Assembly (NCBI GenBank): GCA_947259575.1
Contig: CAMYMU010000048.1
Span: 1 to 64,000, forward strand
DNA length: 64,000 nucleotides
Reading direction: 5' to 3'
Origin: an uncultured Ectothiorhodospiraceae bacterium
Lineage (GTDB): Bacteria; Pseudomonadota; Gammaproteobacteria; UBA6429; Thiohalophilaceae
Every line of letters begins with the position of its first letter. Positions within the stretch are counted from its first letter, which is position 1. Below are positions 1-64,000 of the stretch, one piece after another. Under the pieces are notes generated by a model that ran no database searches, was not told the origin of the DNA, and worked only from the letters and a program-made list of their open reading frames with translations. Position numbers and translations under genes: made by a program.

Positions 1-1007
1 ATGCAAATGGAGAGTTATATTTTCTTAATATATTTTCTAATAAGATTTTTAAACTCATACCGGATACTGGATCTCCCTCATCACCACCGTTCGCTAGCCT
101 GTTATCGCAAACAGGTTGTGCCGATAGCTCTGATCCAAAACAGGAATCAAGCGGCATGATACCTTTTGAAATCAATGCGCCACTCTGGTCGGATAATGCA
201 GACAAATCTCGCTGGCTTGCTATCCCGGATGGCACCACCATTGATATTGATGCTGCACATGACTGGGATTTTCCAATGGGTAGTGTCCTGCGAAAAGATT
301 TTTACCTTAATGGTCGTATCATCGAAACACGATTACTGGCTCATCATAATGATGGCTCCTGGGCGGGATACAGCTATGAATGGAACGCTTCTGAAACGGA
401 TGCGACATTACTGGATACAGGAAAAACTGTCACTATAAACAACCAGAACTGGACATACCCTAGCCAGGGACAATGTTTAACATGCCATACCTCGGCAGCC
501 GGTATAGCACTGGGACCTGAAACGGCACAAATCAACAGGGAAATCACGGACCCCGATAATCCTGCTAATCAAATCAATCAAATTAGCTACCTTGATATGA
601 TTGGCATGTTTACGACTTCGCCTGCATCTCCTGCTTCTTTACCGGCGCTGACTCAATACGATGATCCGTTAGCACAGCCTATTGACTTGGCACGCAGCTA
701 TTTACATAGTAACTGCAGTAACTGTCATCGCCCAGGAAGCCTTGCACCAACCGGTATAGACTTACGCTATGATGTTCCTTTCACAAACATGAACATTTGT
801 GATGCTACCCCAGCCAACGGCAATGTCCTTGGTGCGACACAGATCTTTACTCCAATGAACATCACAGATTCAATTTTATACCAACGAATGCTGGAAGCCG
901 CTGCACCAACAAATCAACGTATGCCTCCACTTGGATCCGACATAGAAGATCTACAAGGATTGCAATTTGTTTCAGATTGGATAAATTCGCTAGGTGTCTG
1001 TCCTTAA
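1..1007 (+). CDS. C-terminal part of SO2930-like diheme c-type cytochrome (truncated by window edge)
   Basis: The reading frame is open to the left edge. The codons before the first ATG (156) read as protein with propeller-end character (GELYFLNIFSNKIFKLIP), so the gene starts outside the window and position 156 is not the real start. Two CxxCH haem c motifs are visible (CLTCH near 474-488 and CSNCH near 715-730), with a Met-rich end (QRMPPLG) that could supply axial ligands. The layout, a glucose/sorbosone-dehydrogenase-like propeller followed by a diheme domain, fits the SO2930-type periplasmic cytochrome family. The substrate is unknown. Family assignment comes from memory of its motifs and is fairly confident; the exact role is not. 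Confidence 0.72.
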   Translation, partial: ANGELYFLNIFSNKIFKLIPDTGSPSSPPFASLLSQTGCADSSDPKQESSGMIPFEINAPLWSDNADKSRWLAIPDGTTIDIDAAHDWDFPMGSVLRKDFYLNGRIIETRLLAHHNDGSWAGYSYEWNASETDATLLDTGKTVTINNQNWTYPSQGQCLTCHTSAAGIALGPETAQINREITDPDNPANQINQISYLDMIGMFTTSPASPASLPALTQYDDPLAQPIDLARSYLHSNCSNCHRPGSLAPTGIDLRYDVPFTNMNICDATPANGNVLGATQIFTPMNITDSILYQRMLEAAAPTNQRMPPLGSDIEDLQGLQFVSDWINSLGVCP

Positions 1008-1019
1008 ATGCCTGAAATA

Positions 1020-1577
1020 TTAAATAACCGCGACACCAATTAACCACGGGTGCAACCACTTAGCGAAGATGGCAAATACAATAATACCGCCGACAATCGC
1101 CATGACATCCTTCTTAATAGGGCGTTTTTCCTGCTGCAGGCTCGCACCACGAATATTGGCAGACAACATCGCAATCGGTGCATAAATTAAAAAAGCACCA
1201 AACAAAAGCACCTCCGCCAGATTACCATTCACCGACAAATGCACCGCAGACCAAAGCACAATCCCCCACAACATCGGGTGACGGGTAAAGCGTTTAACAT
1301 TCGACTTCATATCCGCCGCCGCAAACAACACAAACGAAAGCGCCATCACCACAAACACCACATCCCGACCCCAGGCAGGTGGTACATACACCACCTCAAC
1401 CGGTGTCTGCGAAAACCCGTAGACCATCAACACAATGCCCGCCAACGACACCAGGGCATAGGCAACCTTATAACCCACCTCACCCATCGACGTGATCAAC
1501 CAGCCACGAAAGCCCGGCACAACAGGCACCAGATGCATAGTAAAAAACAACACAATGCCGAGAATGAGAAAGTTCAT
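1020..1577 (-). CDS. NnrU family integral membrane protein
   Basis: A 185-residue protein with about five hydrophobic segments and the NnrU signature around residues 95-118 (FTRHPMLWGIVLWSAVHL, then NGN). NnrU proteins occur with denitrification or carotenoid-isomerase-like genes; their biochemical role is not settled. The start is supported by AAGGAG about 8 nt upstream of the ATG. It converges with the cytochrome gene, leaving 12 nt between the two stops. No nitrite or nitric oxide reductase gene is visible in the window, so a denitrification role is not supported by context. Confidence 0.8.
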   Translation of the reverse strand: MNFLILGIVLFFTMHLVPVVPGFRGWLITSMGEVGYKVAYALVSLAGIVLMVYGFSQTPVEVVYVPPAWGRDVVFVVMALSFVLFAAADMKSNVKRFTRHPMLWGIVLWSAVHLSVNGNLAEVLLFGAFLIYAPIAMLSANIRGASLQQEKRPIKKDVMAIVGGIIVFAIFAKWLHPWLIGVAVI

Positions 1578-1736
1578 CTATTCATCTCCTTGGGCTATTA
1601 CCTTGTTTGGCATCGACCGCTACCTGGTATTTTCACTAACTACATGACTACTATATTAGAGTTAATTGTGTTCTGACCCGGGTTTTTCATAACTGTCCTC
1701 TATCAACTACTACTTAAATATTTCACTCATAAAAAA

Positions 1737-1760
1737 GCAGCCAGAGGCTGCTTTTATTTT
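1737..1760 (-). terminator. Rho-independent terminator of nrdJb (possibly bidirectional)
   Basis: A GCAGCC / GGCTGC stem with a 3-nt loop is flanked by an A run on the left and a T run on the right, so it can work on both strands. On the minus strand it lies just after the palindromic element that ends nrdJb. Confidence 0.6.
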
Positions 1761-1765
1761 TTTGT

Positions 1766-1890
1766 TAAGAGCCAGCGAGGGATTCGCAGGCAAGGCGCGG
1801 TGCTTTCTGAAAGGCGGAGCGTACATATAGTACGTCAGCATTTTCAGGGAGTGCCGCAACGCCGCATGCGGATTCGTCGCGCCGCTCTTA
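1766..1890. repeat. Imperfect palindromic intergenic element, copy 1 (3' end of nrdJb)
   Basis: A 125-bp imperfect inverted repeat. The outer arms are TAAGAGC (1766-1772) and GCTCTTA (1884-1890), and the central core is GTACATATAGTAC at 1821-1833. The nrdJb stop codon lies inside the right arm. A second element of the same architecture lies at 3164-3291, after nrdJa; both centres carry GGAGC, a TAC-rich palindrome and a GTxAG step. The repeat class is not identified. It could be a folded 3'-UTR module or a miniature mobile element. Confidence 0.6.
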
Positions 1891-2601
1891 ACCGCATTTG
1901 CTGTCGCCGCAATTAAGACACGTCATACACCCATCCATCTTGATCATGGCCTTGGTATTACACTTGCCACACAACTGCGCTCCATCCGGGAAGTCACTGG
2001 GGCTTTTATCTTCGGCAGTTTTGACGGATTTTTCAAACTGGGCACGTTTTTCTTCGACCAGTTGTTTTTGATGTTCGTCTAAGCCGTCATCTTTTAGCAG
2101 GCCGATCATTCTTAAGTGGCACTCAATGGCATCACCGATTTCGGCCACCAGTGAGGGCATGTATTTACCCCCCTTCTTGAAGTAGCCACCACGTGGGTCG
2201 AATACGGAGCGCAGCTCTTCCACCAGGAAAGTCACGTCGCCGCCTTTTCTAAATACCGCTGAGATAATTCTGGTTAAAGCGACGATCCACTGGAAGTGGT
2301 CCATGTTCTTTGAGTTGATAAACACCTCGAACGGGCGGCGCAGTTCGTGTTCGGTGCCGGGATTTAAGATGACGTCATTGATGGTCACATAAAGCGCGTG
2401 CTCGGTCAGTGGCGTCTTGATCTTGTAGGTGCTGCCGAGCAGCATCTCCGGGCGTTCGAGTTTCTCGTGCATCTGCACGACATTGGTTTCTTCCTCTGCA
2501 CCACGTGCTGCGGCTAGCGCGGCTTCCGCTGCTTTGTCATCGGCGTCGTCTTTTGCGACTTCATAACCGACTATCTTTTTTCCAATTTTGATTGCTGCCA
2601 T
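1888..2601 (-). CDS. nrdJb: NrdJb: C-terminal component of split class II ribonucleotide reductase
   Basis: A 237-residue protein corresponding to the C-terminal part of adenosylcobalamin-dependent RNR. The middle (about residues 50-185) looks like the TSCPD-type region found in NrdJb. The C-terminus has a zinc-ribbon-like Cys set (CGKCNTKAMIKMDGCMTCLNCG) typical of the tail that re-reduces the active site. Pseudomonas-type genomes split class II RNR in the same way into NrdJa and NrdJb. It lies downstream of nrdJa on the same strand, separated by two small basic genes. Its start at 2601 lies inside the 3' end of the 42-codon gene at 2571-2699, suggesting translational coupling. Confidence 0.82.
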   Translation of the reverse strand: MAAIKIGKKIVGYEVAKDDADDKAAEAALAAARGAEEETNVVQMHEKLERPEMLLGSTYKIKTPLTEHALYVTINDVILNPGTEHELRRPFEVFINSKNMDHFQWIVALTRIISAVFRKGGDVTFLVEELRSVFDPRGGYFKKGGKYMPSLVAEIGDAIECHLRMIGLLKDDGLDEHQKQLVEEKRAQFEKSVKTAEDKSPSDFPDGAQLCGKCNTKAMIKMDGCMTCLNCGDSKCG

Positions 2602-2699
2602 TGTCTCCTGGTCCTCTGCTGTTGTTGCTGTGCGCGACGTTGTTGCTGGAGTAGTCGACGCTGTTGTTGTGTTGCCATCGTACGCTGAATGGTATTCAT
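2571..2699 (-). CDS. Gln/Arg-rich 42-aa small protein overlapping the nrdJb start
   Basis: An ATG preceded by AGGAG at 6 nt spacing opens a 42-residue frame beginning MNTIQRTMATQQQRRLLQQQ. It is almost entirely Gln, Arg, Leu and Ala, strongly basic and probably helical. It ends at TAG (2571-2573), overlapping the first 31 nt of nrdJb in another frame. The good ribosome binding site and overlap suggest it is translated and couples translation into nrdJb. No family recognised. Confidence 0.4.
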   Translation of the reverse strand: MNTIQRTMATQQQRRLLQQQRRAQQQQQRTRRQWQQSKLEKR

Positions 2700-2845
2700 T
2701 TAGGCTCCTGCTAAAGGTGTTGTTGCCCTACACCTCCCCCCTAAACAGGGAGAGGGTACAACAGGGCTTATTTACACTTTCTTTGTTGTAAACCGTTTAT
2801 TAATCCATTCATTCCCTGAATAACTTCGCTCCAGAGATTTAAAAC

Positions 2846-2989
2846 TTACTGCATTTGTGTCTTGGTTTTACGTTGCTGCAAATAGGTTATCTGATCGATC
2901 AGATGCTCCCGCTTCGCCGCGCGCTCACGCTTTTCCTGTATTATTTTGCGTTGCTGTAGTACTTCTGTAATGCGTTGTGTCAGTGTCAT
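2846..2989 (-). CDS. Basic helical 47-aa small protein between nrdJa and nrdJb
   Basis: An ATG at 2989 preceded by GAGGA opens a 47-residue frame starting MTLTQRITEVLQQRKIIQEK. It is rich in Lys, Arg, Gln and Glu with hydrophobics spaced as in an amphipathic helix or short coiled coil (VLQQRKII, HLIDQITYLQQ). It resembles its neighbour at 2571-2699 in composition, so the two may be related. Location between the two parts of the split reductase suggests a small accessory factor, which is inference. No known family recognised. Confidence 0.45.
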   Translation of the reverse strand: MTLTQRITEVLQQRKIIQEKRERAAKREHLIDQITYLQQRKTKTQMQ

Positions 2990-3106
2990 GGCTAGGTCCT
3001 CAGTATCTGGCTGTTTCCTTTATCCATTTCCCTTTTACCTCTCCTTTTACAACTTTTGCGAGACCACTTCCCTCCTCGCAAATTACATCTCTTAAATATT
3101 TACTGG

Positions 3107-3126
3107 ATTCTGGCTTGCGCCAGAAT
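3107..3126. repeat. Short perfect inverted repeat ATTCTGGC-ttgc-GCCAGAAT
   Basis: A perfect 8-bp stem with a 4-nt loop, embedded in a 'tggattctggcttgcgcc' type context common as a dispersed intergenic repeat in proteobacteria (similar in form to dRS3-like units). A partial look-alike (gcttacgcgagaatgac) is near the right edge around 63913. Confidence 0.4.
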
Positions 3127-3163
3127 GACAGTGGATTTATTTCCTGTTACTTGCTCTGCTCTG

Positions 3164-3291
3164 TTTTAAGCAAGTATTTTGCTGCTGAGAGTAGGCAAAG
3201 TGATGTTTGGCGAACGGAGCATACAGATAGTATGTGAGTATCGACAAACATTGCTTTAACACCCTCTCAGCACAAAAGACGCCGCTTAAAA
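3164..3291. repeat. Imperfect palindromic intergenic element, copy 2 (3' end of nrdJa)
   Basis: A 128-bp inverted repeat with outer arms TTTTAAGC (3164-3171) and GCTTAAAA (3284-3291), inner arms TTTTGCTGCTGAGAG and CTCTCAGCACAAAA, and a central palindrome CATACagATAGTATG (3220-3234). The nrdJa stop codon lies in the right arm. Same architecture as the element at 1766-1890 but diverged in sequence. Confidence 0.6.
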
Positions 3292-5439
3292 CTTACCGTA
3301 ATAACCTTCTTTAAGAGCGTCATATAAATTCGCGGCGGTATGCACTTCACCGTCATATTCAATCTCTTCGTTACCCTTCACTTCAATGGTCTCACCGTTA
3401 TCCAGGGTGAACTTGTAAGTGGTGTTTTCCAGATCTGATTCTTTCACCAGTACGCCCTGGAAGGCTTCGGGGTTGAAGCGGAAGGTGGTGCAACCCTTGA
3501 GTCCCTTGTGATAGGCGTAGGTATAAATATCTTTAAAGTCGTCAAACGGATAATCAGTCGGGACGTTAGCGGTCTTGGAGATGGATGAGTCCACCCATTT
3601 TTGCGCCGCGGCCTGAATATCGACGTGTGCTTTTGGTGTGATCGTCTCGGCAGTGATGAAATAGTCGGGCAATTGCTCACCTTCTTCTTCACTGTAAGGC
3701 ATGGCCTTCTCGTTAATCATTTCACGGTAGGCGAGTAACTCAAATGAGTAGACGTCGACTTTCTCTTTGGTCTTTTTGCCTTCGCGGATCACGTTGCGGA
3801 AGTAGTGATGGGCAAACGAGGGCTCGATCCCGTTACTGGCATTGTTGGCCAGTGACAGTGAAATGGTACCCGTCGGTGCAATTGAACTATGGTGGCTAAA
3901 GCGCGCACCGGTCTTGGCCAGTTGCTCAACCAGTTTAGGATCAACTTCTGCAACCTGTTGCATGTAACGACTGTATTTGGCGTGTAAAACCTTGCCTTTG
4001 ATCTTGTCGCCAATCTTGAAACCATCTTCCTTCAGCTCAGGACGCTTACGTAACATGTCGGCATCAACGACAAAGGTCTCGTTCATGATCGGGGCTGGAC
4101 CTTTTTCCTTGGCCAGCTCTAAGGCAGTACGCCAGCCGGTGACCGCCAGTTCCTGACTGATCTTTTCGGTCAGGGCAACGGACTCATCTGAACCGTATTT
4201 CATACGTAACATAGTCGCGGTCGAACCCAGACCGAGGAAACCCATACCATGACGACGCTTGCGCATGATCTCATCACGCTGTCCTTCCAGAGGCAGGCCA
4301 TTGATCTCAACCACATTGTCGAGCATGCGAGTAAAGATGCTAACGGTCTTGTTGAATTCGTCCCAGTCAAATTTGGCTTTAGGGGTAAAGGGGTCACGCA
4401 CAAACTTGGTCAGGTTGATGGAACCCAATAAACAAGAGCCATAAGCCGGTAAAGGTTGTTCACCGCAGGGGTTGGTTGCACGAATGGTCTCGCAGAACCA
4501 GTTGTTGTTCATCTCATTGACTTTATCGATGAGGATAAAACCAGGCTCGGCAAAGTCATAGGTCGAGGTCATGATCATGTCCCAGAGACGATGCGCCTTG
4601 ATCGTACTATAGACCTTGCATGCCACCAGACCTTCATCGTTGGTCAGGTAACCTTCCTTGACTGGCCAGTCACGCCAGATCACCTGAGTAGGATCGTTGA
4701 GATCCAGTTTATCTTCCGCCGCTTCCTTCTCGTCCATTGGGAAGACCAACGGCCAGTCGGCATCGCTCTCCACCGCATGCATGAAGTCGTCGGTGATCAA
4801 CAACGACAAATTAAATTGCCGCAGGCGCCCATCTTCTCGTTTGGCACGGATGAAGTCCTTCACATCAGGATGCCCAACATCGAAGGTGGCCATCTGCGCA
4901 CCACGGCGACCGCCAGCGGAGGAGACGGTAAAACACATTTTGTCGTAGATATCCATGAACGACAGGGGCCCGGAAGTATACGCACCGGCACCCGATACAT
5001 ATGCGCCTTTGGGGCGCAAAGTCGAAAATTCATAACCGATACCGCAACCGGCCTTCAGGGTTAAACCCGCCTCATGCACTTTATCCAGAATGTCGTTCAT
5101 CGAGTCATGCACTGTCCCCGAGACCGTGCAATTGATGGTGGAGGTGGCAGGTTTGTGTGCCTGGGCGCCGGCATTCGAGGTAATGCGTCCCGCCGGGATC
5201 GCACCATGACGCAGGGCCCATAAAAACTCTTCGTACCAGTGTTGACGTTGATCGGCCTCTTCAACTTCAGCCAGCGCACGGGCCACACGTTGATAGGTTT
5301 CGTCGATGTTCTGGTCAATGATTTGACCGTCTTTTGATTTAAGTCTGTATTTAACATCCCAGATGTCGAGAGAGGCGTCCTGGAATTTTATGTCAGCTGC
5401 GGAATGGTGGTTCACTTCTTTCAAGTGTGCGCTCTTCAT
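3286..5439 (-). CDS. nrdJa: NrdJa: catalytic component of adenosylcobalamin-dependent (class II) ribonucleotide reductase
   Basis: A 717-residue catalytic subunit that reduces ribonucleotides to deoxyribonucleotides using coenzyme B12. Visible family features are STINC (first active-site Cys, near residue 104), KAGCGIGYEF and SSAGGRRGAQM substrate-loop motifs, and the active-site block NPCGEQPLPAYGSC. The C-terminus lacks the zinc-ribbon tail, which is on the separate NrdJb. The start at 5439 follows AGGAGG about 8 nt upstream. Upstream lies a 20-bp inverted repeat whose arms resemble NrdR boxes, suggesting NrdR control. Oxygen-independent dNTP synthesis fits an organism living at redox gradients. 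Confidence 0.9.
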   Translation of the reverse strand: MKSAHLKEVNHHSAADIKFQDASLDIWDVKYRLKSKDGQIIDQNIDETYQRVARALAEVEEADQRQHWYEEFLWALRHGAIPAGRITSNAGAQAHKPATSTINCTVSGTVHDSMNDILDKVHEAGLTLKAGCGIGYEFSTLRPKGAYVSGAGAYTSGPLSFMDIYDKMCFTVSSAGGRRGAQMATFDVGHPDVKDFIRAKREDGRLRQFNLSLLITDDFMHAVESDADWPLVFPMDEKEAAEDKLDLNDPTQVIWRDWPVKEGYLTNDEGLVACKVYSTIKAHRLWDMIMTSTYDFAEPGFILIDKVNEMNNNWFCETIRATNPCGEQPLPAYGSCLLGSINLTKFVRDPFTPKAKFDWDEFNKTVSIFTRMLDNVVEINGLPLEGQRDEIMRKRRHGMGFLGLGSTATMLRMKYGSDESVALTEKISQELAVTGWRTALELAKEKGPAPIMNETFVVDADMLRKRPELKEDGFKIGDKIKGKVLHAKYSRYMQQVAEVDPKLVEQLAKTGARFSHHSSIAPTGTISLSLANNASNGIEPSFAHHYFRNVIREGKKTKEKVDVYSFELLAYREMINEKAMPYSEEEGEQLPDYFITAETITPKAHVDIQAAAQKWVDSSISKTANVPTDYPFDDFKDIYTYAYHKGLKGCTTFRFNPEAFQGVLVKESDLENTTYKFTLDNGETIEVKGNEEIEYDGEVHTAANLYDALKEGYYGKF

Positions 5440-5590
5440 GCGTGTTGTTTCCTCCTGTCCATACGGGCAGATCTAGCGGTTATTCTTATAAGTATGGTCG
5501 GAGTTAAGGGATACAACGGCCATATACTCTAATTATTTGTTTTTAGACGACTTTTTCCCAGGAAAAGGGAATCCAAAAGCGTCGCTTTGT

Positions 5591-5610
5591 TAAAACACAA
5601 GATATAGTGG
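5591..5610 (+). promoter_or_regulatory. NrdR-box-like arm 1 of a 20-bp inverted repeat
   Basis: The 20-mer taaaacacaagatatagtgg contains acacaagatatagtgg, about 14 of 16 matches to the NrdR box consensus acaCwAtATaTwGtgt as I recall it. Its exact reverse complement lies at 5757-5776. It lies about 150 bp upstream of the nrdJa start. Confidence 0.6.
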
Positions 5611-5632
5611 ATGTTGTGAATTTAGGCCTATG

Positions 5633-5646
5633 TGACAGATCTGTCA
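5633..5646. promoter_or_regulatory. 14-bp perfect palindrome TGACAGATCTGTCA
   Basis: A perfect palindrome between the two NrdR-like arms and upstream of nrdJa. An operator-like shape; the binding protein is not known. It shares the TGACAGAT word with, but is not the same as, the 17-bp direct-repeat motif found at 42-50 kb. Confidence 0.35.
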
Positions 5647-5756
5647 ATAGTCTGTATACTAAATTTATCAAGTTTTTTAGTTCTTATAAATCAACAAGTT
5701 AGAATAACCTGTGGATATCCTGCGGATGAGATGTTGATAGGCTGTTTATAACCCAA

Positions 5757-5776
5757 CCACTATATCTTGTGTTTTA
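5757..5776 (-). promoter_or_regulatory. NrdR-box-like arm 2 of a 20-bp inverted repeat
   Basis: Exact reverse complement of 5591-5610, 146 bp away. Typical NrdR sites are two boxes in tandem about 15-16 bp apart, so the wide inverted spacing is unusual. This arm could also serve a transcript running right. Confidence 0.55.
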
Positions 5777-5869
5777 CTAATATTCCCGTCCCTATTGATC
5801 TCACGCGTAAGTAAGTACTAACAAAACAGTACCTTTTGAAGAGAGTCAGTGCATATGTTGCACGTAGAG

Positions 5870-5886
5870 TGATCAAACTTTGATCA
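5870..5886. promoter_or_regulatory. Palindrome TGATCAAA-c-TTTGATCA upstream of hsp20
   Basis: A perfect 8-1-8 inverted repeat about 160 bp upstream of the Hsp20 start. It does not have the spacing of an FNR site (TTGAT-N4-ATCAA). Regulator unknown. The rest of 5440-6046 holds the NrdR-like sites and a possible heat-shock promoter; no gene is seen there. Confidence 0.35.
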
Positions 5887-5930
5887 AAAAAAAGCCCACT
5901 ATCTGGTGGCAATTAACTTTTTTTCAAGTC

Positions 5931-5958
5931 CTTGATCCTTTTTGCGTCATCCCTACAT
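5931..5958 (+). promoter_or_regulatory. Candidate sigma-32 heat-shock promoter of hsp20
   Basis: CTTGAT at 5931-5936 and CCCTACAT at 5951-5958, 14 nt apart, resemble the sigma-32 pattern CTTGAA-N13-15-CCCCATNT, about 90 nt upstream of a small heat-shock protein gene. Confidence 0.4.
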
Positions 5959-6046
5959 CGGGATTAGACATTGATACTGCATTCGCCCCACAGCAACGAT
6001 GTGGATGTTGCGAGCCATTGTTAACTAACTTTAAAGGAGAGAAATC

Positions 6047-6475
6047 ATGTCATTAGTCCGATACGAGCCATGGGGTTTGTTAAACCAGCTGAGCAAAGAG
6101 CTCGACCGCAGTTTTCGCGGCGCAGAGAACAGCGACGTAGCGACCAGCGACTGGACGCCCGCTGTTGACATAAAAGAAAACGAGAATGGATTTGTTATCG
6201 TCGCCGATATCCCGGGCGTTGATCCCAAGGACATCGAGGTGCACATGGAAAATGGTGTGTTATCGATAAAAGGTGAACGTGAATCCGAAAAGAAAGAGGA
6301 AAAAGATGGCTACAAGCGTGTAGAACGTTCTTATGGTTCTTTCTACCGTCGTTTCAGCATGCCTGAAACAGCGGATGCCACCAAGATTAATGCCAAGAGC
6401 AAAAACGGTGTTCTCGAAGTGACGATTCCAAAGCATGTAAAAGAACAGCCACGCAAGATTGAAGTTCAGCATTAA
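6047..6475 (+). CDS. Hsp20/alpha-crystallin family small heat-shock protein
   Basis: A 142-residue ATP-independent holdase chaperone. The alpha-crystallin domain spans about residues 38-135 and shows VIVADIPGVDPKDIEVHMENGVLSIKGER-type strands split by short loops, the NGVLEVTIPK signature near the C-terminus, and an N-terminal amphipathic stretch (SLVRYEPWGLLNQLSKELD). A strong ribosome binding site (AAAGGAGAG) precedes the ATG. It ends with a clear terminator, and a sigma-32-like promoter lies upstream, so it is probably monocistronic and heat induced. It sits beside a Do-type protease, another protein-quality-control gene. Confidence 0.9.
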   Translation: MSLVRYEPWGLLNQLSKELDRSFRGAENSDVATSDWTPAVDIKENENGFVIVADIPGVDPKDIEVHMENGVLSIKGERESEKKEEKDGYKRVERSYGSFYRRFSMPETADATKINAKSKNGVLEVTIPKHVKEQPRKIEVQH

Positions 6476-6514
6476 GGCTGTATTAAGCAAAAAATTGTAG
6501 GTTAGGAAGGTGCA

Positions 6515-6553
6515 CCACGCATGGGTTAGCTCGTGCGTGGTTTGCATTTTTTA
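6515..6553 (+). terminator. Rho-independent terminator of hsp20
   Basis: Perfect 7-bp stem CCACGCA / TGCGTGG with a 12-nt loop, followed by TTTGCATTTTTT, 39 nt after the hsp20 stop. Confidence 0.75.
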
Positions 6554-6679
6554 TAAATAAAATAATCTCGCTGAACTTTTCGATTTGACTCAAGTCGATC
6601 GATTAAATCGTTAAAAACGTATGAGCAACGTACGCAAAAATTGTGCGCATTACATTCATACAATAAAAGGTGTTAGACA

Positions 6680-8059
6680 ATGAGGATCCTGAAGTACGTT
6701 CTGGCAGCACTCAGCCTGCAATTTTTGACATTATTACCGTTTACACAAGCGGCTCAGGCTGGACTACCGCTCGTTGACAGTCAGGGAAAATCCTTACCAA
6801 CACTGGCACCTATGCTGGAAAAAGCCCTGCCGGCAGTGGTAAATATCGCAACCACAGCGACGGTCAAAGCACGCGTTAATCCTTTACTCGATGACCCTTT
6901 CTTCCGTCGCTTCTTTGATATTCCGGAACAACCACGAGAGCAGAAAACCTCGAGCCTGGGTTCGGGCGTCATCGTTGATGCCGACAAAGGATTCATCATT
7001 ACCAACAACCATGTCATCGCCAAGGCCGATGAAATTACAGTAGCATTATCAGATGGCCGCCAGTTCAAGGCGAAATTAATCGGTACCGATCCCGAAACTG
7101 ACGTTGCCATTATCCAGATCAAGGCCGATAACCTGGCAGCCCTGCCGATGGCAGATTCAGATAAATTACGCGTCGGGGATTTTGCGGTCGCGATCGGTAA
7201 CCCCTTTGGTTTGAGCCAAACCGTCACCTCCGGCATTGTTAGTCAGCTGGGGCGTAGTGGCCTGGGAATTATGGGCTATGAAGATCTCATCCAGACCGAT
7301 GCATCAATTAACCCCGGCAACTCGGGTGGTGCTTTGGTCAACCTGGGTGGTGAGTTAATTGGGATCAACACCGCTATTTTTTCACAAAGTGGCGGCAACA
7401 TCGGAATTGGCTTTGCTATCCCGATCAACATGGCCAGGGGTGTTATGCAGCAGTTGATCAAGCACGGTGAAGTAAAACGCGGACGCCTTGGTGCACAGGC
7501 GCAGGATCTGACACCGGATCTGGCCCAGGCTTTTAATCTGAAAAATGGTCATGGCGGAGCCGTCATCACCCAGGTTTCCCCAGATTCTGCTGCTGACAAA
7601 GCAGGATTGAAAGCAGGCGATATTGTTGTCGAGCTTAATGGTAAACCGGTGCGGGATGCCTCAGATGTGCGCAATGTGATTGGTCTTTTACGCATAGGCC
7701 AGCGCGTAGAGTTGAAAATCCTGCGCGACAACAAAACCAAAAATCTGGTGGCCGTGGTCAGTGAGCCCATAACGGCCAAGAAAAAGGGCCAGGCCCTGCA
7801 TAAGCGGCTCAAGGGTGCCCAGTTCGGTAACATCCAGGAAGGTTCACGCCTGCATGGCCGGATCGAAGGTGTTTTGGTGCTTAATGTGGAAAAAGGTAGC
7901 CCTGCAGCCAGAGCAGGGATTCGCAAGGGAGACGTGATCACTTCCGCTAATCGTAAAAAAATCAAGAACTTGGAAGACTTTAAGGCCGCTATCAAGGGCT
8001 CGAAAAAACTCCTCCTGAACATCCAACGCGGTAACGCCGCTTTATTCCTATACTTATAA
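6680..8059 (+). CDS. Do-type periplasmic serine endoprotease (DegP/DegQ/MucD family)
   Basis: A 459-residue envelope quality-control protease. Residues 1-27 form a signal peptide ending AQA. The trypsin-like domain carries the catalytic triad His111 (NNHVI), Asp141 (PETDVAI) and Ser215 (NPGNSGGAL). Two PDZ domains follow, about 255-345 (GHGGAVITQVSPDSAADKAG) and 370-455 (GVLVLNVEKGSPAARAGI). Length and two-PDZ layout fit DegP/DegQ/MucD. A ribosome binding site AAAGGTG precedes the ATG. It is transcribed separately from hsp20, which has its own terminator. DegP, DegQ or MucD cannot be told apart from sequence alone. Confidence 0.9.
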   Translation: MRILKYVLAALSLQFLTLLPFTQAAQAGLPLVDSQGKSLPTLAPMLEKALPAVVNIATTATVKARVNPLLDDPFFRRFFDIPEQPREQKTSSLGSGVIVDADKGFIITNNHVIAKADEITVALSDGRQFKAKLIGTDPETDVAIIQIKADNLAALPMADSDKLRVGDFAVAIGNPFGLSQTVTSGIVSQLGRSGLGIMGYEDLIQTDASINPGNSGGALVNLGGELIGINTAIFSQSGGNIGIGFAIPINMARGVMQQLIKHGEVKRGRLGAQAQDLTPDLAQAFNLKNGHGGAVITQVSPDSAADKAGLKAGDIVVELNGKPVRDASDVRNVIGLLRIGQRVELKILRDNKTKNLVAVVSEPITAKKKGQALHKRLKGAQFGNIQEGSRLHGRIEGVLVLNVEKGSPAARAGIRKGDVITSANRKKIKNLEDFKAAIKGSKKLLLNIQRGNAALFLYL

Positions 8060-8091
8060 TTAGCCTTCCGGCCTGATTACGGTCTGCGACG

Positions 8092-8119
8092 ACAGCACAA
8101 TCTGAGAGGATTGTGCTGT
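8092..8119. terminator. Strong hairpin after the Do-protease gene
   Basis: A perfect 11-bp stem ACAGCACAATC / GATTGTGCTGT with a 6-nt loop, 33 nt past the stop. The T run after it is weak (TCTACACTCC), so it may act as a 3'-stabilising hairpin rather than an efficient intrinsic terminator. Confidence 0.45.
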
Positions 8120-8258
8120 TCTACACTCCTATATATAGATTACGATATAGTGCGATAACTAGATGGCCGCTTAAACGGCTACGCGCAGGTTGGGGTAGAA
8201 ATCGAATTTCGAGGCGGGAATGAGTAGCTTTACAAACGATGGTGCGTCATAGGTCCAG

Positions 8259-11200
8259 ATGAAATTCCGGTTCACACATAGCACGCAAAGTGTTCGGGTG
8301 ATGGCTTTACTAGGCATATTGCTTTTTGCCTGTGGCTTGATTATCTGGCATGCCTTCGATCAACAATCCACTGTCGAACAAGAACGCACCCTGCAGGTTA
8401 AGACTGCCATTGATGGTGCCGCCCAGGAAATCAGCCAGTACCTGGATAACTTGAACCGTGAAGCAAGCATGCTTGTACGACAACAACGCAAAGACATCCA
8501 GGCGGTACTGGACAACCCACTCGATCAACAAGAACAAGATCAACTGATTGGTAAACTCCGTCAGCAATTACCCGAGCTGTTTAACCTGACCATCGCCAAC
8601 GATAAAGGTGTTGTGCTACTGGAAGATTATCAGGGGCTCATCACTGACGCCTGTCATAGTAACCTTCGCAAGTTTGCAATCACGGGTAAGCGGCATCCCA
8701 TTGAGATGCACACCACCAAAGCAGGACCCCACTTTGATATTTTAACGCGCGTCACAGTAAGTGAAGGTGATGTGAATATTGTTCACATGAGCTTTACCCC
8801 TGATCGTATAAAGACTCTGTTAGAGACCAATAAAATTTATAACTACGAGACCGTATTACTTCACAGTAAGAAACAAGGATTAATTGAAATTGGGCTCAAA
8901 CAGAGTCTCGCGAATAACGGCCCTAATTTTATCAGTAACGATAGCTATGATGATATTCATTACAAAACCCCGATTGCGAACAGCAACTGGGAATTAACCG
9001 CTATCGTAACACGCAGTGGACCCTTTGCATCGGCATGGACCACTGCGCTTTGGGCGTTCAGTCTGTTATTACTACTTGGCAGTACCGCCTTATGGTTCCT
9101 GCGCCGTACCGACAGTCTGATCCTGACACAAAGTTCAGCACTACAACGTGAGCAACGGCGTCTGAATCACTTGCAGCAGACCACCATTTCGTCTGAAATG
9201 AGCTTTCATGAAAAAGTACGCGACCTATTGGTGATGGGGCTTGATGAATTCGGTATGGAAGTTGCGATCCTTTCCCGTGTTGATGGCAACACTTACACTA
9301 TCGTAACTGCTGTGAGTCCGGACAACATCCTGCAGCCGGGAATGAATTTTAACCTGGCCAATACTTATTGCCGCCATACCCTGAACGATGGTTATCCAAC
9401 TGGCTTTGAAAAAACCAATCCTGATCTCGGTATGGATCATCCCTACTACACCAAACAATCCATTGCTGCTTACCTGGGAACGGCTGTTTATGTAAGGGGC
9501 AAGGTTTATGGCACGCTAAACTTTTCCAGCTTTGATCCTTATATGGGCCGCTTTACTAATGCCGATTTTCGCTTCCTGCAATTGATGTCACAGTGGATCG
9601 GTCTTGAAATTGAACGGCGCGAATCGGAACAGACCTCGCAAACTAAAAACCAGTTGCTTGAATCTATTAGTCGCGCCCAATCTTATTTCATTAATGAACA
9701 GATGCAACCTAATGCTATGTTCGATCAGATTCTCTCGGATCTGTTAGCACTCTCTTACAGCAACGTAGGCTTTATTGCTGAGGTTAACAACACACATGAT
9801 AAAAAACCCAGCGTAGAAATTCGCGCCATGGGACAACGTTACGAAAATGGCGATGAATTGATCACATTGTTTGAGGACATGATTAAAAATGCAGAGCTAA
9901 GTGATCATAGCAATGTCCTGGGTGAAGTCATTCGCAGCGGCGCACCAATAATTTCAAATAACCTTGATGAGAAAGATTCAGAGATGCCACTCAGTGCCTT
10001 CCTGGGGGTACCACTTTATCATGGTACCCAACTGGTCGGTATTTTCGGTCTGGCGAATAGCCCTGACGGTTATCAAGAAAGTTTTCTGTACACCCTGGCA
10101 CCCCTGGCAACTGCCTCGGCAAACTTAATCTGGGCGTTAAGAAATGAACAGCAACGTATCCATACCGAGCGGGCACTGCGTGAGTCAGAAGAACAATTAC
10201 AACTGGCGATGGAAGGTGCCAATGATGGTCTGTGGGACTGGGATATCGAAAACAACCAGGCCTATTACAGCCCCCGTTGGCAAACTATGCTTGGTTTTAA
10301 TCCGAGTGAAGTCAAACCGATATTTAAAAGTAAAGAATCACTTATTCACCCCGATGATCTGGAACGGGTAAAAGATACATTACAGGAACACCTTGATAAC
10401 AAATCAGCTATCTACCAAAGCGAACATCGCGTAAAAACTAAAAATGGTCGCTGGTTGTGGATCCTGGATCGAGGCAAAGTGGTTGAACGTAGCGTCACTG
10501 GCAGACCACTGCGTATCGTAGGTACACATACCGATATCACTGAGCGGAAAATCGCTGAGGAAGCCGTGCGTGAAAGAGAGACCCGGATTGCGGCGATTCT
10601 CGATACGGCGGTAGATGGCATTGTCACAATCAGTGATGAAGGCATTATAGAAACATTCAATCCTGCGGCTGAAAAAATATTCGGCTATGCCGCAGAAGAT
10701 GTACTCGGTCGCAATGTGAGCCTTCTCATGAGTAGTGAAGAAGGTGCCTTACATGACACCTTTATAAAGCGTTACCTAAGTAGTGGTCAACCTAAGATTC
10801 TTGAACAACGTCGTGAAGTAATGGGGCAGCGGGCCGATCGCACGACCTTCCCAATGCAGCTTGCAGTTAGTGAAATGAAACTAGGTGATCGCTGTCACTT
10901 TACCGGTATTATTCGTGACATCACCATGACCAAGGAAGCTGAGCGTTTACTTGAAGACACCATGGCTTTCAAACAAGGTATTCTTGATAGTGCCAAGTTA
11001 AGTATTATTTCTACAGATGCCAACGGTATCATCCAGACATTTAATGCCGCTGCACAACAAATGCTGGGGTATAGCGAACGTGAATTGATCGGTCGTGCAA
11101 CACCGGAGATTTTTCATGACCGTGATGAAATCACTCAGCGCGCGATTAAGTTGAGCGAAGAATTAGGTACACATATCCGTTCTGGTTTTGAGGTGTTTGT

Positions 11201-13700
11201 TGCCAAGGCGCGCAGTGGCATCGCCGACGAACAACAATGGACCTACATCAGTAAAAATGGCAAACGCTTTCCTGTGTTACTCACTATGACAGCATTACAT
11301 GATCAGCATGATGAGATTATTGGTTTTGTGGCGATCGCTAGAGACATCAGTCGCCAACAAGAAGCGGAAGAAGAAATCAGCCGATTTAAAACTACCCTGG
11401 ATATGACGCTTGACTGCGTATTTATGTTTTCCCCTGAGAGCCTGCGTTACTTCTATGTAAACCAGGGCGCGATGGAACAAGTCGGCTATACTTATAATGA
11501 GCTGCTTCGAATGACGCCGGTAGACATTCTCACTCAGTATGATGAAACAAGTTTCCGAAACGTGCTGGCCTCGATGATAGATGGCCAACGTAATGCGATC
11601 ACTTTTGAGTCTTATCACCAACACCGAAACGGTGGCCAGATTCCCGTCGAAGTATTTTTACAGTACATCTACCCGATTGATCAGGAGCCACGTTTCGTGG
11701 CCATCGTTAGAGATATCACGGAACGACGTCGAACAGCTGAAAACCTGGCGCATGCTGAAGAACGCGCGCGTATGTTGCTGGAGTCAGCTGGTGAAGGAAT
11801 TTATGGTCTCGACCTTGATGGTCGTACCACATTTGTTAACCCAGCCGCCGCGCGTATGCTGGACTACGATGCAATTGACCTGATTGGTAAACATATGCAC
11901 GAAATTGTGCAGCACAGTTATATCGATAAATCCAATTATCCATATGAGTTTAGTCCAACTTATGCTGCGATCAGTGAAGGTGATATCCAACGTGTCTCTA
12001 ATGAGGTGATGTGGCGTAAAGAAGGCACACCCTTCCCCGTTGAGTACACAGTAACACCTATTCGAAAGAATGATTTTATCTCTGGTGCGGTGGTTATCTT
12101 TAACGACATTACAGCGCGTAAGAAAGTTGAGCAAATTAAAAACGAATTTATCTCAACCGTCTCACACGAACTGCGAACTCCACTGACTTCGGTACGAGGC
12201 TCATTAGGTTTATTAGTCGGTGGCGCAGTTGGGCAATTACCAGAACAGGCCTCTACCTTACTTAGTATTGCAAATAAAAATACTGAACGGCTTTTGTTGT
12301 TGATCAACGATATTCTTGATATCGAAAAAATCGAATCAGGAAAAATGGTCTATCACTATAAGTTGCTTAACCTGAATGAATTTTTGGAAACCTCACTACA
12401 GGCTAACAATGCCTATGGTGAGCAATTTGATATTAAATATTCCATCACCCAATGCCCCGATGTGCAAATTTATGCAGATGATGATCGACTGATGCAGGTG
12501 ATGAATAACCTGCTCTCCAATGCCGCAAAATTTTCAACCCAGGGTTCCCAAGTTGAAATATCTGCAGTACGACGATCACATAAGATTCGAATTTCGATAA
12601 CCGATAATGGCAAAGGTATCCCCCAAAACTTCCAGAAACATATCTTCGAAAAATTTGCGCAGGCCGATGCCTCAGATACACGCGCCCTGAGTGGCACCGG
12701 CCTGGGTTTAAGTATTAGTAAAGCGATTGTTGAACAACATGGTGGCCGTATCGATTTTATATCTCGGGTTAACATCGGCACCACCTTCTTTTTTGATTTA
12801 CCGGTCTGGACACAAAACCAGGAAACAAATACACCTTCTCTACCCGCACCAGCTAAATATCGCATCCTGATCTGCGAAGACGATCCTGATATTGCCTTTA
12901 TGTTACGCATGATTCTCGCCCAGGCAGGCTTTGATGCGGATACTGCTAGAACGGTTGAGCAGGCGAAAAAGGCCATCAAAGAACAACATTATCTAGCCGT
13001 GACTCTTGATCTGGCTTTGCCCGATGATCAGGGACGCCAGTATGATCCAGAAGGTATCAAGCTGGTTAAAGAGTTACGCAGACAGGATCGTACCCGTGAG
13101 TTACCGGTTATTGTTGTCTCCGCGATTGCCGATCAACACAAGCGCCGACTCAATGGCAGCGCCTTTGGTATCATCGACTGGCTGGAAAAGCCACTGAACG
13201 AAGACAGACTACTGTCTGCAGTTAAGTTAATCGCAAGCCACAAACAAGGACTACCACGTATCTTGCACGTTGAAGATGATCCAATTATTTTTGAAATGGT
13301 GCGTGTACTGTTGCGTGGTGAAGTCGATCTGGTACTAGCACCGACACTAAGCGAAGCGCACCAGAAACTACGCCAAGATGTCTATGATCTAATACTACTA
13401 GATGTTGAGTTGACCGATGGCTCTGGCATCGATCTTATCAATGACCTGGATGAGGTAGAGTATATGCCACAGGTTGTTATCTTCTCCTCTAACGAGGTGG
13501 GACCCGATATTGCACGAAAGGTTAAGGCGGCGCTGGTCAAATCAAAAGATGGGCGCAAGGAACTCATTAATGTCATCATGTCAGTAATCCGTGAACGTGA
13601 AACAGATGATATTCTGCAAGATCCAGAAACGGCACATATTGAACTCCCCCCTCCAGAGGACACCCCACCTATATCTGACACAGCAGGAAAACAAGAATAA
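8259..13700 (+). CDS. Giant membrane hybrid histidine kinase with two GAF, five PAS and two receiver domains
   Basis: 1813 residues. Transmembrane helices lie at about 13-33 and 265-290 and bracket a periplasmic Cache-like sensor region. The cytoplasmic part holds two GAF domains (about 315-455 and 475-630) and five PAS/PAC units (about 640-765, 770-890, 900-1035, 1040-1155, 1165-1290). HisKA has the phospho-accepting His in VSHELRTPLTS (about 1310). HATPase_c has N (NNLLSNAAKFS), G1 (DNGKGIP), F (FEKFAQAD) and G2 (GTGLGLSI) boxes. Two receivers follow, with acceptor Asp in TLDLALPDD and LLDVELTDGSG. The downstream receiver gene overlaps by one base (TAATG), so they are co-translated. The signal is unknown. 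Confidence 0.9.
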   Translation: MKFRFTHSTQSVRVMALLGILLFACGLIIWHAFDQQSTVEQERTLQVKTAIDGAAQEISQYLDNLNREASMLVRQQRKDIQAVLDNPLDQQEQDQLIGKLRQQLPELFNLTIANDKGVVLLEDYQGLITDACHSNLRKFAITGKRHPIEMHTTKAGPHFDILTRVTVSEGDVNIVHMSFTPDRIKTLLETNKIYNYETVLLHSKKQGLIEIGLKQSLANNGPNFISNDSYDDIHYKTPIANSNWELTAIVTRSGPFASAWTTALWAFSLLLLLGSTALWFLRRTDSLILTQSSALQREQRRLNHLQQTTISSEMSFHEKVRDLLVMGLDEFGMEVAILSRVDGNTYTIVTAVSPDNILQPGMNFNLANTYCRHTLNDGYPTGFEKTNPDLGMDHPYYTKQSIAAYLGTAVYVRGKVYGTLNFSSFDPYMGRFTNADFRFLQLMSQWIGLEIERRESEQTSQTKNQLLESISRAQSYFINEQMQPNAMFDQILSDLLALSYSNVGFIAEVNNTHDKKPSVEIRAMGQRYENGDELITLFEDMIKNAELSDHSNVLGEVIRSGAPIISNNLDEKDSEMPLSAFLGVPLYHGTQLVGIFGLANSPDGYQESFLYTLAPLATASANLIWALRNEQQRIHTERALRESEEQLQLAMEGANDGLWDWDIENNQAYYSPRWQTMLGFNPSEVKPIFKSKESLIHPDDLERVKDTLQEHLDNKSAIYQSEHRVKTKNGRWLWILDRGKVVERSVTGRPLRIVGTHTDITERKIAEEAVRERETRIAAILDTAVDGIVTISDEGIIETFNPAAEKIFGYAAEDVLGRNVSLLMSSEEGALHDTFIKRYLSSGQPKILEQRREVMGQRADRTTFPMQLAVSEMKLGDRCHFTGIIRDITMTKEAERLLEDTMAFKQGILDSAKLSIISTDANGIIQTFNAAAQQMLGYSERELIGRATPEIFHDRDEITQRAIKLSEELGTHIRSGFEVFVAKARSGIADEQQWTYISKNGKRFPVLLTMTALHDQHDEIIGFVAIARDISRQQEAEEEISRFKTTLDMTLDCVFMFSPESLRYFYVNQGAMEQVGYTYNELLRMTPVDILTQYDETSFRNVLASMIDGQRNAITFESYHQHRNGGQIPVEVFLQYIYPIDQEPRFVAIVRDITERRRTAENLAHAEERARMLLESAGEGIYGLDLDGRTTFVNPAAARMLDYDAIDLIGKHMHEIVQHSYIDKSNYPYEFSPTYAAISEGDIQRVSNEVMWRKEGTPFPVEYTVTPIRKNDFISGAVVIFNDITARKKVEQIKNEFISTVSHELRTPLTSVRGSLGLLVGGAVGQLPEQASTLLSIANKNTERLLLLINDILDIEKIESGKMVYHYKLLNLNEFLETSLQANNAYGEQFDIKYSITQCPDVQIYADDDRLMQVMNNLLSNAAKFSTQGSQVEISAVRRSHKIRISITDNGKGIPQNFQKHIFEKFAQADASDTRALSGTGLGLSISKAIVEQHGGRIDFISRVNIGTTFFFDLPVWTQNQETNTPSLPAPAKYRILICEDDPDIAFMLRMILAQAGFDADTARTVEQAKKAIKEQHYLAVTLDLALPDDQGRQYDPEGIKLVKELRRQDRTRELPVIVVSAIADQHKRRLNGSAFGIIDWLEKPLNEDRLLSAVKLIASHKQGLPRILHVEDDPIIFEMVRVLLRGEVDLVLAPTLSEAHQKLRQDVYDLILLDVELTDGSGIDLINDLDEVEYMPQVVIFSSNEVGPDIARKVKAALVKSKDGRKELINVIMSVIRERETDDILQDPETAHIELPPPEDTPPISDTAGKQE

Positions 13701-14089
13701 TGGCGAACGAACTAAAAAGGATTTTATACGTAGAAGATGAACCGGATATTCAGGCAGTGGCGCGCATTGCTTTAGAAGGTGTCGGCGGTTTTATACTTGA
13801 GGTCTGCTCATCTGGATTTGAAGCAATTGAAAAAGCCCCTGCATTTAAACCTGACCTGCTATTACTTGATGTAATGATGCCAGGTATGGATGGCGTCTCA
13901 ACATTGCAGGAACTACGTAAGCAACCTGAGCTGGAAAACACGCCAGCTATGTTTATGACTGCCAAGGTACGGCCATCAGAAATCGAACAACTACGTAACG
14001 AAGGTGCTATTGATGTTATACCCAAGCCCTTCGATCCCATGACCTTATCAGAAAACCTGAAAAGTCTTTGGAACAAACACACCGCGTAA
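13700..14089 (+). CDS. Stand-alone CheY-like receiver protein, partner of the hybrid kinase
   Basis: A 129-residue single receiver domain with no output domain. Canonical residues are present: the acidic pair in YVEDEPD, the phospho-acceptor Asp in LLLLDVMMPGMDG (about residue 56), Thr in MTAK and the Lys in PKPFDP. The ATG overlaps the last base of the kinase stop codon, which implies coupled translation and direct pairing with the kinase. As a CheY- or Spo0F-type protein it probably relays phosphate or acts by protein-protein contact. The target is not visible in the window. Confidence 0.88.
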   Translation: MANELKRILYVEDEPDIQAVARIALEGVGGFILEVCSSGFEAIEKAPAFKPDLLLLDVMMPGMDGVSTLQELRKQPELENTPAMFMTAKVRPSEIEQLRNEGAIDVIPKPFDPMTLSENLKSLWNKHTA

Positions 14090-14298
14090 CAACGACTAAA
14101 ATTTATATTCCAAATCACTCCCTGAGGACCAACTAGGCTCTTATAGAGTAAATATTAGTCTCAGTTTATCTCTTTTAGCCCTCTTTTCCCCTCTCAAACG
14201 CTATATTTCCATTATAATCAATAAGTTATATGTTTCTTATCAACTATCACTTTAATTCCGAGTATTTTGCTTGGGCTATTAATTTTTTATTACATGGC

Positions 14299-14327
14299 TT
14301 GATTTTTACTTATGAAATAACTACTAT
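14299..14327 (+). promoter_or_regulatory. Candidate sigma-70 promoter
   Basis: TTGATT (14299-14304), a 17-nt spacer and TACTAT (14322-14327), about 43 nt before the ATG of the gene at 14370. Confidence 0.35.
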
Positions 14328-14369
14328 ATTATTACTTGCTTATTTACTAATACACAGATGAGGTGACTT

Positions 14370-14816
14370 ATGTCAGGACTTATTGCTAATTTTCCACACG
14401 ATGGCGTAGTTACAATTAACCGCGTTATTTTGAAACCAGAATACACGACCGATGACCTGCAAGAGCGCGTTGCGTTTTTGTGTGAAAACGTCAAAACCTA
14501 CCACTCGGATACAGGTTTTGTGGGTGGTTTCGTATCGCTAAACAGCGGTGCCGTCTCCAACGAAGGTTCGACCATTGGTCAGGCCGTTGAAAGTGAATAC
14601 AAAGGTAAAGAAGCGCTGATTATCACCTTCTGGAAAACCTTCGAAGATCACGAAGAGTCACATAAATCAGAGACTTTCCAGCCTTTATTCGAGCAGGTTT
14701 TAGAGCTGTGCGAAAACGGTAATGAAGAAATCGCATACGAAATGCTCTGGTCTGGTAAGGCTTATTCTGAGGAAGAAGCCAAGGCCGCAAGGGCAGCAAA
14801 AGAACAAGCTGCTTAA
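14370..14816 (+). CDS. Small soluble protein, probable dimeric alpha/beta-barrel fold (function unknown)
   Basis: A 148-residue acidic protein without signal peptide or membrane segment. The pattern of a beta strand (GVVTINRVILKP), helix (TTDDLQERVAFLCENVKTY), strands (GFVGGFVSLN, EALIITFWKTFEDHEESHKS) and helix recalls ferredoxin-like dimeric barrels of the antibiotic-biosynthesis-monooxygenase type, in which the W-x-(T/S)-x-E-x-H segment is typical. The C-terminal 20 residues are an Ala/Glu-rich helix. GAGGTG precedes the ATG and a perfect terminator follows, so it is monocistronic. The fold is inference; no substrate or cofactor can be named. Confidence 0.6.
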   Translation: MSGLIANFPHDGVVTINRVILKPEYTTDDLQERVAFLCENVKTYHSDTGFVGGFVSLNSGAVSNEGSTIGQAVESEYKGKEALIITFWKTFEDHEESHKSETFQPLFEQVLELCENGNEEIAYEMLWSGKAYSEEEAKAARAAKEQAA

Positions 14817-14852
14817 ACGTTTTCTCTACTACACACTCCTCCATTGTAGTTA

Positions 14853-14882
14853 GGCGCATCATCCCCTGATGCGCCTTTTTTT
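14853..14882 (+). terminator. Rho-independent terminator
   Basis: A perfect 9-bp stem GGCGCATCA / TGATGCGCC, loop TCCCC, then seven T. It ends the gene at 14370 and abuts the 3' end of the convergent protease gene. Confidence 0.85.
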
Positions 14883-15306
14883 ATGGCCAGAATAACCAGA
14901 AGAATCCAACGTTATAAAAGCCGTGCATAACTATCGGTGAGAGCAATGACTGGTGCCGCTCTTTTAAGTAACCAAAGACAATGGACGGGAAAAAAACCAG
15001 CAAGGCCCAAATCCAGTGGCTGTAAATCAGATGAGCAAGGACAAAGATCAGACTGGTCAGCAGGTTTGCTACGCTGAGCAGGCCATAACGCTGCACAAAC
15101 CGTTTGGCCAGTAATTCCAACAGCAGGCCACGAAAGACTATTTCCTCTAAGAGCGGGTAAACCAGGATAATCAACACAATCTGATACCAGGCAATAGCCG
15201 CCGGAAACCCTATCTGTAAGGGCTGAAAATAGGCGATGCCTGACCAGGATATGGGCCCGAGCAGCAGGCATAGGTAAAATTGCCAATCGACTAGAATACG
15301 CTTCAT
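14881..15306 (-). CDS. CPBP-type glutamic intramembrane protease, MrtJ-like (JDVT-CTERM sorting)
   Basis: About 141 residues, nearly all membrane helices. The CPBP (CAAX-protease) motif EEIVFRG lies at about residues 63-69, and a later conserved His is in the helix containing VMHGFYNVGFFW. An ATG at 15306 (MKRILVDWQFYLCL) preceded by AAGGT is preferred. A longer frame to 15390 would add 28 polar residues with no such site. Short single-domain CPBP proteases of this kind serve C-terminal sorting systems. Two downstream M4 peptidases carry a Gly-rich, Cys, FDP, hydrophobic and Arg tail that looks like the JDVT-CTERM signal, which makes MrtJ the likely identity. It is divergent from them. Confidence 0.65.
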   Translation of the reverse strand: MKRILVDWQFYLCLLLGPISWSGIAYFQPLQIGFPAAIAWYQIVLIILVYPLLEEIVFRGLLLELLAKRFVQRYGLLSVANLLTSLIFVLAHLIYSHWIWALLVFFPSIVFGYLKERHQSLLSPIVMHGFYNVGFFWLFWP

Positions 15307-15754
15307 TCGTCTACCTTCATTGACTTCCCACTTCCCCCAAATAGAACCACCATTATATATAGTAAGCAGCCAATCCAGCGTTTTTACCATGTCAGTGGCT
15401 AACCTATTTTATTTTTAAATAAAACAATAAGTTAGCCGCGTCTACAGGGGGAATGGTAAGAAAGGGTAATACGTGCCCTGGTTCACAGATCACAATACCA
15501 GCACTCTCACTAGTGCAATTCTGGCCGTTAACTATATGTACAACCTGTTTAAGTTGAACGGCATTTATTCGCAAAGCATCGTGCTGAAGAGGCTGGTATT
15601 ATGATGACATCAAGTTTGAGCACACGAGACCTGTTGAGCCGCCTATAATGTTAATCACAGGCACTCCGCACACGTTACCGCACCGCGTCTTGGACTTGAC
15701 CAAAATAATAAAATACAAATTTTTTTAAGCACTTGTTCAACTGGGGATTAACGA
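15307..15754. other. Intergenic region between MrtJ-like and M4 peptidase genes
   Basis: No convincing gene. It holds an inverted repeat AATACCAGC (15494-15502) / GCTGGTATT (15592-15600) and one open frame of 43 codons from a GTG at 15473 (AAAGG upstream) to a TGA at 15602-15604, with a hydrophobic middle. The frame is too weak to call a gene. The last 80 bases are AT-rich and probably hold the peptidase promoter. Confidence 0.3.
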
Positions 15755-18379
15755 ATGAACCGCAAACTACTACGTGCCAAACTACTGCACACCTGCGCTG
15801 TTATACTAATTAGTCTAAGCACGCTGACGACAGCCACTACTCAAGTGTATGCTGTTGATAGTGCGCAAAAGGCTAAATCGAATCTAGGCAATAAAAAATT
15901 ACGCATGCTGCGTGGCCAGAAAGGTCCGATGGCAATAAAAGACAATAGCCAACGCCCACTCCACGAGAAAGTTGCTGACCAGTTTGCGCCTCAGTTTGGT
16001 CTACCCAATCCGACTCAACAATTACGCGTAAAAAAACAAAAATCCCAGAATGCCAAAAAGAATATTCGCTACGGTCAGCTCCACCAGGGGTTACCGGTTA
16101 TTGGTGGTGAGTTAGTCGCGAACCTTAATGAGCAAGATCAACTGACCTCAATGTCAGGAGAGATCAGCGCGGTTCGATTAAATGATGTTACTCCCACCAT
16201 CAGCGCCGAACAAGCCAGTGCCAACGCCATGCAGGCCACCGCCAAGTGGTATCAACTTGCCGCTGATCAGTTGGTCGCATCCACACCGGTGCTTTCAATT
16301 TTTGACCCAAGCCTGCTGATGAACACCCGCCCCTCATCCGCACTGGTCTGGGAAGTGAATGTATCGCCCAATACAGTTGCTGATATCAATGAGAAATTTT
16401 TTATTGATGCCAATACGGGCGGCATCGTTTTACATTTTAATGAAGTCGACACGGCGCTTTTACGTGAGACTCATGATGCAAACAATCTGTTTACCTTACC
16501 CGGCGCACTGATCTGTAACGAGGCTACCCCCTCCGACACATGCTCAGGTGATGCCGATACCGATGCCGCCCATGCTTATGCCCGTGATACCTATGAGTTT
16601 TACTTCAATACCCATGCTCGCGATGGCATCAATGACGCAGGCATGAAGATTACATCTACCGTCCATTTTGGTACCGCAGCAGATCAACTCAACCCATTTC
16701 AAAATGCCTTCTGGTTAGGGAGCACTCCGTATCTCGGGGCCAGAAATCAAATGGTATATGGCGATGGTTTTGCCCTGGCAGATGATGTTGTTGCCCATGA
16801 ACTCACCCATGGTGTCACCAACTTTAGTTCTAACCTAATTTACTTATCCGAGTCGGGTGCGATTAATGAGTCCATGTCCGATCTATGGGGTGAGTTTGTC
16901 GATCAAACCAATGGTGCGGGTTCAGATGCTCCGGCTGATGCCTGGAAACTGGGTGAAGACCTGCCTGCCGCCATCGGTGTTGTGCGAGACATGAAAAATC
17001 CAGGTACTTACAGTCACCCTGATCGCATGACCAGTCCAAACTTTTATATCGGCAATGATGATAACGGCGGTGTGCATATCAATAGCGGCGTAAATAACAA
17101 AGCCGCTTACCTGATGGTGGATGGCGATACCTTCAACGGCCAAACCGTTGTAGGGATGGGCATCACTAAAACTGCCAAGCTTTACTACCAGGTACAGACC
17201 AACTACCTGACCACAGGCGCAGATTATCTCGACTTATACAATGCTTTGAACTCAGCCTGTGCAGATTTGGTGACCAGCGGTGATCTTGTTACTGCAGACT
17301 GTACAGATACCGTCGCCCCTGCCCTGGCGGCGGTTGAAATGAACCAGACACCTAATGCAGCCTATGCACCAAGTGCCGACATCTGTGCGGTAGGCAGTCC
17401 GTATGATCTGTTTCTCGATGATTTCGAGAACAACGGCCTAAGCAGCTGGGCGGTAACCAATCAGTTAGGCAGCAATAAATGGACGACCGGTGGCACCAAC
17501 CTTGCCAGTAACTCAGGCGATGTGACCATACTGACCGATGGCCATAATACCGTGATCACATCCCCTGATAATCCCCTCGATGATAGCGACACTGCACTTG
17601 AACTTGTCACCGCTGTGCGTGTTCCTGCATCTGAAACGGCATACATTCATTTTGATCATGCCTTTTACTTCGAAGAATTTTCTACTGCCAAGTTCGATGG
17701 TGGCGTTATTGAGTACAGTATTGATAACGGGAGTAACTGGGTAGATGCGAGCAGCCTGATTGATGCAGGTAGAAATTATAACGGTGTATTAGCTTACACA
17801 AATCCAGAGAGCGGGCGCAGTGCTTTTACTACCTTCAGTAATGGTTATAACTCGACTCGATTAAATTTAAGCTCACTTGCTGGCAATTACATATTGTTCC
17901 GTTTCAGAAGTCTTGCCGATGAAAGTGTCGAGTCCGGTCCCTGGACGATTGATAACTTCCGTTTTTATCTTTGTGCCAACAATGCACCGCCGATTCCCAA
18001 TGCTGGTGTAGATCAAACCGTTAGTGGTGGTGTGAATGTGCAGCTGGATGGCTCGGTAACAGATCCCGATGGCGATGCAATTACCTATCAATGGACACAG
18101 CAGAGTGGCCCAACTGTCACCCTAACAAATGCAAACACACTAACACCTAGTTTCACCTCACCCTCGAACACCGACAACATGGTCTTTGCTCTCAGCGCCA
18201 CCAGCAATGGTGTAACCGAAACCGATACGGTGACAGTCTCGGTTAACTTTGTCTTTGCCGGCTCATCAGGCGGTGGCGGTGGCTGTAGTGTGAGTCAAGA
18301 TGGACGCTTTGATCCCTTGTGGTTGTTGTTGCTCTTGTTGCTAGCTGGAGTTCACATCAGGAGTCGGCGTCACAGATAA
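15755..18379 (+). CDS. Secreted M4 (thermolysin-like) zinc metallopeptidase A with C-terminal sorting tail
   Basis: 874 residues. Signal peptide (about 1-32), FTP/PepSY-type propeptide (about 50-235), then the M4 catalytic domain with HELTH (His348-Glu349-His352), third zinc ligand Glu372 in AINESMSDLWG, and the thermolysin-like DNGGVHINSGVNNKAAYL block with the catalytic His. Next come a jelly-roll/MAM-like region (about 545-740) and an Ig/PKD-like domain (about 745-835). The end is GGGGGC, SVSQDGRFDPLW, a run of Leu, then Arg/His, which is a tripartite sorting signal. All catalytic residues are present, so it is probably active. A paralogue lies at 19027, and an emfourin-like lipoprotein lies between them. 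Confidence 0.9.
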   Translation: MNRKLLRAKLLHTCAVILISLSTLTTATTQVYAVDSAQKAKSNLGNKKLRMLRGQKGPMAIKDNSQRPLHEKVADQFAPQFGLPNPTQQLRVKKQKSQNAKKNIRYGQLHQGLPVIGGELVANLNEQDQLTSMSGEISAVRLNDVTPTISAEQASANAMQATAKWYQLAADQLVASTPVLSIFDPSLLMNTRPSSALVWEVNVSPNTVADINEKFFIDANTGGIVLHFNEVDTALLRETHDANNLFTLPGALICNEATPSDTCSGDADTDAAHAYARDTYEFYFNTHARDGINDAGMKITSTVHFGTAADQLNPFQNAFWLGSTPYLGARNQMVYGDGFALADDVVAHELTHGVTNFSSNLIYLSESGAINESMSDLWGEFVDQTNGAGSDAPADAWKLGEDLPAAIGVVRDMKNPGTYSHPDRMTSPNFYIGNDDNGGVHINSGVNNKAAYLMVDGDTFNGQTVVGMGITKTAKLYYQVQTNYLTTGADYLDLYNALNSACADLVTSGDLVTADCTDTVAPALAAVEMNQTPNAAYAPSADICAVGSPYDLFLDDFENNGLSSWAVTNQLGSNKWTTGGTNLASNSGDVTILTDGHNTVITSPDNPLDDSDTALELVTAVRVPASETAYIHFDHAFYFEEFSTAKFDGGVIEYSIDNGSNWVDASSLIDAGRNYNGVLAYTNPESGRSAFTTFSNGYNSTRLNLSSLAGNYILFRFRSLADESVESGPWTIDNFRFYLCANNAPPIPNAGVDQTVSGGVNVQLDGSVTDPDGDAITYQWTQQSGPTVTLTNANTLTPSFTSPSNTDNMVFALSATSNGVTETDTVTVSVNFVFAGSSGGGGGCSVSQDGRFDPLWLLLLLLLAGVHIRSRRHR

Positions 18380-18508
18380 AACTCTGAGTGAGCTGTTTAG
18401 GTTTTGTAACAAGATGTAATCTTAAAATCATTCAGCATTAAGCGTGTTAGCATAATAATTTGCTATTTAATGCTGTCAAATAAGATGGTGATCATGGAGT
18501 GCGATCAG

Positions 18509-18991
18509 ATGAAAAATTCCACTTTAGCTAAATTGGGTATTAAAACCGGCTTTTTGTCGGTGCTCCTAAGCTTTGCAATCCTTCTGATTGCATGTAATCC
18601 AACGACTTCAGATACGATGAGTCCAAGCGCAAATTGGTCGGTAAAATTGACCCTATCTGGCGGTTTTGCGGGCTTAAATCGCTCGATCTCCCTGAATCAA
18701 GACGGTCAGGCCATATATATAGATAAAAGAGCAAAATCCAGAGTTGAGAAGCAGGTCACTCAGCAGGACTTGCAGAATTATGTGAAATTGGTCAAAATTT
18801 TACCAGTTAATCAGGCCCTGAAGCCCAAGCCAACTCGCTGTAATGATTGCATCAACTACGTACTTGTCGCCTCTTTTGATGGGACCAGCAAACGTAGAAC
18901 CGCAAACGACCTCACACTAGGTAGCTCAGATGCCAACGAACTTATTAAAAATCTAACGATGCTTGCATCTGAAATGGCAGCTAAAAAGTAA
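18509..18991 (+). CDS. Emfourin-like lipoprotein (candidate M4 peptidase inhibitor)
   Basis: About 160 residues from the ATG at 18509; in-frame ATGs at 18470, 18485 and 18494 are possible but would lengthen the signal peptide. The N-terminus is a lipoprotein signal with lipobox LIAC (MKNSTLAKLGIKTGFLSVLL then SFAILLIAC). The mature part begins WSVKLTLSGGFAGLNRSISL; the SGGFAGL core resembles the emfourin family of protein inhibitors of M4 peptidases, whose genes sit next to protealysin-type peptidases. Two further Cys (CNDC) may form a disulfide or bind metal. Position between two M4 peptidase genes supports the inhibitor idea. Similarity is judged by eye, so the function is an inference. Confidence 0.6.
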   Translation: MKNSTLAKLGIKTGFLSVLLSFAILLIACNPTTSDTMSPSANWSVKLTLSGGFAGLNRSISLNQDGQAIYIDKRAKSRVEKQVTQQDLQNYVKLVKILPVNQALKPKPTRCNDCINYVLVASFDGTSKRRTANDLTLGSSDANELIKNLTMLASEMAAKK

Positions 18992-19026
18992 TACTTCTAC
19001 ACATACTGAATTTGTAAGGGGAAATA

Positions 19027-21585
19027 ATGTTTTTAAGAAAAATCTGGATCGTTTTGGTGAGTACACTACTTGTTTCGATCCCATTTTCAAGCGCAATCAC
19101 CGCCAAAGAAATAACCCAAAATAATGGTTTTTCGTTCCAGAAGGATCCGGCTACCAACAAAGTCCGTATGTTACGCGGCAACGCCGGTGCACTCAGAGTA
19201 CAAAAATCAGCAGGCGAGAGCACTGCTGATTCGGTCAAGCGACAATTTGCACCTCACTTTGGCATTAAAAATCCCGCTACTGATTTAACGGTTATAAAAG
19301 AGCACTCCCCCTCGGCAAACCGACAGCACATTCGCTACCAGCAACGATACAAAGGTATACCTGTTATCGGTGCCGAGCTGGTGGCCAACCTGAGCAATCA
19401 ACAACTGATCTCCATGTCTGGCGAGACTTCAACTGTTAATGTGAAAAGCCTTGTACCCACTGTAAATTCTAAGCAGGCACAAAACACGGCGATAGCAGCA
19501 GTAGCAAAATGGTACGCATTTGCACCCGCTGATTTAAATGCAAGTTCACCTGAACTTAAAATTTATGATCCCGCACTCATCGGACCGGGTAGCGGTCAGC
19601 AACGCCTTGTCTGGCAATTAACTGTCACACCCACTACGCTTGCACCGGTTAAAGAATATGTCCTCGTTGATGCTGAGCGTAATGTCATTGTCTTGCACTT
19701 TAACCAGATCGATCATGTACTAAGCCGTGAAACCTATACTGCTATCAGTGGAAACATAGCCGATCTACCCGGCACCCTGGTGTGTACTGAAGTCATGGAC
19801 CCGACTTGTGTAGGCAGTGGCGCCGATGCACAGAGTGCGCATCAATATGCTGCTGATTCCTATAACTTTTATTTTACTAATCATGGACGTGATAGTCTGG
19901 ATGACAATGGTATGACCATTGTTACCACGGTCAATTTTGGCAATGTTGGCAATGCCTTTTGGACAGATAGTACCCCCGTACCCCAAATGGGTTTTGGCCC
20001 TGGTTTTGCCTTAGCCGATGATGTCGTCGCACACGAATATACTCACGGCGTCACCAATAACACATCTAACCTTTTCTATTACTACCAGTCCGGTGCAATC
20101 AGTGAATCACTCTCCGATGTCTGGGGTGAGTTTGTTGATCTGACTAATACAGGAGGTACCGACGGTGCCCCTGAACGCTGGCTATTAGGTGAAGACATAC
20201 CCGGCGGTGCAATACGTAGCATGGCTAACCCACCTGATTATGGCGACCCTGATCGAATGGTCAGCGCCAATTATGTTACAGGCGCTTCGGATAATGGTGG
20301 TGTGCACTCCAACAGCGGTGTTAACAACAAGGCCGTCAGTCTGATGGTCGATGGTGGTAGTTTCAATGGTCAGACCATCACTGCGATCGGATTAGACAAG
20401 ACCGCAGATATCTATTATGAAGTGCAAACCAACTACCTAATTTCTGGCTCAGATTACCTAGACCTTTATAATGGTCTTAACCAGAGCTGTCAGAATTTAA
20501 TTGGCACTAACGGCATCACCAGTGCTGATTGCACCCAGGTAAATAATGCGCTGCTTGCAGTTGAAATGAATCAGCAACCTGTTGCGAGTTTTAATCCTGA
20601 GGCTACCATTTGCCCAGGTGCAATTACCGTCAATGATCTCTTTTTCGATGACATGGAAAATACATCTGCAGGGAATTGGGGCACCATGACCATGGCAGGC
20701 TCAAATCCATGGAGTTATGTGAATGGTTACGCAACCTCTGGTTCATTATCATTTGGTGCACTCCCCGGTGGGTTAGTTGAAGACGTCGCGCTGGTTAACG
20801 TCAACCCGGTAGTGTTACCTTCAGCAGGCGCAGCATACCTCCACTTTGACCATGTCTTTGATTATGAGCTTAACCCTGCTGGCCCATTCTATTTTGATGG
20901 CGGCATGCTTGAGTATAGTATTGACAATGGCGCAACCTGGGTGGATGCAGGTTCATTAATCGATGACGGTCGCACATATACGGGCACATTAGCAGCTGGA
21001 TTTGGTAATACTCAGGAAGGTCGAAGTGCCTTTGTCGGCCCGAGCCATGGTTATAATTCGACTCGACTAAACCTATCCTCTCTAACTGGTAATAATATAC
21101 AGATTCGCTTTAGACATGCTTCGGATAGCAGCGTCGCAAGTCTGTTCTGGTCAATAGACAATGTTCGCGTTTACACCTGCGGAATTCCACCGGTTGCGAA
21201 TGCAGGCCCTGATCTAACCGTCGATGCTGACACACCTGTTAATCTTGATGGCAGCAATAGCTCAGACTCTGATAGCGGCTTTACTTACTCGTGGACACAA
21301 GCCAGTGGTACAGGTGTGACGCTTACGGGTACCGACACAGCTACGCCAAGCTTTACTTCACCACAATACGCTACGCAATTAACCTTCCAGCTGACAACCT
21401 CTGATCCGGAGGGGAATGCGGATATAGATACCGTTACAGTAACTGTAAATGGACCACCTGCACCGAGTGGTGGTGGCGGTGGTGGTGGTTGTACTGTAAG
21501 CGAGAACGGACGCTTTGATCCTATCTGGCTATCACTACTGTTGCTGCTATCGTTGATACATCTACGTCGACGCCGTAGTAACTAA
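19027..21585 (+). CDS. Secreted M4 zinc metallopeptidase B with C-terminal sorting tail (paralogue of A)
   Basis: 852 residues with the same architecture as the gene at 15755: signal peptide (about 1-27), FTP/PepSY propeptide, and an M4 domain with HEYTH (His336-Glu337-His340), Glu360 in AISESLSDVWG and DNGGVHSNSGVNNKAVSL. A jelly-roll-like domain and an Ig/PKD-like domain (about 715-815) follow, then the tail GGGGGGGC, TVSENGRFDPIW, a Leu-rich helix and RRRR. The gene begins about 35 nt after the emfourin-like lipoprotein (AAGGGG upstream of the ATG), suggesting co-transcription with it. The tail matches that of paralogue A closely, implying the same sorting protease. The strand carries a terminator after the stop. 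Confidence 0.9.
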   Translation: MFLRKIWIVLVSTLLVSIPFSSAITAKEITQNNGFSFQKDPATNKVRMLRGNAGALRVQKSAGESTADSVKRQFAPHFGIKNPATDLTVIKEHSPSANRQHIRYQQRYKGIPVIGAELVANLSNQQLISMSGETSTVNVKSLVPTVNSKQAQNTAIAAVAKWYAFAPADLNASSPELKIYDPALIGPGSGQQRLVWQLTVTPTTLAPVKEYVLVDAERNVIVLHFNQIDHVLSRETYTAISGNIADLPGTLVCTEVMDPTCVGSGADAQSAHQYAADSYNFYFTNHGRDSLDDNGMTIVTTVNFGNVGNAFWTDSTPVPQMGFGPGFALADDVVAHEYTHGVTNNTSNLFYYYQSGAISESLSDVWGEFVDLTNTGGTDGAPERWLLGEDIPGGAIRSMANPPDYGDPDRMVSANYVTGASDNGGVHSNSGVNNKAVSLMVDGGSFNGQTITAIGLDKTADIYYEVQTNYLISGSDYLDLYNGLNQSCQNLIGTNGITSADCTQVNNALLAVEMNQQPVASFNPEATICPGAITVNDLFFDDMENTSAGNWGTMTMAGSNPWSYVNGYATSGSLSFGALPGGLVEDVALVNVNPVVLPSAGAAYLHFDHVFDYELNPAGPFYFDGGMLEYSIDNGATWVDAGSLIDDGRTYTGTLAAGFGNTQEGRSAFVGPSHGYNSTRLNLSSLTGNNIQIRFRHASDSSVASLFWSIDNVRVYTCGIPPVANAGPDLTVDADTPVNLDGSNSSDSDSGFTYSWTQASGTGVTLTGTDTATPSFTSPQYATQLTFQLTTSDPEGNADIDTVTVTVNGPPAPSGGGGGGGCTVSENGRFDPIWLSLLLLLSLIHLRRRRSN

Positions 21586-21611
21586 CAAGCAAATCATCCA
21601 GCATAAAAAAA

Positions 21612-21640
21612 GCGCGTCCTAATTTAGGACGCGCTTTTTC
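21612..21640. terminator. Bidirectional Rho-independent terminator
   Basis: A perfect 10-bp stem GCGCGTCCTA / TAGGACGCGC with a 3-nt loop, flanked by A7 on the left and T5 on the right, between convergent genes. It serves both the M4 peptidase and the lipoprotein at 21666. Confidence 0.85.
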
Positions 21641-21665
21641 TTTTCCTAGCCTAGCAATTAATTTA

Positions 21666-23597
21666 TTACGGTGCTGGTACTACTAGGACATTGCTAGAAC
21701 CAACAATAATAATAGTACCGCCGTCAGGGGTCACAACCATTCTAGGGTTGGTACCGGCACTGTCTGCAATCGTCGTAGCTGTACCTATCTCAACAAAACC
21801 ACCTGCACCATCCGAAGTGGTTGTATCGAGTACATGTAGTAAACCCGTTGAATTGTTATAGGCATATGCACGTGTACCATCTGGCGATAGAGCCCCTGCA
21901 ATCCCATTCAGGAAACTCTGTCCATCGAGTGGGGGTAGTGAGCCTAATAAGCTCAGGTTTTCATCATAGACACGGTGCTCGTTGATGGCGCCGGTATGCC
22001 AGATAATTGTTCTTGATCCCGTCTTATCTAGAGAGACACCCGACAAGTTCGAAGTCACTAAACCAGTTGTACTTAATTCACCAGTACTAGACAAATACTT
22101 TTCGACAAACTCACTCGCAGCACCCAGGGCGAAGTAAGGAATGACAACCTGACTACCATTAGTCGGTGCACCCAGGAATGAGTTTGCATACCGGAAGGAA
22201 TTGCTCAGGGGTTCAAATCCACCACTAAGACTGTTATAGGCAAACAAGTAATTACCCACTGATGTGGATGTCATAATTATCTTGCCATCATTCGTGGCTT
22301 TCGCGTAGCTCAGGCTGTTGGTAAACGGGAATACGTTCACTAATGGTCGGCTAGCAGTATTATCCAGATCAATCGCATAGAAAGAACTACTGTTTGTTCG
22401 ATACAGAGTTTGTCCATCAGGTGACATAGTGATATCACCCGCATTACCTGATCTAAAGGCGGTTAGGTTGATAGCCTCAGCTAAACTCCAGCTAGTACCA
22501 AAAACATAGCGTTCTAGTTGGTTCTCAGTGGCATCCGAAATATATATAGACTGACGTTCAGCATCATAAACAATATTGCGTACTTCGTTGCCGGTACGTG
22601 CTATTGCCTGATAGCTATATACCGGTGCATCCATGACAACCAGACTGGCATTACTCGTTAATGGAGAGCCATTATCTTCTACAGTTACTACATAATTCCC
22701 TAAAGCAAGCCCAGGGTGTGTAGCACGTATTTCTGAATCATTGACAATGGTGAATGCGCTTGCTGCCGTCGCACCAAACATAACTTGTGGTGTAGTCAAG
22801 CCTGTAAATCCATGACCGCGAATGATCACATCGCCCGATACACTTGTTGTTGCCACATATGGCGAAACGAAATTAACGGCTTGCGCATTTACAGTCAGGG
22901 TTAACGGTACCGACTTGGTTACACCGTTCACAGTAAAATTTAAAGTTGCCGTGTGGACACCAACAGGTATTGCGGTAACATCTGCTGTTACATTGATTTG
23001 TGCAGGAAGCGTAGCGCCGGATGTTGCTGAGAGCGACCACCAATTTGCAGTACCTGTACCTGGCACAACACTCGCACTCCAGCCTGAGGCGACACCGGTA
23101 TAGTCAACACTGGCAGGCTTCGTATCAGTAGCCGTACCCTCAAGTAGTGAGAAATTTATAAACTCTGGAGAGACATTGATCGCCGTGACAGTATAAGTGA
23201 CATCGATAGTTTTGGGACTACCGGCAACCTGTGCATTACAAAAAGAATCGCTACAACCGTAAACGGTAATCGAGCCACTATATTGGCCTGGCGCCATAGT
23301 CGGTGATGTTGGGGTAATGGTTATATCACCCGTGGTCGGGCCAGTAAGTGTAAACGAAGTACTAAAATAAGCACTGCTCTCGACTACATCTACAAATACC
23401 GTTCCGCTATTTACGGTTACCGTAACGACTTGAGAAGCCGGCGCAGAACCCCCTGCTACCGCGTCAAAACTAATGGAGTTGGACGAAAGCGAATAAGGAT
23501 CACTACTACCACCCCCACCGCCGCCGCCACATGCGGTGATAAATAATGACAAAAACACAAACGACAGGATGGTGCGCAGCACAATAAATGACTTCAT
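21666..23597 (-). CDS. Lipoprotein with BACON-like, IPT/TIG-like and beta-propeller regions
   Basis: 643 residues. The lipobox FITAC at residues 19-23 is followed by a Gly/Ser linker (GGGGGGGSSD), so the protein is anchored in a membrane with a flexible spacer. Residues about 35-140 and 140-235 look like two BACON/Ig-like domains (SLSSNSISFDAVAGG, PKTIDVTYTV). About 240-320 resembles an IPT/TIG domain (VIIRGHGFTGLTTPQVMFG). The rest has repeated four-stranded blades with YVTN/propeller style (QSIYISDATENQLERYV, MSPDGQTLY, LSPDGTRAYAYN, VTPDGGTIIIV). No enzyme motif is seen; an adhesive or carbohydrate-binding surface role is possible. A hairpin CCCACAA / TTGTGGG lies upstream at 23631-23659. 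Confidence 0.7.
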   Translation of the reverse strand: MKSFIVLRTILSFVFLSLFITACGGGGGGGSSDPYSLSSNSISFDAVAGGSAPASQVVTVTVNSGTVFVDVVESSAYFSTSFTLTGPTTGDITITPTSPTMAPGQYSGSITVYGCSDSFCNAQVAGSPKTIDVTYTVTAINVSPEFINFSLLEGTATDTKPASVDYTGVASGWSASVVPGTGTANWWSLSATSGATLPAQINVTADVTAIPVGVHTATLNFTVNGVTKSVPLTLTVNAQAVNFVSPYVATTSVSGDVIIRGHGFTGLTTPQVMFGATAASAFTIVNDSEIRATHPGLALGNYVVTVEDNGSPLTSNASLVVMDAPVYSYQAIARTGNEVRNIVYDAERQSIYISDATENQLERYVFGTSWSLAEAINLTAFRSGNAGDITMSPDGQTLYRTNSSSFYAIDLDNTASRPLVNVFPFTNSLSYAKATNDGKIIMTSTSVGNYLFAYNSLSGGFEPLSNSFRYANSFLGAPTNGSQVVIPYFALGAASEFVEKYLSSTGELSTTGLVTSNLSGVSLDKTGSRTIIWHTGAINEHRVYDENLSLLGSLPPLDGQSFLNGIAGALSPDGTRAYAYNNSTGLLHVLDTTTSDGAGGFVEIGTATTIADSAGTNPRMVVTPDGGTIIIVGSSNVLVVPAP

Positions 23598-23860
23598 GAA
23601 TTTCCCCCCGGAAATTATTATTTTATATATCCCACAAACGTCGATTATTTTATTGTGGGTCTAAATAGTTTAAAGCCCTAAAAGCAGGCTGACGGGCTAT
23701 CCTAATATAAAAACCCACACTAAATCTAGCCTTAAGGATATCCAAGACCAAATATCAACACTGAACCTCTATCCCCAAGAAACTAACTGGTCTACAGCTC
23801 AATCAGGGTATTGGTTTGAAGCTGAACAGGAACTGAATGGTAATATTTGTCTCTCTGCTA

Positions 23861-25459
23861 CTAATTTGGCTTAGCTTGCCACAACACAAAATGCTCATAT
23901 TCTTTTAGTGGTGAGTAATTCTGATCAAATAATTTGGGTAAATCATCCCCATAAACAGATTGCTGGGTATCATGCCAGTTATACATGCTAAAAGGCTTTC
24001 CAGGTTTTGGAATAATAACGATGTCGTAATATTTCTTGGCAATCCTATTGACGCCTATCTCAGGAATCGGCACCCCTACTGCCCGCCGTCCCATCATGGC
24101 AATAGGATCCATACTGTTATCCTTAATCGCTGACCATAACAAGGGTCGATAATAAGTCTTTTGGTACCCTTCCTCACTGGAATAGCCCATGAGCACTCGC
24201 CAGTTATTTTTCTCTATTTCTTTTTTGATTAACAGTACTTCTGTTTCAATCGCACGTGACGAATGGTCCTGGATAAACCAAATATATTTCTTTTGTACAC
24301 TCACAGTAAATACTGATATCGCCAAACACCATGCGACCATACCTGTCATCAAGAGTGTCTTATAGGTAATACCTCTAGAACTAAACTGATGTTGAAACTC
24401 ATCTCGATGACGTGAGTAGTAAATTGTATAGAGCACCGCGACGACTGGCGCAAAAGGAGCGATATGATAACTACCTGCACCATCGATTCCAGCAGTCAAA
24501 CAAACCAGAATCATCATGGCGTTTGTAAACAAAAACGTCCAGAAGCTTTCATTCGACAAAAGCGGCTTAATCTTCTTGTTTCTGAGATCAGTATATATAA
24601 GTAAGAGTAGTGGCAGGAAGATCACATACGCCATGCTTAAGTTATGCAGAAATAACCAATAATGCAGTTTAAGTTTTGAGTATGCCTGCATCGTGGTAAG
24701 GAAATTCGATAGACTATATGTCTCAAGTAAAAAGGGACTTAATGCTAGTGCAGCACTCGCTATTCCGATCACTATGAGCTGCTTGACCCCATGTTGGCGA
24801 TAGAAAAAATAAAGGAGTGGTAAAACATAACCCACTGCATGGAATTTGGCACTAACGGATAAGGCAACACCAAAAGCTAACAATAATCTGCTTGTCCACT
24901 TTGAGGGCGATAACAACGAGGCCACTGCTAATGAGCTACCCAGAAAAATAATGCTGTCAGACTGGTTACGGTAAGCAACCTGATAATATAAAAGAACAAA
25001 AATAGAAAAGTAAAACAAGCCTTGTAGAGAATAGCGTACCCCATATTTTCTGATTAAAAAATACGACAGCACAGCAAAACCAATAACAAAACATAAGGCT
25101 CCATACACCTTTGAACCGAGTATTGGATTTGAAAATAATTTCAGAAACTCTGACTGGAATAGATAAGTTGTCGGTCCATACAAAATGCTATAAACATTGG
25201 AATCATCAAACTGAGTATAGGCGGGATAACCATCTGCAATCATTAAAGAAATTGTCGTGATCGATGGTTCGATATGCTCACGATAAGTTGGCACCCAGAT
25301 ATACAAAGCCACAGTGCAGAACATGTAGCCTAGCGATAAATACGAAATTAAACGTGGAACTGTGAATAGATCCGAAAATTGGCCGCTCTTCCTTATATAC
25401 CAATAGATCAAAGGCAGGCTGAAAATAAAAAATAACAGGTATGAGTGAAATAGACGCAT
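23861..25459 (-). CDS. Polytopic membrane protein, GT-C-type glycosyltransferase-like
   Basis: 532 residues with about ten membrane helices and a soluble C-terminal tail (about 415-532). After the first two helices an extracytoplasmic loop carries acidic residues (IADGYPAYTQFDDSNVYSI), as expected of GT-C enzymes, which use polyprenyl-phosphate sugars. It is the last gene of the seven-gene minus-strand operon, 18 nt after its predecessor. In that context it would transfer a sugar from a lipid carrier made by the GT2 enzyme at the operon start onto an acceptor outside the inner membrane. The GT-C call rests on topology and context, not on a firm motif. Confidence 0.55.
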   Translation of the reverse strand: MRLFHSYLLFFIFSLPLIYWYIRKSGQFSDLFTVPRLISYLSLGYMFCTVALYIWVPTYREHIEPSITTISLMIADGYPAYTQFDDSNVYSILYGPTTYLFQSEFLKLFSNPILGSKVYGALCFVIGFAVLSYFLIRKYGVRYSLQGLFYFSIFVLLYYQVAYRNQSDSIIFLGSSLAVASLLSPSKWTSRLLLAFGVALSVSAKFHAVGYVLPLLYFFYRQHGVKQLIVIGIASAALALSPFLLETYSLSNFLTTMQAYSKLKLHYWLFLHNLSMAYVIFLPLLLLIYTDLRNKKIKPLLSNESFWTFLFTNAMMILVCLTAGIDGAGSYHIAPFAPVVAVLYTIYYSRHRDEFQHQFSSRGITYKTLLMTGMVAWCLAISVFTVSVQKKYIWFIQDHSSRAIETEVLLIKKEIEKNNWRVLMGYSSEEGYQKTYYRPLLWSAIKDNSMDPIAMMGRRAVGVPIPEIGVNRIAKKYYDIVIIPKPGKPFSMYNWHDTQQSVYGDDLPKLFDQNYSPLKEYEHFVLWQAKPN

Positions 25460-25477
25460 ATGCCTATGTCTTAAATA

Positions 25478-27187
25478 TTATCTGGCAACTGACATTAATT
25501 TACCCCATAACTTTAGCGAGATCTTTCTCGGCAAACCTCTCGCGGCTAATGACATTGCAAATGATCGGAAGCCAGGCATAATTACTTGTTTATTTTTTCC
25601 AACGTTATTTAGAATAATGTCTGCCGCTTCGGAAGGTGTCATTAACTTTTCTCCACCCAATTCCTTAACACCCGCCGATTTCTGAAAATTTGTCGCCATA
25701 CCACCCGGGCAAACCGTTAATACTTCAATTCCATTGTTAGAATTTTCATAAGCCAGTGATTCTCCCAGCGATAAAACGGCTGCATTGGATGCAGCATACA
25801 CGCCCATATAGGGCAAAGGCTGATAGGCTGAAGAAGAACTGATATAAATGATCCTGCCAAACTGGTGATTTACCATCGCCGGAATAAATTTGGTGGCTAA
25901 CTGAAGCCGAGACAATAGATTAACTCGGACAATATCTGCCTGTGTCTGTGCATCAAGTTTGCTGATTTCGCCACGCAAGCCAAAACCAGCGCACAGATAA
26001 GTCTCCAGGATATTATTGGCTATATCGCCATCAAGTTCCTTAACCAAGGTTGTTTCCGTTGCCTGCCAGTCAGATAAATCGCACTGCAGCCTTATAACAT
26101 CTGGCTGGTCTGCACATACAGCCTCTAATTTCTCCTTATCGATATCAATCAGGATAAGCTTGCGACCTAATGCCTTTAATTTTAGTGCCAACTCCATACC
26201 CAGGCCAGAGGCCGCGCCTGTTATCAATGTCCAGCCACCTGGTGATTTTGTAACATTTTTACGTGCCTCTTCCCGTGTGACGACTTCTGCAATACCTTCC
26301 GCATTTGAATAATTACATGTCCATCCCAAGTCTCTTAATTTTTTATCCGACGCAGTTAGAGCTGGAAAGAGTAACGCCTTTAACGAAAATGGAATGAAGC
26401 GAGTAAACAGGTGGAGCACCTTTATAAAAATAGAAATATTAATCTGGAAAAGTGCGGGATTTGCCTGCTGCATAATTTTGCCAATGGCAACCTCATCGCC
26501 GGCTGCGAAATAGGTGTTATTCTCAGCCTCTGCATTCTGTGATGAAAATATTATCGAGTTAGCCAGATCAGATACATGAATGATAGAAATTTTCCCTGGC
26601 CAGTTAATCCTTGCAAAAAGTGATTTGTTGAGTGCGGCTCGACTAAACACCGCAGCATGACTTGCATAGCGCATTTTGTTCCCAATCACCAAAGTTGGGC
26701 GGATAATCGTATAGGGTATCTCGGCATCCTGAACAAGTTGCTCTGCTTTTAATTTTGACTTACCATAATCTGAGCATGGAAAAGCGTGAGAGTTCTCGTT
26801 AAGAGGCTCACTACAATTATCACCGGCAGAACGATCAATCGCGCCAATAGTACTTATAAAGATGAATCGTTTTAGTTTTCCCAACGACTTTTTAGCCGCG
26901 TCCAGCAGTGAACGAGTTGTATCGACATTTTGTGCTTCGTACTCGGGTCCATTACCAAATTTTGGATTCCCCGCCAGGTGCACAACAAAGTCACATTCAT
27001 TTAGCGCATCTTGATATTTTTCTGGCTGGTTGAGATTAGCAGTAATGAGGGTTACATCTAATGTAGTTAACTCTGGAGGTGTATTCCGGTGGATTAAACC
27101 CACCACCTCGTGTCCGCCGTGTTTAAGTAAACGGCACAATTCAAGGCCAATGAAACCTGAAACTCCTGTTATAAAATATTTAGCCAT
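25478..27187 (-). CDS. Fusion of two SDR-type domains (extended epimerase/dehydratase + classical SDR)
   Basis: 569 residues. Residues 1-310 form an extended SDR with Rossmann motif TGVSGFIG, SxxGA (STIGAID) and active-site YGKSK. Residues about 317-569 form a second, classical SDR with TGAASGLGMELA, DIDKEKLEAV (NAD-preferring acidic position), an NNILETY-like segment and SSSSAY. In the second domain the catalytic YxxxK is YAASN (codon AAT), so the Lys is missing, and that half may be catalytically weak or have another role. It probably modifies a sugar or lipid intermediate in the operon's pathway. Gaps of 12 and 18 nt to its neighbours show tight co-transcription. Confidence 0.75.
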   Translation of the reverse strand: MAKYFITGVSGFIGLELCRLLKHGGHEVVGLIHRNTPPELTTLDVTLITANLNQPEKYQDALNECDFVVHLAGNPKFGNGPEYEAQNVDTTRSLLDAAKKSLGKLKRFIFISTIGAIDRSAGDNCSEPLNENSHAFPCSDYGKSKLKAEQLVQDAEIPYTIIRPTLVIGNKMRYASHAAVFSRAALNKSLFARINWPGKISIIHVSDLANSIIFSSQNAEAENNTYFAAGDEVAIGKIMQQANPALFQINISIFIKVLHLFTRFIPFSLKALLFPALTASDKKLRDLGWTCNYSNAEGIAEVVTREEARKNVTKSPGGWTLITGAASGLGMELALKLKALGRKLILIDIDKEKLEAVCADQPDVIRLQCDLSDWQATETTLVKELDGDIANNILETYLCAGFGLRGEISKLDAQTQADIVRVNLLSRLQLATKFIPAMVNHQFGRIIYISSSSAYQPLPYMGVYAASNAAVLSLGESLAYENSNNGIEVLTVCPGGMATNFQKSAGVKELGGEKLMTPSEAADIILNNVGKNKQVIMPGFRSFAMSLAARGLPRKISLKLWGKLMSVAR

Positions 27188-27199
27188 GTCTAACCAACT

Positions 27200-28393
27200 T
27201 TAAATAACTCTACCTGAACCATGCATACTGGTAAAAAAACCGGTTAGCACGCGCTCAAAAATAAAAAATGAAAACCCAGTAAATATACCTAGCATGACTA
27301 ACACATCAGTCCTTTCGACAAAAAGCAGTGCCACTGTTGCAATAACTACAGCAAACAATGATAACCATGGTAATAAATAATACTGCACACCAATAATCCA
27401 CAACATTGTGAATCCTAAAAAGAGCAATACTAACGTCCCGGCGGTGACCCAATTAAGGTGCTGCTGGCTTAATATAATTTCCTGTTGCATGTATGGCGAA
27501 AAGCTGCCTGCTAAAATAAGTGCATACGTTGCCAACCAGGCAATAAGAATACCGGCTATAAATAAACCCGTGCTGGATATACTAATTCGCTGCCTATCGA
27601 CAAGGGCTATCAATAGAAGTGTAACTGCCATTGCAACGGAAAGCGTAATAGCAAAAATGCCCATCGAGTATATTGCTAGTCCAAATGTGATACCGGATAC
27701 ATTAAACAGAATAGCCTTATTCTTATCCTGCCGTTCAGCAAGGCCAAGTAGAAATAATCCTGTCGAGATGAATATAACCCCAGCTAAACTCACTCCGTAG
27801 TACAACGGAATAATACAGCCTGTGGCAATAATAAGTTTCTCAATAAGGGAAAGTGGCTTACGTAAATGAACCGTAGAAAAATTGTCTGCAAAAAGAAGTA
27901 AGACCGATATCAATATAAAGAACTGAAGTGTTTCAACCAGAGGAACCCGTAGAATACTCAATATTGAAAATAGTAGTGCGATACCCAGGTTCTGATACAG
28001 TGGTGTGTTAGTGCTATTTTTTCCGAATTTACCAAATGCAAGCTTGCCATCATCGGTAATCATTTCCGAGTTCAGGTCACTGGCTTTAAAAATATCTTGC
28101 CATAATGCTAACGCGGCATCCCAATTGTGTGTTCGATAGTTCAGGTCATCTGTACGCATAGCATTGCGTTTTGCGTTGTCTCCTTTTTCATAAAACTGAA
28201 AAGGGTCTGATTCCAGGGTGATACTGTAATCTTTTTGGTCGACTTTCCAATCAATCTTATAGGTTCCAGGTTTCCTTTGAATTTTTATCGAAGCCTGGAT
28301 TTCTAATAATTCAGTTTTGCGGTTCTCTGGCAAGTGCTCACTCAGTTTACGGGCACGTAACTGCATGAGGTGATAAAGGGCATTCGCTTTCAT
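27200..28393 (-). CDS. Membrane protein with soluble N-terminal domain, unknown function
   Basis: 397 residues. Residues 1-140 are soluble (a beta-rich stretch around KPGTYKIDWKVDQKDYSITL, then a helical part), and 140-397 hold about nine membrane helices in close succession. No enzymatic motif or family recognised. It lies 6 nt after the radical SAM gene and 12 nt before the SDR fusion, so it belongs to the operon. It could be a polymer or lipid transporter or scaffold, which is only a guess from topology. Confidence 0.55.
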   Translation of the reverse strand: MKANALYHLMQLRARKLSEHLPENRKTELLEIQASIKIQRKPGTYKIDWKVDQKDYSITLESDPFQFYEKGDNAKRNAMRTDDLNYRTHNWDAALALWQDIFKASDLNSEMITDDGKLAFGKFGKNSTNTPLYQNLGIALLFSILSILRVPLVETLQFFILISVLLLFADNFSTVHLRKPLSLIEKLIIATGCIIPLYYGVSLAGVIFISTGLFLLGLAERQDKNKAILFNVSGITFGLAIYSMGIFAITLSVAMAVTLLLIALVDRQRISISSTGLFIAGILIAWLATYALILAGSFSPYMQQEIILSQQHLNWVTAGTLVLLFLGFTMLWIIGVQYYLLPWLSLFAVVIATVALLFVERTDVLVMLGIFTGFSFFIFERVLTGFFTSMHGSGRVI

Positions 28394-28399
28394 AAACCG

Positions 28400-29557
28400 T
28401 TACTTAAGCCCCGCATCAACAGCAATGCTATCAGCAATATCAATAATTTCCTGCTTTGATAATCGCTTCAACTGCCGATCCACCCCATCAAAAAGAAATA
28501 ACTTTGCACGCCTGAGCATGGGCACAAAAAAACGAGTAGAGATCGATATCTCGGGGAAACTACCATACATACAACCTGAGCATTCGCTGGTTATTGCCGT
28601 CACTTCATTGCGGACTATCTCAGTTCGGTACTTATCTGGAAAATCGTCAGAAAATACAGGGTACGATTCTGGTAAGCGGTAATCACAGCACACGGACATA
28701 TCGCCGTTTGGCTGGATTGCAAAATACAAATTCGGGCTATCACACAAGCCACCGTTTCTGCGGCGCCATTGGATAGGTTGTTTGGTAACGAAACGATAGA
28801 TGTCATCGAGGTATTCATCTGAATCATACAGATTATAGCCTTCATCCCTGAGTACCTTTACCTCCTCCAGTACTTCACGAATTTCTTCGTATTGATCCGG
28901 ATGAAAACACAAATCATTATCAAAAGTGCTGAAGCTACGCGGCTCCGTTGTCTCCGTCTGGTGTGCCGGCACGAGTGAAACCCACCAGCCGATTGCGGTC
29001 GCAAACTTTATTACACTGGTTATATGTTTAATATTTCTCGGTGCGAGCACGCAGCCAAACACACAAAATGAATTAATGGGAAAGATTTCATTGACCATAC
29101 TGATGGTATTAATGGCTCGTTCCCAGGAATTATTAAAGCCACCGTTAATTTGATCCTGTACATCCGGTAAAACACTATCCAGTGAAATTGAGATGTCATG
29201 TGCACCAATCGCGACCATCTCTTCTAATTGTTTTCTTGAAGCTAGCCCGTTAGTTTGCAGACGTGGGTGAATGCCGTTATCCATCATGGCTTTGGCAATC
29301 TTGACAATGTCCTTGCGGACAAAGGGTTCACCACCGGTGAGTAAAACAACCGATGTACCAATCTTCGCAAGATTTTCAGCAATTTTGTAAGCCTGTTCTG
29401 TCGTACACTCTTCCTGATCAGCATTTGCATAAATGATATTGCACTGCTCACAGGTGAGGTTACATCTGGCTGTTACATAAAACTGAACATAGGCAGGGTA
29501 ATCCTTGGTCAGAGTTGACAAGGCTAACTTGCTCAGGCCACCTTCAAAAAAACTCAT
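28400..29557 (-). CDS. Radical SAM enzyme with SPASM-like C-terminal cysteines
   Basis: 385 residues. The radical SAM cluster motif CNLTCEQC (CxxxCxxC) starts near residue 32, followed by the GGEP motif (LLTGGEPFVRK) and LQTNG / ISISLDS strands of the TIM-barrel. The C-terminal part has Cys in GGLCDSPN, MSVCCDYR, SECSGCMYG, as in SPASM/twitch domains that bind extra Fe-S clusters. Many such enzymes act in peptide or lipid/sugar modification. Here the operon context (methyltransferase, SDRs, glycosyltransferases) argues for a step in making an unusual glycolipid or sugar. The next gene starts 6 nt downstream. Confidence 0.82.
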   Translation of the reverse strand: MSFFEGGLSKLALSTLTKDYPAYVQFYVTARCNLTCEQCNIIYANADQEECTTEQAYKIAENLAKIGTSVVLLTGGEPFVRKDIVKIAKAMMDNGIHPRLQTNGLASRKQLEEMVAIGAHDISISLDSVLPDVQDQINGGFNNSWERAINTISMVNEIFPINSFCVFGCVLAPRNIKHITSVIKFATAIGWWVSLVPAHQTETTEPRSFSTFDNDLCFHPDQYEEIREVLEEVKVLRDEGYNLYDSDEYLDDIYRFVTKQPIQWRRRNGGLCDSPNLYFAIQPNGDMSVCCDYRLPESYPVFSDDFPDKYRTEIVRNEVTAITSECSGCMYGSFPEISISTRFFVPMLRRAKLFLFDGVDRQLKRLSKQEIIDIADSIAVDAGLK

Positions 29558-29566
29558 ATATAAATC

Positions 29567-30376
29567 CTACTTACGTACCACAATGGCAATATTCCAACAC
29601 CACCAACCCAGGATTGGGAGTACTTTTATAATAAATTGATCTACCGCCATAAACTTAGAAACCATCGGGCGCAGTTCTTTTTCTTTAGTGATAATAAGTT
29701 TCCAGTACCGATCGGACGATGGATGTATACGATCGATTAACCAGAATTTGATAAAGACAATCAGTGACGTAAACCAGAAAAAATTATACTTTGTTTCTGA
29801 GAAGCGCTCCCTGAATAACTTCATATCCTGGCGACGAATAGGGTGTTCATCCGGGGTTCGAACATCCTCCGCCATTTTACGATAGACGTTAATAACAGGG
29901 TTATGTGCCACTGGATCCCAAAAGGCTCCTCGGCCATCCGGTTTTAATACTCTTTTTACCTCATCAAGACATTTAGCGATATCAACATGGTGCAACAGAT
30001 TAGCTGCATAAACGATATCAAATGAATTATCCTCAAACCCTGACAGATCTTCTGCTGACGCAACCTTGGTCGCGACAGAGACATCATGTATTGCCGCAAC
30101 TTTCTTAACAACTTCCAGCATTCCGGATGAAAGATCTGTCGCTGTTACATCAGCACCTTGTTTGGCCATGAAGACAGCGCCCTCGCCAGCACCACTACCC
30201 AATTCAAGTATGCGCTTACCTTTCAGATCACCAAGTGTTTTGATAATCCAGACGCCTTCTGGAGATGTTGAGCCCATGAATGACTCACCCACCAGGACAT
30301 CTTCGGGATTAATCGACTCAGCCCATTCATCATGAAAGGCTTCTTCGTTCTTAATGATCTCTTCTTTACTCTTCAT
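29567..30376 (-). CDS. Class I SAM-dependent methyltransferase with hydrophobic C-terminus
   Basis: 269 residues. SAM-binding motif I is LELGSGAGEGAVFMAK (about 55-70), the acidic end of strand 2 is VTATDLS, and the IVYAANLLHHVD block fits the Methyltransf_11/UbiE-like group. The C-terminal region has two hydrophobic stretches (FFWFTSLIVFIKFWL and IIKVLPILGWWCWNIAIVV) that could dock the enzyme on the membrane and a lipid-linked substrate. It lies 9 nt upstream of the radical SAM gene and 37 nt after the flippase-like gene, within the operon. The substrate is unknown. Confidence 0.8.
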   Translation of the reverse strand: MKSKEEIIKNEEAFHDEWAESINPEDVLVGESFMGSTSPEGVWIIKTLGDLKGKRILELGSGAGEGAVFMAKQGADVTATDLSSGMLEVVKKVAAIHDVSVATKVASAEDLSGFEDNSFDIVYAANLLHHVDIAKCLDEVKRVLKPDGRGAFWDPVAHNPVINVYRKMAEDVRTPDEHPIRRQDMKLFRERFSETKYNFFWFTSLIVFIKFWLIDRIHPSSDRYWKLIITKEKELRPMVSKFMAVDQFIIKVLPILGWWCWNIAIVVRK

Positions 30377-30413
30377 TATCTTTGTCTTTACCTTTATGTC
30401 GCTTCAGGCTCTT

Positions 30414-31358
30414 CTACGCTGTTGCACTACTAGTATTATGCCTTGTTTTAATCCAGAAAAAATTCCCTGGAATGCTTGTTATCAATAAGCCAAAACCATA
30501 CAAAATTGATATTATCACTGCCACTTCTTCTGATATCCCCATATATGAAAATACATAGAGTGCAGCAAGCTCTCGAACACCCCAGCCTCCGATCGAGATA
30601 GGAAACTGCATCGCTATAAAAATAACCGGCACCACAGCAAGATATTCAAGCAGGGTTAACTCTAACCCAAATGAATGTCCAAGCAAGGACACATATATCA
30701 CATACGGAACAAACGACAGTGCCAAGTAAAATGCCAGCTTGTAAAAAGTGCTCGTCAATACGACCAAGCGCATTGCATGACCCAATAACGATAAAAAGCG
30801 GCATATATTATATAAGTGCCTGTTCGAAGACAGTTTACATAAACGCCTTTTAATCCATACTGGAGAAAAACCGGCAAATAGAACTACTGAACACGCCACA
30901 CCAATCACAATAGTAACATCACCACCAAGCCATGACGTCAACGCCACGGGTACAAAAACCAATAACATCAAAATCATCCACAATAGACCAAGAATTCTGT
31001 CTAATAGTGCTGACAAGATTACTCGGGCACGCCCACAGGTCTTTGCCAACATTATCGCGCGAACAACATCACCACCCATACCTGTTGGAAGAAGCTGGTT
31101 AAACCACAACGCCACAAAACTGACTTTTATAGCACCCGGCTTTGTTAGCTTTCGTTTAAGCCGGTTGACAATAAAGTGGAACCTTAAACCACTACCAACA
31201 TGACCAAGTAACATAAAAAGAAGCGCCAATAAGATAATCTCAAACTGGATGTCTTTCAGCAGGCTGGTGATCTTATTGATGTCTATTAGGCTGAAAACGA
31301 CTACAAAACAAATCAGGCTGACTGCGATTCTAATGCCTAACTTAAGTCTCTCAGACAT
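30414..31358 (-). CDS. LPG-synthase-TM / flippase-like domain membrane protein
   Basis: 314 residues with about eight membrane helices. It matches the lysylphosphatidylglycerol synthase TM-region family (TIGR00374 / UPF0104 type): RFHFIVNRL near the N-terminus, LLPTGMGGDVVRAIMLAK, SALLDRILGL, and PISIGGWGVRELAA. Such stand-alone proteins usually accompany glycolipid biosynthesis genes and are thought to move lipid intermediates across the membrane. Its ATG lies 8 nt inside the end of the upstream GT2 gene, so the two are translationally coupled. Confidence 0.82.
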   Translation of the reverse strand: MSERLKLGIRIAVSLICFVVVFSLIDINKITSLLKDIQFEIILLALLFMLLGHVGSGLRFHFIVNRLKRKLTKPGAIKVSFVALWFNQLLPTGMGGDVVRAIMLAKTCGRARVILSALLDRILGLLWMILMLLVFVPVALTSWLGGDVTIVIGVACSVVLFAGFSPVWIKRRLCKLSSNRHLYNICRFLSLLGHAMRLVVLTSTFYKLAFYLALSFVPYVIYVSLLGHSFGLELTLLEYLAVVPVIFIAMQFPISIGGWGVRELAALYVFSYMGISEEVAVIISILYGFGLLITSIPGNFFWIKTRHNTSSATA

Positions 31359-32322
31359 CGGTCATCCGCTTGGCTGAACCTTCATTCCCATCGTAAATAT
31401 TATCGATGACGTACAGTGGCCGATCCTTTGACTGCTCAAATATCCTGCCAATATATTCACCAAGAATTCCTAACATTAGCAGTTGGACGCCGCCGATAAT
31501 TGCAATACTCACCAGAATAATCGTAATGCCTTCCACAACATCATTGGTAAATAGTTTCAGATAAATCATATAAGCCATGCCAAGGAAACCAAGAAACGCC
31601 ACAATGATACCTAGATAGCTGGCAAGCCTTAGCGGTTTACGTGAAAACGAAAATATCCCGTCCATCGCAAAACGGAGCATCTTGGTCAGGGTATATTTTG
31701 TTTCGCCGGCATAGCGAGAATCGCGTTCGTATTGAAAGGCTTCACTTTTGAAACCCACCCAGGGCACCATACCGCGGATAAACCGATGGGATTCTTTCAT
31801 GTCCTTTAATGCGGTTAGTACTTTTCTATCAATTAGCCTGAAGTCACCTGTATCTCTCGGGATGTCAGTTTTACACATCACATTAATGGTTTTATAAAAG
31901 AATGATGCCGTAACTTTTTTGAAAATACTTTCACCAGCTCGCGCACTTCTTTGACCGTACACCACATTTATGGAATCCTGTTTGGCACGATTATAGAGGT
32001 CCTTAACCAACTCAGGTGGGTCTTGTAGATCGCCATCTATAATACAGACATAGTCTGCATCACAGTGATCGAGTCCCGCTGTCAGGGCAAACTGATGACC
32101 AAAATTTCTACTAAGATCAATAACGCGGATATAGTCATATTGTTGAGCATAGCCAATCAACTTTTCCAGACTATTGTCACTTGAGCCATCATTGATAAAT
32201 AGAACGCTTAACTCGACATCGGTAAAATCCCGCTTGATCCTATCCAGCCGCTCCATCAAATGGTCAAGGCATGTGTCTTCGTTATAGACAGGAATGAGAA
32301 ACTCTAGCTTATCCTTAGTCAT
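31351..32322 (-). CDS. Polyprenyl-phosphate glycosyltransferase, GT2 (DPM1/GtrB/ArnC-like)
   Basis: 323 residues. The cytoplasmic GT-A domain has the GT2 pattern (LIPVYNEDTCLDHLMERL, FINDGSSDNSLE, IDLSRNFGHQFALTAGLDH, and the metal-binding acidic motif IDGDLQDPPEL). Two C-terminal membrane helices (LASYLGIIVAFLGFLGMAYM and ITIILVSIAIIGGVQLLML) are typical of enzymes that load a sugar onto undecaprenyl phosphate. It is the first gene of the seven-gene operon. The ~350 bases upstream separate it from sat, so the operon promoter probably lies there. Sugar specificity is unknown. Confidence 0.88.
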   Translation of the reverse strand: MTKDKLEFLIPVYNEDTCLDHLMERLDRIKRDFTDVELSVLFINDGSSDNSLEKLIGYAQQYDYIRVIDLSRNFGHQFALTAGLDHCDADYVCIIDGDLQDPPELVKDLYNRAKQDSINVVYGQRSARAGESIFKKVTASFFYKTINVMCKTDIPRDTGDFRLIDRKVLTALKDMKESHRFIRGMVPWVGFKSEAFQYERDSRYAGETKYTLTKMLRFAMDGIFSFSRKPLRLASYLGIIVAFLGFLGMAYMIYLKLFTNDVVEGITIILVSIAIIGGVQLLMLGILGEYIGRIFEQSKDRPLYVIDNIYDGNEGSAKRMTDV

Positions 32323-32673
32323 TCTGTTCTTATCCTTGGGATAAAGGTCGTTGCGGTAAGATCGCTAAATTCAAGTATTTTGACTCGAGCAATACGCAAT
32401 AAAGTGCATAGCAAGCTAGTTTACCCTTTGTACATATAATGATAAATGCTTGTTTAGACACAGTTTTGCCCTGTTCAGACGCCAACTTTCTATACCCTCA
32501 TAAATTTCCCTATTATTCAGTCGGAATAGAGTGTTGTATAGTTGCAGCCCATTTCAGGCAGCCTGATGAGATTGGCTCCCTTTGCGCATTTACAAAGCGC
32601 TGTGACGATATGAAGTACCGAATTTTAGAAATATAGTGCCCCACAGGGGTGCCTAACTTTGAGGGAAATTAGA
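32323..32673. other. Divergent promoter region between the glycan operon and sat
   Basis: No gene seen. Contains a TATAAT at 32435-32440 without a good -35 partner, and a small hairpin with GTGCCCC / GGGGTGC character (about 32637-32653) just before the sat ribosome binding site. Confidence 0.3.
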
Positions 32674-33858
32674 ATGATTAAACCAATTGGCTCTGATGAG
32701 CTAAATCCATTATTCGTTTACGACACTGCCGAACATGAAAAATTGAGTAAAGAAGCAGAATCTCTGCCTTCGGTTGTGATCAGTTCACAAGCTGCCGGTA
32801 ATGCCGTGATGATGGCCGGTGGTTACTTTAACCCATTGAAAGGCTTCATGAATGTTGCTGATGCCATGGGTGCCGCTGAGAAAATGACCCTGACTGACGG
32901 CTCATTCTTCCCTGTCCCCGTTCTATGTCTGCTGGAAAATGCTGACGCAATTGGTGATGCCAAACGCATTGCGCTGCGTGACCCCAATGTCGATGGCAAC
33001 CCGGTGCTGGCAGTAATGGACGTTGAGAACATCGAACAAGTCTCTGATGACCAGATGAAAGTCATGACTGACAAGGTCTACCGCACGGATGATATGGAGC
33101 ACCCAGGTGTAAATGCCTTTAATACCCAGGGTCGCACGGCTATTTCTGGCCCTATCCAGGTCCTGAACTTCAGCTATTTCAGCACTGAATTCCCTGATAC
33201 CTTCCGCACCGCGGTTGAGATTCGTAATGAAATTCAGGAGCACGGTTGGAAGAAAGTGGTTGCCTTCCAGACCCGTAATCCTATGCACCTGGCCCACGAA
33301 GAGCTATGTCACATTGCTATGGACCGCCTGGGCTGTGACGGCCTGGTCATCCACATGTTGCTCGGTAAGCTGAAACCAGGCGATATCCCTGCACCGGTTC
33401 GTGATGCCGCAATCCGTAAGATGGTTGAGCTGTATTTCCCACCAAACAGCGCCATGGTGACCGGATATGGCTTCGATATGCTCTATGCTGGCCCACGTGA
33501 GGCGGTCTTACACGCCTATTTCCGCCAGAATATGGGTGCCACCCACTTCATTATTGGCCGCGACCACGCGGGTGTGGGCGACTACTACGGTGCCTTTGAT
33601 GCCCAGACCATCTTCCAGGAAGAGGTGCCTTCAGGCGCGATGGAGATCGAAATCTTTGAGGCTGACCATACAGCCTGGTCGAAGAAACTGAATAAAGTTG
33701 TGATGATGCGTGAAGCACCTGATCATGAAAAAGAGGACTTTGTTCTGTTATCAGGTACCAAGGTGCGTGAGATGTTAGGTAACGGTATTGCACCACCTAA
33801 AGAGTTTTCACGTCCTGAAGTGGCTCAGATCTTGATTGAGTATTATCAGAGCCTGTAA
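32674..33858 (+). CDS. sat: Sulfate adenylyltransferase (ATP sulfurylase), dissimilatory type
   Basis: About 394 residues, homo-oligomeric Sat. It runs in reverse in sulfur oxidisers: APS + PPi give ATP + sulfate. Visible motifs are FQTRNPMHLAHEE (the QxRNPxHxAH nucleotide-binding motif), GRDHAGVGDYYGAFDAQ and the LSGTKVREMLGNG block near the end. The ATG at 32674 (MIKPIGSDELNP) is preferred because GAGGG lies just upstream; a TTG at 32659 is possible but lies inside that site. It has its own terminator. It works with AprBA encoded about 6 kb away on the other strand. Confidence 0.93.
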   Translation: MIKPIGSDELNPLFVYDTAEHEKLSKEAESLPSVVISSQAAGNAVMMAGGYFNPLKGFMNVADAMGAAEKMTLTDGSFFPVPVLCLLENADAIGDAKRIALRDPNVDGNPVLAVMDVENIEQVSDDQMKVMTDKVYRTDDMEHPGVNAFNTQGRTAISGPIQVLNFSYFSTEFPDTFRTAVEIRNEIQEHGWKKVVAFQTRNPMHLAHEELCHIAMDRLGCDGLVIHMLLGKLKPGDIPAPVRDAAIRKMVELYFPPNSAMVTGYGFDMLYAGPREAVLHAYFRQNMGATHFIIGRDHAGVGDYYGAFDAQTIFQEEVPSGAMEIEIFEADHTAWSKKLNKVVMMREAPDHEKEDFVLLSGTKVREMLGNGIAPPKEFSRPEVAQILIEYYQSL

Positions 33859-33885
33859 TACTTAAGCTTTAACTTGCTCTGTAAA

Positions 33886-33915
33886 GGCGTATCTGGAAAC
33901 AGATGCGCCTTTTTT
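33886..33915 (+). terminator. Rho-independent terminator of sat
   Basis: A 10-bp stem GGCGTATCTG / CAGATGCGCC with one G-T pair, GAAA tetraloop and six T. Confidence 0.85.
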
Positions 33916-33943
33916 ATGTGGTTTCGCGACGCCTGTATTTGGC

Positions 33944-34909
33944 CTAATCCTCAACGAGCATCTCATCCGATCCGAGCCAGAAGCCCATATTCTTGTCCAG
34001 GAATTCCGCCCAGGGCATGTAGTGTGAGCCATCGCAGGAAAAATTCAGCCCCACCATACCATTGAAGATATTCAGGGAACCGGCACGCAGGTAAATGGTT
34101 TCGTCCATGAAGCGTAAATCACGAAAAGTACGAAACACGTCCCTGACCCGCTCCACGGGAATGACAGCATCCTCAGGGTAGGCACACCTCGGCCAGGCCA
34201 GGCAGATACCTGGGTCAGTCAGGTCATCGATATCCAGTATATTGTAGCGATATGGGTCTTCCATCAACCAGAGCGTCGCCCGTGAGCTGGAAAAATGCAG
34301 CTTGGCATGAAACACACCATGCACCTCGATAAGCTCATATATCAGGTCCAGCACTTCCTCGATGCGTTCGTCCATCGCGCTTTGTATGCGCTGCTGCAGG
34401 AACAGACCACCGCGAATCGCTGGGTCGCCTTTCATCTGCACCCACTGCTCGGGCTGTTGATAGAGCTCGCGGGTCAGAGGCAACTCACGCAGGTCAAAAT
34501 CTGAGCCCAGATAACCCAGCAGCTGGCCCTGCTCGTCCTGTATCTGCTGAATGGCGGTCAGCGAGGGCCGTCTCACATTGCGGCTTATATAAGCGTCGGA
34601 GAGGGAAAAATGGGCACCCGCAAGGGCTTCCTTCATGTATGGCCGGGTGGCCCGTTCCCGCCCAAAGCTCTCTGGTATGAGGCCGCTATGCGCGATATTG
34701 GCGGTGATCTGTCTGGCCTCGTCATCCAGTACATAGAGGTACTTACAATAGGGCAGGATCTCGAGCCCTTTGAGGAGGCAGGCTTCCAGCGCCTCACGAT
34801 CGGGCCAGGCACGCTGACATTCTTTAGCGAGTTTTTCCATGCGATCGGCCAGGCGACTGCTGAGCAACATGCGTTGGCGAGTAACCGCAGTTTGAATAGA
34901 TTCTCCCAT
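33944..34909 (-). CDS. PDC/Cache-like sensor-domain protein, soluble
   Basis: 321 residues, no signal peptide or membrane helix. Residues about 45-165 have the pattern of a PDC/Cache ligand-binding fold (YCKYLYVLDDEARQITANI, RPYMKEALAG, LSDAYISRNVRRPSLTAIQ, GYLGSDFDL). The remainder (about 190-321) has a helix (MDERIEEVLDLIYELIEVHG) and an alpha/beta part ending in NMGFWLGSDEMLVED. No output domain is attached, so it may sense a small molecule and signal by contact. Cache domains are usually extracytoplasmic, so a cytoplasmic version is odd. Function unknown. Confidence 0.65.
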   Translation of the reverse strand: MGESIQTAVTRQRMLLSSRLADRMEKLAKECQRAWPDREALEACLLKGLEILPYCKYLYVLDDEARQITANIAHSGLIPESFGRERATRPYMKEALAGAHFSLSDAYISRNVRRPSLTAIQQIQDEQGQLLGYLGSDFDLRELPLTRELYQQPEQWVQMKGDPAIRGGLFLQQRIQSAMDERIEEVLDLIYELIEVHGVFHAKLHFSSSRATLWLMEDPYRYNILDIDDLTDPGICLAWPRCAYPEDAVIPVERVRDVFRTFRDLRFMDETIYLRAGSLNIFNGMVGLNFSCDGSHYMPWAEFLDKNMGFWLGSDEMLVED

Positions 34910-35118
34910 TCGCTGATTCTAATGGTCTTCAGTGAACATACAAGAGGAGATTCCGCTATAAAAAATTGCATCTATAAATTTTCACACCTGTTAGAAGCCA
35001 GGGTAATAGCGTGGAATTAATTAAGATCACAGACAGGAGCTCAGCTGTAACGACATTTAATAAACCTATGCGTTATAATCCTTGGCCACATTTTTTGGTA
35101 ATTATTGAGGATATTATC

Positions 35119-35547
35119 TTGGCATCGAATAAAGCACGGGCTTACTTTGGGCTGGTTGGTTATCATTTTCATCCCGATGATATCACTCGCCATCTTGGCA
35201 TAGAACCAACCTCAATCAACGCTGACGGTGCACAAAGTGGACTGGACAAGCCCGTGATCAGTTCCTGGGAGTTTTCAACGGACACGATCACTTCCGACGA
35301 TGAAGAAATTGATATCTACAAACTGATTGATGATGAAATCCTGAAAAAAATTGAACCAGCAAAAGACAAAATTATTGAGGTTTGCAAAAGCCACAATCTC
35401 TCACCGAGGATTAGTGTGGAACTGGAACTGTCTGTCGACAAAGATGAGAGCTGCCCCGATGTGGGGTTTGGTTCCAGGGTAACTAAATTTTGTGCTGAGA
35501 TTGGTGCTTTTATAAATGTCGATTACAAGCTATCTGAGCGTATCTAG
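35119..35547 (+). CDS. DUF4279 domain protein
   Basis: About 142 residues from a TTG at 35119 preceded by GAGG at good spacing. The frame is open further upstream to a GTG at 35011 with no clear ribosome binding site, so the shorter form is chosen. The sequence RAYFGLVGYHFHPDDITRHLGIEP, split by short loops, matches the DUF4279 pattern of a first strand, then an acidic loop and the (L/I)GIxPT segment. The C-terminal half has strands (ISVELELSV) and ends CAEIGAFINVDYKLSERI. DUF4279 proteins have no known function; many sit near toxin-immunity or polymorphic loci, but no such context is seen here. Confidence 0.6.
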   Translation: MASNKARAYFGLVGYHFHPDDITRHLGIEPTSINADGAQSGLDKPVISSWEFSTDTITSDDEEIDIYKLIDDEILKKIEPAKDKIIEVCKSHNLSPRISVELELSVDKDESCPDVGFGSRVTKFCAEIGAFINVDYKLSERI

Positions 35548-35577
35548 ACAAAATTTATTTATCTTTTTGGATACCAA

Positions 35578-35604
35578 TAAAAAAAGCACGCTAAAAAGCG
35601 TGCT
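35578..35604 (-). terminator. Rho-independent terminator of the 52-aa gene
   Basis: Stem AGCACGCT / AGCGTGCT with a 4-nt loop. On the minus strand it is followed by a run of seven T, 26 nt after the stop of the small gene at 35631-35789. Confidence 0.75.
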
Positions 35605-35630
35605 TGTCATAAACCAAACTAAGGCTTGGC

Positions 35631-35789
35631 TTATGGCTTTTTAGGTGTCTGGTATGGCTGTTCTTTCTGGAAAGATTTCCATGTAGTTGTGTAACCAACA
35701 TGAAACTTTCCAGGTACAATCTCTTTCTGTGTTGTTGTCACAAACTCTGTTACGCCTTCAGGCACCTTAGGTCGTGTAAATTCACCCAT
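35631..35789 (-). CDS. 52-aa conserved-looking small soluble protein
   Basis: A small gene with GGAGC 8 nt before the ATG at 35789, a TAA stop and its own terminator. The product starts MGEFTRPKVPEGVTEFVTTT and ends YQTPKKP. It is soluble, rich in Thr, Lys and Pro, without Cys or membrane segment. It lies 85 nt downstream of the HIT gene on the same strand, so it may be the last gene of the apr-proximal accessory cluster or have its own promoter. No family recognised. Confidence 0.65.
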   Translation of the reverse strand: MGEFTRPKVPEGVTEFVTTTQKEIVPGKFHVGYTTTWKSFQKEQPYQTPKKP

Positions 35790-35874
35790 AATATTAGCTC
35801 CTTAATTATTGCAATAACGGGAGGAATATAAACAAATATGTCAGTCCCTCCCAGTAAACTGACGAAATTATACA

Positions 35875-36276
35875 TTATTTGCGCTTGTAATGCGCCCTCT
35901 TCGGTAGCACATGCCGCACCCCTCCCTGGGGATTCTCGACATCACCCTTGTAGCGCGGGATGATGTGAATATGGACATGGAAAATACTCTGCCCTGCCGC
36001 TGGCCCTATATTAACGCCTATATTATAACCATCTGGCTTAAACTCCTTATCAATAAGTTTTTTCTCCTCATTAATAAGATCCATACAGGCTGCTATTTCT
36101 TCCGTTGTCAGGTCGAAAAACTCGGCGGTATGGCGTTTCGGGACCACAACAGAATGCCCAGGACTGACCGCGTAGGTGTCACGGGCGCAGTAGGCCAGCT
36201 CATTCTGCAGTGATACTCCACGTGGATCAGTGCAAAACAGACATGGGTTATTCGGGTCTCGCTTTTTTTCTTCCAT
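35875..36276 (-). CDS. HIT family nucleotide-binding hydrolase
   Basis: About 133 residues from the ATG at 36276 (MEEKKRDPNNPCLFC). A longer frame to 36366 overlaps the upstream TPR gene and would add non-conserved residues. The HIT motif HVHIHIIPR lies near residue 105, with the preceding NIGPAAGQSIFHVH loop. CLFC near the start resembles half of the Cys zinc site found in HINT proteins. HIT proteins hydrolyse nucleotide phosphoramidates or dinucleoside polyphosphates. Some HIT-related enzymes act on APS (APS phosphorylase/ADP-sulfurylase activities), which is worth noting beside apr genes, but the link is inference. Confidence 0.85.
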   Translation of the reverse strand: MEEKKRDPNNPCLFCTDPRGVSLQNELAYCARDTYAVSPGHSVVVPKRHTAEFFDLTTEEIAACMDLINEEKKLIDKEFKPDGYNIGVNIGPAAGQSIFHVHIHIIPRYKGDVENPQGGVRHVLPKRAHYKRK

Positions 36277-36278
36277 AC

Positions 36279-37301
36279 TCAAGCCGCTTCGGCCATTTCT
36301 CGCATCTTGCTCATCAGATCCTGGCAACGCTTTAAACAGAGCGGTTGAAGTGCATGCGGAAAGCATTCGATAATCAACTCAAACTCATCGGCCATCTCAT
36401 CAGCAAGGCTTGTATCTTTTGTTAACAGTGCCAGTTCACTTCTTGCAGCTGCCTTATTTACCCTGCAGAGCACAGACAGATGTACAGGACGTTGCTGTTC
36501 CATACAGACTGTCCAACCAGTCTCATAAGATCTTGCCGCCTCTTCAAAGCGTTCAGGGTTTTGTTCCGACTCCGCCAGATTAAGCAGCACCGCCCCGCAA
36601 TTATTATGGGCCGCTGACAATTCAACCGGGTAGTTGTCAGCATCCAGCTCTGCAATTGCATTTTTGTAGGCCACAACGGCTTTCTGGAATTGTCGGTTAC
36701 CCTTAAGAAGTTTTCCGTGCTCATGGAAAGTCATACCCAGCTGCAGCATGATCAGTTTCCACTCTTCCGGGGTTTCTTTTTTTGTATATACCAATAACGC
36801 AGCCGTATAGGCATCGATCGCTTGATTCAGTACTTTTGCATCTGCTTCGAGACGCCCCAGAGCCTGCAAAGCCGTCGCCAGGTTCGCCTGCGTTGCGGCC
36901 CATTCTAACGGAGAATCTTCCTGCTTAACTTTTTCCAGAGCAAGCTCGAAACACTCGACAGCCTTTTGAAATATTTCAGCATCGTGCAGCTGTTGTCCAA
37001 TAGCACCAAGAATATTCCCCAAGCGGTTCTGTGTATCAGCCCAGGCTATAGGATCCTGTTTACGGAATTCATCTGTCAGGGATGCCTCAAGCACATCACG
37101 TAAAGGTTCGTAAATATTTGCACTAAAGCTATGCTGTTCAAAATTACCACGCGTGAACAGAAAATTATCTGCAACCGGGACACTCCTGTCAGGTGTAGCA
37201 AATTCCAGTGTTTCTTCATCAAGCAGCCTGAGAGAACTCGCAATAGCGCGCTCCAGTACATGGTTTAGAGGATAAAGAATGTATGACTGACTGTAATTCA
37301 T
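36279..37301 (-). CDS. Tetratricopeptide repeat protein
   Basis: 340 residues, cytoplasmic. From about residue 85 on there are four to five TPR-like helix pairs (WADTQNRLGNILGAIGQQL, WAATQANLATALQALGRLE, WKLIMLQLGMTFHEHGKLL, SAAHNNCGAVLLNLAESEQ). These are long 45-50 residue repeats with a regular W/A-x-x-Q-x-x-L pattern, followed by a helical C-terminus. TPR arrays mediate protein contacts. The gene follows the SlyD-like FKBP by 10 nt and runs into the HIT gene (stop at 36279, HIT ATG at 36276), so the three form one unit. The partner is unknown. Confidence 0.75.
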   Translation of the reverse strand: MNYSQSYILYPLNHVLERAIASSLRLLDEETLEFATPDRSVPVADNFLFTRGNFEQHSFSANIYEPLRDVLEASLTDEFRKQDPIAWADTQNRLGNILGAIGQQLHDAEIFQKAVECFELALEKVKQEDSPLEWAATQANLATALQALGRLEADAKVLNQAIDAYTAALLVYTKKETPEEWKLIMLQLGMTFHEHGKLLKGNRQFQKAVVAYKNAIAELDADNYPVELSAAHNNCGAVLLNLAESEQNPERFEEAARSYETGWTVCMEQQRPVHLSVLCRVNKAAARSELALLTKDTSLADEMADEFELIIECFPHALQPLCLKRCQDLMSKMREMAEAA

Positions 37302-37311
37302 TTGAAGTAGT

Positions 37312-37821
37312 TCATTCTGCCCGATCGAGTATTTCGTTTAGATCAGGATCAGCGCCAACCGCTCCGCCAAGGTCGATCTCTTCATCAGTGGCTTCACGGA
37401 TAGATAACACTTCCAGCATGAATGTCACCTCTCTACCACATAGTGGGTTATTACCGTCAACGGTTAAGGTCTTGTCGTCAAAACGAGTCACGATAAAATT
37501 TTTGGGTTCACCTTTTTCATTTTCCATGGTAATGGTCATCCCAACTTGATGATACTCCTCTGGGACATTTTCAATTCTGTCGGTAAACACCAGTGACTCA
37601 TCACGTTCACCATATAACTGTGTAGTGTCAATCGGCACTTCAATGATATCGCCGACTTTTTTACCATACAGATGTTTGGTCACTTCTTCTGACATCACAT
37701 CATTGACACCATGAACGTAACCCAGGGGGTAATCCACAGTGACAAGTACATCACCGGTTTTGGTGTCGACGACCTTATAATTTAGTTCAACGAATTTTTC
37801 GTCTTCAATTGTATCTGACAT
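37312..37821 (-). CDS. SlyD-like FKBP-type peptidyl-prolyl isomerase
   Basis: 169 residues. The FKBP domain with an insert-in-flap as in SlyD is recognisable: FVELNYKVVDTKTGDVL, PLGYVHGV, the flap insert (about 65-125), and the closing VDGNNPLCGREVTFMLEVL. It lacks the His-rich metal-binding tail of E. coli SlyD and ends in an acidic tail. Likely a folding helper or chaperone. It lies in the accessory group downstream of the apr genes, with the TPR gene 10 nt after it. A role in folding sulfur-oxidation proteins is only suggested by location. Confidence 0.82.
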   Translation of the reverse strand: MSDTIEDEKFVELNYKVVDTKTGDVLVTVDYPLGYVHGVNDVMSEEVTKHLYGKKVGDIIEVPIDTTQLYGERDESLVFTDRIENVPEEYHQVGMTITMENEKGEPKNFIVTRFDDKTLTVDGNNPLCGREVTFMLEVLSIREATDEEIDLGGAVGADPDLNEILDRAE

Positions 37822-37879
37822 AACTTAAAAACCTGTTTTAGTGCCCTAATCTTAGAACCCCTGTTTAAAAACACAGAAC

Positions 37880-38230
37880 TTAGAAAAGGGTACAACCAAA
37901 AATTTTTACTTTGTCTTTTTCAAAACCCAGCACGAGTCTGCCCAGCCACTCGCCTTTGTCCTTCTTATTAATCACTTTATAAAGAACCGTGATATGTTCA
38001 CCACGACGTATCATGCCAAGATATGTATAATCGTCTGACAGGTTTTTCGTAAGCTCACTTCTCGCAAACTGCTTACCCATTTCGACTTCGTTGGCACCCT
38101 GCATCAACGTACTGGAAAACTGTCGAGTAAACGCACCGTAGTTTCCTTCATTAGAGTATTTGACCAGATCCGCCCACATAGGGTGGGCTAGCTCTAAAAT
38201 CTCTTCATCTGTTTTTTCAATAATATTCAT
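37880..38230 (-). CDS. Small hypothetical protein (possible NTF2-like fold)
   Basis: 116 residues, soluble. The helix-rich first half (DEEILELAHPMWADLVKYSN, YGAFTRQFSS) and strand-rich second half (YTYLGMIRRGEHITVLYKVI, WLGRLVLGFEKDKVKIFGC) resemble NTF2-like or DUF3887-like small alpha+beta proteins; this is by eye only. It lies between the apr terminators and the SlyD-like gene, about 58 nt upstream of the latter. No function recognised. Confidence 0.55.
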   Translation of the reverse strand: MNIIEKTDEEILELAHPMWADLVKYSNEGNYGAFTRQFSSTLMQGANEVEMGKQFARSELTKNLSDDYTYLGMIRRGEHITVLYKVINKKDKGEWLGRLVLGFEKDKVKIFGCTLF

Positions 38231-38321
38231 CTAACTAACTCCATTAAAAAAACACAATGTTCTTTTATATACGATCTAAAACGAGGTAAACAAGGCCCTG
38301 AATAGATCTTAAGGAATAGAT

Positions 38322-38359
38322 AAAAAAAGGACCAACACTATATATGTCAGTCCTTTTTT
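38322..38359. terminator. Bidirectional terminator-like hairpin downstream of aprA
   Basis: AAAAAAGGAC / GTCCTTTTTT stem with a 17-nt loop; it works as a T-tailed stem on either strand. It separates the apr operon from the hypothetical/SlyD group. Confidence 0.65.
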
Positions 38360-38376
38360 AAGAGCAAATATTTTTA

Positions 38377-38413
38377 AGTGGCCTGACCCAGCTAATATCC
38401 GGGCCAGGCCACT
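38377..38413 (-). terminator. Long hairpin immediately after aprA
   Basis: A perfect 9-bp stem AGTGGCCTG / CAGGCCACT with further inner pairing (CCC / GGG), 7 nt after the aprA stop, followed on the minus strand by TTAAAAATA. Likely a first terminator or a 3'-end protecting structure before the one at 38322-38359. Confidence 0.6.
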
Positions 38414-38419
38414 ATTTGC

Positions 38420-39643
38420 TTAGTGGTGACCTTCTGCTTTCAGTTTAGCCAGGTCTTCGTCCTCGATGTCACCTACAAGGTGGTATAGAGGCGCTTTTTC
38501 CATGGTGTATTCACCTGTCTTAGGATCACGACGAGATACTGTCAGTACGTGCCAGTTCTCATCATCAACCTTCATGGCATCACCACGGTAGTAGTAACCA
38601 GGCCAACGTGTTTCCTTACGGAACAACGTATGCTGGAACACAGCTTCTGAAGTAAGGAAACGATGCTTAAGTTCCCATGCACGTAATAGTTCATGGATAT
38701 CTTCAGCAGCAACTTTGTCCAGATCTTCACCCAGAACCTTCATCTTCTTAAGACCAATGTGCAGGAGCTTGTCGTTGGTCATGTAGTTCACACCAAAACC
38801 ACCGCAGTACTCATCCATCAGCTTCTGCAGACGGTCAAGCCCCTGACGTGGGTTGATGTAGTTAGGGTTAACAGAACCAGCAACGATTTCGTTACGGCCT
38901 ACAGTATAAGTTTCCAGAGGCTTGAAGATCTCTTCTTTACGACGTTGGATCTGAGCGTCAGTAACACGAATGCCTTCTGCTTTGCCGTCATCGATATATT
39001 TACAGGCAGCTTTAGCAGCGAGACGACCTTCAGTAAACGAACCTGATGAGAATGCGTGAGGTGTACCACCTACCGCATCACCCGCACCGAACAGACCTTC
39101 AATAGTCGTCATGCGGTTATAACCCCAGAAATACTCATCTGGTGAAACATCTTCAGGACCTGAACACCATGCACCACAACCAGTAGCGTGTGAACCCATT
39201 ACATATGGCTCAGAAGTGGTTAATTCAGGGTTCTCATATTTTGGATCTACATCTGTAGCAGCCCAAAGTACCGCCTGACCAACAGTCATACCCAGGAAGT
39301 TATGCCAACCGATCTCTTCAAGATGAGGATCCTGGAAGGCTTCCATAGTAACCATGTGAATTGGACCACGACCCGCATTCACCTCGCTGATGATTGCGTG
39401 GTTACGTAAACAAGTTGGAATTGGACGGTGAGTGGTGTGAGACGCTTCTGGGTCCAGGTATTCTTTACCCACCATTTCCTGCAGTGCAGGGAACCACTTT
39501 GACTCATACTCTTCGCCGTAAGCATTCTGCGTATAAGTTTTCAGGTGCAGGAAGTAAGCACCAACAGGGCCGTAACCATCTTTGAATCGAGCCAGAACGA
39601 TACGGTTTTCCATTTGAGTCATCTTCGCACCCGCTTCAATCAT
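38420..39643 (-). CDS. aprA: Adenylylsulfate reductase alpha subunit, C-terminal portion (aprA interrupted)
   Basis: 407 residues starting MIEAGAKMTQMENRIVLARF, which is the middle of AprA, not a natural N-terminus. It contains the conserved RFKDGYGPVGAY, PTCLRNH, GSHATGCGAWCSGPED, GLFGAGDAVGG, and the C-terminal RWPGYYYRGD segment. The ATG overlaps the TGA of the upstream AprA portion (ATGA). Just upstream in this frame the codons read SGSAYGL, as in intact AprA. About 40-45 residues that the family has between NVRTGNYH and SGSAYGLM are absent here, and the two halves are in different frames. This is therefore a deletion or frameshift mutation or an assembly error, not two normal genes. Confidence 0.85.
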   Translation of the reverse strand: MIEAGAKMTQMENRIVLARFKDGYGPVGAYFLHLKTYTQNAYGEEYESKWFPALQEMVGKEYLDPEASHTTHRPIPTCLRNHAIISEVNAGRGPIHMVTMEAFQDPHLEEIGWHNFLGMTVGQAVLWAATDVDPKYENPELTTSEPYVMGSHATGCGAWCSGPEDVSPDEYFWGYNRMTTIEGLFGAGDAVGGTPHAFSSGSFTEGRLAAKAACKYIDDGKAEGIRVTDAQIQRRKEEIFKPLETYTVGRNEIVAGSVNPNYINPRQGLDRLQKLMDEYCGGFGVNYMTNDKLLHIGLKKMKVLGEDLDKVAAEDIHELLRAWELKHRFLTSEAVFQHTLFRKETRWPGYYYRGDAMKVDDENWHVLTVSRRDPKTGEYTMEKAPLYHLVGDIEDEDLAKLKAEGHH

Positions 39644-40221
39644 AAGACCGTAAGCAGAACCCGATCGTGATAGTTACCAGTACGAACGTTGAAACCAACG
39701 GCACCCGCTACGCGGTTTTCCTTGGCTTCGTCCATTAACAGGTGTGTTACACAGACGCGGTTGAATACCTTGTCAGCTGAGTTCTTTGCAGCTTCAGCTA
39801 CGAGCGGCTTGTATGATTCACCATGAATCATGATCTGCCAACGACCTTCACGCAGGTAAGCGCCGGTCTTCTCGTTGCGCATGATAGGCATGCCCCAATC
39901 CTCGAACTGGTGTACAGCCGAGTCAACGTGACGCGCCATATCAAATGCCAGATCTTCACGTACCATACCCATTAGGTCGATACGCGCGTAACGTACGTGA
40001 TCTTCCGGGTTGTTCTCGCCGAAGCGGGTACCCATGTAACAGTTGATCGCATATAAACCCTGGGCAACGGCACCAGAACGATCGATGTTAGCTTTTTCAG
40101 CAATCACGATCTTTTTGTTCTGGCCCCAATATCTTGCTTCAAACGCAGCACCGGTACCACCAAGGCCCGCACCAGCAACCAGGACGTCGATATCGTCTTC
40201 AATAATTGTCTTGTAGCCCAT
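39640..40221 (-). CDS. aprA: Adenylylsulfate reductase alpha subunit, N-terminal portion (aprA interrupted)
   Basis: 193 residues. It begins with the FAD-binding Rossmann motif VLVAGAGLGGTGAAFEARYW and contains DRSGAVAQGLYAINCYMG and VRTGNYH (His185, codon at 39667-39669). The last eight residues (DRVLLTVL) are out-of-frame read-through after the junction. AprA forms a complex with AprB and in sulfur oxidisers converts sulfite + AMP to APS, with FAD as the catalytic cofactor. It directly follows aprB (the stop of aprB and the ATG of aprA share one base). Lacking the rest of the FAD domain, the fragment alone should not be active. Confidence 0.85.
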   Translation of the reverse strand: MGYKTIIEDDIDVLVAGAGLGGTGAAFEARYWGQNKKIVIAEKANIDRSGAVAQGLYAINCYMGTRFGENNPEDHVRYARIDLMGMVREDLAFDMARHVDSAVHQFEDWGMPIMRNEKTGAYLREGRWQIMIHGESYKPLVAEAAKNSADKVFNRVCVTHLLMDEAKENRVAGAVGFNVRTGNYHDRVLLTVL

Positions 40222-40703
40222 TAGTAGTAAACCCCTTCTTTAATTTCCAAGCCATTTGATTCCAGGGTGTGTAAACCACCATCATCCATACGGACATACT
40301 TAGGCTCGTTATACAATAATTCACTCTTACGCACTTCGTCATTTGGTGCAGCGGCTTCAGACAGCTTAGGATGTCCTGAGCCCCAAGGCTTAGTTGTGAT
40401 TGGCGCTAAAAGATCCATATCTTTTTTGCCGTTGCGGAACTTGATGCGCCAGGCGATAACACCTTTCTCTTCATCACGATGCACGCGTACAGAGTGACCT
40501 AATGGAGCAAAGTCAGCATAACCACGTACGTCAATCGCGTGGTGAGGGCAGGCCTTTACGCAGGAATAACATTCCCAGCACATGTTTGGCTCAATGTTAT
40601 AAGCACGACGCAGACCTTTATCGATGTGCATGATATCGGATGGGCAGATATCTACACACTGTCCACAACCATCACAACGAGTCATATATACAAAAGTAGG
40701 CAT
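40221..40703 (-). CDS. aprB: Adenylylsulfate reductase beta subunit, 2x[4Fe-4S]
   Basis: 160 residues. Two ferredoxin motifs, CDGCGQCVDICP (residues 10-21) and CWECYSCVKACP (about 42-53), carry two [4Fe-4S] clusters that move electrons between AprA FAD and the membrane anchor. The C-terminal tail (about 75-160) is the AprB-specific extension that embraces AprA. Full length and intact. It lies between aprM and aprA, 39 nt after aprM, and joins aprA by a 1-nt overlap. Confidence 0.93.
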   Translation of the reverse strand: MPTFVYMTRCDGCGQCVDICPSDIMHIDKGLRRAYNIEPNMCWECYSCVKACPHHAIDVRGYADFAPLGHSVRVHRDEEKGVIAWRIKFRNGKKDMDLLAPITTKPWGSGHPKLSEAAAPNDEVRKSELLYNEPKYVRMDDGGLHTLESNGLEIKEGVYY

Positions 40704-40742
40704 AATATTCTCTCTTTCTTATAGAAATAGTTAAATTAATGT

Positions 40743-41594
40743 TTAGTAGTGGTTTGCTGGTTCACGTCGGATACCAGGTCCCATGTTAGGTGGATTCTTA
40801 CCCATGTAGGTTGGGATATCCGGGAATCTTGCATGTACTGCTGGATCTGATAGATCGAAATCCGCAGGTAAGTTCAGGTTTGAACCATCGGCCTTAGCAA
40901 TACGCTTCTGTAATGCTGCCGCAGGCTTAAAGAACATATGAGCAAACTTGGACCACAATACGGTAGAAAACAGCGTTGTGTTTGCAAGGATGAATAATGC
41001 AAAGAACAGGGTTGTTAAGCCCATGTCAGCAACGTTACCACCATTAAACTGCATATAAGACCAGATTAATCCGAATGTCGCTGTAGTTAACAGAGAAACA
41101 ATGAAAAGATCCGCACGACGCAGCTGATACCATTTTACACCTTCTGAATTCACATCAACTCGAATGAAGAACCAGAACCAGTAACCACCAACAGCCAGCA
41201 TGATTGCACCGATATGCCACAGCTGCGCGGTGAGAGCACTGGTTGAAATACCAAAGATCATCAGGATTGTCGTCGCAACAAATAGAATGAAACCGTACAT
41301 GGTTAAAAGGTGTGAAAGTCGACGCTTCGTGTTTTGGAATTCGCCAGAAGTTAAAACTTCGTTGGCTAGTGTTGCAACCGCAAGGCCGGCTTTTTCACCC
41401 GTACCGACAGTACGCTTAGCGCTTTTCTTTGCTTTTTCTGAATCTGCAAAAAAGTACTTCGCACTTTTCTTATGAATCATGTCAAGTATTGTGCCGCCAG
41501 CGACAAGTACAGCCATGACAATGAGGTACCACTGCATGACTTCAGGCGTTATAAAAGATACCGAAAGCTCGGCAAAGGGATTGGTCGCAAACAT
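40743..41594 (-). CDS. aprM: AprM: membrane anchor of adenylylsulfate reductase
   Basis: 283 residues with about five to six membrane helices (near 18-38, 85-115, 120-140, 165-185, 195-215). His residues in helices (LSHLLTMYGF, LWHIGAIML) could be haem ligands. Its place directly before aprBA matches the aprMBA arrangement of many sulfur-oxidising gammaproteobacteria, where AprM is the proposed quinone-linked anchor. The name is based on this arrangement and general resemblance; biochemistry of AprM is limited. Confidence 0.85.
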   Translation of the reverse strand: MFATNPFAELSVSFITPEVMQWYLIVMAVLVAGGTILDMIHKKSAKYFFADSEKAKKSAKRTVGTGEKAGLAVATLANEVLTSGEFQNTKRRLSHLLTMYGFILFVATTILMIFGISTSALTAQLWHIGAIMLAVGGYWFWFFIRVDVNSEGVKWYQLRRADLFIVSLLTTATFGLIWSYMQFNGGNVADMGLTTLFFALFILANTTLFSTVLWSKFAHMFFKPAAALQKRIAKADGSNLNLPADFDLSDPAVHARFPDIPTYMGKNPPNMGPGIRREPANHY

Positions 41595-41969
41595 GTTGTT
41601 TTCCTCAGACTAGTTATACTCGAGCCTCCTCCATCGAAGACCCTGTGAATTATTTTGGTGGCATAGAGTACCCCTAAAAGGGCGAACCGTCTAGAATGTA
41701 TGCGTTAACACCCCATACATATAATTTATACCCTCAACTTATCTGCTAGTGATTAATACCCTACAATTTTTATCTATAACCTTATATATTGTAAGTTTAT
41801 ATTATTCTTAATAAAAACATACCGACCATGGCACAAGGCTGCACACAGGTGAAAAAAGATGATTAGCCATATCGTTGGAGAACACATATATAGAGTAGAT
41901 ATATTAAGTATGACTAGTGCTTCCACGACCAGAACAAACAAAGTGAGTTAAGAAGCACTGAACGATGTG

Positions 41970-42180
41970 CTAAGGGCTTCTAATGTGGAGTATGAGAAGA
42001 CGAAGTACGGGTAGGCTAACGATTTATCCTGTTAGCGGGAGCACACATGAAATACATCAAGTTCCATGGAGAGTCTCGTTATCCTGGTTTCTACTATTTC
42101 TAAGCAATTTGGACAATCGAGTCGCATAAGAGTTAACAAAGACCCGGCTAGCAATAACCGGGGATTTTTGAACCTCCACT
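41970..42180 (+). pseudogene. Decayed remnant resembling the C-terminal part of a second AprA
   Basis: On the plus strand a frame at 42020-42103 reads RFILLAGAHMKYIKFHGESR then YPGFYYF and stop. This resembles the conserved AprA region (A-H-M-K/R-x-I-x-F-R-E-E-S-R-Y-P-G-F-Y-Y). An upstream piece in another frame (ALNDVLRA, about 41960-41990) and a downstream piece in a third frame (RVNKDPASNN, about 42130-42165) also recall the flanking AprA segments. Several frameshifts and stops make it non-functional. It differs from the local aprA (RWPGYYYRGD), so it may be a relic of a different AprA lineage. Resemblance is by eye over short stretches. Confidence 0.4.
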
Positions 42181-42224
42181 ACCAACACACATAATTTCTC
42201 CCTAGCCGCAATACCCTTTAAAGC

Positions 42225-42241
42225 TCTGACACTATCTGACA
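42225..42241 (+). promoter_or_regulatory. 17-bp direct-repeat operator, copy a
   Basis: TCTGACACTATCTGACA, identical to the sites at 43084-43100 and (reverse complement) 50567-50583. The TCTGACA word repeats with a 10-bp period, as in OmpR/PhoB-family binding sites. It lies 81 bp upstream of the 44-aa membrane peptide gene. Confidence 0.65.
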
Positions 42242-42321
42242 GTTCAGACATTGATCCACTTTGTGAATTGTTATTTCATATAGACAGATAGACCTAAAAC
42301 ACTTTTAAAGTAATATTCACA

Positions 42322-42456
42322 ATGACAAATACGATTCAATATATAAAATATGTAACGAAGTGGACTTTTCTATTTTTGATTGTTCTGACGGTTTTGGCCG
42401 TTAGTTTTACGATACTAGGTTGGTTGTTATTTGAATTTATCGTTTATCTAGTGTGA
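42322..42456 (+). CDS. 44-aa single-pass membrane peptide
   Basis: A short gene from ATG 42322 to TGA 42454-42456. The product has a polar start (MTNTIQYIKYVTKW) and one long hydrophobic helix (TFLFLIVLTVLAVSFTILGW, then LLFEFIVYLV). No strong ribosome binding site is seen. It is supported by its position: the 17-bp operator is 81 nt upstream and a good terminator starts 47 nt downstream. Small membrane peptides often tune sensor kinases or channels; a link to the nearby two-component genes or MscS is inference. No family recognised. Confidence 0.5.
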   Translation: MTNTIQYIKYVTKWTFLFLIVLTVLAVSFTILGWLLFEFIVYLV

Positions 42457-42502
42457 ATCGCTAGTATGGCAACAAAGACTCCCCCCACATCCTTGCTATA
42501 AC

Positions 42503-42539
42503 ACCAGGCATACTTGTTATGTCTGGTTTCCTTATTTTA
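42503..42539 (+). terminator. Rho-independent terminator of the 44-aa peptide gene
   Basis: A 10-bp stem ACCAGGCATA / TATGTCTGGT (one G-T pair) with a 5-nt loop, then TTCCTTATTTTA. Confidence 0.65.
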
Positions 42540-42974
42540 TGAAGATTTTTGTGTACATTTATTGATTAAATGTCGATGAACAAATTCAGTTATCTTGAAA
42601 TAACTATAGTCTTTATCAGAGATTTGTGGGCGAGCTACTATGTCATTGGCACCTGCACGTTGTGCCTGAGTTTTAGAGATATTCGATGCATTGTCGACGA
42701 GAATAATTATACACGGACTCTTGTCATCAAACTCCTTTCGTAACATCTTACTCAGCTGATACCCATCGAGCGGAGATAAACGATCTGATAAAACCAATAA
42801 ATCTGGTTTTAAGTTCTGAACGTCCTCGATGATGGTACTGGTATTCTTTTTATCTCTAACATCGAACTCACAGTACCTTAAAAAATGTGTGAGCAAATAC
42901 CGATCATCATTATGATCAGCATAGATCAGTATCCTTGGCTGTAGATTCATCGTATTGGCATGTCTATCTATCAT
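42537..42974 (-). CDS. Atypical (degenerate) receiver-domain protein
   Basis: 145 residues, a single CheY-like fold. The receiver pattern is clear (RILIYADHNDDRYLL, KPDLLVLSDRLSPLDGYQL, CIIILVDNA, AGANDIVARPQ), but key residues are changed. The phospho-acceptor position is Ser followed by Asp (VLSDRL instead of a LLDxxL pattern), the first acidic-pair residue is Ala (YAD), and the conserved Lys-Pro is Arg-Pro. It may work without phosphorylation. It is divergent from mscS, and the shared intergenic region has two copies (one exact, one degenerate) of the 17-bp direct-repeat motif. The ATG has GGA 8 nt upstream. Confidence 0.7.
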   Translation of the reverse strand: MIDRHANTMNLQPRILIYADHNDDRYLLTHFLRYCEFDVRDKKNTSTIIEDVQNLKPDLLVLSDRLSPLDGYQLSKMLRKEFDDKSPCIIILVDNASNISKTQAQRAGANDIVARPQISDKDYSYFKITEFVHRHLINKCTQKSS

Positions 42975-43083
42975 GTTATTTCCATTACTGTTTTATTAAT
43001 CATAGCGTTGAGAGGCTATCTGCTTTTTAGTTATGAGTAAGTGTAATAGGCTTTCGGTCATGTTACCTGTGAGTTTGAGTTGA

Positions 43084-43100
43084 TCTGACACTATCTGACA
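43084..43100 (+). promoter_or_regulatory. 17-bp direct-repeat operator, copy b
   Basis: TCTGACACTATCTGACA, exact copy. It lies 110 bp upstream of the atypical receiver gene (minus strand) and about 225 bp upstream of mscS. Confidence 0.65.
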
Positions 43101-43169
43101 TTCATCATAGATAAACACAGGTTATATTTATAAGAACAAGTCTGTTTTTTTGCCGGCTATTTTGCTAAA

Positions 43170-43186
43170 TGTCAGATACTGTCAAT
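43170..43186 (+). promoter_or_regulatory. 17-bp direct-repeat operator, degenerate copy c
   Basis: TGTCAGATACTGTCAAT matches the motif (TGTCAGATAGTGTCAGA) at 14 of 17 positions, in plus orientation. It ends 15 bp before the candidate -35 of mscS, a typical activator position. Confidence 0.5.
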
Positions 43187-43201
43187 TCCTACCAAATTAT
43201 G

Positions 43202-43229
43202 TTGTCGTATCCTCTAACTACTTCATAAT
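43202..43229 (+). promoter_or_regulatory. Candidate promoter of mscS
   Basis: TTGTCG (43202-43207), a 16-nt spacer and CATAAT (43224-43229), about 97 nt upstream of the mscS ATG and just downstream of operator copy c. Confidence 0.35.
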
Positions 43230-43325
43230 CTCGCTTTAAGAAATATTTTTACTTGGAGAAAGTAGAACAACTAATCTTAGTAAATCTTTATTACCACGAA
43301 CATTCAATATGCGGGGAGATTCATT

Positions 43326-44150
43326 ATGGAAATAAATTTAGAAGAATATCAAAGTTTAATTGAAACATACGCCATCCCATGGGGTATAAAAATTATTGCC
43401 GCCATCGCTATTTTTGTCATAGGTCGCTACCTTTCTAAAATAATTGTCAGACTGTTAAAGAAGGTTATGATTAAGGCGAAACTTGATGAAACTATCAGTA
43501 ACTTTTTAGGCAGTATTGCCCAAGCTATTTTAACTGTTGTTGTCATCATCGCTGCTTTAGAGCAACTCGGTGTAAATACAACCTCTGTGCTCGCAATATT
43601 TGCGGCTGCAGGTTTAGCAGTCGGTCTTGCATTTAAAGACTCATTATCTAACTTTGCATCAGGGATCATGTTGATCCTGTTTAAGCCATTCAAATTGGGA
43701 GATTTTGTGGAAGCTGCCGGTGTCTCGGGCGTTGTTGAAAACATTCGTATCTTTAATACCGTAATGAAAACTGGTGATAACCGGGAGATTACAGTTCCAA
43801 ACTCGCAAATCTATGGTGGAATTATTACCAACTTTAGCGCACGAGAAACACGTCGTATTGACTTGGTAATTGGGATTGGCTATGACGATAACATTGGAAC
43901 AGCCAAGCAACTTATCCAAGATATCATTAGCCAGGAATCACGAATTCTATCTGATCCTGAACCAACAATTATGGTGTTAGAGCTCGGTGAAAGCAGTATC
44001 GATATCGCTGTCCGCCCATGGGTTAACAGTGGCGACTATTGGGTAGTAAGAGCCGATCTTCTACAAACAATCAAAGAAAAGTTTGATGCTGAAGGTTTAT
44101 CAATACCTTACCCACAACGTGATTTGCATCTCCACCAAGTAGCTGCTTAG
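43326..44150 (+). CDS. mscS: Small-conductance mechanosensitive channel MscS
   Basis: 274 residues. Three N-terminal membrane helices (about 17-37, 62-85, 88-115) end in the pore-lining Gly/Ala-rich TM3 (ILAIFAAAGLAVGLAFKDSLSNFASG). Then come the MscS beta domain (FKLGDFVEAAGVSGVVENIRI, TVPNSQI) and the C-terminal alpha/beta domain (PWVNSGDYWVVRADLLQTIKE). Length fits minimal E. coli-type MscS. It releases solutes at hypo-osmotic shock. GGGGAG lies before the ATG. The DUF481 gene begins 22 nt later, so the two form an operon, likely controlled through the direct-repeat sites upstream. Confidence 0.93.
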   Translation: MEINLEEYQSLIETYAIPWGIKIIAAIAIFVIGRYLSKIIVRLLKKVMIKAKLDETISNFLGSIAQAILTVVVIIAALEQLGVNTTSVLAIFAAAGLAVGLAFKDSLSNFASGIMLILFKPFKLGDFVEAAGVSGVVENIRIFNTVMKTGDNREITVPNSQIYGGIITNFSARETRRIDLVIGIGYDDNIGTAKQLIQDIISQESRILSDPEPTIMVLELGESSIDIAVRPWVNSGDYWVVRADLLQTIKEKFDAEGLSIPYPQRDLHLHQVAA

Positions 44151-44171
44151 CCTAAATCTAGGAAAAACTTT

Positions 44172-44882
44172 ATGTTAAAGAAAATACTAATCATGTCTGG
44201 ACTGCTAATAGCAGGTTCTGTTTCAGCTGCTGAAACTAAAGACAGTAAATGGAGCGGCGATGCTGAACTCGGTTATCTCAAAACTACAGGTAATACCGAA
44301 ACAGAATCCCTGCATCTGAAAGGCAAAATAATCAATGACCGTAACAAATGGCGTCATACGGCTACTCTAGAGATTGTCGATAAAAGTGATAACAATACTA
44401 CCACTGCTAAACGCTGGTACATAACTGGCAAGAGTGACTATAAAATAGATGATAAGTCCTATCTGTTTGTGTTACTTAGCTATGAAGACGATGAGTTCTC
44501 TGGATATGAATATCAGACAAATGAAGTTTTTGGTTACGGTTACACTGTGATTAAACAGGAAGATCTGATTTTAGCACTGGAAGCTGGTGCTGGTGCTCGC
44601 CAAAGCAAGCCCATCAATGCTTCATCAACGAATGAAGGTATCATACGTGGCGCTGCTAACCTAGAATGGAAAATCAGTAAAACATCCACATTTAACCAGT
44701 TATTATCGGTCGATGTAGGTGAAGACTCCACGATTTCACGTTCAGCGAGCACTTTGACGATGAATATAGTCGGAAATCTTTCCGCTAAAATATCATACAG
44801 TATCAAGCATACCTCAGATGTACCGCCTGCGATTGAAAAAAAGGACACAGAAACAATCGTGACGTTAGTCTATAAGTTTTAA
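44172..44882 (+). CDS. DUF481 (YdiY-like) outer-membrane beta-barrel protein
   Basis: 236 residues with a signal peptide (about 1-19, cleavage after VSA). The rest alternates strands typical of a small barrel: WSGDAELGYLKTTGNTETES (the DUF481 'GNT(E)' signature), WRHTATLEIVDK, YITGKSDYKI, YLFVLLSYEDDEFSGYEYQT, and it ends on an aromatic (VTLVYKF) as outer-membrane proteins do. DUF481 proteins are salt- or acid-induced in some bacteria; exact function unknown. Co-transcribed with mscS (22-nt gap), which suggests an osmotic-stress role. Confidence 0.85.
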   Translation: MLKKILIMSGLLIAGSVSAAETKDSKWSGDAELGYLKTTGNTETESLHLKGKIINDRNKWRHTATLEIVDKSDNNTTTAKRWYITGKSDYKIDDKSYLFVLLSYEDDEFSGYEYQTNEVFGYGYTVIKQEDLILALEAGAGARQSKPINASSTNEGIIRGAANLEWKISKTSTFNQLLSVDVGEDSTISRSASTLTMNIVGNLSAKISYSIKHTSDVPPAIEKKDTETIVTLVYKF

Positions 44883-44900
44883 ATAAAGTTGTTTTGTCGG

Positions 44901-44926
44901 TACCAGTAGGAGTCAAACTACTGGTA
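44901..44926. terminator. Hairpin between convergent genes
   Basis: A perfect 9-bp stem TACCAGTAG / CTACTGGTA with an 8-nt loop between the DUF481 gene and the CHASE2 kinase gene. The T run is poor, so terminator strength is uncertain. Confidence 0.5.
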
Positions 44927-44931
44927 TCGGT

Positions 44932-47550
44932 CTATTTTGGAAAATCGATACTAATTTTTGTTCCTTGACCAGGATCACTTTCAATATTTATTTTTCCTCC
45001 ATGTTTTTCTACTACGACTTTAACAAATGCAAGTCCGAGTCCTATCCCTTGAATGCCTTCATGCTGTTTACTTTCAGCACGCTGAAATCGATTCATAATA
45101 GTGGGTAAGTCTTCCTTTGGTATACCGATACCCTGATCTTCTATGATACAGCGTATATGATCATTTGAATTTAACTCTATTGAAACCTGTGAATGATCCT
45201 TACTATACTTAATCGCGTTAGTTAGTATATTAATAAATACTCTTTCCAAGAGTTGAGCATTGCCATTTAAATAGCACCCCTGATCCGAAAAAAATTTTTC
45301 AATTTTAATATTTTTTGAATTAGCCTGTTCCCATACTTGGTCTATCGCATTTAACACAACATCTATTAGATTTACTTCAGAAAATAATATTTGATCATTA
45401 CCTTCTGCTCTTGAGAATTGTACAAAGTCCTCAGCGAGTTTAATACTTCTACGTGCATGCTGCTCAATACGTTTTAGGTTGTTATATTTTCCGGTATTTT
45501 TTGAATCTTGCTCAATCAATTCTGTTAACGCGAGAATTGATACTAATGGTGACCGTAGATCATGTGATAGGAAGGTAAGTGCCTCGTTACGTTTACGCTC
45601 ACTTTTCATCAATTCAGTAATGTCAGTCATACTAACAATAAAGGCGTGTCCTTCAAATTCACCCGCAAGATGGAGTAAAGATATACTGATCAATAAATCA
45701 AAACTATCTCTTATATATCCCTGTAACTGTATTTCGTTTTTATGTTCAAAAATATTTGAAAATATTTTTTCCCATGTCCATTTTGGTCCGACATCTACCT
45801 TTTCGAACAAACTTTTTGCGGTGATCCTCTGAGTACCAGTTTTAAAATCCTCACCCAATATATATTTTGCACGCTCGTTGCTCAATATAATTGTTCCACT
45901 ATTATCTAATACTATCACTGCGTCAGCAATTTGATCTAAACAGCTTTCAATAAACTGTTTTAGTTCGCTCAATTTTTTTGTTGCAGAATGTACTTCTTGT
46001 ATACGCTTTTGAATCAACTCGAAAGAAGTAACTGGTTTTGATTTATAACTAGATGAAACATGTTTAGTCATATCTCCTAGCATATTGAATAATTGCTCTG
46101 GTGGATAATTATCGCCATTCCATGAAAAACAACACTTAACTATTGAGTTTTGAGCTTCTATAGCAGAACAGTAATATTCATTGTTTATCTTGTTCCATTC
46201 ATTATTGATATTTTTTATCCCTCTTAATTCGATATAATCCCCCCAGAGTAACAATTCATTATTTTCTTTATCAGTTATTAATAAGCCACTTATTGGAAGC
46301 CAAGTACTTATGAAATTTAATTTATCTTCTACTTTAGATTCAACCTGATCTGTTACAGTAGCAGTTTGACTGTCAAGCATAGTCAATTCACTATCCATAT
46401 ATCTCAGAGTGTATTCTAGCCTTCGCCAACTCCAAATAGGATAACTTAGTGCAATAGTTAAGAGTGCGGATACTGGTGCAAACCAAACTTGATAACTCCT
46501 TACCAGTATAAAAGAAATACTGATCACAACGACGAGTAAAATCAAGGTTATAATAAATGCCATACGCGGCCGTAGAAAAGGGAAAAGTAGAGCCGGTAGA
46601 CTAATCAAAAAAATACTAATGAGGTATTGCCCAGCAATGGCAATATCCTGGATCATTAATCCTGCGCGTAAACCTGAAAATATATTTGCATTCACTTCAA
46701 CACCAGGCATAGCATAAGTTAAGCCTGATACAGGTGTTGGTAATGAGTCGCCCAGGCCGGTCGCAGTAACACCAACAAAAACGACCCTGTCGGTAAATAA
46801 ACCTTTGGGATAGTGGCCTTTTAATACCTGCTGATATGATACTGTTTGAAAATGACCTGGTGGACCATAAAATGGAATTTTTACATGATAGTCACGTATC
46901 CATTTATATAAGCTTGATGACTTTTCATTCCGATAACTCTTAAAACTTAATAAATTATTCCATTCTGTTGGCTCAACCAATTGTAGCATTACTAAATTCA
47001 GTGATGGCCATCTTGGTTTTCCTAGACCTTCTTTTAAATAGAGACTACGCGCTATACCGTCAGGATCAAGCTCTACATGAACGTGACCCAATCCAGCACT
47101 GGCTTGTGATAGCTCAGCAAATGGTAAAGTTTCATGTAGCACACTACCTCGATGGGCCTGTTCTACAATAACCGGTAATACAACTTTGCCACTTTCCTTT
47201 ACAGCCTCTACTAACTTAGTATCGTCCTCAGGATATTGCAGATCACGTTCAGCAAAAATTATATCTAACGCAATGATTCTCGCACCTTCAGATGTAAGCC
47301 GCTCTACTAACTCTGAATGTAATTTGCGCCGCCATGGCCAGCGACCATAATGAGACAAACTTGCTTCGTCAATTGCTACTATTAATACATCACTAGGTGC
47401 TTCACGAGCTATAAGGCGTTGGTTAATATCATAGAATATCTGATCTGCACGCCATAGCAGATCAGTACTAAGCAAAATAATACAAATGACTAATAAAGAT
47501 GCTAGAAATTTTAGTATTTCAGATAGACCTGTGAGTCGCTTGAAATACAT
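44932..47550 (-). CDS. CHASE2-domain sensor histidine kinase
   Basis: 872 residues. The N-terminal helix (about 12-32) is followed by an extracytoplasmic CHASE2 domain (about 45-300: VLIVAIDEASLSHYGRWPW, IIALDIIFAERD, VFVGVTATGLGD) and three membrane helices (about 305-395). A PAS-like domain (about 535-650: CLDQIADAVIVLDNSGTIIL) precedes HisKA with the phospho-His in FLSHDLRSPLVS. HATPase_c has INILTNAIKYS, EDQGIGIP and GIGLGLAF. It closes an operon after the LysM/FecR protein and the OmpR-type regulator, with 18-nt gaps. The stimulus is not known. Confidence 0.9.
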   Translation of the reverse strand: MYFKRLTGLSEILKFLASLLVICIILLSTDLLWRADQIFYDINQRLIAREAPSDVLIVAIDEASLSHYGRWPWRRKLHSELVERLTSEGARIIALDIIFAERDLQYPEDDTKLVEAVKESGKVVLPVIVEQAHRGSVLHETLPFAELSQASAGLGHVHVELDPDGIARSLYLKEGLGKPRWPSLNLVMLQLVEPTEWNNLLSFKSYRNEKSSSLYKWIRDYHVKIPFYGPPGHFQTVSYQQVLKGHYPKGLFTDRVVFVGVTATGLGDSLPTPVSGLTYAMPGVEVNANIFSGLRAGLMIQDIAIAGQYLISIFLISLPALLFPFLRPRMAFIITLILLVVVISISFILVRSYQVWFAPVSALLTIALSYPIWSWRRLEYTLRYMDSELTMLDSQTATVTDQVESKVEDKLNFISTWLPISGLLITDKENNELLLWGDYIELRGIKNINNEWNKINNEYYCSAIEAQNSIVKCCFSWNGDNYPPEQLFNMLGDMTKHVSSSYKSKPVTSFELIQKRIQEVHSATKKLSELKQFIESCLDQIADAVIVLDNSGTIILSNERAKYILGEDFKTGTQRITAKSLFEKVDVGPKWTWEKIFSNIFEHKNEIQLQGYIRDSFDLLISISLLHLAGEFEGHAFIVSMTDITELMKSERKRNEALTFLSHDLRSPLVSILALTELIEQDSKNTGKYNNLKRIEQHARRSIKLAEDFVQFSRAEGNDQILFSEVNLIDVVLNAIDQVWEQANSKNIKIEKFFSDQGCYLNGNAQLLERVFINILTNAIKYSKDHSQVSIELNSNDHIRCIIEDQGIGIPKEDLPTIMNRFQRAESKQHEGIQGIGLGLAFVKVVVEKHGGKINIESDPGQGTKISIDFPK

Positions 47551-47568
47551 ATTTACCTTAGATATTTA

Positions 47569-48924
47569 TCAAAGAATGTAGAGTAAAACTACACCGAAAA
47601 AATATAAAATACCATGTTCTTCTATAGTAATAGCTTTTGGATCACTATACGTACCAATTTGATGAGAATCTGATTCTGACCTTACCCTGAAATAACCGGA
47701 ATTTAGATCCTCTGCTAGGGTGGTAGTAAATTCATTCAAATCTATACTCTCAGAGATTAAAATATTGTTAAACTCCAGATCTGTTGCTAATTCCACATGA
47801 TATTTTCTTGATCCTTCAACAGACGGCCAGCTAAAAGTAACTTTTCTATCCGTTAACGTAGGATCATTCAAAATCGGCGCAGGTAGTGCAGGTAACAAGC
47901 TTGTGTCGATACTAAATTGTGCTATACCGTTTTTGCCTTCCAGTCCTAAATCATCAATACCACGGACTTTTAAAATATAATTCCCATCAATAATTTTATC
48001 AATTGATGTTACTGACTTTGCGACTTCTAAATCATACACTACCGATTCATCCTTACTGCCAGTAACAACCTGAACCCGGTAAGATCTCGCACCTTCTAGG
48101 GCTGGCCACTCAACAGTATACGGTAACTTTCTAATTTTCTTAGGTATTAAACTGAGATCTGTTTCCTTCAAGAGTTTACGTGGTGGTAGAGGACGTTTAT
48201 TCTTTTCTGCTAGGGTACCAAAACCCATATTAACATCTTGATCAGCCATGGTAGTTGCGACATTCACTTTACCTTCTAATACCTCAGCTCGCATGACTTT
48301 TCCACTTGTATCAATATCTACACGATAGCGGGTACCACGTACTGCAGCTACTGCTGCTGGAGTGAGTATTTCATATCGCGAGTTTGACTTTCGTAAAGGA
48401 ATAACCTGTGTTTCTAAGCCACCACGCTGCAAGCGCAACTGTGTATCAACCATGCCTGTATTTTCATAGGCACTCAAGGAGTCTAGAATTAACTCAGATT
48501 CAGACTCTAATAATATAATAGACCCGTCAGCAAATCGTAAAGTAGCAGATGCGTCGCTTCCAATTATTATCCTATCCCCAATGAGCAGTTGATCATTTTC
48601 TTGGACAACGTTTTTTTCACCACTACTACGAATAGCATGCACATTTCCTCGCGTAAAAGTTATTGTCACAGACTCGGGCTGGTGTTTTAACCACGAAACG
48701 GGGATTCGCAGGCGAATCCCTGGGCTTAGTTGTTTTGGTATATTGACGCTATTATATTCTTTTAGCTTCTTCCAGTCGTCGACTGACTTTAGATAGGTTT
48801 TGCTAATATTCCAGAGGTTATCGCCAGGCCGTGTTGTATATATCCAGTCCTGTGCGATTACTGTATCTGATATTATGCAAAAACTTATCAGCAGTAAAAA
48901 ATATAAATTGATTTTCTTACTCAT
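47569..48924 (-). CDS. Secreted LysM-FecR domain protein with fibronectin-like repeats
   Basis: 451 residues. A signal peptide (about 1-24) is followed by LysM (about 28-75: YTTRPGDNLWNISKTYLKSV, LSPGIRLRIP), which binds peptidoglycan, and a FecR-type domain (about 92-215: GDRIIIGSDASATLRFADGS, ILTPAAVAAVRGTRYRV, EGKVNVAT). Two FN3-like repeats with the WPALEGARSYRVQV and WPSVEGSRKYHVEL pattern follow, with a hydrophobic C-terminus (ILYFFGVVLLYIL). FecR-like periplasmic domains transmit signals; here it is encoded between an OmpR regulator and a CHASE2 kinase, so it likely conveys a cell-wall signal to the kinase. That coupling is inference. Confidence 0.85.
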   Translation of the reverse strand: MSKKINLYFLLLISFCIISDTVIAQDWIYTTRPGDNLWNISKTYLKSVDDWKKLKEYNSVNIPKQLSPGIRLRIPVSWLKHQPESVTITFTRGNVHAIRSSGEKNVVQENDQLLIGDRIIIGSDASATLRFADGSIILLESESELILDSLSAYENTGMVDTQLRLQRGGLETQVIPLRKSNSRYEILTPAAVAAVRGTRYRVDIDTSGKVMRAEVLEGKVNVATTMADQDVNMGFGTLAEKNKRPLPPRKLLKETDLSLIPKKIRKLPYTVEWPALEGARSYRVQVVTGSKDESVVYDLEVAKSVTSIDKIIDGNYILKVRGIDDLGLEGKNGIAQFSIDTSLLPALPAPILNDPTLTDRKVTFSWPSVEGSRKYHVELATDLEFNNILISESIDLNEFTTTLAEDLNSGYFRVRSESDSHQIGTYSDPKAITIEEHGILYFFGVVLLYIL

Positions 48925-48942
48925 AATTTAATGATTAAAGTT

Positions 48943-49620
48943 TTAAACAGATTCTAATCGATAGCCATGCCCATATATAGAAACAACTCGCCAGCCATGT
49001 TCTGGTCCAAGCTCTATTTTTTGTCGAACTGAACTAATATGTGTATCTACGGTTCTTGTATTTAACTCTACATTTTGGCCCCACACAGCTTCCATAATGT
49101 GCTTTCTACTTAATAAGCGGCCTTTATTTTTAAAAAGTAAAAGAGCCAAATCAAACTCTTTTCTAGTCAAAACAATTTTTTTGCTTTCATAATTAACACT
49201 TAAGTCCCCACTACAGAATTCATATGGGCTCGTATCAATATTCTCTTCAGTTTTAATCCCTGCTCTTCTTGCAATCGCTTCGATTCTAGCCAGTAATTCA
49301 TGCTGCTTTACTGGCTTAACCATATAATCATCTGCACCTGTCTTCAATGCAAAAACAATATCACTCTCATTGTCACGATTAGTCGCAAATATGACTGGCA
49401 CATGCCAGTCAACCTGCTGGCGAACTTTTTCTAAAACTTCAGCACCTGAGATATCAGGTAATTCCCAATCAAGTATAGCTAAATCATAGTTTTCTCGATT
49501 GATAGCCTTAAGAAATTCCTGCCCAGTTTCATAACCAACACAGTTATGTCCAGCTGTATTAAGCCATGATTGATACAACTCTAGTAAAGCAGAATCATCT
49601 TCGAGGATTGCAATTCGCAC
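48943..49620 (-). CDS. OmpR/PhoB-family response regulator
   Basis: 225 residues. The receiver has the acidic pair (LEDD), acceptor Asp in AILDWELPDISG (about residue 51), Thr in FATN and Lys in VKPV. A C-terminal winged-helix Trans_reg_C (about 130-225) shows LTRKEFDLALLLFKNKGRLL, RTVDTHISSVRQKI and YGHGYRLE. It is the first gene of the regulator - LysM/FecR - CHASE2 kinase operon. The 17-bp direct-repeat motif with 10-bp period found upstream of four nearby genes is the kind of site this family binds, so it is the prime candidate regulator. No copy of the motif is seen before its own start. Confidence 0.92.
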   Translation of the reverse strand: MRIAILEDDSALLELYQSWLNTAGHNCVGYETGQEFLKAINRENYDLAILDWELPDISGAEVLEKVRQQVDWHVPVIFATNRDNESDIVFALKTGADDYMVKPVKQHELLARIEAIARRAGIKTEENIDTSPYEFCSGDLSVNYESKKIVLTRKEFDLALLLFKNKGRLLSRKHIMEAVWGQNVELNTRTVDTHISSVRQKIELGPEHGWRVVSIYGHGYRLESV

Positions 49621-49772
49621 AAATAATCCTTTTTAATAAAAATCGCTATAAGTATCTAACTCTGACTAATTAACACATTTAGTATATCTTCGTTGTAATA
49701 ATAGAATGACCAGACGTAAAAAACTACATCTGGTCACAAATCATATAGACGAACTCAGTCATTGAATTTACT

Positions 49773-49997
49773 TTAACAACCTAATTCTACTGACCGATTA
49801 TTGGCTCGTCCGCTGGCTTTACTATTACTTGCTATAGGTTCATCTTCGCCGTAACCCTTGGCAGTTAAAGTATCTTCTCTAATACCTTTACCAATCATTA
49901 TATCCACCTGGTTAAACTGCACAGAACCATTTGAAAATTTAAGTTCACGTAAAACTAGACTAGATTCTACTATCCAGTTTTTTACGTATCTGTTTAG
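49773..49997 (-). pseudogene. Remnant of an OmpA C-terminal domain gene
   Basis: A 74-codon open frame ends at TAA (49773-49775) with no convincing start codon and a stop just upstream. Its end reads TLTAKGYGEDEPIASNSKAS then GRANNRSVELGC, the characteristic end of the OmpA/MotB peptidoglycan-binding domain (NRR normally; here NNRS). Upstream it reads LVLRELKFSNGSVQFNQVD, recalling the first strand of the domain. The middle (normally about 50 residues, with the GHTD motif) is missing, so it is an internally deleted relic. It lies upstream of the regulator operon on the same strand. Confidence 0.6.
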
Positions 49998-50151
49998 CTA
50001 GACCAAAATAAAGAACAAAATCAATCATCTATTTCTCGATCGCTATCAGCAAAAAATATAGCTAACACATGGTGTGATATACCAACCTTGTTCACTCGCG
50101 AGCAATGTTACTGATAATAGGCAATAGTACTATTAACTAAAGACACCAATC

Positions 50152-50493
50152 TTATTTTTTATCTTTTTTAGATTTCTTGTCTTTTTTGGATTTTTTATCT
50201 TTCTTGGATTTCTTATCTTTCTTGGATTTCTTATCTTTCTTGTCTGTTTTAGACTTCTTATCCTTTGTGGCCTTTTCACCCTTCTTACCTTTGGCCCTAC
50301 AATATCCTTTGACTTTTGTACCATCTTGTTTAGTAAATCCCTTAACCCAAACACACGTGCTTTTACCCGAGCATTGCGATTTTGCCATACCTTTACAGGC
50401 TGACGCCGCATAGGCATTAGTTGACACTAATAGCGCCATTAACATTGTTAACCCAACAAGACTTTTCAAATATTCTTTGTAATACAATTTCAT
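50152..50493 (-). CDS. Small secreted Cys-containing protein with Lys/Asp/Ser hexapeptide-repeat tail
   Basis: 113 residues. A signal peptide (about 1-30, ending AYA) precedes a short Cys domain (CKGMAKSQCSGKSTCVWV and a later VKGYCR), giving four Cys that probably form two disulfides. The tail (about 72-113) is almost pure Lys, Asp and Ser, built of tandem KKDKKS units encoded by near-identical 18-nt repeats. Such a strongly basic tail could bind DNA, phosphate polymers or the cell wall. The operator copy d is about 75 bp upstream, which places the gene in the putative regulon. No named family. Confidence 0.7.
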   Translation of the reverse strand: MKLYYKEYLKSLVGLTMLMALLVSTNAYAASACKGMAKSQCSGKSTCVWVKGFTKQDGTKVKGYCRAKGKKGEKATKDKKSKTDKKDKKSKKDKKSKKDKKSKKDKKSKKDKK

Positions 50494-50566
50494 TTTATAA
50501 TCCCCTGTACGTTACATTCATAAAATGCTTTATAAGCTATATTGAATTGTGTAAATAGGGCCAAAC

Positions 50567-50583
50567 TGTCAGATAGTGTCAGA
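50567..50583 (-). promoter_or_regulatory. 17-bp direct-repeat operator, copy d
   Basis: TGTCAGATAGTGTCAGA on the plus strand, the exact reverse complement of copies a and b. It lies 74 bp upstream of the ATG of the Lys-rich secreted protein gene. Confidence 0.65.
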
Positions 50584-50682
50584 TCTTCACGTCCATATAG
50601 AAATTAGCCAAAGAACTTACTAAACAAAACGATTCAATACCAAGCTCATTGGTGAACAAGTTGTTCTAATTCACATCGCAAT

Positions 50683-50704
50683 AAAAAAGGGGCCTTACGG
50701 CCCC
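50683..50704 (-). terminator. Rho-independent terminator of binding-protein gene 1
   Basis: GGGGCC / GGCCCC stem with a 4-nt loop, followed on the minus strand by TTTTTT. Confidence 0.8.
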
Positions 50705-50733
50705 TTCCCTTTGTTTATTGATTATTGCTAGTA

Positions 50734-51648
50734 CTATTTTTTTCCGCCAGTCTGAAAGAGACCTTTATCAGTCGCATCATCGTATTGCTCAATCTGTTTC
50801 ATCACCAGGCCAATTGCATCCGAATAGGGGACTGAACCAGCTGCCTTTATCACAGCACGCCCTTCACGCGATAAAGCAAAGGTTATGAAATCTTTCACTT
50901 TCTGGTCAGCAGATGCACGTCCTTTGGTCACCAAATACAAGGGTCGATATAATACATAGGAGCCACTTTTAATATTTTCATAGCTAGGCTCCTTACCGTT
51001 CAGCTTCAGGATCTTCACTTTACGACGCTTGGCACTACTAATACCTGTTGTGCCAATACCGAACTTATTTTTCTGAACCCCTTTTTCGACAGGCCCTGAA
51101 GATCTTTCTATATATTTGGCGCCAGGAAATCCTTGATCGAAATTGGCAAATACTAGTTCTCTCAAGGTACGTCCAACTCCAGAAAACTTACCACGGCGAA
51201 CATATAGCTCAATCGGTTTGTTTGGACCGCCAAGCTCTTTCCAGTTTTTGAGTTTACCCAGATAAATATTTTTCAGGTCACTCACTGAAATCGAATCAAC
51301 AGGGTTATCCGGATGCACAATAACAACTAAGGCATCCCAGGCAACAGGTACCTGATAGGCACCTCGCTCTTCAGGATGGCCTTCAATAATGGGACGGCAG
51401 GCACCACCGATGTCAATTGCACCCTTTGAAGCATTGCGAATGCCCTTGGTCGCACCACCACCCTTGAGGTTGACCTTGATGCCGGTCTTCTTCTCATAGG
51501 CCTTGGCAAGCTCAGCCATAAAGGCTTTTTTAGTAATACCACAACCCGCCCAAAGTATGCTGGAATCCTGAGGTTTCGCCACAGAAACACCTGCGGTGGA
51601 GAACGATATAGTCAGTAGCAAAATTAAGTAATATGCCGAACGGTGCAT
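50734..51648 (-). CDS. PstS-like periplasmic substrate-binding protein, copy 1
   Basis: 304 residues. A signal peptide (about 1-24) precedes a PBP-like fold of the phosphate-binding (PstS/PBP_like_2) type: LWAGCGITKKAFMAELAKAY, KVNLKGGGATKGIR, AIDIGGACRP, VAWDALVVIVHPDNPV and the later GTTGISSAKRR. The GGGAT / GIRN region corresponds to the oxyanion-binding site. It is about 80% identical to the gene at 51833, but no permease or ATPase genes lie nearby. It may be an orphan binding protein for sensing or phosphate/sulfur oxyanion scavenging; the ligand is unknown. It has its own terminator. Confidence 0.85.
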   Translation of the reverse strand: MHRSAYYLILLLTISFSTAGVSVAKPQDSSILWAGCGITKKAFMAELAKAYEKKTGIKVNLKGGGATKGIRNASKGAIDIGGACRPIIEGHPEERGAYQVPVAWDALVVIVHPDNPVDSISVSDLKNIYLGKLKNWKELGGPNKPIELYVRRGKFSGVGRTLRELVFANFDQGFPGAKYIERSSGPVEKGVQKNKFGIGTTGISSAKRRKVKILKLNGKEPSYENIKSGSYVLYRPLYLVTKGRASADQKVKDFITFALSREGRAVIKAAGSVPYSDAIGLVMKQIEQYDDATDKGLFQTGGKK

Positions 51649-51781
51649 TTCTATACTCCATATAGTTTACTGGTCACCTACTTATTGTCGGAAGATTTTC
51701 CCGAAACTTTACAAAAAGTTTCATAAATGGCTGGGGAATGCAAAATAACCGATTGATATTATTGACTAAATTAGTCTGATT

Positions 51782-51803
51782 AAAAAAGGGGCCAAAAGGC
51801 CCC
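51782..51803 (-). terminator. Rho-independent terminator of binding-protein gene 2
   Basis: GGGGCC / GGCCCC stem with an AAAA loop, followed on the minus strand by TTTTTT; nearly the same as the terminator at 50683, so it was duplicated with the gene. Confidence 0.8.
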
Positions 51804-51832
51804 CTCTCTACTTTCGATAACCTAAGTGCAGA

Positions 51833-52747
51833 CTAGCGTTTTGCAGCCGTCTGATGCAGACCTTTATCAGTCGCGTCATCGTATTGCTCAATCTGTTTCA
51901 TCACCAGACCCATGGCATCAGAATACGGCACTGAGCCGGCTCGCTTGATTACGCCACGACCCTCTCTAGATAAAGCAAAGGTAATAAATTCCTTCACTTT
52001 TTTATCTGCTGAGGCACGCCCCTTAGTGACAAGGTATAACGGGCGGTACAATACATAGGAACCACTTTTAATGTTTTCGTAATTAGGTTCTTTACCATTA
52101 AGTTTTAGTATTTTTACTTTACGGCGTTTAGCACTACTGATACCTGTGGTGCCTAAACCTAGCATATTGGTTTGTATCCCTTTTTCCAATGGCCCTGAAG
52201 ATCGTACGATGTGTTTTGCACCGGCAAAGCTTTGATCAAAGTTTGCAAAGACTAATTCACGTAAAGTTCTGCCTACGCCAGAGATCTTGCCACGACGGAC
52301 ATACAATTCGATAGGTTTATCCCAACCACCAAGCTGATTCCAGTTTTTGATCTTACCGGTATAAATATCCTGTAATTGTCTAACTGAGATAGTATCAACG
52401 GGATTCTTAGGGTGAACGATAACAACCAGTGCATCCCAGGCGACAGGCACTTGATAAGCACTTCGCTCTTCAGCGTGGCCATCAATAATCGGGCGACAAG
52501 CACCCCCTATATCAATGGCACCCTTTGAAGCATTGCGAATGCCCTTGGTCGCACCACCACCTTTGAGGTTGACCTTGATGCCGGTCTTTTTCTCATAGGC
52601 CTTGGCAAGTTCTGCCATGAATGCCTTTTTAGTGATACCACAACCTGCCCAAAGCAAGCTTGTACCCTGCTGTTCAACAGCCAGTGCACTAGTGGCGAAA
52701 AATGATAACGCGGTCGATAAAAGAAGTAATTTAAAACTACGAGCCAT
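51833..52747 (-). CDS. PstS-like periplasmic substrate-binding protein, copy 2
   Basis: 304 residues, same length and architecture as copy 1: signal peptide (about 1-23, ending ALA), then LWAGCGITKKAFMAELAKAY and all the other oxyanion-site motifs. It differs mostly in the signal peptide, the middle (about 120-185) and the very C-terminus (HQTAAKR against FQTGGKK). Several 40-100 nt stretches are almost identical in DNA to copy 1, although other parts differ at many third positions, which suggests gene conversion. A tandem duplication; both copies look intact. Confidence 0.85.
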   Translation of the reverse strand: MARSFKLLLLSTALSFFATSALAVEQQGTSLLWAGCGITKKAFMAELAKAYEKKTGIKVNLKGGGATKGIRNASKGAIDIGGACRPIIDGHAEERSAYQVPVAWDALVVIVHPKNPVDTISVRQLQDIYTGKIKNWNQLGGWDKPIELYVRRGKISGVGRTLRELVFANFDQSFAGAKHIVRSSGPLEKGIQTNMLGLGTTGISSAKRRKVKILKLNGKEPNYENIKSGSYVLYRPLYLVTKGRASADKKVKEFITFALSREGRGVIKRAGSVPYSDAMGLVMKQIEQYDDATDKGLHQTAAKR

Positions 52748-53540
52748 GACATAACCTCCATGCCTTTAAAACCTGCCCGTCCCCTACAGATTTTTTAACG
52801 ATAGAATATTAATTTATCCTTATTTACTTATAGACTTGGTGTAATTATGATTTGACTATTTATATCTTCGCTTCCCTACGAAGTTGATTTAGTTTACTCC
52901 ATCTAAAAAAAATGATCATTTATAAAAGCGAGTAATTTCAAAGAGCTAATAAAATAAAGCGAACTACGTCATATTTAATAAGGGCATCGCATGCTGATCA
53001 TTGTTTTATACAAAAACTCTACGAAAAATTAACAGGCTTAAAACGAAAAAAGAGATCGGATTCAATCCCATAAATATTATTTTGAATTGTAGTAGAAAAG
53101 AACCGCGTAAATAAAAAACTGACCCCGTGATTGGCAAACTTTGAGGGATCGTACAGGTACAAATTTTTATTAATTTATTTAGACGGGATTTCTACAATCT
53201 TCTTAGTTCGTCTGACAAACGAGAAAATGCGTTTCAATCTAATTTGCACCGTCAGCATAAGACGCCCCAATATTTAGTCGCGTTAAGATCTGCCGATACC
53301 TAGCATGCTTACCTATCTGGTCTAATATTGTCTCCACCAGCTTGGACTAGATATCACATTAGCTGGGGGATCCATAAATCCCATAAATATATTACTTTAT
53401 TAGTATTTTCTTATATACTAGACAGTTCTATATTGCCCAACTCGCCTAATCAGGCACACGTGCCAGACCGGTTATGGCATTAGAAAACTTTACTCGAATA
53501 GGTTCTAACCTATTGTAATAAATAGAAATATGAGGTTCTC
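52748..53540. other. Long AT-rich intergenic region upstream of soeA
   Basis: About 790 bases without a supportable gene. It holds the direct repeat AATCCCATAAATAT (about 53065 and 53380) and the inverted repeat before soeA. It probably carries the promoters of the divergent binding-protein and soe operons. Confidence 0.5.
53497..53514. promoter_or_regulatory. Inverted repeat AATAGGTT-ct-AACCTATT in the soeA leader
   Basis: A perfect 8-2-8 palindrome 27 nt before the soeA ATG and next to its GAGG ribosome binding site. It could be an operator or a leader hairpin that affects translation. Confidence 0.4.
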
Positions 53541-56441
53541 ATGACAGTTGTCCACGACCCACTCCAGGCCCCCGAAGGCCGCATCGAAACCAAAAACACC
53601 ACGTGTTACATGTGCGCCTGTCGCTGCGGTATCCGGGTAACCTTGCGCGATGGGGAAGTGCGTTACATTCAAGGCAACCCCGACCATCCGTTGAACAAGG
53701 GTATCATCTGCGCCAAAGGTGCCTCCGGCATCATGAAGCAATACTCACCTGCTCGACTCACCAAACCCCTGCGTCGTAAAGAAGGCAGTGAACGTGGTGA
53801 TGCCGAATTCGAGGAGATCTCCTGGGACGAAGCGTTCAGCATTATGGAAGAGCGCCTTGCGCATCTACGTGCCACTGACCCGAAAAAGTTTGCGCTGTTC
53901 ACCGGCCGTGATCAGATGCAGGCCTTAACCGGTATGTTCGCCAAGCAATACGGCACCCCAAATTATGCGGCCCACGGTGGTTTTTGTTCGGTCAATATGG
54001 CCGCTGGCATGATCTATACCATGGGTGGCAGCTTCTGGGAATTCGGTGGTCCTGACCTGGAACGCGCCAAGCTGTTTGTCATGATCGGTACCGCTGAGGA
54101 CCACCATTCCAATCCGATGAAAATGGAGCTGTCCAAATTCAAACGCAATGGTGGTCGCTTTATCTCAGTCAATCCAGTGCGTACTGGTTACTCAGCGATC
54201 GCCGATGAATGGGTACCGATCAAACCTGGCACCGATGGCGCCTTATTCTTAGCCATCATTCACGAGCTGATTCGCACGGGTCTGTATGACCGTGACTTCC
54301 TCGTGCAATACACCAACTCGGCTGAACTGGTCAGTACCGATGAAGACAGTGATGACTTCGGCCTGTTTGCCCGCACCGATATCCCCCAGGACCCAGACTG
54401 TTTTGACCCTCAAGATAGAGTTTGGTGGGACCGCAATTCAGATAAAGCCGTGCATGCACGCACCAAAGATGCGGATCCATTCCTATTAGGTGAATTCACC
54501 CTGGCGGATGGCCGCGAAGCCAAACCATCTTTCCAGTTATTAAAGGATAGAGTTGAGGATTACACCCCAGAGTGGGCATCTGAAGTCACCGGGATCCCGG
54601 TGGAAACCATCAAGCGCCTTGCCCACGAAATGGGCATTACCGCACGTGATGAGAAGATCGAATTGCCGATCGCCTGGACCGATGTCTGGGGTAAAGACCA
54701 TGACACCGTCACCGGTAACCCGGTAGCCTTCCATGCTATGCGTGGTCTGGCAGCCCACTCAAATGGCTTCCAGACCATTCGTGCCTTAACCATCCTAATG
54801 ACCATCCTCGGCACGATTGATCGCCCAGGTGGTTTCCGTCATAAGGCGCCATTCCCTCGTCCCATACCACCTTGTGCCAAGACCCCGAAATCACCAGATG
54901 ATGTTAAACCGAATACACCACTGAACGGCATGCCATTGGGTTGGCCGGCAACTCCAGATGATCTATTTGTTGATGAAAACAACCAACCAGTACGTCTTGA
55001 TAAAGCCTTTTCCTGGGAATTCCCACTCGCCGCACACGGTCTGATGCAAAATGCGATCACCAACGCCTGGCGCCAGGATCCATATCCGATTGATACCTTG
55101 ATGATCTTCATGGCGAACATGGCCTGGAACTCCACCATGAACACCGCCAATGTGCGTGACATGTTGAATGACAAAGACGAAAACGGTGAATACAAAATTC
55201 CATACTTGATCGTCTGCGATGCCTTCCAATCGGAAATGGTTGCGTATGCAGATCTGGTGCTACCAGATACTACCTATTTAGAACGTCATGATACGATCAG
55301 TATGCTGGATCGCCCTATTTCCGAATACGACGGTCCGGTGGATTCCGTTCGTATTCCTGTTGTGCCACCAACGGGTGAAACCAAGCCGTTCCAGGAAGTC
55401 CTGATCGAATTGGGTTCACGCCTAAATTTACCTGCCTTCACTAATAAAGATGGTTCACGCAAATACCGTGATTATCCGGACTTTATCGTGAACTTCGAAA
55501 CCGAGCCAGGTTCCGGTATCGGCTTCCTCGCAGGTTGGCGTGGCAAGGGTGGTGAGAAGTTCATGAAAGGTGAACCGAACCCGAACCAGTGGGAAATGTA
55601 TGAGAAGAACAATTGCGTGTTCCATTATGAGATGCCTAAGTCATACCAGTACATGCGCAACTGGAACCGCGGTTACTTAAACTGGGCACAGGAACATCGC
55701 CTGTTACGTTATGCCGAACCCATCAACATTCATATTTATTCTGAAATCCTGATGAACTTCCGTTTGGCTGCACAAGGTAAGCGTGAAGGCAAACAACCAC
55801 CTGAGCATTTGCGTAAGCGTGTTGAAACTTACTTCGATCCGTTACCGTTCTATTTTGAACCACTGGAAAATCACTTAACGGATAAACATAAATATCCACT
55901 CAATGCCGTGACCCAACGTCCGATGGCGATGTACCACTCATGGGATTCGCAAAACGCCTGGTTACGTCAGATCCATACCTATAACTTTATGTATGTACAT
56001 CCCAAGACTGCCTCCGCCGCTGGCATTAAAGATGGTGGCTGGATGTGGGCCGAATCCATGCACGGTAAAGTACGCTGCTTGTGCCGTTATAGTGAATCGG
56101 TTGAACCGGGTACCGTCTGGACCTGGAATGCGATTGGTAAGTCGAAAGGTGCATGGCGATTAGATAAAGATGCCAATGAATCTGAAAAAGGTTTCTTGTT
56201 AAATCACCTCATCAGTGAAGAGTTACCAGCCCATGAAGCGGGAGAACATGTCTCTAACTCGGATCCGAATACCGGACAGGCCGCCTGGTATGACGTACGC
56301 GTACGTATTTATCCAGCAGCTGAAGACGAAGATAAAACCAGTTATCCGCAATTTGATGAGATGCCAGCCTTACCCGGTACCGGTAAGACCGGCAAAGTGT
56401 TGAAGTACTTTGCGGGTATGTTTAAGAAGAAGGCGGGTTAG
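53541..56441 (+). CDS. soeA: SoeA: molybdopterin subunit of membrane-bound sulfite dehydrogenase
   Basis: 966 residues, DMSO-reductase family. The N-terminal [4Fe-4S] motif is CYMCACRCGIRV with the fourth Cys in IICAKG. Molybdopterin guanine dinucleotide-binding segments are spread through the protein (FTGRDQMQALTGMFAKQYG, LFVMIGTAEDHHSNPMKME, FISVNPVRTGYS, and the C-terminal dinucleotide-binding domain near MYHSWDSQNAWLRQ). No Tat signal peptide, consistent with the cytoplasmic SoeA described in Allochromatium. It oxidises sulfite to sulfate and passes electrons through SoeB to SoeC and quinone. First gene of soeABC, 5 nt before soeB. Confidence 0.88.
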   Translation: MTVVHDPLQAPEGRIETKNTTCYMCACRCGIRVTLRDGEVRYIQGNPDHPLNKGIICAKGASGIMKQYSPARLTKPLRRKEGSERGDAEFEEISWDEAFSIMEERLAHLRATDPKKFALFTGRDQMQALTGMFAKQYGTPNYAAHGGFCSVNMAAGMIYTMGGSFWEFGGPDLERAKLFVMIGTAEDHHSNPMKMELSKFKRNGGRFISVNPVRTGYSAIADEWVPIKPGTDGALFLAIIHELIRTGLYDRDFLVQYTNSAELVSTDEDSDDFGLFARTDIPQDPDCFDPQDRVWWDRNSDKAVHARTKDADPFLLGEFTLADGREAKPSFQLLKDRVEDYTPEWASEVTGIPVETIKRLAHEMGITARDEKIELPIAWTDVWGKDHDTVTGNPVAFHAMRGLAAHSNGFQTIRALTILMTILGTIDRPGGFRHKAPFPRPIPPCAKTPKSPDDVKPNTPLNGMPLGWPATPDDLFVDENNQPVRLDKAFSWEFPLAAHGLMQNAITNAWRQDPYPIDTLMIFMANMAWNSTMNTANVRDMLNDKDENGEYKIPYLIVCDAFQSEMVAYADLVLPDTTYLERHDTISMLDRPISEYDGPVDSVRIPVVPPTGETKPFQEVLIELGSRLNLPAFTNKDGSRKYRDYPDFIVNFETEPGSGIGFLAGWRGKGGEKFMKGEPNPNQWEMYEKNNCVFHYEMPKSYQYMRNWNRGYLNWAQEHRLLRYAEPINIHIYSEILMNFRLAAQGKREGKQPPEHLRKRVETYFDPLPFYFEPLENHLTDKHKYPLNAVTQRPMAMYHSWDSQNAWLRQIHTYNFMYVHPKTASAAGIKDGGWMWAESMHGKVRCLCRYSESVEPGTVWTWNAIGKSKGAWRLDKDANESEKGFLLNHLISEELPAHEAGEHVSNSDPNTGQAAWYDVRVRIYPAAEDEDKTSYPQFDEMPALPGTGKTGKVLKYFAGMFKKKAG

Positions 56442-56446
56442 AACAA

Positions 56447-57178
56447 ATGACACAATTAGCATTAATCATTGACTTAAACGTCTGCGTTGGCTGCCATGCC
56501 TGCGTAACTTCCTGTAAGGAATGGAACACGTCAGGCTCGGCGGGTTTCATGACCGATGAAAATCCTTATAGCAAAGACCCAACCGGTACATTCTTTAATC
56601 GCGTACAAACTTACGAGATTGGCGAGTTCCCTGCGACAGAAACGCTTCACTTTCCAAAGAGTTGTTTGCATTGTGAAGATCCACCCTGCGTACCTGTCTG
56701 CCCAACGGGTGCCAGTTACAAGCGCAAGGAAGACGGGATTGTTTTAGTCGATTATGACAAGTGTATTGGTTGTCGTTATTGTTCTTGGGCTTGTCCTTAT
56801 GGTGTTCGCGAAATCGATGAAACTCAAAAGGTTATGAAAAAATGTACCTTATGTGTCGATCGCATATATGACGAGGAACTACCTGAGTCAGAACGTAAAC
56901 CAGCGTGTGTATTGGCATGTCCAACTAGCGCACGTTTGTTTGGTGACGTTCATGACTCCGAATCAGATGTCTCGGTCACTATTCGCGAAGAAGGTGGTTA
57001 TCAGCTTATGCCTGAATGGGGCACAAAGCCTGCGAACCATTATCTGCCACGCCGTAAGACGCGCATGAATATCCATGAAGATGAATTGCAGCGCGCAGAT
57101 AATCCATTGAAGAAAGAAGAGCGTGGACCAAGTGCACCTGTCGATGCACCCACTCTTGATGATAGTACCAGTTGGTAA
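56447..57178 (+). CDS. soeB: SoeB: iron-sulfur subunit of sulfite dehydrogenase
   Basis: 243 residues, DmsB/NrfC-like. Four Cys clusters are visible: CVGCHACVTSC (residues 12-22), CLHCEDPPCVPVCPTGAS, CIGCRYCSWACP and CTLCVDRI followed by CVLACPT. These give four [4Fe-4S] clusters for electron transfer between SoeA and SoeC. No signal peptide, as expected for a cytoplasmic enzyme. It starts 5 nt after soeA and is followed by soeC after 13 nt. Confidence 0.9.
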   Translation: MTQLALIIDLNVCVGCHACVTSCKEWNTSGSAGFMTDENPYSKDPTGTFFNRVQTYEIGEFPATETLHFPKSCLHCEDPPCVPVCPTGASYKRKEDGIVLVDYDKCIGCRYCSWACPYGVREIDETQKVMKKCTLCVDRIYDEELPESERKPACVLACPTSARLFGDVHDSESDVSVTIREEGGYQLMPEWGTKPANHYLPRRKTRMNIHEDELQRADNPLKKEERGPSAPVDAPTLDDSTSW

Positions 57179-57191
57179 CGAGGAATTTAGT

Positions 57192-58169
57192 ATGCACCCC
57201 GCATTTAGCGTAATATTTTTAACAACTTTAATCGGTGCCGGCCAAGGTCTGTTCCTGGCGTTAATTACCGGCCAAAGCTATGCCGCTGTTCAATTATTGC
57301 CGAGTCAGGACAGTACACAATTTTATGGAAACGGCGCCGCGATCGTTATGTTGTTTCTTATCGGTGGCCTTATTGCTTCATTTTTTCACTTAGGGCGTCC
57401 TGAGCGTGCCTGGCGTGCAGCCTCACAGTGGCGCACTTCGTGGTTATCACGTGAAGTTATCGTTCTACCGGCCTTAATGTTTCTGGTGTTTGTATATGGT
57501 GTAATGCATTACTTTGAGTGGGACACCGTCCTGTTTACAACCAAGGAAGGTGCAAAACTGCAAGTAACACTAGTTGTTGGTATTATTGGCGCGCTTGCAA
57601 CATTTCTTCTATTTTTGTGTACCGGCATGATTTATGGTTGTTTGAAATTCCTGCAGGAATGGCACAGCCCATTAACCGTGATTAACTACACACTGTTGGG
57701 TACAGCATCCGGTTTTGTATTGGCAACGGCGTTTGCAAACCACAATGCACCAGAACTCATGCGCTTCTTCGGCATCTGGGCAACTATCATTACGATCGCC
57801 GCATTTATCACTCGCTCAGCATCATTGATTCGAAATTCGAGAATCAAAGCCAAGTCGACTATGCAGACGGCACTAGGTGTTCGCCATAATAAAATTCAAC
57901 AAAAGGCAATGGGCTTCATGGGTGGTTCCGTGAACACTCGCGACTTCTTCCATCATGCCTCAGCGATATTATTCAAGAGCATGAAATGGGTATTCATTGT
58001 CCTGGTGTTTATCGTACCTGTTATTGTCATCTGGTACGGCATTACAGAAGCAAACACTACGGTTCTGCTAACTGCATTTGTGATCCAATATATTGGTTTA
58101 ATCGCTGAGCGTTGGTTCTTCTTTGCACAAGCTAACCATCCACAGAATTTATATTACCAAACTATATAA
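57192..58169 (+). CDS. soeC: SoeC: membrane anchor of sulfite dehydrogenase
   Basis: 325 residues from the ATG at 57192 (MHPAFSVIFLTTLIGAGQGL), preceded by GAGGA. An earlier in-frame ATG at 57123 lies inside soeB and is rejected. About eight membrane helices; DmsC/NrfD-like features include FHLGRPERAWRA and SSWRTSWLSRE-type loops near the quinone site (here SQWRTSWLSRE). It passes electrons from SoeB to quinone. The end, ERWFFFAQANHPQNLYYQ, is typical of DmsC-like anchors. Confidence 0.9.
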   Translation: MHPAFSVIFLTTLIGAGQGLFLALITGQSYAAVQLLPSQDSTQFYGNGAAIVMLFLIGGLIASFFHLGRPERAWRAASQWRTSWLSREVIVLPALMFLVFVYGVMHYFEWDTVLFTTKEGAKLQVTLVVGIIGALATFLLFLCTGMIYGCLKFLQEWHSPLTVINYTLLGTASGFVLATAFANHNAPELMRFFGIWATIITIAAFITRSASLIRNSRIKAKSTMQTALGVRHNKIQQKAMGFMGGSVNTRDFFHHASAILFKSMKWVFIVLVFIVPVIVIWYGITEANTTVLLTAFVIQYIGLIAERWFFFAQANHPQNLYYQTI

Positions 58170-58223
58170 ATCATATTTTTTAATACAATGTGTTAATTTC
58201 GATAGCTGAACTGTCAGGTGACG

Positions 58224-59054
58224 TCATTTTGAAAATGGCTTTATCAAGTCACGTACTACATCATATTCTGCGTCACTGGTCGCGGCAAATCCGTCGTATT
58301 TTTTGTCTAGTGCCTTAATTATTTTTAAATGCTCAGGGTTCTTACCGTCCAAATCGAGGAATGCTTTACGTAATTCCTTTAGTAGTTTGTCGTCGACATT
58401 TTTGCTTACCACTATATTGTAAGGCGGTAATTGTGGAGAGCTATATAAAATACGAAGTCCTTTCCCTTCCCATTTAAATGCCATCGTATCTTTTAGAATA
58501 CCGGCATCAAAATCACCATAAAGAACAGCGCGCGCAATATTGTCGTAGTGGCCTAAAAACTGATAGCTCGAAAATTGTTCCATTTTAATTCCAGAACCGA
58601 CAACTGATGCTCGTTGCAATAATGCTCGCTTATCACCAAAAGCAAAGGTTCTGCCGACCAATTCCTCTACTGACTTAATTGGGCTATCTTCTTTTACCAC
58701 AATCATAAGTTGAAATGAGGCTTTTCCTTTAGTCACAGTTTTTGCTACGATTTTTGCACCACCCATTTTGTGAGCCTTTATATAGGCAACGGGCGTAAGA
58801 TAGGAAATATCAACAGAACCTTCTGCAGCTTCTTTGATAGCGGCGCCCATATTTGGAGACAGTTTTAATGTGACTTGACGACCTAAATTCGCACTTAAGT
58901 ATTTGGTGAGTGGTGAAAGTCGTTTATGCATAACGGCTGGGATATCCATAGCCACTGAACCAAACAGTACCTCGGGCTCATCAGCTACAACTTGTGTAGT
59001 TAACCCGCTCATTATGAACATAAACACTGCTAACAGCATCTTATATGGTTTCAT
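58224..59054 (-). CDS. PhnD-like phosphate/phosphonate-family periplasmic binding protein
   Basis: About 276 residues from the ATG at 59054 (MKPYKMLLAVFMFIMSGLTT), preceded by AAGGAG. A longer frame to 59210 would extend into the upstream cyclase gene. Signal peptide (about 1-24, ending VVA). The PhnD/TAXI-type fold is seen in LSPLTKYLSANLGRQVTLKL, GSVDISYLTPVAYIKA, and GRTFAFGDKRALLQRASVV. No ABC transporter genes are nearby. It lies 28 nt downstream of a membrane diguanylate cyclase, so a role as the cyclase's ligand-binding partner is likely by context. Confidence 0.82.
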   Translation of the reverse strand: MKPYKMLLAVFMFIMSGLTTQVVADEPEVLFGSVAMDIPAVMHKRLSPLTKYLSANLGRQVTLKLSPNMGAAIKEAAEGSVDISYLTPVAYIKAHKMGGAKIVAKTVTKGKASFQLMIVVKEDSPIKSVEELVGRTFAFGDKRALLQRASVVGSGIKMEQFSSYQFLGHYDNIARAVLYGDFDAGILKDTMAFKWEGKGLRILYSSPQLPPYNIVVSKNVDDKLLKELRKAFLDLDGKNPEHLKIIKALDKKYDGFAATSDAEYDVVRDLIKPFSK

Positions 59055-59082
59055 ACTCATCTCCTTAAATATCCGATAAATT

Positions 59083-60414
59083 TTATTTTGCATGATTATT
59101 CTTAGGCGGGTCGATATCATCAAAATGTGTAACCCGATTACGCCCAGAATCTTTACTACAATAAACGGCCATATCTGCCTGCCTGTATAAATCATCACTG
59201 TTGATGCCAACAGACTGGCTATCTATCGTCGCAACACCGACACTTATAGTTACTTTGATATTCTCATCACCAAATCTCGTTATACAGCCCTGTACTGCAC
59301 TTCTTAATTTTTCACCAATAGCTAGCGCCGCTGATTTATTCGCTCTCTTACAAAGCGCTGCAAACTCTTCGCCACCAATTCGGCATAAAATGTCCGTTTT
59401 TCGGAGATGTGTTTTCAACAAATTTGCGACACCTTTTAATACCCTGTCACCAACGGGATGACCATAGTTATCATTTACTTTCTTGAAATAATCAATATCA
59501 ATGATTAGTAAACTATTTGTATCACCATGTCTAATCGACATTTCTACTTCGGTTTCCATTAATTCTTTAAACCGTCGCCGGTTAAACAACATTGTAAGTG
59601 AATCTGTAATAGCCAACTTCTTAAATTCATCACTAATCCGTTTTAACTCCTCTGACTGCCTCAGCAACATTCTATTATTTTTAACCAGTTCCTCGTCGGC
59701 AATATCTATCTTTGACTGAAGACGTGCATTTGCATCATTTAATTGGGTCCCCAGCTCATTGAACTGTGTAGCTAATTGACCAAACTCATCTTTTGATAAA
59801 ACAGGGATAGCCCCAATGATTTTGCCATCATCATCGATTGTACTGTCTAATGATTTTGACATTAGGCTGACGGGCCGAATGATAATATAAGAAAGTGCAA
59901 GAAATTCGCCAAATGCTATTAAAATAATAATTAACGCTTCGCGTCTTACCAATGCAAACTTCTGTGACTCGAGTTTATTTAGCGTATTTCTTGTATCCAG
60001 CCCAAGGGTTAACTTACCCACCACTTCGTCTTCTAAAAAAATGTCCTGAACAAACATCACCATCGTCGAATCACTTATATCCTCAAATGAATCTGACTCA
60101 CCCATCACATTACCTTTTAAGTTAATGACTTTGGCATAACCAATATCATCTGCCAGAGTAATTTCATCCAATAACAATTGGACGGTGTGGTAATCGTAGC
60201 CAACAACACTATAGGCTAACGATTTAGCAACAAATCGACTGATATCCGTGCCACGTTGATCAATCTCTTTTAAGGTATCACTTCGCTCTTGTTTGAGTGC
60301 TAACCAGCCACTGATGCCCAAGGCCGTTAAAAGTACACTAAGCATTACTAACAGTACTTTCTGCCTAACACCAAGACGGATACTTTTCGATGGCGCTTTA
60401 ATTTTCATTAACAT
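59083..60414 (-). CDS. Membrane diguanylate cyclase (GGDEF) with HAMP-like region
   Basis: About 443 residues from the ATG at 60414; in-frame starts GTG 60429 and ATG 60408 are alternatives, and no strong ribosome binding site decides. TM1 is at about 18-40 and TM2 at about 155-180, with a periplasmic sensor between them and a HAMP-like linker plus coiled coil after (about 180-270). The GGDEF domain (about 270-435) has the intact RIGGEEF active site and, five residues upstream, RKTD as RxxD inhibitory site. It should make c-di-GMP with product feedback. Operon with the PhnD-like gene. Confidence 0.88.
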   Translation of the reverse strand: MLMKIKAPSKSIRLGVRQKVLLVMLSVLLTALGISGWLALKQERSDTLKEIDQRGTDISRFVAKSLAYSVVGYDYHTVQLLLDEITLADDIGYAKVINLKGNVMGESDSFEDISDSTMVMFVQDIFLEDEVVGKLTLGLDTRNTLNKLESQKFALVRREALIIILIAFGEFLALSYIIIRPVSLMSKSLDSTIDDDGKIIGAIPVLSKDEFGQLATQFNELGTQLNDANARLQSKIDIADEELVKNNRMLLRQSEELKRISDEFKKLAITDSLTMLFNRRRFKELMETEVEMSIRHGDTNSLLIIDIDYFKKVNDNYGHPVGDRVLKGVANLLKTHLRKTDILCRIGGEEFAALCKRANKSAALAIGEKLRSAVQGCITRFGDENIKVTISVGVATIDSQSVGINSDDLYRQADMAVYCSKDSGRNRVTHFDDIDPPKNNHAK

Positions 60415-60593
60415 CTTATGACTGACCACGCAGGGAGTTCTTAGCGAAGATCGCTAACTCTAATTATTCCCAATAAGGTACTTTTTTATCGGCAAGATAT
60501 TGAAATTCTTAAATTTTTTATTGATTGTAACCTTTATTTACATTGGGAAATTAGCCTTTAATTCGAATTAAAGAGCTAACTAATTGATATACC

Positions 60594-62624
60594 TTAGTTA
60601 GGTATGGTTAGTAAATGCTCGCTAACAAGCTTTCCACTAAGCAAGGCATCTTCAATAAGTTTGGCAGGCAATGGACGACTGAGCAAATAGCCCTGTATTG
60701 CCGTAACGCCTAAATCTCTCAGAAATACAAATTGTTCCTCGTCCTCAACACCCTCTGCAATGATATTCAGCCGTAAGCTTTTTGCCAATGAAACTATCGC
60801 TTCTACTATGAATGAATCTTCTGAGCTTAAAACCACGTCACGTACAAATGACCTATCGATCTTTATTGAATCAATAGGAAGATGTCGGAGATATTGCATT
60901 GAAGAGTAACCCGTACCAAAATCATCTAGACTAATAGATACACCCAAGGCAGTAATTTCTTCTAGAATCTTGTCATTTTCACCGTCATTATCCAGTAGAA
61001 GACTTTCAGTTAACTCAAGGCAAAGTAAATGTGGTTTAAGACCTGAAGAGTCTAGCGCATCCCCTATCTGTTGGATTATCTCTCTATTGTTAAACTGCAT
61101 AGCCGAGATATTCACATTAATTTTTAAATCCGTTATCCCCATTTGTTCCCATAACATGCCTTGTTTGCAAGCTTCTTCCAAAACCCAGTGACTAACGGGA
61201 ATAATCAATCCAACTTCTTCTAGTAAAGGTATAAAATCATTTGGATTGACTAGCCCTAGTATCGGCGAATTCCATCGCAACAAAGCCTCCACTCCTAGAA
61301 CCTTACCAGTACGAACTCGCACAAATGGCTGGTAATATAATTCAAATTCACCTTGGCTTAAGGCTTTGCGCATTGCATTTTCCATTGAAAAGCGTGAAGA
61401 ATTAATTTTATTAGTGCTCATCGAGTAAAATTTGTAAGCATTACCACCTTCCTGTTTAACTTGAAGTAACGCAGTTTCAGCATGACTCAACAAATCACTT
61501 TCGTTATCATCATTAAATGGATACATAGTGATTCCAATACTCGGTGTTATATATAATTCAATGCCACGTATATAAAATGGTTCTGACATCGCCTTCAATA
61601 ATCTATTTGCCACTTCTGTTACATCATCAACGTGCTTAATTAGTTCACATAGAAGTGTAAAGTTATCACATCCAAAATGTGCTACCGTATCATGGTCACG
61701 AATACACAACTGCAACCTCTCAGAGAATTCAACAAGTAGCGTGTCACCTACTTCGTGGCCATAAGTATTATTAACATTTTTAAAGCGATCGATGTCGACA
61801 CACAGAATAGCGAATAGAAAATCCTGGCGCTTTGCGCCATGCATTGCATGTTGTAGACGATCATTAAATAATCTTCTGTTAGGTAACTTCGTAAATGCAT
61901 CATGAAACGACTGATAGTCAATAATTCGAGACTGATCTTTTATTTTGCTGACGGACTCTCTATAGTACACATCAGCACGTTTAATCACACTGAGTAACAC
62001 CAAAAAAAGTGCCACCCCTCCGCATGCGATAATAAAATAAGCATTAACCCGTAATTGATCGATCTCCCGAACCGCATCTGTAACATCATTCTGAATTTGA
62101 ACGATGCTATCAGGTTGTGAATTATCAAAATAATTAATGGAAAAATAACTAATAACAATTTCTCTGTTAGAAAGTACTCCTTTTTCTGAATTAAGTTTAC
62201 TTAGAAATATTAATTCTGTATGTGTTTGCCCTGATTGCGCTAATAAAAAACCAGGACTTAAACTCACATTAAGATCAAATGGTTCTGGTTGTGTGGATAA
62301 GACCGTGTTACCTTCTAAAGAATAGATCTCAACATTAACAATATTAAGGCCACGGGTCTGTTGCTTCATTAGATCAACAAACTTTCTAAAATCAGAGCGA
62401 AGTTGAATATCTTCACTCTTTATCGTTTTTAGCTCATTAAGATTAGGGTGGAAATTTTTCCATGAGTTAGTTACAAACAATTGGGTAAAAATTTGATTCT
62501 CGTTAGCTGCAAGATCGATTAGGTTATTTAACCGGTCTTCACGATAAAAGTGCCCTAATAGCAAGGTCGCAACAATAATAAACAGAATCCCTGCGATTAT
62601 GTAATTCCGCACAAGATTTACCAT
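60594..62624 (-). CDS. Membrane GGDEF-EAL protein (likely c-di-GMP phosphodiesterase)
   Basis: 676 residues. TM1 (about 7-27) and TM2 (about 195-215) bracket a periplasmic sensor. GGDEF (about 240-400) has a degenerate active site, FGCDNF instead of GGDEF, so cyclase activity is doubtful. The EAL domain (about 415-665) is intact: GVEALLRW, NVNISAMQF, ELTESLLL, DDFGTGYSSMQYL and IKIDRSFV are all present. The degenerate GGDEF may bind GTP to regulate the EAL domain, as in known PDEs. It is transcribed separately from the cyclase/PhnD pair, with 165 nt between them. Confidence 0.88.
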   Translation of the reverse strand: MVNLVRNYIIAGILFIIVATLLLGHFYREDRLNNLIDLAANENQIFTQLFVTNSWKNFHPNLNELKTIKSEDIQLRSDFRKFVDLMKQQTRGLNIVNVEIYSLEGNTVLSTQPEPFDLNVSLSPGFLLAQSGQTHTELIFLSKLNSEKGVLSNREIVISYFSINYFDNSQPDSIVQIQNDVTDAVREIDQLRVNAYFIIACGGVALFLVLLSVIKRADVYYRESVSKIKDQSRIIDYQSFHDAFTKLPNRRLFNDRLQHAMHGAKRQDFLFAILCVDIDRFKNVNNTYGHEVGDTLLVEFSERLQLCIRDHDTVAHFGCDNFTLLCELIKHVDDVTEVANRLLKAMSEPFYIRGIELYITPSIGITMYPFNDDNESDLLSHAETALLQVKQEGGNAYKFYSMSTNKINSSRFSMENAMRKALSQGEFELYYQPFVRVRTGKVLGVEALLRWNSPILGLVNPNDFIPLLEEVGLIIPVSHWVLEEACKQGMLWEQMGITDLKINVNISAMQFNNREIIQQIGDALDSSGLKPHLLCLELTESLLLDNDGENDKILEEITALGVSISLDDFGTGYSSMQYLRHLPIDSIKIDRSFVRDVVLSSEDSFIVEAIVSLAKSLRLNIIAEGVEDEEQFVFLRDLGVTAIQGYLLSRPLPAKLIEDALLSGKLVSEHLLTIPN

Positions 62625-62724
62625 ATCTAATTGCTCTGTTTCTTCGAAAGACTGAGTAATTAGCGGTCAATGAGAAATTTTCTGCAGGCTATTTATGTAG
62701 TGAAATAGTATAAAAAACAGACCA

Positions 62725-63309
62725 TTAGCGAGAGGTAATGCAAATCGCCTTTTCTTCTAAAATGCAGGCCTGACGACACATCCCACAACCCGGGCATAAG
62801 TCTGGGACAATATAGGGCTTTTCCTGATTCAAGACCAAAGCGCCGGGCACGGGGCAATCGGGCACACAGGCACCGCATTCCGGCCCTGAAAAAGGCAGGC
62901 ACGTTTCTTCATTGATAGTCACCACTGCAAGTTTTGGCAATGGAGCAGGTAATGGCTCATCCTGTTGTTGCTCTTCATCGATAACCGGTAACACTAGTGC
63001 ATCTGTTGTACAGCTTGTCACACAAGGCCAGTCTTCACAAAGATGACAACCTTTACTGAGTAAACTCATTCCAGGTGTATCCACCACATCTGCTCCCAAC
63101 TTTGCAGACAATTTAAATAATACGTCATGCGGACATGCACTCACGCAATCATCACATCGTTTACATGCCAGTAAAAAATCAACCTCATTCGATGCATAAG
63201 GAGGGCGAATATAACGTTTTGCTTTCTTTTCAACACGCGTGTCAATTTCATTCACCACTGTCTTGGTGACTTTCTTGAGTCCGGCGCGAAAGAAATCTCT
63301 ACGATCCAT
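62725..63309 (-). CDS. NapF-like four-cluster ferredoxin protein
   Basis: About 194 residues from the ATG at 63309 (MDRRDFFRAGLKK); a GTG two codons upstream is also possible. There are four Cys clusters: CKRCDDCVSACP, CHLCEDWPCVTSC, CLPFSGPECGACVPDCP and CPGCGMCRQAC, for up to four [4Fe-4S] centres. NapF is a cytoplasmic accessory protein for periplasmic nitrate reductase maturation, and the RRDFFRAG start is typical. No nap genes are visible here, so it may serve another molybdoenzyme such as SoeABC, encoded a few kilobases away (inference). Confidence 0.82.
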   Translation of the reverse strand: MDRRDFFRAGLKKVTKTVVNEIDTRVEKKAKRYIRPPYASNEVDFLLACKRCDDCVSACPHDVLFKLSAKLGADVVDTPGMSLLSKGCHLCEDWPCVTSCTTDALVLPVIDEEQQQDEPLPAPLPKLAVVTINEETCLPFSGPECGACVPDCPVPGALVLNQEKPYIVPDLCPGCGMCRQACILEEKAICITSR

Positions 63310-63495
63310 TACCACTCGCCTTGTTGCATATCTTTATGACAATCCGAGAAATATATGCGATCCGCCACCAGTAAGAAGAATGTCTTAACTTGTTGTTTTA
63401 TTTGATTTTTTATTTGATATTGAATATACCAATTCAAGATAATACCTGATATAATTACTCAAGTTTTTAACAGATAATATTTGAGGTCTATATAA

Positions 63496-63831
63496 ATGGA
63501 AGCAGTCGTAAACGGCCAAACCATCAAGCTGAGCGAAGCTGGCTGGCTGGAAAATCTAGACGAATGGAGCGAAGAGCTTGCCGTCGAAATCGCAAAGAAT
63601 GAACAGATTCCTGAGCTAACTGAGGAGCATTGGGACATCATCAAAGCAGCACGTGAATACTTCCAGGATCAAGGCACCGTCGCCGAACCACGTAAGTTTT
63701 CAAAGTTGATGAAAGAAAGATTTGGCGCAGATCGTTCAAGCCAACAGTACATCTACTCGCTGTTCCCTACAGGTCTGATCAAATGCGCCAATAAGGTTGC
63801 TGGTCTACCACGTCCTAAAGGGTGTAGTTAA
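63496..63831 (+). CDS. DsrC/TusE-family sulfur carrier protein
   Basis: 111 residues. DsrC/TusE hallmarks are WLENLDEWSEELAVEIAKNE, LTEEHWDIIKAAREYFQDQG and the C-terminal arm AGLPRPKGCS with the penultimate Cys (CysA). In bona fide DsrC a second Cys (CysB) precedes KIAGLP, giving CX10C. Here the residue at that position is Asn (ANKVAGLP), and a Cys sits two residues earlier (IKC), giving CX12C. It thus looks like a TusE-like or divergent DsrC-like carrier rather than a canonical DsrC. It accepts sulfane sulfur as persulfide in sulfur-trafficking. It has its own terminator. Confidence 0.88.
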   Translation: MEAVVNGQTIKLSEAGWLENLDEWSEELAVEIAKNEQIPELTEEHWDIIKAAREYFQDQGTVAEPRKFSKLMKERFGADRSSQQYIYSLFPTGLIKCANKVAGLPRPKGCS

Positions 63832-63860
63832 TAATTTAGAGTTTTGTCTCTTTGTTATTA

Positions 63861-63898
63861 AAAACCGGACGTCTATAAAGGTGTCCGGTTTTTTTATG
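63861..63898 (+). terminator. Rho-independent terminator of the DsrC-like gene
   Basis: A 10-bp stem AAAACCGGAC / GTCCGGTTTT with a 12-nt loop and further T residues. Confidence 0.85.
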
Positions 63899-63931
63899 TC
63901 TATAGTTTTTTAGCTTACGCGAGAATGACAA

Positions 63932-64000
63932 TTACCACCCTGATGGCAATTTCTCATTGATCGTAATACTTTTCTTATCCGTCGTGATGTAACCACCTCG
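63932..64000 (-). CDS. 3' end of an unidentified gene cut by the window edge
   Basis: On the minus strand the frame from the right edge reads RGGYITTDKKSITINEKLPS then GW and a TAA (63932-63934). It has protein-like composition and no stops, but only 22 residues are visible, so identity cannot be given. It converges with the DsrC-like gene, with the terminator between them. Confidence 0.35.
   Translation of the reverse strand, partial: RGGYITTDKKSITINEKLPSGW

Follow-up and report, generated by a model that had tools for sequence, protein, structure and literature searches.

What does a small lipoprotein do between two exported M4 peptidases? This question is raised by the window analyzed here, a stretch of 64,000 nucleotides that is part of contig 48 of a draft genome of 3.45 Mb. 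It contains a compact locus (14881-21585) with the gene of the protease MrtJ on the minus strand, followed on the plus strand by M4 peptidase 1, the lipoprotein, and M4 peptidase 2. To our knowledge, emfourin is known only as a cytoplasmic protein that guards an intracellular peptidase, and few proteins inhibit thermolysin-type peptidases. According to the reading that we favor, at a probability of about two in three, the lipoprotein belongs to a branch of emfourin that is exported, anchored by a lipid, and distinguished by two additional invariant cysteines, and it restrains its own surface-bound M4 peptidases.

Organization of the locus

The features of the locus are collected in Table 1. 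The original prediction of a 160-aa lipoprotein between two intact, sorting-tagged M4 peptidases was confirmed. The reading frame of the lipoprotein opens with an ATG at 18509 that is preceded by GGAG, and it encodes the lipobox, an SGGFAG motif (residues 50-55), and the CNDC motif. Both flanking proteins matched the Pfam and NCBIfam families listed in the table, and alignment to thermolysin and bacillolysin revealed intact catalytic motifs in both (HELTH/HEYTH, GAINESMSD/GAISESLSD, and DNGGVHxNSG). The features by which the M4 family is recognized, namely HExxH, the third zinc ligand Glu, the catalytic His, and the FTP propeptide, were present in each peptidase. The domain architecture of M4 peptidase 2 was the same as that of M4 peptidase 1, and PKD-like domains were matched by Pfam in both.

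Table 1. Coordinates of the features of the emfourin-M4 locus within the window.
Feature	Position	Strand	Basis and remarks
MrtJ, glutamic-type intramembrane protease of the JDVT-CTERM system	14881..15390	-	NF033192, 100.6 bits (cut-off 75); Pfam Rce1-like
M4 peptidase 1, 874 aa	15755..18379	+	Pfam M4, M4_C, and FTP over cut-off; signal sequence, FTP propeptide, HELTH catalytic domain, MAM-like and PKD-like domains, JDVT-CTERM tag
JDVT-CTERM sorting signal, peptidase 1	18269..18370	+	NCBIfam, 35.8 bits; GGGGGC...hydrophobic...RSRRHR
Exported emfourin-family lipoprotein (predicted), 160 aa	18509..18991	+	Lipobox LIAC-N, linker, emfourin domain at about residues 43-158
Codon of Cys 29, which is predicted to be lipidated and to begin the mature lipoprotein	18593..18595	+	Sequence; aligned Cys column
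CNDC motif, residues 111-114	18839..18850	+	Invariant C-x-D-C of the exported branch
M4 peptidase 2, 852 aa	19027..21585	+	Pfam M4, M4_C, and FTP over cut-off; HEYTH; JDVT-CTERM tag
JDVT-CTERM sorting signal, peptidase 2	21475..21579	+	NCBIfam, 35.1 bits
Intrinsic-terminator-like hairpin	21607..21639	+	15 pairs, strong; closes the three-gene run

These two enzymes were the only M4 peptidases found genome-wide, and peptidase 2 is a paralogue of peptidase 1 (47% identical). In the tree, peptidase 1 clustered with the single M4 peptidase of the congeners (support 100/100) and peptidase 2 fell outside the congener clade; peptidase 1 is the orthologue of the congeners' single enzyme. The locus of one congener (G003, L015) contained MrtJ, the lipoprotein, and one M4 peptidase, and that of another (G001) contained the lipoprotein and an M4 peptidase. 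Among the genomes seen, a lipoprotein flanked by two peptidases was peculiar to the window genome, while the pairing of lipoprotein and M4 peptidase was general. The three plus-strand genes likely form an operon, because no terminator-like site was found between them and the last gap, from the lipoprotein to peptidase 2, is 35 bases.

Two neighbors of the locus were also recorded. A 148-aa protein (14370-14816, plus strand) was conserved at this position in congeners (L014, L015), and its match to sulphur oxygenase reductase was sub-threshold (E 3e-4, 20.2 bits against 25). A 643-aa predicted lipoprotein (21666-23597, minus strand), with CGGGGGGG after the signal and a TIG domain, is convergent with the putative M4 operon.

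The JDVT-CTERM tags and MrtJ

At the NCBIfam cut-off of 27 bits, only two JDVT-CTERM proteins were detected in the whole genome, and these were the two M4 peptidases of the window. MrtJ, a close relative of myxosortase, has two tagged targets in the window genome and one in the congeners with an intact locus. Neighborhoods of two genes, MrtJ and a JDVT-CTERM protein, have been described in beta- and gammaproteobacteria (PMC11980579). Myxosortase cleaves MYXO-CTERM proteins, and the model proposed for the latter involves a lipid on the invariant Cys and type II export to the surface (PMC11980579). The window resembled the two-gene system in that MrtJ lies beside JDVT-CTERM proteins, both over their NCBIfam cut-offs. 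It differed in having two targets instead of one, both of them M4 peptidases, with an inhibitor-family lipoprotein in between. The MrtJ/JDVT-CTERM system would thereby gain a concrete, testable cargo and a control logic.

Homologues of the lipoprotein and their conserved residues

Relatives of the lipoprotein were sought in 115 related genomes. Twelve matches were obtained, one of which (G096; L013, L024) was spurious, being unconfirmed by the family profile and having no M4 gene nearby. The first alignment contained 11 members, including the window lipoprotein; a 12th (L031) was obtained from an Emfourin search of the class, and a profile search added four more, giving 16 in total. These homologues were about 21-33% identical to the window lipoprotein. 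Because G51, G52, G55, C111, D113, and C114 (window numbering) were invariant in all 16, the SGGFAG and CNDC motifs are not due to chance. A lipobox-like Cys was present in 14 of the 16 members. The residue at +2 was Asn in the window lipoprotein and Asp in none of these 14, which, by the E. coli rule, suggests the outer membrane. Across the alignment the emfourin domain was conserved and the linker after Cys 29 was not; the AF2 model gave a pLDDT below 50 at residues 31-38 of the linker, consistent with disorder.

Scans of genome contigs, viral contigs, and plasmids yielded no further useful relatives. A sample of 289 genomes from the phylum yielded no copy other than that of the window, with no evidence for the exported branch beyond the class.

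Homology with emfourin

Searched as a single sequence, the window lipoprotein matched only one Pfam family, Emfourin (PF20242), at E 0.17 and 12.8 bits, below the curated cut-off of 27; this resemblance, taken alone, is only a lead. The single sequence had no match in NCBIfam, PHROGs, or the PDB (phmmer), and the Pfam Emfourin profile had none in the DNA of the window genome. The family as a whole gave clearer results. Each of the 11 sequences in the first alignment matched Emfourin, and three congeneric orthologues exceeded the Pfam cut-off of 27 (29.3, 29.3, and 27.8 bits).

The comparison set consisted of emfourins, drawn from the class and the phylum, that scored above or close to the Pfam cut-off; 18 of them were aligned. 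Nearly all of this set directly adjoined an M4 gene, mostly of the protealysin type of about 340 aa, and the profile of the 18 retrieved PDB 6zyg ('Protealysin-associated protein') at E 4e-32. The GG pair provided the only invariant columns. The C-x-D-C of the exported branch was absent from the 18 aligned cytoplasmic sequences, and no lipobox was found in the cytoplasmic emfourins sampled.

Comparison of the exported family with the 18 emfourins by hhalign gave an E-value of 1.6e-5 and a probability of 79%. With the enlarged exported set, the values were E 5e-6 and 86%, with a score of 36.8, against at most 14.7 for 100 column shuffles and 9.7 for the reversed profile. The alignments spanned 85-86 columns and were collinear, with SGGFAG over GGFA and C-A-D-C-x-x-Y over (G)-x-D-x-R-x-Y, which places the two cysteines on either side of positions already conserved in the cytoplasmic family. 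These results give good support to placing the window lipoprotein in the emfourin family, as part of an exported branch.

Other candidates were rejected. The matches of the exported-family profile to the Pizza and TRIM71 beta-propellers of the PDB were sub-threshold repeat matches, and a CxxC oxidoreductase was set aside, with no family match.

Predicted fold

The AF2 model of the exported domain had a pLDDT mostly above 90. It consisted of strands 43-51, 56-63, 67-72, and 77-82, helix 85-96, strands 115-123 and 126-133, and helix 143-158. The order of elements was bb-(hairpin)-a-bb-a in the lipoprotein and bb-a-bb-a in the model of a cytoplasmic emfourin (L059). The extra hairpin at 67-82 corresponded to an insertion that was also visible in the profile alignment, and the two predicted folds match once this one hairpin is allowed for. 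The original prediction had named similarity to emfourin in profile and structure as a test, and it described the CNDC pair as an addition. All three points held: orthologues exceeded the Pfam cut-off and the hhalign score was significant against shuffled controls, the predicted folds share their order of elements, and the pair was invariant in the exported branch and missing from the aligned cytoplasmic emfourins. The close linkage with M4 genes described below lends further support.

In a Foldseek search with the lipoprotein model, 6zyg was not among the first 50 matches listed. This absence says little, because the model of the cytoplasmic emfourin likewise did not have 6zyg among its matches listed. 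The best match, Mago nashi (E 1e-3, TM about 0.45), was weak and common to the cytoplasmic emfourin model, and we regarded it as a general fold likeness and not as a pointer to function. The Streptomyces SSI-family inhibitors SSTI and sermetstatin were neighbors of both models; they scored only weakly (E of about 0.01 or higher) and had no sequence match. SSTI is annotated as an inhibitor of subtilisin and TAMP, and these two neighbors hint that families of protease inhibitors may be distantly alike.

Association with M4 peptidases across genomes

An M4 gene adjoined 12 of the 16 exported members, in five families (the window, L015, L016, L017, L018, L020, L021, L022, L023, L089, L092, and L093/L031), with two of these M4 genes cut by contig ends. 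The members at L014 and L019 sit at contig ends. The other two, from one genus (L090, 1265-1726; L091, 5374-5823), were secreted emfourin-like proteins with CxDC and without a lipobox; they were found near cytochrome-type genes, not adjacent to an M4 gene, and both genomes have an M4 peptidase elsewhere.

Co-occurrence was consistent with this linkage. Among 369 genomes of the class, 31 had an M4 peptidase and eight had the exported family, and all eight carriers had both (Fisher p 1e-9); the genomes were treated as independent in these tests though they are related, and the eight carriers span six families. Among the 40 genomes of the order, M4 occurred in 10, the lipoprotein in nine, and both in eight (p 5e-6, from the same kind of test). 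In the ninth carrier (G035), an M4 propeptide cut by the contig end lies beside the lipoprotein. The only two M4 genes of the order without a nearby member (G039, G028) also had no sorting tag.

The tails of the partner peptidases varied. Some were JDVT-CTERM tails with Cys, others were MYXO/GlyGly-like without Cys (L023 and L089; weak in L021 and L093), and the partner at L092 had no recognized tail. Since the tails vary in this way, the lipoprotein travels with the M4 peptidase and not with one sorting enzyme.

Proposed function and alternative explanations

Emfourin contacts the active-site region of protealysin in a 1:1 ratio, the two are encoded in one operon, and deletion of emfourin lets protealysin harm the cell (PMC9505478). 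By analogy, we propose that the lipoprotein would be made together with both M4 peptidases, cross the inner membrane by Sec, be lipidated at Cys 29, and probably be carried to the outer membrane. The peptidases are expected to be lipid-anchored after MrtJ has removed the JDVT-CTERM tail. The emfourin domain would then bind the active-site face of the propeptide-free M4 peptidases, as cytoplasmic emfourin does with protealysin, and the tethered lipoprotein would guard the envelope from digestion, during export or on the surface. In the oxidising periplasm, the two cysteines of CxDC are probably joined by a disulfide, which would brace the loop ahead of the third core strand. The data themselves show the homology, the fold match, the export signal, the gene linkage and co-occurrence, the intact catalytic motifs of the partners, the sorting tags, and MrtJ; we infer inhibition of the M4 peptidases, co-transcription, the final location, the disulfide, and the time at which the brake would act. 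A more speculative and somewhat doubtful extension is a two-anchor unit, in which a dedicated sorting protease has the peptidase lipid-anchored C-terminally and the inhibitor is anchored N-terminally; inhibition would need a shared membrane, and the peptidase would become active once shed or transferred.

M4 precursors already bring an inhibitory, chaperone-like propeptide with them, so an additional protein such as the lipoprotein might have a different task. The main rival reading is that the emfourin scaffold serves as a foldase, chaperone, or secretion pilot, holding the M4 precursor during maturation or hand-over for export with no lasting inhibition. Some other exported enzymes have foldases anchored in the membrane, as lipases do with Lif, and the strict M4 partnership and the lipid anchoring fit such a role equally well. 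We nevertheless consider it unlikely: the precursors retain the FTP propeptide, the family's usual intramolecular chaperone, and the only characterized emfourin is an inhibitor that acts at the active-site region (PMC9505478). It is quite improbable that the peptidase instead uses the lipoprotein as a substrate or releases it as an effector, as in Listeria, where the secreted metzincin Mtz cuts the TIMP-like lipoprotein Tim off the membrane (PMC8235301). The layouts are alike, in that a metalloprotease gene adjoins that of a lipobox-bearing, inhibitor-like lipoprotein in each (PMC8235301), and the predicted disorder of the linker after Cys 29 would suit cleavage; yet it is the domain that is conserved and not the linker, and nothing in the window points to cleavage. 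Moreover, Mtz-Tim involves another protease family and another inhibitor fold, in a Gram-positive bacterium, with Tim reported as cut and released (PMC8235301), and no TIMP was found among the 50 PDB neighbors listed by Foldseek for the lipoprotein model.

An effector-immunity role has been proposed for protealysin and emfourin (PMC9505478), and an outward-facing lipoprotein would be the first to meet foreign peptidases. That it is mainly an immunity protein against the M4 peptidases of neighboring cells, and not a guard against its own enzymes, is very improbable, however, as the partner peptidases carry anchoring tags that argue for action by contact or on the own cell. A chance SGGFAG in an unrelated lipoprotein would agree with the weak single-sequence Pfam match (E 0.17), but this explanation is in effect refuted by the homologue scans with the relatives' Pfam Emfourin matches, the hhalign comparison, and the M4 linkage, and we regard it as barely credible.

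Relation to known inhibitors

As a restrainer of its own peptidases, the lipoprotein would be closest to emfourin itself (M4in, PF20242, PDB 6zyg), which inhibits protealysin in Serratia proteamaculans. The two share the domain, by profile and predicted fold, the GG-containing first hairpin, and a gene position beside an M4 peptidase gene. The exported branch differs in its signal sequence and lipobox, its long linker, the invariant C-x-D-C, and an insertion of about 16 residues that forms a beta-hairpin ahead of the first helix. Its partners are exported, mostly surface-tagged M4 peptidases of 850-1090 aa, whereas those of emfourin are protealysin-like enzymes of about 340 aa. The AprI/Inh-type periplasmic inhibitors of serralysins are likewise exported and encoded with the exported metalloprotease that they restrain; the likeness is one of description, and the protease there belongs to M10B. 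No description of an exported emfourin or of such an M4 pairing was found in the literature searched, which did not include the original emfourin papers, so an earlier mention is possible. If the proposed role is true, the same inhibitor has been relocated to the outside along with its enzyme, and the branch would offer inhibitors for a secreted protease class that includes virulence and spoilage enzymes.

Other observations in the window

The gene aprA (adenylylsulfate reductase alpha; 38420-40221, minus strand) was split into two open reading frames in different frames, 39640-40221 and 38420-39643. A stretch is presumably missing at their junction near 39660, which would reflect a fault in the assembly or a broken gene. 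A small exported protein (50152-50493, minus strand) had a lysine-rich end of KSKKDKK-type repeats and no Pfam match. Close to it on the same strand, 50734-52747 encodes two near-alike tandem proteins of the PstS-like phosphate-binding type (50734-51648 and 51833-52747), which differ most in their signal sequence.
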